Assembly: GCA_016870695.1 (NCBI GenBank)
Contig: VGAV01000014.1
Coordinates: 1 to 17,203, forward strand
Source of the DNA: Actinomycetota bacterium
GTDB lineage: Bacteria; Actinomycetota; Actinomycetes; Actinomycetales; Microbacteriaceae
Reading direction: 5' to 3'
DNA: 17,203 nt
Numbering within the stretch: the first letter of the stretch is position 1; each line of letters starts with the position of its first letter. This document shows, piece after piece, positions 1 to 17,203 of the stretch. A program made the position numbers and the translations under genes. The notes beneath the pieces were generated by a model. It searched no databases and was not told the origin of the DNA. It saw only the letters and a program-made list of their open reading frames with translations.

Positions 1-430
1 ATCCGCCCGCGCCGTCGGGGGCCGCGTCGGTGTCGCTGCCGAAGAGGACGAGGTCGTTCCCGGCCTCGCTGATCCCGAAGGCGAACACCTCGCCGCGAGC
101 GGCGCCCTCCTGCACGAAGGCGAGGTCGTCGATGCCGCGGTCCCGCAGCACCTTCGCCACGCCGGTCCACACGAGGTGCATGTTCACGGCGAGGGCGGTG
201 GCCGGCGCGGCCCCCGCCAGCCGCTGCTGCAGCTGCGCCGCCTCGGCGAGGGTCAGGCCGGCGCCGCCGCGGTCCGCGGGCACCAGGATGCCGAGGTATC
301 CCGCCGCCCGCAGGTCGTCGAGGTCGTCGGTGGGGAAGTTGTTCTCGCGGTCATGCACCGCGGCGCGCTCCCGGATGCGCGCGATGAGCTCGTCGGGCAG
401 GAACTGCGCGGGATCGAACGGAGCGGTCAT
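1..430 (-). CDS. Acyl-CoA dehydrogenase family protein, N-terminal part (runs off the left edge)
   Basis: The minus strand from ATG at 430 encodes 143 residues beginning MTAPFDPAQFLPDELIARI, still open at base 1. The N-terminal segment FPTDDLDDLRAAGYLGI followed by VPADRGGAGLTLAEA is the typical alpha-helical start of flavin-dependent acyl-CoA dehydrogenases. The later FGISEAGNDLVLFGSDT matches the region leading into the middle beta domain. The FAD-binding C-terminal half and the catalytic base lie outside the window, so substrate cannot be judged. Family members oxidise acyl-CoA thioesters and pass electrons to ETF; some relatives act as monooxygenases. No Shine-Dalgarno sequence is visible. 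A CAGAAT hexamer lies 7 bases upstream of the ATG, which suggests a leaderless transcript. An 18-base perfect palindrome sits just upstream. Confidence 0.88.
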   Translation of the reverse strand, partial: MTAPFDPAQFLPDELIARIRERAAVHDRENNFPTDDLDDLRAAGYLGILVPADRGGAGLTLAEAAQLQQRLAGAAPATALAVNMHLVWTGVAKVLRDRGIDDLAFVQEGAARGEVFAFGISEAGNDLVLFGSDTDAAPDGAGG

Positions 431-441
431 GGCATCCATTC

Positions 442-459
442 TGTCCGCGGCCGCGGACA
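442..459. promoter_or_regulatory. 18-bp perfect palindrome upstream of the acyl-CoA dehydrogenase gene
   Basis: TGTCCGCGG is followed directly by CCGCGGACA, a perfect inverted repeat with no spacer. Its near edge is 12 bases from the ATG at 430 and it overlaps the putative -10 (438-443). The position suits a repressor operator. No regulator can be assigned. GC-only palindromes arise easily in such DNA, but the A/T-containing ends make this one less trivial. Confidence 0.4.
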
Positions 460-507
460 TCGGGGCCGCGCGCTCCGGTGGGTCCGGAAGTGTCGGGACG
501 ACGGTGC

Positions 508-653
508 GGGCCGGGTCGGCCGGGGGAGGGATGCCGTGGAATCGGACGAGTGCGCCGGAATCGGAGCGTCTACCGTGTGGCATCCGATTCCGCGGCCCCG
601 GTCCGATTCCGCGATGCGCGTTCCGGGCCGGGTCGGCCGGGGGAGGGATGCCG
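508..653. repeat. 29-bp perfect direct repeat (508-536 and 625-653) flanking a palindromic element
   Basis: The 29 bases at 508-536 recur without a mismatch at 625-653. Each copy starts GGGCCGGGTCGG and ends GGGATGCCG. The copies bracket the four-word element at 538-610: the left copy ends one base before it and the right copy begins 14 bases after it. The region is intergenic, between the stop of the alpha/beta hydrolase at 666 and the start of the acyl-CoA dehydrogenase at 430. Confidence 0.85.
538..610. repeat. Four-word palindromic intergenic element 1 (word GGAATCGGA)
   Basis: GGAATCGGAC at 538-547 and GGAATCGGAG at 557-566 are in direct orientation, 19 bases apart. ATCCGATTCC at 582-591 and GTCCGATTCC at 601-610 are the inverted copies, also 19 bases apart. 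The outer pair 538-547/601-610 is a perfect inverted repeat, and the inner words match over 9 bases. The central gap is 15 bases. The same layout recurs at 1469-1535 and 3298-3375 with different words. Function is unknown: possibly a REP-like mobile palindrome, a protein-binding array or an RNA hairpin. Confidence 0.8.
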
Positions 654-665
654 GGACGGGCAGGG

Positions 666-1418
666 TCAGCGCAGGGCGTCGCGCAGCGCGGCGACGGTCT
701 CGTCCGGCTTGTCGCGGTGCGGCGAGTGGCCGGCGCCCGCGACGACCGACATCGAGACGAGAGGGTTCCGCAGCACCTCCTCGGCGAGGGCGCCGGTGAA
801 GATCGAATGCACCGCCGGGTCGGCGCCGATCACGTGCGTCGGCACGGTCAGCGCCGCGGCCGCCGCGCGCGCGTCCCACTCGGGGTTCTGGTCGGTGGTC
901 TGCTCCACCGCCCACCGGCTCGCCCGCAGCGTCGCGCGGGTCTTGAGCTCGATGTCGAGGGGATGCCAGTGCGGGTGGGCCGCGCGGACCGCCTCCTGCC
1001 GCGGGTCGTCGAACGCCTGCTCCAGTCCGACGCGGACGATGTCGCGGTCGCGCGCACCGATGTGAATCGCGGGGTCGACGAGGACGAGGCGTCGCGTCCA
1101 CGTGGGGTCCGCGGCGGCGGCCAGGGTCGCGGCCGCGCCGCCGAGCGAGTGCCCGAGGACCGCGTCCCAGCCCACCCCGCGGTCGGGCCGCGTGGCGGCG
1201 AGGTCGGCGCCATAGGCGGCGAGCGTGTAGTCGAGCGCCCGCGGCGCGTCGCCGTGCCCGCGCAGGTCGACGGCCACCGCGTGCCAGCCGGCGTCGGCCA
1301 GGGCGGTGCCGAAACGCCACATGAGGGCGCCGTCCGAGCCGAGGCCGTGAGCGAGGAGGATCTGCGGGCCGTCGGCGTCGCCCCAGCTGAGGCGGGGCAG
1401 GGTCACGGGAGCGGGCAT
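666..1418 (-). CDS. Alpha/beta-fold hydrolase
   Basis: A complete 250-residue protein, the usual length for a single-domain alpha/beta hydrolase. The oxyanion-hole motif HGLG is at residues 24-27, the nucleophile elbow GHSLGG at 89-94 (Ser91), a likely acid Asp200 in VIGADP, and the catalytic His231 in GAGHSPHRDKP. The strand DLRGHGDAP before the elbow is also typical. There is no signal peptide or membrane segment, so it should be cytosolic. Members include esterases, carboxylesterases and lactonases; the substrate cannot be read from sequence. The start is ATG at 1418, preceded by TAGCAT and a 6-base gap, which suggests leaderless transcription. The region between this gene and the divergent gene at 1593 contains a large hairpin element. 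Confidence 0.9.
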   Translation of the reverse strand: MPAPVTLPRLSWGDADGPQILLAHGLGSDGALMWRFGTALADAGWHAVAVDLRGHGDAPRALDYTLAAYGADLAATRPDRGVGWDAVLGHSLGGAAATLAAAADPTWTRRLVLVDPAIHIGARDRDIVRVGLEQAFDDPRQEAVRAAHPHWHPLDIELKTRATLRASRWAVEQTTDQNPEWDARAAAAALTVPTHVIGADPAVHSIFTGALAEEVLRNPLVSMSVVAGAGHSPHRDKPDETVAALRDALR

Positions 1419-1424
1419 CCCCTC

Positions 1425-1430
1425 ATGCTA
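1425..1430 (-). promoter_or_regulatory. Putative -10 hexamer TAGCAT of a leaderless promoter
   Basis: On the minus strand the order is TAGCAT, then gagggg, then ATG at 1418. A -10 exactly 6 bases from the start codon would place transcription initiation at the A of the ATG. No convincing -35 was seen. GAGGGG abuts the start codon, too close to act as a normal ribosome binding site. Confidence 0.55.
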
Positions 1431-1468
1431 GATCCGCCGCCGGGCGCCGCTGGTCCCCGCCGTCTCGC

Positions 1469-1535
1469 CGAGAAACGCGCGCTGCACCGAGGAACGCCGG
1501 GTGACGGCGTTTCTCGGTGCAGACCGCGTTCCTCG
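1469..1535. repeat. Four-word palindromic intergenic element 2 (word CGAGRAACGC), 31-bp hairpin
   Basis: Four copies of CGAGRAACGC start at 1469, 1488, 1507 and 1526, exactly 19 bases apart; the first two are direct and the last two inverted. Together they form one long hairpin: the arms 1469-1499 and 1505-1535 pair over 31 positions with three mismatches and one G-T wobble, around the 5-base loop GGTGA. It lies between two divergent genes (starts at 1418 and 1593), so it is not an ordinary terminator for either. It shares its layout with the elements at 538-610 and 3298-3375. Confidence 0.85.
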
Positions 1536-1592
1536 AACGAGGGGGCGCCCCGCGGCGGCCCGCTGCCGACGAACCGCCGCGAGAATGGCTGC

Positions 1593-1997
1593 ATGATCTC
1601 GACCGAGATGGCCCTGGCCCTGCGCGCGGCCGGACTGGTGTGGCATCCACGCTCCGGCGACCGGTTCCAGCTCGACGAGCCCGAGTTCGACGCCGACGTC
1701 TTCACCGTCAGCGAGATGACCGTCGAGCCGCGCGACTACCCGACGGGCCGCATCCTCGCGTTCAACGGGACGACCGAGTGGGCGCTGGACTCCGTCGCGA
1801 CCGAGGACGCGCTGTGGCTGCCGTCCGAGGCGCAGCTCCGCGAGCTGCTGCGCACGTCGTTCCGTGCGCTGCGCCGCCTCGCCGACACGCACGAGGTCGA
1901 GATCGCCCTCGGGGGAGCGACCCTCGTGTTCGAGCACCCGGAGCCCGCGGACGCCTACGCCCTGGCCGTGCTCGAGCTGCTCCGACGCATCCAGTGA
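1593..1997 (+). CDS. Conserved actinobacterial hypothetical protein, 134 aa
   Basis: The ATG at 1593 opens a 134-residue soluble protein, MISTEMALALRAAGLVWHP..., with no signal peptide, membrane segment or recognised catalytic motif. It is mildly acidic, with central segments FTVSEMTVEPRDYPTGRI and FNGTTEWALDSVATEDALWL and a C-terminal segment ending AYALAVLELLRRIQ. From memory, close relatives are common in Microbacteriaceae and are sometimes auto-named pilus assembly protein CpaE. It has no P-loop, so that name is not supported here. No Shine-Dalgarno is visible; GAGAAT lies exactly 6 bases upstream of the ATG, which may be a leaderless -10. It converges on the MFS gene, leaving a 45-base gap. 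Function unknown. Confidence 0.8.
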   Translation: MISTEMALALRAAGLVWHPRSGDRFQLDEPEFDADVFTVSEMTVEPRDYPTGRILAFNGTTEWALDSVATEDALWLPSEAQLRELLRTSFRALRRLADTHEVEIALGGATLVFEHPEPADAYALAVLELLRRIQ

Positions 1998-2042
1998 TTG
2001 GATGCCGCCCGGCGGCGGTCCCGCCTCGCGGTCGCTGCCGCG

Positions 2043-3248
2043 TCAGGTGATGGTGTGCACCGGCTCCGTGTCCGGGATGGGGCTGGCGTCGCGGTGGCGG
2101 AGGTCGGGGAACCCGCGGACGAAGACGGCCGACACGACCAGTCCGGCCGCGGCGAACGCGGCCCCGGCGATGTAGGCGCCCTGCGGGCCGATGCCGTCGA
2201 TGAGCAGGCCCGCGATGGCCGAGCCGGCGGCCGCGCCGATCAGCTGGCCGGTGCCGATCCAGCCGTAGGCCTCGGCCGTCTCGCTGAAGCGGACGCTCGC
2301 GGAGGTCATCGCGAACATCACCGCGAGCGCGGGGGCGATGCCGGCGCCCGCGACGAGGAGGGTCGCGCCGAGCCACCAGGCGTTCAGCGACACGATCGTC
2401 AGGGACAGGCCGAGGGCGACGATCGCGAACCGGCGGGCCATCGCCCACGGACCGATCGGGATGTGGCCGAAGGACAGGCCGCCGGCGAGGCTGCCGACCG
2501 CGAACACCGCGAGGATGAGGCCCGCCTCCAGGCCGCCGTGGTCGAACGTCGCGACGACGCCGGCCTCGACCGCCGCGCACGCGCCGATGAGGAGGAAGCC
2601 GGTCGCGGTGGCCAGGACGACGGGCGGCTTGGCCAGCACGGTGCCGAGCGCACGACGGCTGCGGGGGATGCGGACGCGGCCGACCTCGGGGCTGAGGATG
2701 AACCACGCGCCGCCGCCGAGGAGGATCGCCACGACCAGCAGCAGTCCGGGGACGGTGCCCACCTGCGTGGCCACGAGGGTGATGAGCACCGGGGCGAGGA
2801 CCCAGATGATCTCCTGCAGGGAGGCGTCCAGGGAGTAGAGGGGGGTGAGCTGCTTCGAGTTGACCATCTTGGGGTAGATGGTGCGGACCGCGGACTGGAT
2901 CGGCGGCGTCGACAGCCCGGCCAACAGCCCGAGCGCCATGTAGAGGGGGAGGGCCATCTCGATGAGGGCGAGCGTCGCGATCGCGGCGGCGCACACGAGC
3001 AGCGTCGTGGTGAGCACGCGCCGCATGCCCCACACGCCCATCCAGCGGCTGGTGACGGGACCCGCGATGGCCTGCCCGATGCTCGTCGCCGCGAGGACCA
3101 GGCCAGCCGCGCCGTAGGAGCCGGTGACGTGCTCGATGTGCAGCAGCACCGCGAGGCTCGTCATGCCGTTGGGGAACCGCGCCGTCAACTGCGCGGCGAT
3201 GATGCGCCCCACCCCGGGGGTGCGGAGGAGTTCGCGGTAGCCGGCCAC
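2043..3248 (-). CDS. MFS transporter
   Basis: A 401-residue hydrophobic protein with about 12 membrane segments, matching major facilitator length. The cytoplasmic loop between helices 2 and 3, near residues 63-79 ([17 protein letters not shown]), matches the MFS signature region. The second half repeats the pattern ([35 protein letters not shown]). The likely role is proton-coupled efflux of a small molecule; the substrate is not deducible. The frame stays open upstream to 3620, but membrane-protein sequence begins only at the GTG at 3248 (GTG-GCC-GGC-TAC). That GTG is preceded by TACCGT and a 6-base gap, which supports a leaderless start. The longer upstream reading passes through the palindromic element and tandem repeats and is rejected. 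The C-terminus is a short hydrophilic tail ending PVHTIT. Confidence 0.85.
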
Positions 3249-3254
3249 CTGGCA

Positions 3255-3260
3255 ACGGTA
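3255..3260 (-). promoter_or_regulatory. Putative -10 hexamer TACCGT of a leaderless MFS promoter
   Basis: The minus strand reads TACCGT, tgccag, then GTG at 3248. The 6-base gap equals that before three other genes in the window, and no ribosome binding site is present. This is the main reason for choosing the GTG at 3248. Confidence 0.5.
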
Positions 3261-3297
3261 CAGCCCGCCGCCGACACGCGTGGGTGGGTCCGGGTGT

Positions 3298-3375
3298 CGA
3301 GATCCCGCGATCCCGCCGAGATCACACGCTCCGGTCGACCGGAGCGCGCGATCTCGCGCCGAACGTGCGATCTCG
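3298..3375. repeat. Four-word palindromic intergenic element 3 (word CGAGATC)
   Basis: CGAGATCCCG at 3298-3307 and CGAGATCACA at 3317-3326 are direct, 19 bases apart. CGCGATCTCG at 3347-3356 and TGCGATCTCG at 3366-3375 are inverted, 19 bases apart. The 20 bases between the inner words (3327-3346) are themselves a perfect palindrome, CGCTCCGGTCGACCGGAGCG. This is the same word-spacer-word geometry as elements 1 and 2. Function unknown. Confidence 0.82.
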
Positions 3376-3377
3376 GC

Positions 3378-3430
3378 GACGCGCCGACGGCCGACGCGCC
3401 GACGGCCGACGCGCCGACGCGCCGACGGCC
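3378..3430. repeat. 15-bp tandem repeat, unit GACGCGCCGACGGCC
   Basis: Two perfect 15-base units (3378-3392, 3393-3407) are followed by a third interrupted by an extra GACGCGCC-type segment, ending near 3430. It adjoins element 3. It is a low-complexity minisatellite-like tract, and no protein reading across it looks real. Confidence 0.75.
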
Positions 3431-3462
3431 GTCGCGACACGCCGACGACACGCCGGCGCGCC

Positions 3463-3606
3463 GTTTCCACACCCTGTGCGATGTCGGAGCCCCCTCGTAC
3501 CGTGCGACCTGTGGACGGAGGCGCCACCAGGGGTCGGGAACCGCGGAAACGCGGGCCTTCCGACGGCCGGGAAGGGAGGTCGAGCTGTGGATGAAATCGT
3601 GGACAA
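3463..3606. promoter_or_regulatory. Scattered DnaA-box-like sequences upstream of nrdHIEF
   Basis: Four near matches to the DnaA 9-mer are visible: GTTTCCACA at 3463-3471 (minus orientation), TGTGGACGG at 3510-3518, TGTGGATGA at 3586-3594 and CGTGGACAA at 3598-3606. Each differs from TGTGGATAA or TGTGGACAA by one or two bases. DnaA is known to control ribonucleotide reductase genes in E. coli and B. subtilis, so a regulatory role is plausible. There is no AT-rich unwinding region or dnaA/dnaN neighbour, so this is not an origin. Confidence 0.3.
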
Positions 3607-3638
3607 CCTGTGTTGTACATGGGGATGGTCGCGCGAAA

Positions 3639-3701
3639 ACCACACTCGTGTAACTACTACCCCTTGTGGTGCCATCGGATGTCCGCACCCATATGTAGTA
3701 T
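3639..3701 (+). promoter_or_regulatory. Candidate nrdHIEF promoter with possible NrdR-box pair
   Basis: This AT-richer stretch contains an imperfect palindrome centred at 3661.5 (ACTAC at 3653-3657, GTGGT at 3666-3670) and a second site centred on CATATG at 3690-3695 (ACCCATATGTAGT). The centres are 31 bases apart, three helical turns, the spacing usual for paired NrdR boxes. The match to the NrdR consensus is imperfect in both. TAGTAT at 3696-3701 could be the -10. NrdR is the usual repressor of nrd operons in actinobacteria; its gene is not in the window. Confidence 0.4.
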
Positions 3702-3761
3702 TGAGGTCCCGGCGGGCCGAGCCCACCGGACGACAGGATTCCCAGGGGAGAGAGAACCGAA

Positions 3762-3995
3762 ATGGCGATCACGGTCTACACCAAGCCCTCGTGCGTGCAG
3801 TGCACGGCGACGTACCGCGCACTGGACTCGAAGGGCATCGAGTACGAGGTCCTCGACCTCTCCGAGGACCCCGCTGCGCTCGAGCAGGTCAAGTCCCTCG
3901 GCTACCTGCAGGCCCCCGTCGTCATCACCGACGAGGACCACTGGTCGGGCTTCCGTCCCGACAAGATCGACGAGCTGGCCTCGCGTCTGGCCTGA
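3762..3995 (+). CDS. nrdH: Glutaredoxin-like protein NrdH
   Basis: A 77-residue small redox protein, the expected NrdH length, beginning [21 protein letters not shown]. The redox motif C-V-Q-C is at residues 11-14, and the C-terminal [13 protein letters not shown] matches the NrdH signature. NrdH reduces the NrdE active-site disulfide and is itself reduced by thioredoxin reductase. The start is ATG at 3762 with AGGGGAG about 11 bases upstream and a nearer GAGAG. It is the first gene of nrdHIEF; nrdI follows after 27 bases. Confidence 0.96.
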
Positions 3996-4022
3996 CTCCC
4001 GGACGGCTCGGAGGGCGTCCCC

Positions 4023-4490
4023 GTGAGCATCGATCTCCAGAACGCCCCCGGCGGCGTCGCGATGTCCGACACCACGTCTCCGCTCCTCGTCTTCTTCTCG
4101 AGCGTGTCCGGCAACACGGCGCGTTTCATCGAGAAGCTGGGGAAGCGGGCGGTGCGCATCCCGCTCCTGCCCTCCGAGCCCGCCCTGGTCGTCGACGAGC
4201 CCTTCGTCCTCGTCACTCCGACGTACGGAGGGGGAGAGGGGCGCGGCGTCGAGAAGGGCGCGGTGCCCAAGCAGGTCATCCGCTTCCTCAACGAGGAGCG
4301 GAACCGACGCAACATCCGCGGGGTCATCTCCGCGGGCAACACGAACTTCGGCGATTCCTTCTGTCTCGCCGGCGACATCATCAGCCGCAAGTGCTCCGTG
4401 CCGCACTTGTACCGGCTGGAAGTTTTCGGCACGCCAGACGACGTCGAGCGCGTCACCGAGGGATTGGAACGATGGTGGAAGTTGAGCTGA
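4023..4490 (+). CDS. nrdI: Class Ib RNR flavodoxin-like activator NrdI
   Basis: A 155-residue protein with the flavodoxin-like FMN-binding loop SSVSGNT at residues 26-32, the TPTYGGGEG segment near 65-73 and [11 protein letters not shown] near 103-113, all characteristic of NrdI. It binds FMN and supplies the oxidant that assembles the dimanganese-tyrosyl radical cofactor of NrdF. The GTG at 4023 is preferred because GGAGGG lies 7 bases upstream. The ATG at 4062 (residue 14, [12 protein letters not shown]) is closer to the family core but has only a weak ribosome binding site. Its 3' end overlaps nrdE by 19 bases, implying translational coupling. Confidence 0.94.
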
Positions 4491-6628
4491 GCGACGTGGA
4501 CTTCAAGACCGAGGCGCGATTCGAGGGCATGGACTACCACGCCCTCAACGCGATGCTGAACCTGTACGACGCGGACGGCCGTATCCAGTTCGACGCGGAC
4601 AAGCGCGCTGCCCGGGAGTACTTCCTGCAGCACGTCAACCAGAACACCGTCTTCTTCCACTCGCTGAAGGAGCGTCTCGACTACCTCGTCGAGAAGGAGT
4701 ACTACGAGCCGACGGTGCTCGCGAAGTACTCGATGGAGTTCATCCAGGAGCTGAACGACCGCGCCTACGGCAAGAAGTTCCGCTTCGAGACCTTCCTCGG
4801 CGCGTTCAAGTACTACACGAGCTACACGCTCAAGACCTTCGACGGCAAGCGCTACCTCGAGCGCTTCGAGGACCGCGTCGTCATGACCGCGCTCGCCCTG
4901 GCCGACGGCGACCAGCGCCTCGCGGTGCAGCTGGTCGACGAGATCATCTCAGGACGCTTCCAGCCCGCCACCCCCACCTTCCTCAACGCCGGCAAGGCGC
5001 AGCGCGGCGAGCTCGTGTCGTGCTTCCTCCTGCGCATCGAGGACAACATGGAGTCGATCGCCCGCGGCATCAACTCGGCTCTGCAGCTGTCCAAGCGCGG
5101 CGGCGGCGTCGCCCTGCTGCTGTCGAACATCCGCGAGGCCGGTGCGCCGATCAAGCAGATCGAGAACCAGTCCAGCGGCATCATCCCCGTGATGAAGCTC
5201 CTCGAAGACAGCTTCAGCTACGCCAACCAGCTCGGCGCGCGCCAGGGCGCGGGTGCGGTGTACCTCAACGCGCACCACCCCGACATCCTCCGCTTCCTCG
5301 ATACCAAGCGCGAGAACGCGGACGAGAAGATCCGCATCAAGACGCTCTCGCTCGGTGTGGTCGTGCCCGACATCACCTTCGAGCTGGCCAAGAACGGCGA
5401 GGACATGTACCTCTTCTCGCCCTACGACGTCGAGCGCGTCTACGGCGTGCCGTTCGGCGACATCTCCGTCACGGAGAAGTACCGCGAGATGGTCGACGAC
5501 CCGCGCATCAAGAAGACCAAGATCAACGCGCGCGAGTTCTTCCAAACGCTCGCCGAGATCCAGTTCGAGTCGGGCTACCCGTACATCATGTTCGAGGACA
5601 CGGTGAACAAGGCCAACCCGATCAAGGGCCGGATCAACATGTCGAACCTGTGCTCGGAGATCCTCCAGGTCAACACCCCGACGACCTACAACGAGGACCT
5701 CTCGTACTCGGGCATCGGCAAGGACATCTCCTGCAACCTCGGGTCGATGAACATCGCGCTGGCGATGGACGGCCGCGACCTCGGCCAGACCGTCGAGACG
5801 GCCATCCGCGCCCTCACCGCGGTCAGCGACCAGAGCCACATCGCCTCGGTCCGCTCGATCGAGGACGGCAACGACCGCTCGCACGCGATCGGCCTGGGTC
5901 AGATGAACCTTCACGGCTACCTCGCCCGCGAGCACGTGCACTACGGGTCCGAAGAGGGCATCGACTTCACGAACATCTACTTCTACACGGTGCTGTTCCA
6001 CGCGCTGCGGGCCTCCAACCGCATCGCCATTGAGCGCGGCACGTCCTTCGACGGCTTCGCGGACTCCACCTACGCGTCGGGGGCGTTCTTCGACAAGTAC
6101 CTCGAGCAGGCGTGGGAGCCGCAGACCGCCAAGGTGAAGGAGCTGTTCGCCGGCATCCAGGTCCCCACCCAGGACGACTGGCGCGAGCTCAAGGCGTCCA
6201 TCCAGCAGCACGGCATCTACAACCAGAACCTGCAGGCGGTGCCGCCCACCGGCTCGATCTCGTACATCAACAACTCGACGAGCTCGATCCACCCGATCGC
6301 GTCGAAGATCGAGATCCGCAAGGAAGGCAAGCTCGGTCGCGTCTACTACCCGGCGCCGTTCATGACGAACGAGAACCTGGAGTACTACCAGGACGCGTAC
6401 GAGATCGGCTACGAGAAGGTCATCGACACGTACGCCGCCGCCACCCAGCACGTGGACCAGGGCCTGTCGCTGACGCTGTTCTTCAAGGACACCGTCACCA
6501 CCCGCGACATCAACAAGGCGCAGATCTACGCCTGGCGCAAGGGCATCAAGACCATCTACTACATCCGTCTGCGTCAGCTGGCGCTCGAGGGCACCGACAT
6601 GACCGAGTGCGTCTCGTGCATGCTCTGA
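4472..6628 (+). CDS. nrdE: Class Ib ribonucleoside-diphosphate reductase, alpha subunit NrdE
   Basis: A 718-residue protein of standard NrdE length, lacking the N-terminal ATP-cone of class Ia enzymes. Visible functional residues: redox cysteines Cys184 (VSCFLL) and Cys421 (SCNLGS), the active-site N-x-C-x-E as Asn392-Cys394-Glu396 in NMSNLCSEI, and the mobile C-terminal pair Cys713/Cys716 in ECVSCML. The late [18 protein letters not shown] segment is also conserved. It reduces ribonucleoside diphosphates to deoxy forms using the radical of NrdF and electrons from NrdH. The ATG at 4472 lies inside the nrdI end. The frame is open upstream of 4472, but that part is out-of-frame nrdI and intergenic DNA. 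nrdF follows after 32 bases. Confidence 0.97.
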
Positions 6629-6636
6629 CCCGCTGA

Positions 6637-7635
<999 letters not shown>

Positions 7636-7750
7636 GAGTCCGGATCTGTGCGCGTGAACGGGGAGGGGGCGGCCTGGTAGCAGCGACGTGAGAGCGATCG
7701 GCGCGTGGCGCTCGTTCGATGCTGCCCATGTCTTGCCCACATTCACCATG

Positions 7751-7780
7751 GAGGGTCCCCACGGCGACGTGGGGGCCCTC
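7751..7780 (+). terminator. Hairpin terminator after nrdHIEF
   Basis: GAGGGTCCCCAC (7751-7762) pairs with GTGGGGGCCCTC (7769-7780) over 12 positions including one G-U wobble, with a 6-base loop GGCGAC. CTTCTCG follows, a short pyrimidine-rich tail typical of actinobacterial terminators that lack a long T run. It lies 115 bases after the nrdF stop and before the pantothenate operon. Confidence 0.8.
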
Positions 7781-7908
7781 CTTCTCGTCGCCCCGGCACG
7801 CGGTCGGGAGGCTGCACGGGAGCGGTGATGCGGGCTCTCCCTCCCACCCGGGCGACAGAGAGTACGGTAGAGGCGGCGAAAGACCCGTGAGCGTCGCCGC
7901 CGACGACT

Positions 7909-8670
7909 ATGACGACCTCAGCCTCCCTGTCCTCCCTCCATCACCGAGGGCCGGTGCTCGTCGTCGGAAACGGTCGCATGGGACGCGCTCTCGTGGCGGC
8001 CCTCGGCGACGCCGGAGTATCGATCCTCGGGCCCGCGGGTCGCGGCGCGACGGGAGCGGAGGCCGGGATCGTGCTCCTGGCGGTCCCGGATGCCGCAATC
8101 GCCGACGCGGCGCGCGCCATCGCCCCGGGGCGGTTCGTGGGGCACCTGTCCGGGGCGTCCGACCTGACCGTCCTGCACGATCAGGTGGCATTCAGCATCC
8201 ATCCGCTCATGACGGTGACGGATGCCGGAGGGTCGTTCTCCGGCGTGACGGCCGCGATCGCGGGCCTGACTCCCGACGCGGTGGAGGTCGCCGATGCTCT
8301 CGCCGACGTCCTGGGAATGAGGGGCACGTCCGTCCGAGACGAGAACCGCGCGGCCTACCACGCCGCCGCCTCGGTAGCGGCGAACTTCCTCGTGACGCTC
8401 GAAGGGATGGCGGAGGACCTCGCGACGACGGCCGGCCTCGATCGCGCCGCCCTGGTCCCGCTCGTCCGAGCGGCCGTGGAGAACTGGGCCGAGCACGGCG
8501 CCGGTGCGGCACTGACCGGCCCCGTCTCGCGCGGTGACGATGCGACGATCACGCGACAGCGCGACGCCGTCCTCCAGCGCCTCCCCGATCGGATCGCGCT
8601 CTTCGATGCGCTGGTCGACGCGACGCGAGACCTCGCCGCCGCGCGAGCGGCCGAAAGGACCACGACATGA
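7909..8670 (+). CDS. Rossmann-fold / DUF2520 oxidoreductase in a pantothenate operon
   Basis: A 253-residue protein. The N-terminus carries a dinucleotide-binding VLVVGNGRMGRAL (Gly20, Gly22, Gly25), then VLLAVPDAAIADAA. The HLSGA at 79-83 and FSIHPLMTV at 95-103 are typical of the Rossmann-like plus DUF2520 family. The helical C-terminal half includes AAYHAAASVAANFLVTL. It overlaps panC by 4 bases (ATGA), so it is translated with it. The same neighbour precedes panC in Mycobacterium tuberculosis (Rv3603c, from memory). Context suggests an NAD(P)-dependent step in pantothenate synthesis, possibly ketopantoate reduction, but that is an inference. The ATG at 7909 has no clear ribosome binding site. 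A possible -10, TACGGT, lies at 7863-7868. Confidence 0.85.
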   Translation: MTTSASLSSLHHRGPVLVVGNGRMGRALVAALGDAGVSILGPAGRGATGAEAGIVLLAVPDAAIADAARAIAPGRFVGHLSGASDLTVLHDQVAFSIHPLMTVTDAGGSFSGVTAAIAGLTPDAVEVADALADVLGMRGTSVRDENRAAYHAAASVAANFLVTLEGMAEDLATTAGLDRAALVPLVRAAVENWAEHGAGAALTGPVSRGDDATITRQRDAVLQRLPDRIALFDALVDATRDLAAARAAERTTT

Positions 8671-9563
8671 CCGCCCGCATCGTGCGCACCGTCGACGAGC
8701 TGCGCGCCGCCCTCGCCCCGCTGCGGTCGGGCGCCATCGGCTTCGTCCCCACCATGGGCGCCCTGCACGAGGGGCACCTCTCGCTGGTACGCGCCGCGCG
8801 GTCCGAGAACGACACGGTGGTGCTCTCCATCTTCGTGAACCCGACGCAGTTCACCCAGGCCGCCGACCTCGAGACCTACCCGCGCACCGAGGAGGCCGAC
8901 GTCGCCCTGGCCGGCACCGCCGGCGCCGACATCGTGTTCGCCCCGTCCTCCGCCGAGATGTACCCGTCGGGCTTCGCCACGACGGTGTCGGTCGACGCGG
9001 CGATCACCGAGACGCTCGAGGGAGCCGTGCGCGGACGCGCCCACTTCGACGGAGTCGCCACCGTCGTCGCCAAGCTGCTGCTCGCGGTGCTGCCCGACGA
9101 TGCCTACTTCGGTGCCAAGGACGCCCAGCAGGTCGTCGTCGTTCGGCGGATGGTCGCCGATCTCGGCATCCCTGTCCGCATCGTCCAATGCCCCACCTCG
9201 CGCGATGCGGACGGTCTCGCCCTCTCGAGCCGCAACACCCGCCTCACCCCCGACGAGCGCGCCGTCGCGACCGCCGTGCCCCGGTCGCTGCGTGCCGCGC
9301 AAGATGCCTTCGCCTCCGGCACCCGCGAGGCTTCCGCGCTCACGGACGCCGTGCGTGACGAACTCTCCGCCGCGGGGCTCGTCCCCGAGTACGCCGAGGT
9401 CGTCGATCCCCGCGGCCTGGAACCCGTCGCATCGGTCGTGCGATCGGCCCTGCTGGCGATCGCCGTACCCGTCGGGGCGGTCCGGCTAATCGACAACGTC
9501 GTGCTTGTTCCCGGAGAAGACGACCGCATCCCGCTGCCCGCGATCGAGATGAGCCACCGATGA
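8667..9563 (+). CDS. panC: Pantothenate synthetase (pantoate--beta-alanine ligase)
   Basis: A 298-residue protein that condenses pantoate with beta-alanine using ATP, via pantoyl-adenylate. The HIGH-like ATP motif PTMGALHEGHLSL spans 28-40 (His34, His37). FVNPTQF at 56-62 binds pantoate, YFGAKDAQQ is at 147-155, and the KMSKS-like DGLALSSRN at 182-190. The usual YFGEKDxQQ has Ala in place of Glu here, a minor deviation. It overlaps the upstream DUF2520 gene and downstream panB by 4 bases each (ATGA), indicating a tightly coupled operon. panD is not in the window. Confidence 0.96.
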   Translation: MTARIVRTVDELRAALAPLRSGAIGFVPTMGALHEGHLSLVRAARSENDTVVLSIFVNPTQFTQAADLETYPRTEEADVALAGTAGADIVFAPSSAEMYPSGFATTVSVDAAITETLEGAVRGRAHFDGVATVVAKLLLAVLPDDAYFGAKDAQQVVVVRRMVADLGIPVRIVQCPTSRDADGLALSSRNTRLTPDERAVATAVPRSLRAAQDAFASGTREASALTDAVRDELSAAGLVPEYAEVVDPRGLEPVASVVRSALLAIAVPVGAVRLIDNVVLVPGEDDRIPLPAIEMSHR

Positions 9564-10414
9564 CGACGTCGAAGGTGACACTGCGCCGGCTGCGCGAGCT
9601 CGCCGACGCGGGAACCCCGCTCGTGATGGTCACCGCCTACGACTTCGTCTCGGGCCGGGTGGCGGAGCGCGCCGGGGCCGACCTGGTTCTGGTGGGCGAC
9701 TCGGGAGCTCAGGTCGTTCTGGGCTATCCCGATACCACCTCGATCACCCTCGATGAGATGCTCACCCTTGCCAAGGCTGTTCGCCGCGCGGTGAGGACGC
9801 CGTTCCTCGTGTGCGACCTGCCGTTCGGCTCGACCGAGCTGAGCGACGAGCAGGCGATCGCGACGTCCGTGCGCTTCGTGCACGAAGCCGGCACCGACGC
9901 CGTCAAGATCGAGGGCGCCACCCCGGCGCGCCTCTCCCGGCTGCGGGCCATCGTGGAGGCGGGCATCCCGGTGATGGGTCACGTGGGCCTCACCCCGCAG
10001 ACCGCGACGGCGCTCGGCGGTCTGCGCGCCCAGGGCCGCACGGCTGACGACGCGGTGCGCGTTGCTCGCCACGCTCTCGCCGTGCAGGATGCCGGGGCCT
10101 TCGCCATCGTGATCGAAGCCGTGCCCGCCGCCGTCGTCGCCGAGATCCGTCGCGCGCTGCGCGTCCCCGTGATCGGCATCGGCGCCGGCGACGCAGAGGG
10201 ACAGGTGCTCGTGCAGCACGATCTGCTCGGCATCACCGAGGGCCGCTCCCCGGTGTTCGTCAAGCGCTATGCCGCGGTCGGCGAGGCGATGGTCGCCGGC
10301 GTCGAGGCCTTCGCGAGCGATGTGCGCGCGAGAACGTTCCCCGGTCGTGAACACGTGTACCCCGCGGCCGACGAGGTCGCAGCGGCCGTGCGTTCGTTCA
10401 TCGACGCACGCTGA
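9560..10414 (+). CDS. panB: 3-methyl-2-oxobutanoate hydroxymethyltransferase
   Basis: A 284-residue protein that transfers a hydroxymethyl group from 5,10-methylene-THF to alpha-ketoisovalerate, giving ketopantoate, the first committed pantothenate step. Magnesium ligands are visible as Asp47 in LVGDS and Asp86 in CDLPFGS. Other signatures are AVKIEG at 114-119, GIPVMGHVGLTPQ near 135-147, the catalytic Glu186 in IVIEAVP, and GIGAG at 206-210. Length and motif order match the family. It is the last gene of the operon; about 194 bases separate it from the convergent TetR gene, with several weak GC hairpins but no clear terminator. Confidence 0.96.
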   Translation: MTTSKVTLRRLRELADAGTPLVMVTAYDFVSGRVAERAGADLVLVGDSGAQVVLGYPDTTSITLDEMLTLAKAVRRAVRTPFLVCDLPFGSTELSDEQAIATSVRFVHEAGTDAVKIEGATPARLSRLRAIVEAGIPVMGHVGLTPQTATALGGLRAQGRTADDAVRVARHALAVQDAGAFAIVIEAVPAAVVAEIRRALRVPVIGIGAGDAEGQVLVQHDLLGITEGRSPVFVKRYAAVGEAMVAGVEAFASDVRARTFPGREHVYPAADEVAAAVRSFIDAR

Positions 10415-10608
10415 ACGGTCACGGCTCGACGAGTTCCCTCGTGGAGTCCGAGCATGGCCGCGTGTGTCTCGCCGAGGCCTCCTGCGGTCGGCCCCACGGC
10501 GACTGAGCCGTCCCAGCCGCGACCGCCCCCGGCGGCGCCCGGGCCCGGACCGCACGAAGCCGGTTGGCCGGGGCGCCGCACCCGGCTCGGCCGCAGGGCC
10601 GCGACGTG

Positions 10609-11229
10609 TCAGCTCGTGGCGAGAGGGCGTGTCGACCCGCCGGCGCCCCGTATCGCGGCGGTCACGAGCCGCTCCACGTCCAGGTCGTCGAGGGGCACCT
10701 TGAGGACGAGCAGCCGGTGGTAGCAGGCGCCCCAGAGCTGATCGATCATGATGTCGACGTCGGCGTCCGCCGGGAGCTCGCCCTGGCGCTGCGCCGAGCG
10801 GAGACGACGGCGCGCCAGCTCCCGACGGGGGAGGCCGTAGACGCGCGACCAGGTCTCCCCGAGATCCCGGTCGGTCTGCGCTGCACCGATCAGCTCCGAC
10901 ACCGGCCCGGCGGCGCCGCCGTGCGTGAGCAGTCCGAGGAAGGCCGTCATCTGCGCGACCAGGTCCGCGTGGAGGTCTCCGGTGTCGGGGAAGCTCAGCA
11001 GCGTCTCGCTCTCGCGGTAGTAGGCCTCGGCGGCCAGGGCGGCCGGAGACGGCCACCACTTGTAGAGCGTCGTCTTGCTCGCTCCGGCCGCGTGGGCGAT
11101 CCGCTCGAACGTGACCGCCCGCATGCCCTCGGCGATGAGCAGTCGGGCGGCAGCGGCGAGCACCTCCGCACGGACCTCCTCCGCCGGACGACGGCCGCGT
11201 CCGCGCCGGAGTGCCGGTGTCGCGCCCAT
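10609..11229 (-). CDS. TetR/AcrR family transcriptional regulator
   Basis: A 206-residue regulator. The N-terminal helix-turn-helix spans about residues 20-60, with AVTFERIAHAAGASKTTLYK followed by WWPSPAALAAEAYY. The remainder is the variable ligand-binding and dimerisation domain. The ATG at 11229 is chosen because AGAGGAGG lies 4-7 bases upstream. A longer start at 11259 (adds MNAPSTRGGA) is possible, because TAGCAT lies 5 bases before it and could drive a leaderless transcript. It is divergent from the dehydrogenase at 11318 and shares an 88-base region containing a palindromic operator. The likely role is repression of itself and the dehydrogenase until an unknown ligand binds. Confidence 0.92.
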   Translation of the reverse strand: MGATPALRRGRGRRPAEEVRAEVLAAAARLLIAEGMRAVTFERIAHAAGASKTTLYKWWPSPAALAAEAYYRESETLLSFPDTGDLHADLVAQMTAFLGLLTHGGAAGPVSELIGAAQTDRDLGETWSRVYGLPRRELARRRLRSAQRQGELPADADVDIMIDQLWGACYHRLLVLKVPLDDLDVERLVTAAIRGAGGSTRPLATS

Positions 11230-11280
11230 CGCGCCTCCTCTTGTGGACGGTGCGTTCATTTGCGATGCTACCGTCATTTG

Positions 11281-11295
11281 TGAACAAGTTGTTCA
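11281..11295. promoter_or_regulatory. Palindromic operator candidate TGAACAA-G-TTGTTCA
   Basis: A perfect 7+1+7 inverted repeat lies 22 bases upstream of the dehydrogenase ATG, overlapping where its promoter should be (TATTCT at 11296-11301 is a possible -10). The low GC of the site in this genome and the divergent TetR gene make it a strong operator candidate. Two direct TCATTTG copies (11256-11262 and 11274-11280) lie between it and the regulator start and could be secondary sites. Confidence 0.7.
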
Positions 11296-11317
11296 TATTC
11301 TACCGGAGGAGATCATC

Positions 11318-12055
11318 ATGAGCAGCAGCGCGGATCGTGTCGCCATCGTCACCGGCGGCTCCGGCGGCATCGGGCGCGCGAGCGCCGAACGTCTCGCCGC
11401 GGACGGCATGGCGGTCGTCGTCCACTACGCCGGCAACAAGGACCGGGCCGACGAGACGGTCGCCCGGATCACGGATGCCGGCGGTCGCGCCGTCGCCGTC
11501 GGAGCGGACATCGCCGACGAGGCGCAGATGGCGGTGGTCTTCGACACGGCGGAGGAGCGGTTCGGCGGGGTGGACGTGCTCGTGCACACGGCGGGCATCA
11601 TGCTGCTGTCGCCGCTCGTCGACCTGGACCTCGAGACCTTCGACCGCGTGCAGCGGACCAACGTGCGCGGGACGTTCGTCGCCGACCAGCTCGCTGCGCG
11701 GCGGGTGCGCTCCGGTGGAGCGATCATCAACTTCTCGACCTCGGTGACGCGGCTGCAGATCCCCGGGTACGGCGCCTACGCCGCGTCCAAGGGCGCCGTG
11801 GAGGCGTTGACGCTCATCCTCGCCCGCGAGCTCCGCGGGCGCGACGTGACGGTCAACGCCGTCTCGCCCGGCCCCACGGCGACCCCGCTGTTCTTCGAGG
11901 GCAAGAGCCCGGAGCAGATCGAGGGGATCGCGGCATCCACTCCGATGGGTCGACTCGGCACCCCCGCCGACATCGCCGAGACGGTGTCGTTCCTCGCCGG
12001 GCCCGCGCGCTGGGTCAACGGCCAGGTGCTCTACGTCAACGGGGGCGCCGCCTGA
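11318..12055 (+). CDS. SDR family oxidoreductase (classical short-chain dehydrogenase)
   Basis: A 245-residue NAD(P)-dependent dehydrogenase. The nucleotide-binding TGGSGGIG is at residues 12-19. HTAG at 90-93 stands in for NNAG. The catalytic Tyr154-x3-Lys158 is in YGAYAASK, with a Ser/Thr cluster at 140-142 (NFSTS) supplying the third catalytic residue. NAVSPGPTATPLF follows, and the C-terminus WVNGQVLYVNGGAA is typical. The substrate is unknown. The ATG at 11318 has GGAGGA 7 bases upstream. The same frame is open upstream to 11075, but that stretch is antisense to the TetR gene and is not used. Divergence from the TetR gene implies ligand-inducible expression. Confidence 0.93.
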   Translation: MSSSADRVAIVTGGSGGIGRASAERLAADGMAVVVHYAGNKDRADETVARITDAGGRAVAVGADIADEAQMAVVFDTAEERFGGVDVLVHTAGIMLLSPLVDLDLETFDRVQRTNVRGTFVADQLAARRVRSGGAIINFSTSVTRLQIPGYGAYAASKGAVEALTLILARELRGRDVTVNAVSPGPTATPLFFEGKSPEQIEGIAASTPMGRLGTPADIAETVSFLAGPARWVNGQVLYVNGGAA

Positions 12056-12091
12056 CGCCGGCCCCGGCGGACCGCGCCGCGCGGGGGATCC

Positions 12092-12982
12092 TCAGCGCGG
12101 ATCGCGTCCCAGGACCTCGGCGAGCACGTGGCGGGCGAAATCCGCCTCGCCAGGGGTCACGTTGGTCAGCATGATGAGTCCCTTCCACAACGTCCATCCT
12201 GCGCCGCGCGCCCAGGTCGCATCGTCGAACCCGACGGTGCGGCGGAACGTCGCCCGGGCGTGTCCGCGGAACCTCGTCCACAGGATCACCGTGTCGCACG
12301 CCGGGTCGCCGACGGCGGAGCAGCCGAAGTCGATGACGGCCGTGAGACGGTGGTCGTCGTCGACGAGCAGGTTGCCGATGGCGACGTCGCCGTGGACCCA
12401 GACCGGCGGTCCCGTGAACGTCGCGTCGACCGCCTCCCGCCAGATCCCGCCAGCACGGTCGCGGTCCGATCGGTCGAGAAGAGCCAGTCGGGGCAACACC
12501 TGATCCTCCCACTGCGCGACGTTGCCCCCGCGGAACGCGCTGTGCAGCCCGGGGGGCGGACCGCCGTCGTCGTCCACCCGGTGCAGAGCGGCGAGGAACG
12601 ACGCCAGCCCGTCGGCCAGGGCCACGTCGTCGGCCATCCGAGCGGCATCCGGCCGATGCCCGTCGATCCACTCGTAGACCGACCACGGTGCCGGGAAGAG
12701 GGCGGTCGCGCGACCGCGGCCCGCGACGACGGGGATCCGCAGGGGGAGCAGGGGAGCGAGCAGCGGCAGCCACCGCTGCTCCTTCTCGACCTGGGGGACG
12801 TAATCCGCGTCGGCGGGAAGACGCACGAGGTGGTCCCGGCCGAGACGGAACGTGCGGTGGTCGTTCCCGGACTCGGGCACGGCCACCACGGGGTCCCCGC
12901 CCCACCGCGGGAACTCGGCGCGCACGAGTGCCGTGACGAGCGTCGGGTCGATGGCATCCCGTGGGGGGAAGGTCGCGCTCAT
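12092..12982 (-). CDS. APH-fold phosphotransferase family protein
   Basis: A 296-residue protein of the aminoglycoside phosphotransferase / choline kinase fold. The catalytic loop HGDVAIGNLL (His197, Asp199, Asn204) and metal-binding IDFGCSAVGDPACD (Asp218) are intact. The N-lobe has FRLGRDHLVRLP, in which Arg54 occupies the usual ATP-lysine region, and YEWIDGHRPD as the hinge. Members phosphorylate aminoglycosides, macrolides, homoserine or other hydroxyl compounds; the substrate and any resistance role cannot be inferred. It converges on the dehydrogenase gene with a 36-base gap of short GC palindromes. The ATG at 12982 has no Shine-Dalgarno but has TAGCCT exactly 6 bases upstream. Confidence 0.88.
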   Translation of the reverse strand: MSATFPPRDAIDPTLVTALVRAEFPRWGGDPVVAVPESGNDHRTFRLGRDHLVRLPADADYVPQVEKEQRWLPLLAPLLPLRIPVVAGRGRATALFPAPWSVYEWIDGHRPDAARMADDVALADGLASFLAALHRVDDDGGPPPGLHSAFRGGNVAQWEDQVLPRLALLDRSDRDRAGGIWREAVDATFTGPPVWVHGDVAIGNLLVDDDHRLTAVIDFGCSAVGDPACDTVILWTRFRGHARATFRRTVGFDDATWARGAGWTLWKGLIMLTNVTPGEADFARHVLAEVLGRDPR

Positions 12983-12988
12983 CGCGCC

Positions 12989-12994
12989 AGGCTA
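12989..12994 (-). promoter_or_regulatory. Putative -10 hexamer TAGCCT of a leaderless promoter
   Basis: The minus strand reads TAGCCT, ggcgcg, then ATG at 12982. A TTGCGA lies further upstream with a 14-base spacer, too short for a standard -35, so only the -10 is proposed. Confidence 0.5.
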
Positions 12995-13044
12995 GCCCGC
13001 GCCCGTCTTCGCAACGTCATCACCGCGTTCTGAGCGGGGACCAG

Positions 13045-13076
13045 GACGGCCCCCGAGCCTGAGCTCCGGGGCCGTC
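13045..13076 (-). terminator. Hairpin terminator downstream of the DUF3500 gene
   Basis: The arms 13045-13058 (GACGGCCCCCGAGC) and 13063-13076 (GCTCCGGGGCCGTC) pair at 13 of 14 positions around the 4-base loop CTGA. The hairpin starts 16 bases past the DUF3500 stop codon. There is no T run, as is common in actinobacteria. Confidence 0.7.
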
Positions 13077-13091
13077 GGGCGTCCGGCGCTC

Positions 13092-14372
13092 TCAGGCGCC
13101 CGGGGCTCCGCCCCCGGGACCGCCGGCCATGCCGCTGGCCGCCTGCTGCTCGACGCTGTCGGCGTAGTCGTTGGACGGGTCCCGGTAGATGGTGTGGACG
13201 TGCCCCCAGCCGGAGGTGGTGACGCCGGACACGTCGGCCCCGGCCGAGCCCTGCTGGGCCTGGAAGGCGATGTACACGTTCGGCCCCGAGATGGAGAAGT
13301 TGATGCCGTCGCCCGTGGTCATGTCGTACACCGTCTCGCCGGACCACGCGATCACCGTCTCGTCCAGCGTGGCCTCGATCTTCGCCAGGGCGTCGGCGGT
13401 GGTCTGCTCGTCGGCCATTCCCGCCCAGTCGGCGATGAGCTCCAGCAACAGCTGCTTCTGCTCGTCGGTGAGGTCCGCGCCGGTCAGGCCCGCGCCGGTC
13501 TCGAAGTCGCACGTGTCGCCCGGCGCGCACATCGACACGTCGCCCGAGGTGAGGGTCGCCTGCTGCTCGGCGGTGAGGCTGTCGAAGAACGCGAAGGCGT
13601 CGGTGTAGATGCCCTCGAACGGCTGCACCTCCGTGCCGGAGTCGTCGGTGAAGTCCGCTGGCTGGACGCCGAGGTGGGTGGGCGCGAAGGTGATGGCATC
13701 CGTCGACCCGTCCAGAGTGGCGTTGATGCCGAGGTGGTGTCCGCCGAACTGGACCTCCCAGGCCGACGTGTCGGAGGGGTCGCCGAAGAAGGCGATGTAG
13801 TACTGACCCAGCACGTCCGCGTCCGTGGAGCTGGAGTACTCCGACAGGTAGGCGTCACCGGCCATGATGTCGCTGACGGTCTGGTACGCCTCGTCGCTCA
13901 GCAGTTCCTGGAGGACGGTGAGGGCGGCGGACTTCTGCTCGTCCGTCAGGTCCGCGAGGTTCAGGCCCGCGCGCTCGACGAAGGTGATGGGGAAGTTCGA
14001 CCACGAGGTGGTCTTCGTTTCGTCGTCGTAGTCGTAGAGGACGGCCTCGCGCTGCTCGTCGCTGAGGGTCGCGAGGAACGCCTCTGCCGCGGCGGCGGTG
14101 TCGGTGATGGTCTGCGTCGTCGTCGTGGCCGAGGTGCCCGTGGACGCGGTGGTGCTCGTCGACGCGGACGCGGAGGTCGTCGTCGAGGTCGTGGCGGCCG
14201 TCGTCGGCGTGGTGGTGGAGGCGCCCACGGCGCAGCCGGTCAGGGCCACCGACATGAGCACGACGCCGGCGGCGAAGGTCGCGAGGGGTCTGGTCCGGGT
14301 CGGACGGGCGACCGGCGCGTCGGGGTCCGTGGAGGAGCGACGAAGGCGGGAGAGCAGGTTCGTGGTGTGCAT
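13092..14372 (-). CDS. DUF3500 domain lipoprotein
   Basis: A 426-residue exported protein. The N-terminus has arginines, a hydrophobic stretch (LATFAAGVVLMSVALTGC) and a lipobox LTGC with Cys47, so it should be a membrane-anchored lipoprotein. Residues about 51-90 are an almost pure Ser/Thr/Ala linker. The rest resembles DUF3500: LSDEQREAVLYDYDD, WSNFPI, GLNLADLTDEQK and FGGHHLGIN. The molecular function of the family is not established. The start is uncertain: ATG at 14372 is used, and a TTG at 14399 would add nine residues; neither has a good ribosome binding site. The short Gly/Pro-rich tail is GGPGGGAPGA. It stands alone on the minus strand, followed by a hairpin terminator. Confidence 0.85.
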   Translation of the reverse strand: MHTTNLLSRLRRSSTDPDAPVARPTRTRPLATFAAGVVLMSVALTGCAVGASTTTPTTAATTSTTTSASASTSTTASTGTSATTTTQTITDTAAAAEAFLATLSDEQREAVLYDYDDETKTTSWSNFPITFVERAGLNLADLTDEQKSAALTVLQELLSDEAYQTVSDIMAGDAYLSEYSSSTDADVLGQYYIAFFGDPSDTSAWEVQFGGHHLGINATLDGSTDAITFAPTHLGVQPADFTDDSGTEVQPFEGIYTDAFAFFDSLTAEQQATLTSGDVSMCAPGDTCDFETGAGLTGADLTDEQKQLLLELIADWAGMADEQTTADALAKIEATLDETVIAWSGETVYDMTTGDGINFSISGPNVYIAFQAQQGSAGADVSGVTTSGWGHVHTIYRDPSNDYADSVEQQAASGMAGGPGGGAPGA

Positions 14373-14430
14373 GCCCAAGATGATGGGAAGGGCTTCCAAA
14401 CCGGGCCCTCAGCGAACCTTGGACGTTCCT

Positions 14431-14840
14431 ATGAAGGCGGGCGCGAGACTCGCTCACCCCACGACGTCACCGTCGGGGTTGCGGCCGTCGACGCGGACGG
14501 CGAGATCCTGTCGTATCGGGGCGACGAGCGGTTCGGATACGCCTCCACCCTCAAGGCGTTCGCCGCCGCGGCTCTCCTCGCCGTGAAGACGCCGGCGGAG
14601 CGGGCCGAGACCGTGACCTGGACGCAGGCGGAGGTGGATGCCGCCGGCTACTCGCTCGTGACCTCGATGCGCGTCGGCAACGCTCTCACACGAGACGAGC
14701 TGGCCGAGGCCGCGGTCCGCGACAACACCGCGATAAACCTTGTGATGTCGTCGGTCGGCGGGCCGGCGGGGGTCGAGGACTTCCTGCGGGGGATCGGCGA
14801 CGAGACGGCACGGGTGACGGCGTTCGAGCACGCGCTCTGA
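14431..14840 (+). pseudogene. Class A beta-lactamase-like remnant, broken at both ends
   Basis: The recognisable reading begins at 14460 (HDVTVGVAAVDADG) and ends at the TGA at 14838-14840. The SxxK motif is present as STLK at 14544-14555. Where Ser-Asp-Asn is expected, the sequence reads AAVRDNTA, two residues short and lacking the serine. GGPAGVEDFLRGIGDE follows, and translation stops after FEHAL, which aligns with Glu166-x-x-Leu of the omega loop; the following Asn and the whole C-terminal domain with KTG are gone. No ATG, GTG or TTG lies in frame before the STLK motif; the only nearby ATG (14431) is in another frame. It therefore cannot make an active enzyme. A sequencing indel is possible for the 5' break but would not explain all the defects. 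Confidence 0.75.
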
Positions 14841-14911
14841 CGGCAGGGCCGGTAGGTCGAGCCGCGTATGGGAAGGTCGACCCGGGAAGACCCCCGGAGA
14901 GAGCGGACACG

Positions 14912-15823
14912 ATGACTCGATTCCTCGCGGGCGGCCGGCTGGCCGTCCTGGTCCTGTCCGCGGCGATCCTCGGCGGCTGCGCCGGCACGGCCGGCACGGG
15001 CGGCGCGGACGGCGCCGGCACGGACAGCGTGGACGGCGCCGGCACGGACGGTGCCGGCACGGGCGGCGCGGACGGCGCCGGCACGGACGCCGTCGTCGCG
15101 CCGCCGCCCGGGAGCGGCTTCGACTATCAGCTCGGGGGACCCTACGACCCGCCGGAGGGGGCGACCGTCGTCGTCCGCGATCGGACTGCCCCGCCCGCCG
15201 GCGCGGGCTACGACGTCTGCTACGTGAACGGCTTCCAGACGCAGCCCGACGCGTCCGCGGCGTTCGCCCGCGATCATCCCGACCTGCTCATCCAGGTCGA
15301 CGGGGAGCCGCTGGTCGATCCGGGATGGCCGGACGAGTACCTGTTCGACACCTCCACGGCGGAGAACCGCCGTCGGCTGGCGGCGGTCGTCGGTCCGTGG
15401 ATCAAGGGATGCCGGGAGTCCGGCTACGACGGGGTGGAGATCGACAACCTCGACGCATTCCTCCGCTCGGAGGGGGCGACGACGGCATCCGACAATCTCG
15501 CGCTCGCGGAGGAGTACGCGCGCATCGCGCACGACGCCGGACTCGCCATCGCACAGAAGAACACACCGGACCTGTCCGCCGAGCTCCGTGCGGCCGGCTA
15601 CGACTTCGCGGTGGCGGAGTCGTGTCGGGAGTTCGACGAGTGCGCCGCCTACACCGCGGAGTACGGCACCGTGCTCGACATCGAATACACCGACGAGCTC
15701 GGGGCCGACGGGTTCGACGACTCCTGCGCCGACCCCGACCGGCCGTCGTCGATGATCCTCCGCGACCCCGAGCTCGTCACGCCCGAGGACCCCGCGTACC
15801 GCTACGCGTCCTGCGGTCGATAG
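14912..15823 (+). CDS. GH114 (endo-alpha-1,4-polygalactosaminidase-like) lipoprotein
   Basis: A 303-residue exported protein. The signal peptide MTRFLAGGRLAVLVLSAAILGGC carries a lipobox ending at Cys23. A Gly/Ala/Asp/Thr repeat linker (residues about 24-60) is followed by the catalytic domain from about 69 (FDYQLGGPYDPPEGATVVVRD). Family signatures are DVCYVNGFQTQPD, WPDEYLFDT and GYDGVEIDNLDAF at 171-183, whose acidic residues (Asp173, Glu176, Asp178) are catalytic candidates, and later IAQKNTPDL. GH114 enzymes cleave galactosaminogalactan-type polymers; whether this protein does so is inferred from family only. GGAGAGAG lies about 9 bases before the ATG. It sits next to the broken beta-lactamase and converges on the FUSC gene. 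Confidence 0.88.
   Translation: MTRFLAGGRLAVLVLSAAILGGCAGTAGTGGADGAGTDSVDGAGTDGAGTGGADGAGTDAVVAPPPGSGFDYQLGGPYDPPEGATVVVRDRTAPPAGAGYDVCYVNGFQTQPDASAAFARDHPDLLIQVDGEPLVDPGWPDEYLFDTSTAENRRRLAAVVGPWIKGCRESGYDGVEIDNLDAFLRSEGATTASDNLALAEEYARIAHDAGLAIAQKNTPDLSAELRAAGYDFAVAESCREFDECAAYTAEYGTVLDIEYTDELGADGFDDSCADPDRPSSMILRDPELVTPEDPAYRYASCGR
15004..15087 (+). repeat. 21-bp coding repeat in the GH114 lipoprotein linker
   Basis: The unit GxGGACGGCGCCGGCACGGA recurs at 15004-15024, 15028-15048 and 15067-15087, the first and third copies identical, with shorter partial copies between. It encodes ADGAGTD-type repeats in the spacer between the lipid anchor and the catalytic domain. Copy number may vary between strains. 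Confidence 0.8.
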
Positions 15824-15849
15824 GCGGGACGCGCGGGGAGGAACAGGAA

Positions 15850-15866
15850 GCCCCTGCCGAAGGGGC
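15850..15866. terminator. Possible hairpin terminator between convergent genes
   Basis: GCCCCT (15850-15855) pairs perfectly with AGGGGC (15861-15866) around a 5-base loop GCCGA, 26 bases after the GH114 stop. It lies between convergent genes and could serve either strand. The stem is short and there is no T run. Confidence 0.4.
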
Positions 15867-15925
15867 CGCCGAGGGGTCGTCCCGCGCGGTCTGCCGACGC
15901 CGCGGAGCGTGCCGTCGCGGTCGGG

Positions 15926-16945
15926 TCAGTGCCGTCGGCGCAGGGCCGCCGACGCGACCGCGACGACGGTGCCCACCGCGACGCCGATGACGGTCTCGAG
16001 CACGCGGTCGCGCAGCAGCAGCTCCGGGGGTGTCGGGGACGCGAGCGACACCATGAGCAGCGCGAGCGGCGTGATGAAGACCATCGCGATGCCGTAGTTG
16101 CGCCCGACGAACAGCTCCGCCCCGGCCTGCAGGGCGACGGCGATGAGGATGACCGCCCACGCCGGCAGGTGGAGCGCGAGCAGGCCGGCCGCGACGAGGA
16201 CGCCCAGCAGCGTGCCCGCCAGTCGTTGCGCGCCGCGGATCAGCCGCGCCGTGACGTGCGCACCGCCGACCGCGGCGACCGCGCCCACCACGGCCCAGTA
16301 CCAATGGGTGCCGACCAGGAGCAGCCCGGCGACCCCCGCCAGGAGCGCGGCCACGCCGACGGTCGCCGTCATCTCCCAGGCCACGGGCCCGATCGCCAGG
16401 CGCGGCTTGGACCGCGGAGAGCGCAGGCCGCGGCGGGCCAGCGCGAAGACGACGGTGACGAGGAGGCACCACGCGACGCTCGCCGCGCCGACGACGAGCA
16501 CCTCGCCGAGCGAGAGCGGGGTCGCGGGGAAGCTGGCGCACGCCCCGACGGCGAACACCGCGAACAGTGCGCCCGGAGGATGCCACTGCGCACGGTACGC
16601 GAAGAGCGTCACGGCCGCCGCGACGACGGCGATCACCGCGATCGCGAGGAGGGGCGGCGTCGACACGAGGGAGAGGGTCGTCCCGATGAGCATGCACGCG
16701 AGGAGCACGGCACCGGCGGTCGTCTGCATCCCGAGCCGGACGCGGGCGGGGTCCTGCCGACCGTACAGCGCGGCGAAGGCGCCGAAGCTGGCGTAGACGC
16801 TCAGGTCGAGGCGATCGACGAGGAGCAGGATCAGCAGCGGGACGGCGACGCTGACCGCCGCGCGCAGCGCGACGCGGTGATCGCCCTGGTGCGGACCGAT
16901 GCGGAGGACCCCGGTCCAGACTCGACCCCGGGATGCTGCTGCCAC
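15926..16945 (-). CDS. FUSC family integral membrane protein
   Basis: A 339-residue polytopic membrane protein with around ten hydrophobic segments in two blocks, separated by a basic loop near residues 170-180 (RRGLRSPRSKPRLA). The first block contains SVYASFGAFAALYGRQDPARVRLG, typical of the fusaric-acid-resistance-like (FUSC) superfamily. The second ends in VFITPLALLMVSLASP and DRVLETVIGVAVGTVVAV, also characteristic. Relatives are implicated in export of aromatic acids; the substrate is unknown here. The GTG at 16945 is the only start compatible with the upstream in-frame TAG. TAGGGT lies exactly 6 bases before it, which suggests a leaderless transcript; GGAGG abuts the start too closely for normal use. 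Confidence 0.85.
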   Translation of the reverse strand: MAAASRGRVWTGVLRIGPHQGDHRVALRAAVSVAVPLLILLLVDRLDLSVYASFGAFAALYGRQDPARVRLGMQTTAGAVLLACMLIGTTLSLVSTPPLLAIAVIAVVAAAVTLFAYRAQWHPPGALFAVFAVGACASFPATPLSLGEVLVVGAASVAWCLLVTVVFALARRGLRSPRSKPRLAIGPVAWEMTATVGVAALLAGVAGLLLVGTHWYWAVVGAVAAVGGAHVTARLIRGAQRLAGTLLGVLVAAGLLALHLPAWAVILIAVALQAGAELFVGRNYGIAMVFITPLALLMVSLASPTPPELLLRDRVLETVIGVAVGTVVAVASAALRRRH

Positions 16946-16951
16946 CCCTCC

Positions 16952-16957
16952 ACCCTA
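16952..16957 (-). promoter_or_regulatory. Putative -10 hexamer TAGGGT of a leaderless promoter
   Basis: The minus strand reads TAGGGT, ggaggg, then GTG at 16945. The hexamer contains the in-frame TAG that limits the start, so GTG is the earliest possible start codon. Confidence 0.5.
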
Positions 16958-17002
16958 CGCCGGTGCCCGCGCCGGCCCGTCGGCCGTGGTCGCCCCCGCG
17001 TT

Positions 17003-17150
17003 CCCCGACGCCGTGAGGTGGCGCATATGCACGCTCCCGGCGGTCTCGGGCGTACATCTGAGGCAAGTCATCGGAGTCTGTGCCCCGATGCCGTGAGTTG
17101 GCGCAGATGTACGGGCGCGGCGGCTTTGGGCGTACATCTGGGGCAAGTCA
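17003..17150. repeat. Two tandem copies of a 68-bp palindromic repeat, period 80 bp
   Basis: Bases 17003-17070 and 17083-17150 align without gaps at 57 of 68 positions. Each copy is an imperfect inverted repeat. In the second, 17094-17113 pairs with 17131-17150 at 17 of 20 positions (core AGATGTACG / CGTACATCT) around a 17-base loop. In the first, 17014-17033 and 17051-17070 pair at 14 of 20. No gene is supported from 16946 to the window end. A run of 12 G follows at 17168-17179. Confidence 0.85.
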
Positions 17151-17203
17151 GCGCCGTAGTGAGGGGCGGGGGGGGGGGGCTGCGGCGGGGACGTCGGGCG
17201 GCG

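What the first reader, a model, noticed from the sequence alone, without database searches (positions are those of the whole stretch)
538..3375. Three intergenic elements share one geometry (10-base word, 9-base spacer, 10-base word, then inverted copy) but use different words
Elements at 538-610, 1469-1535 and 3298-3375 each contain four copies of a roughly 10-base word, two direct then two inverted. The within-pair offset is exactly 19 bases in all six pairs. Words are GGAATCGGA, CGAGRAACGC and CGAGATC; central gaps are 15, 9 and 20 bases. Conserved spacing with changing sequence suggests selection on structure or on a protein that reads paired sites 19 bases apart. Alternatively, this is a REP-like mobile palindrome family that maintains self-complementarity while diverging. 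None sits where a simple terminator is needed.
Basis: partly seen in the sequence, partly recalled or inferred. Interest (0 to 1): 0.75.

Follow-up and report, generated by a model that had tools for sequence, protein, structure and literature searches.

The report
Word-swapping fourfold palindromes in Microbacterium
Microbacterium genomes carry several families of short DNA elements between genes; each repeats a 10-letter word twice, 19 letters apart, and then twice again in reverse, and the word differs from family to family while the spacing stays fixed, as if related but unidentified proteins read them.

Summary
All six within-pair offsets are 19; only one central gap was misread (17, not 15). 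Each element belongs to its own dispersed family in this genome (11 copies of each aligned). In a free-word scan of 604,603 bp of this genome, offset 19 gives 12 strong hits, each of 16 other offsets 0-2, a shuffle 0. The families occur in 47, 75 and 51 of 198 genomes of the genus; further words share the offset. One family uses 18.

Elements lie mostly behind genes (86 convergent, 80 co-directional, 13 divergent gaps of 201); the window's two divergent sites are atypical. T-tracts and target-site duplications are lacking, and the relatives' orthologous gaps examined hold none of the three. The CGAGRAACGC family keeps spacers complementary; the GGAATCGGA family keeps little but its words, which speaks against one shared RNA fold.

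Best reading: REPIN-like dispersed DNA elements whose words are read pairwise by family-specific proteins. They fail two REP tests: the RAYT transposase domain is in 1 of 198 genomes, and there is no GTAG tag. The protein is unknown; whether the elements are selfish or host-functional is open.

The parts
537..611 (.). Element E1, family A (word CRGAWTCGGA); word starts 19-27-19 apart with 10-base words; between an acyl-CoA dehydrogenase-like gene and an alpha/beta hydrolase gene (co-directional)
537..546 (+). E1 word 1 TGGAATCGGA
556..565 (+). E1 word 2 CGGAATCGGA
583..592 (-). E1 word 3 (inverted)
602..611 (-). E1 word 4 (inverted)
1469..1535 (.). Element E2, family B (word CGAKRAACGC), 67 nt, word starts 19-19-19 apart, hairpin-forming; in the divergent gap between the hydrolase gene and ORF 1593-1997
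1469..1478 (+). E2 word 1 CGAGAAACGC
1488..1497 (+). E2 word 2 CGAGGAACGC
1507..1516 (-). E2 word 3 (inverted)
1526..1535 (-). E2 word 4 (inverted)
3298..3375 (.). Element E3, family C (word CGAGATCRCACG), 78 nt; in the divergent gap between an MFS gene and nrdH
3298..3307 (+). E3 word 1 CGAGATCCCG
3317..3326 (+). E3 word 2 CGAGATCACA
3347..3356 (-). E3 word 3 (inverted)
3366..3375 (-). E3 word 4 (inverted)

Best explanation
The three elements are members of three families within one class of dispersed intergenic palindromes of Microbacterium. The unit is four copies of a family-specific word of about 10 bp, arranged forward-forward-reverse-reverse, with a 19-bp step inside each pair and a family-specific centre. 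Shown: the families, the rigid step, presence/absence differences between species, the location mostly behind genes, and the constraint on words (plus complementarity in family B). Inferred: each family is read on DNA by its own member of a fast-diversifying protein family that binds two tandem words per arm. The elements spread REPIN-like as non-autonomous palindromes (in family B perhaps through a folded single-strand or cruciform state) and persist in tolerant space behind genes and their terminators. The trans-acting protein has not been identified.
For: Own-genome families: with 11 copies of each aligned. Offset 19 is singled out in own and related sequence (on stretches chosen around B hits). 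Patchy distribution: 75, 47 and 51 of 198 genus genomes (own included) for B, A and C; union 110. None of the three elements in the orthologous gaps seen: 15 loci for E2, 17 for E3, 19 for E1. Other presence/absence cases: the four-element array of L210 against a 38-nt gap in G069 and an 11-nt gap in G027; three elements against one diverged element at the L245 locus in G016. Family B copies resemble each other more within a genome than between genomes in word, spacer and loop (0 of 1000 label permutations as high, near-identical copies left out), which points to within-genome copying. Family B spacer pairing 0.708 within a copy against 0.446 between copies; slides by 1-3 columns show no such excess. 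Family A spacers 0.498 against 0.443, words strongly conserved. In same-locus pairs of different species (154 pairs found; same-family pairs with identity >=0.6 counted) mismatch is 258/1980 (A) and 381/2560 (B) in words, but 0.42-0.58 in spacers and loops. Gaps: 86 convergent, 80 co-directional, 13 divergent of 201 catalogued (6 overlap a called gene, 16 lack a called neighbour), against 75, 225 and 121 of 421 background gaps.
Against: No candidate protein was found: no recurrent transposase or regulator adjoins the elements in the clusters seen; recurrent neighbours look like core genes (named by eye). No target-site duplication. Same-locus persistence across species is longer than a purely selfish element would suggest, though the word/spacer contrast is biased because elements were found by their words, and pairs share loci. 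Family A copies show no within-genome similarity in their loops (809 of 1000 permutations as high) and only a small one in spacers (0.488 against 0.432, 0 of 1000), so recent copying is not shown for A. One family steps by 18. Random stretches of two of three other Microbacterium genomes held no offset-19 element.
Confidence: 0.45

Rival explanations
1. Host-functional DNA sites: an insulator, transcription roadblock or nucleoid-bridging array behind genes, bound by host proteins, with words kept by selection for that function and no element mobility.
For: Convergent-gap enrichment and divergent depletion; words conserved in same-locus pairs; family A constrained in little but its words.
Against: Patchy presence (110 of 198 genomes for the three families together), absence at the orthologous gaps seen, within-genome similarity of family B spacers and loops, and several unrelated words in one genome.
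Confidence: 0.25
2. RNA hairpins: 3' UTR stabilisers or terminators, kept by base pairing in the transcript.
For: Strong predicted hairpins for all three elements; family B spacer covariation in 101 elements; location 3' of genes; G.U above A.C in oriented B elements (56 against 42), a weak lean.
Against: Family A spacers show little covariation and its oriented mismatches are 15 G.U to 17 A.C (26 elements); T>=4 in 8 nt on only 5 of 400 element sides, and a separate stem of >=10 bp lies between stop codon and element on 30 of 125 sides against 2 of 126 shuffled. Pairing does not explain why words 1 and 2 are alike.
Confidence: 0.13
3. True REP/REPIN elements moved by RAYT (Y1) transposases, with the enzyme lost or supplied from elsewhere.
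For: Inverted doublets, compensatory change, tandem clusters including flanks and an extragenic location all match published REPINs (PMC3116915, passages).
Against: PF01797 in 1 of 198 genus genomes, none found in the own genome, controls ring in 5 of 14; GTAG in 1 of 202 (B) and 0 of 134 (A) flanks, controls 4 of 199 and 1 of 133; CGTC 15 of 202 (control 21 of 199) for B and 18 of 134 (12 of 133) for A.
Confidence: 0.05
4. Remnants of DDE-type transposons reduced to two ends, each end with two tandem transposase sites (MITE-like).
For: Two tandem sites per inverted arm is an anatomy recalled for several transposase families (no call); near-constant unit length within families.
Against: No target-site duplication in 99 B and 67 A elements over 648 tested combinations each (top z 3.0); 67-79 bp is short for such an element. 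A full-length relative with a gene between the arms was not searched for.
Confidence: 0.09
5. Coincidence of GC-rich intergenic sequence.
For: Offsets that are multiples of 3 have a raised low-score background; random stretches show single hits at several offsets.
Against:: the strong excess is confined to offset 19 and absent in the shuffle.
Confidence: 0.01

Closest known systems
REPINs (REP doublets forming hairpins, Pseudomonas; PMC3116915, passages read)
   Same: Extragenic inverted pairs of conserved words around variable spacers, compensatory changes, tandem clusters that include flanks, several word groups, evidence of within-genome copying (family B).
   Different: Each arm holds two direct words 19 bp apart; Y1 transposase domain not found in 197 of 198 genus genomes; no GTAG enrichment; 11 to 16 copies per family seen in this genome.
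GTAG- and CGTC-tagged REP superfamilies (PMC3733652; start of abstract in a listing and a term search of the text)
   Same: Short extragenic palindromes in families.
   Different: No tag enrichment here; the terms Microbacterium, Actinobacteria, Clavibacter, Leifsonia and Micrococcales were not found in that text.
TnpAREP-REP pairs (PMC8266576, passages)
   Same: A protein family that recognises palindromic REP words folded as single strands.
   Different: That recognition uses GTAG, bulge and loop features of REP; the enzyme domain was not found here.
Operators with tandem direct repeats plus dyad symmetry (recalled, no call)
   Same: A fixed step between words and words conserved over spacers, as in family A.
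   Different: Dozens of copies behind diverse genes, several unrelated words with one step.

Membership tests
REP/REPIN (RAYT-associated) | Y1 (RAYT) transposase encoded in the same or related genomes | tested here: not met
   0 found in own genome (88% complete); 1 of 198 genus genomes; 5 of 14 control genomes ring
REP/REPIN (RAYT-associated) | GTAG or CGTC tetranucleotide at the palindrome | tested here: not met
   12-nt flanks: B GTAG 1 of 202 (control 4 of 199), CGTC 15 (21); A GTAG 0 of 134 (1 of 133), CGTC 18 (12)
REP/REPIN (RAYT-associated) | inverted word doublet in extragenic space with compensatory changes | tested here: met
   family B spacer pairing 0.708 against 0.446; 179 of 201 catalogued elements intergenic with both neighbours. 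Hardly met by family A spacers (0.498 against 0.443); not tested for C
Intrinsic terminator | T-tract directly after the hairpin | tested here: not met
   T>=4 in 8 nt on 5 of 400 element sides
DDE-transposon MITE | target-site duplication | tested here: not met
   no combination stands out among 648 for B or for A; C not tested
Curated RNA family | Rfam match at gathering score | tested here: not met
   window 1-4200, 5 matches, all below gathering
Protein-bound word array | specific binding of the words by a protein | not testable with these tools
   needs DNA-affinity purification or ChIP

The most novel reading that the evidence does not exclude
A superfamily of bacterial dispersed elements, defined by a 19-bp step rather than by sequence, is governed by a still unknown family of quickly diversifying DNA-binding or DNA-moving proteins unrelated to RAYTs. 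Several word families coexist in one genome, and the word found at one locus may follow the genome's current word: the gap behind the same gene holds CGATAAACGC elements in G020 and GCATAAACGC elements in G027 (G027's few other B elements seen are mixed).
Probability: 0.35. Interest if true: 0.78.

Novelty: new variant of a known kind. Interest (0 to 1): 0.62.

Why it matters
Dispersed palindromes of this REPIN-like kind are generally tied to RAYT transposases. Here is an abundant set in a genus where the RAYT domain was found in 1 of 198 genomes, keeping one spacing through complete changes of word, and in one family keeping little but the words. The constant 19-bp step and the word changes give a direct handle for finding the protein: bait DNA with wild-type words and with a changed step. 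If a new mobilising or DNA-organising protein family exists, these elements are its footprint.

Tried and rejected
Rfam, phages (window 1-3760 searched, only a match at 12-412, in a gene), viral contigs with exact word patterns for B and A (none), plasmids with E2 and E3 (none; E1 not searched). RAYT/IS200 rejected. Target-site duplications, terminator T-tracts and GTAG/CGTC tags rejected. A search for a shared neighbour gene gave only core-like genes in the clusters seen. The G.U versus A.C test was inconclusive. Outside the genus: model R1 hits 8 of 299 family-level genomes, 6 of them outside the genus; 5 of the 8 hit loci from outside the genus show offset 19 with other words, but random stretches of six other genera (560 kb) gave no offset-19 hit >=29, and five single hits at other offsets (14, 15 twice, 18, 21). 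Random stretches of other Microbacterium gave at offset 19: G069 2 in 100 kb, G007 0 in 100 kb, G034 0 in 40 kb, with one hit at 15 and one at 18. The first gene caller mis-called strands and was replaced.

Rows dropped: the catalogue (211 elements, score >=26) removed near-identical copies and may hold a few false members; 42 fitted neither the A nor the B register and are not in the A/B statistics; 4 A elements with a 27-nt centre were left out of column statistics; loci L204-L209 were not assigned to genomes, and genomes with fewer than 3 copies not used; pairs below 0.6 identity or of unequal family were not counted; 9 of 44 own elements had no usable orientation. Per-genome counts are capped (24-26 candidates scored), so copy numbers are lower bounds. 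The lists of handles were typed into the script. The outputs were cut in view; their totals come from lines shown.
Full report
What was checked. The window is contig C14 of G000, a 3.19-Mb, 654-contig assembly, 88% complete. The three elements are as described: four words, two forward then two reversed, the step inside each pair being 19 in all six pairs. The centre of E1 is 17, not 15. Their neighbours are an acyl-CoA dehydrogenase-like gene, an alpha/beta hydrolase, an ORF with no Pfam match, an MFS transporter, nrdH (glutaredoxin family) and nrdI.

Is it more than chance? With the word left free, I scored four 10-base words in this arrangement for steps 12-28 and centres 3-30. In 604,603 bp of the own genome, step 19 gives 12 hits at score >=30 and 10 at >=33; the other steps give 0-2 and 0. 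In 352,132 bp around orthologous loci of 20 relatives step 19 gives 5, the others 0; one shuffle of each set gives 0. In 400 kb chosen around family B hits it is 28 against at most 1 (this set is biased towards elements). In randomly placed stretches the excess is not visible by itself: 2 hits at step 19 in 240 kb of three other Microbacterium genomes, both in G069, with one hit each at steps 15 and 18. Word pairs sought with fixed words recur at direct step 19 and, head to head, mainly at the offsets of the full unit, so the unit is the quartet.

Families. Each window element finds its own family in the own genome. Alignments of 11 copies each show near-constant length as trimmed: 67-68 nt for B (E2), 77-79 for A (E1), 78-79 for C (E3). 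Models of the three families hit 75, 47 and 51 of 198 genus genomes (own included), 110 in union; they co-occur more than expected (Fisher p 0.0009, 0.004, 0.013, not corrected for relatedness). Further words with step 19 appear in relatives, such as TTCGGGGCGG, AAACACCCC, CGAACCCAC, CGAGAAACC and CTCGCAGAAT, and a few in other genera (CGAGAATCGC, GAGAACCGCC). One family, CGAGAACAGG, steps by 18 (two members seen).

Anatomy and constraint. In 101 B elements the two halves are complementary beyond the words: spacer columns pair in 0.708 of cells within a copy against 0.446 between copies, and slides by 1-3 columns show no such excess; pairing fades to background within a few bases outside the element. 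In 64 A elements (centre 26) the words are strongly conserved, but spacers pair 0.498 against 0.443 and the loop 0.391 against 0.365. So folding is maintained in B and hardly in A, while the 19 step is common to both. A hairpin alone would not need word 1 to resemble word 2. This points to recognition of words at the DNA level, with folding an added feature of B. C was not tested in this way. An arm can expand in 19-nt tandem units (copy L052, L226).

Place and history. Of 201 catalogued elements with score >=28, 86 lie in convergent gaps, 80 co-directional, 13 divergent, 6 overlap a called gene and 16 lack a called neighbour; background gaps of at least 100 bp: 75, 225, 121 (chi-square p 5e-16; elements in related genomes are not independent). 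For the own genome alone, 35 of 44 elements could be classed: 12 convergent, 19 co-directional, 4 divergent, p 0.017. In co-directional gaps the upstream gene's 3' end is nearer in 55 of 80. E2 and E3 are among the rare divergent cases. At the orthologous gaps of relatives none of the three elements was seen, by reading and by the scan: the E2 gap is 65-93 nt in 14 of 15 loci and 332 in one, against 174 here; the E3 gap is 359-396 in 17 loci against 507; the E1 gap is 8-290 in 19 loci against 235 (gaps run between protein-match ends, so some include gene ends). Two E1 gaps (L159 by scan, L155 by reading) hold an element-like repeat of another word. Two better-resolved cases: the four-element array in G020 (L210) is a 38-nt gap in G069 and an 11-nt gap in G027, and a terminator-like hairpin follows the gene in the G020, G069, G027, G052 and G054 sequences read; the three-element gap in L245 holds one diverged element in G016 (96% identical flank on one side, 68% on the other) and elements with the word GCATAAACGC in G027. 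Same-locus pairs exist too, with words conserved and spacers changed (words were the detection criterion, so this is suggestive, not a clean selection test). Within-genome similarity of B words, spacers and loops exceeds between-genome similarity, which supports copying within genomes; for A this holds weakly for words and spacers and not for the loop.

What it is not. Not RAYT-type REPs; not intrinsic terminators; no target-site duplication in A or B; no Rfam family; not seen in viral contigs by exact A and B patterns, nor in plasmids by similarity of E2 and E3. No recurrent transposase or regulator was seen beside them.

Verdict. A real, spacing-defined class of dispersed palindromes that works most like REPINs but fails two of their defining tests. 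Its reader is unknown. Literature: six searches (listings) and term searches in two papers showed no description of such elements in Microbacterium; the library holds open-licence papers only.

Noticed in passing
window 502-536 and 619-653: A 35-nt direct repeat (94% identical) flanks E1 on both sides, start-to-start 117 nt; a local duplication around the element or part of its arrival.
   Followed up: no
window 3374-3463: GC-rich imperfect tandem repeat (GACGCGCCGACGGCC-like units) directly behind E3; relatives' gaps show only a short CGACACGCCGCGACACGCC stretch there, so it looks expanded here.
   Followed up: no
window about 3480-3760: The nrdH upstream region is strongly conserved in 17 relatives' loci, including CTGTGGATGAA..GTGGA..AACCTGTGTTGT and ATATGTAGTATTG; it looks like NrdR boxes (recalled, not tested).
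   Followed up: no
L096 7006-7080; L384 13166: A related family with word CGAGAACAGG and step 18 instead of 19, in the own genome and in G007.
   Followed up: partly
L210 8083-8618: Four B elements in tandem at about 150-160-nt spacing with their flanks.
   Followed up: partly
L397 and L398, gap behind the orthologue of the L210 gene: G054 and, in part, G052 hold another inverted word, GCACAACTCCTGC / GCAGGAGTTGTGC, in the gap where G020 has the B array.
   Followed up: no
L301 1330-1950: A and CTCGCAGAAT-word elements alternate in a unit repeated at about 267 nt.
   Followed up: no
L074, L079, L083, L084 (family C): In some C copies the spacer is itself close to the inverted word, giving CGAGATCACGTGATCTCG (exact in L084), an 18-bp palindrome, followed by the next word.
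   Followed up: no
window 12-412: 68.9% match to an unannotated 'Bacteriophage sp.' record MT835570 in an acyl-CoA dehydrogenase-like gene; possibly bacterial sequence in a phage record.
   Followed up: no
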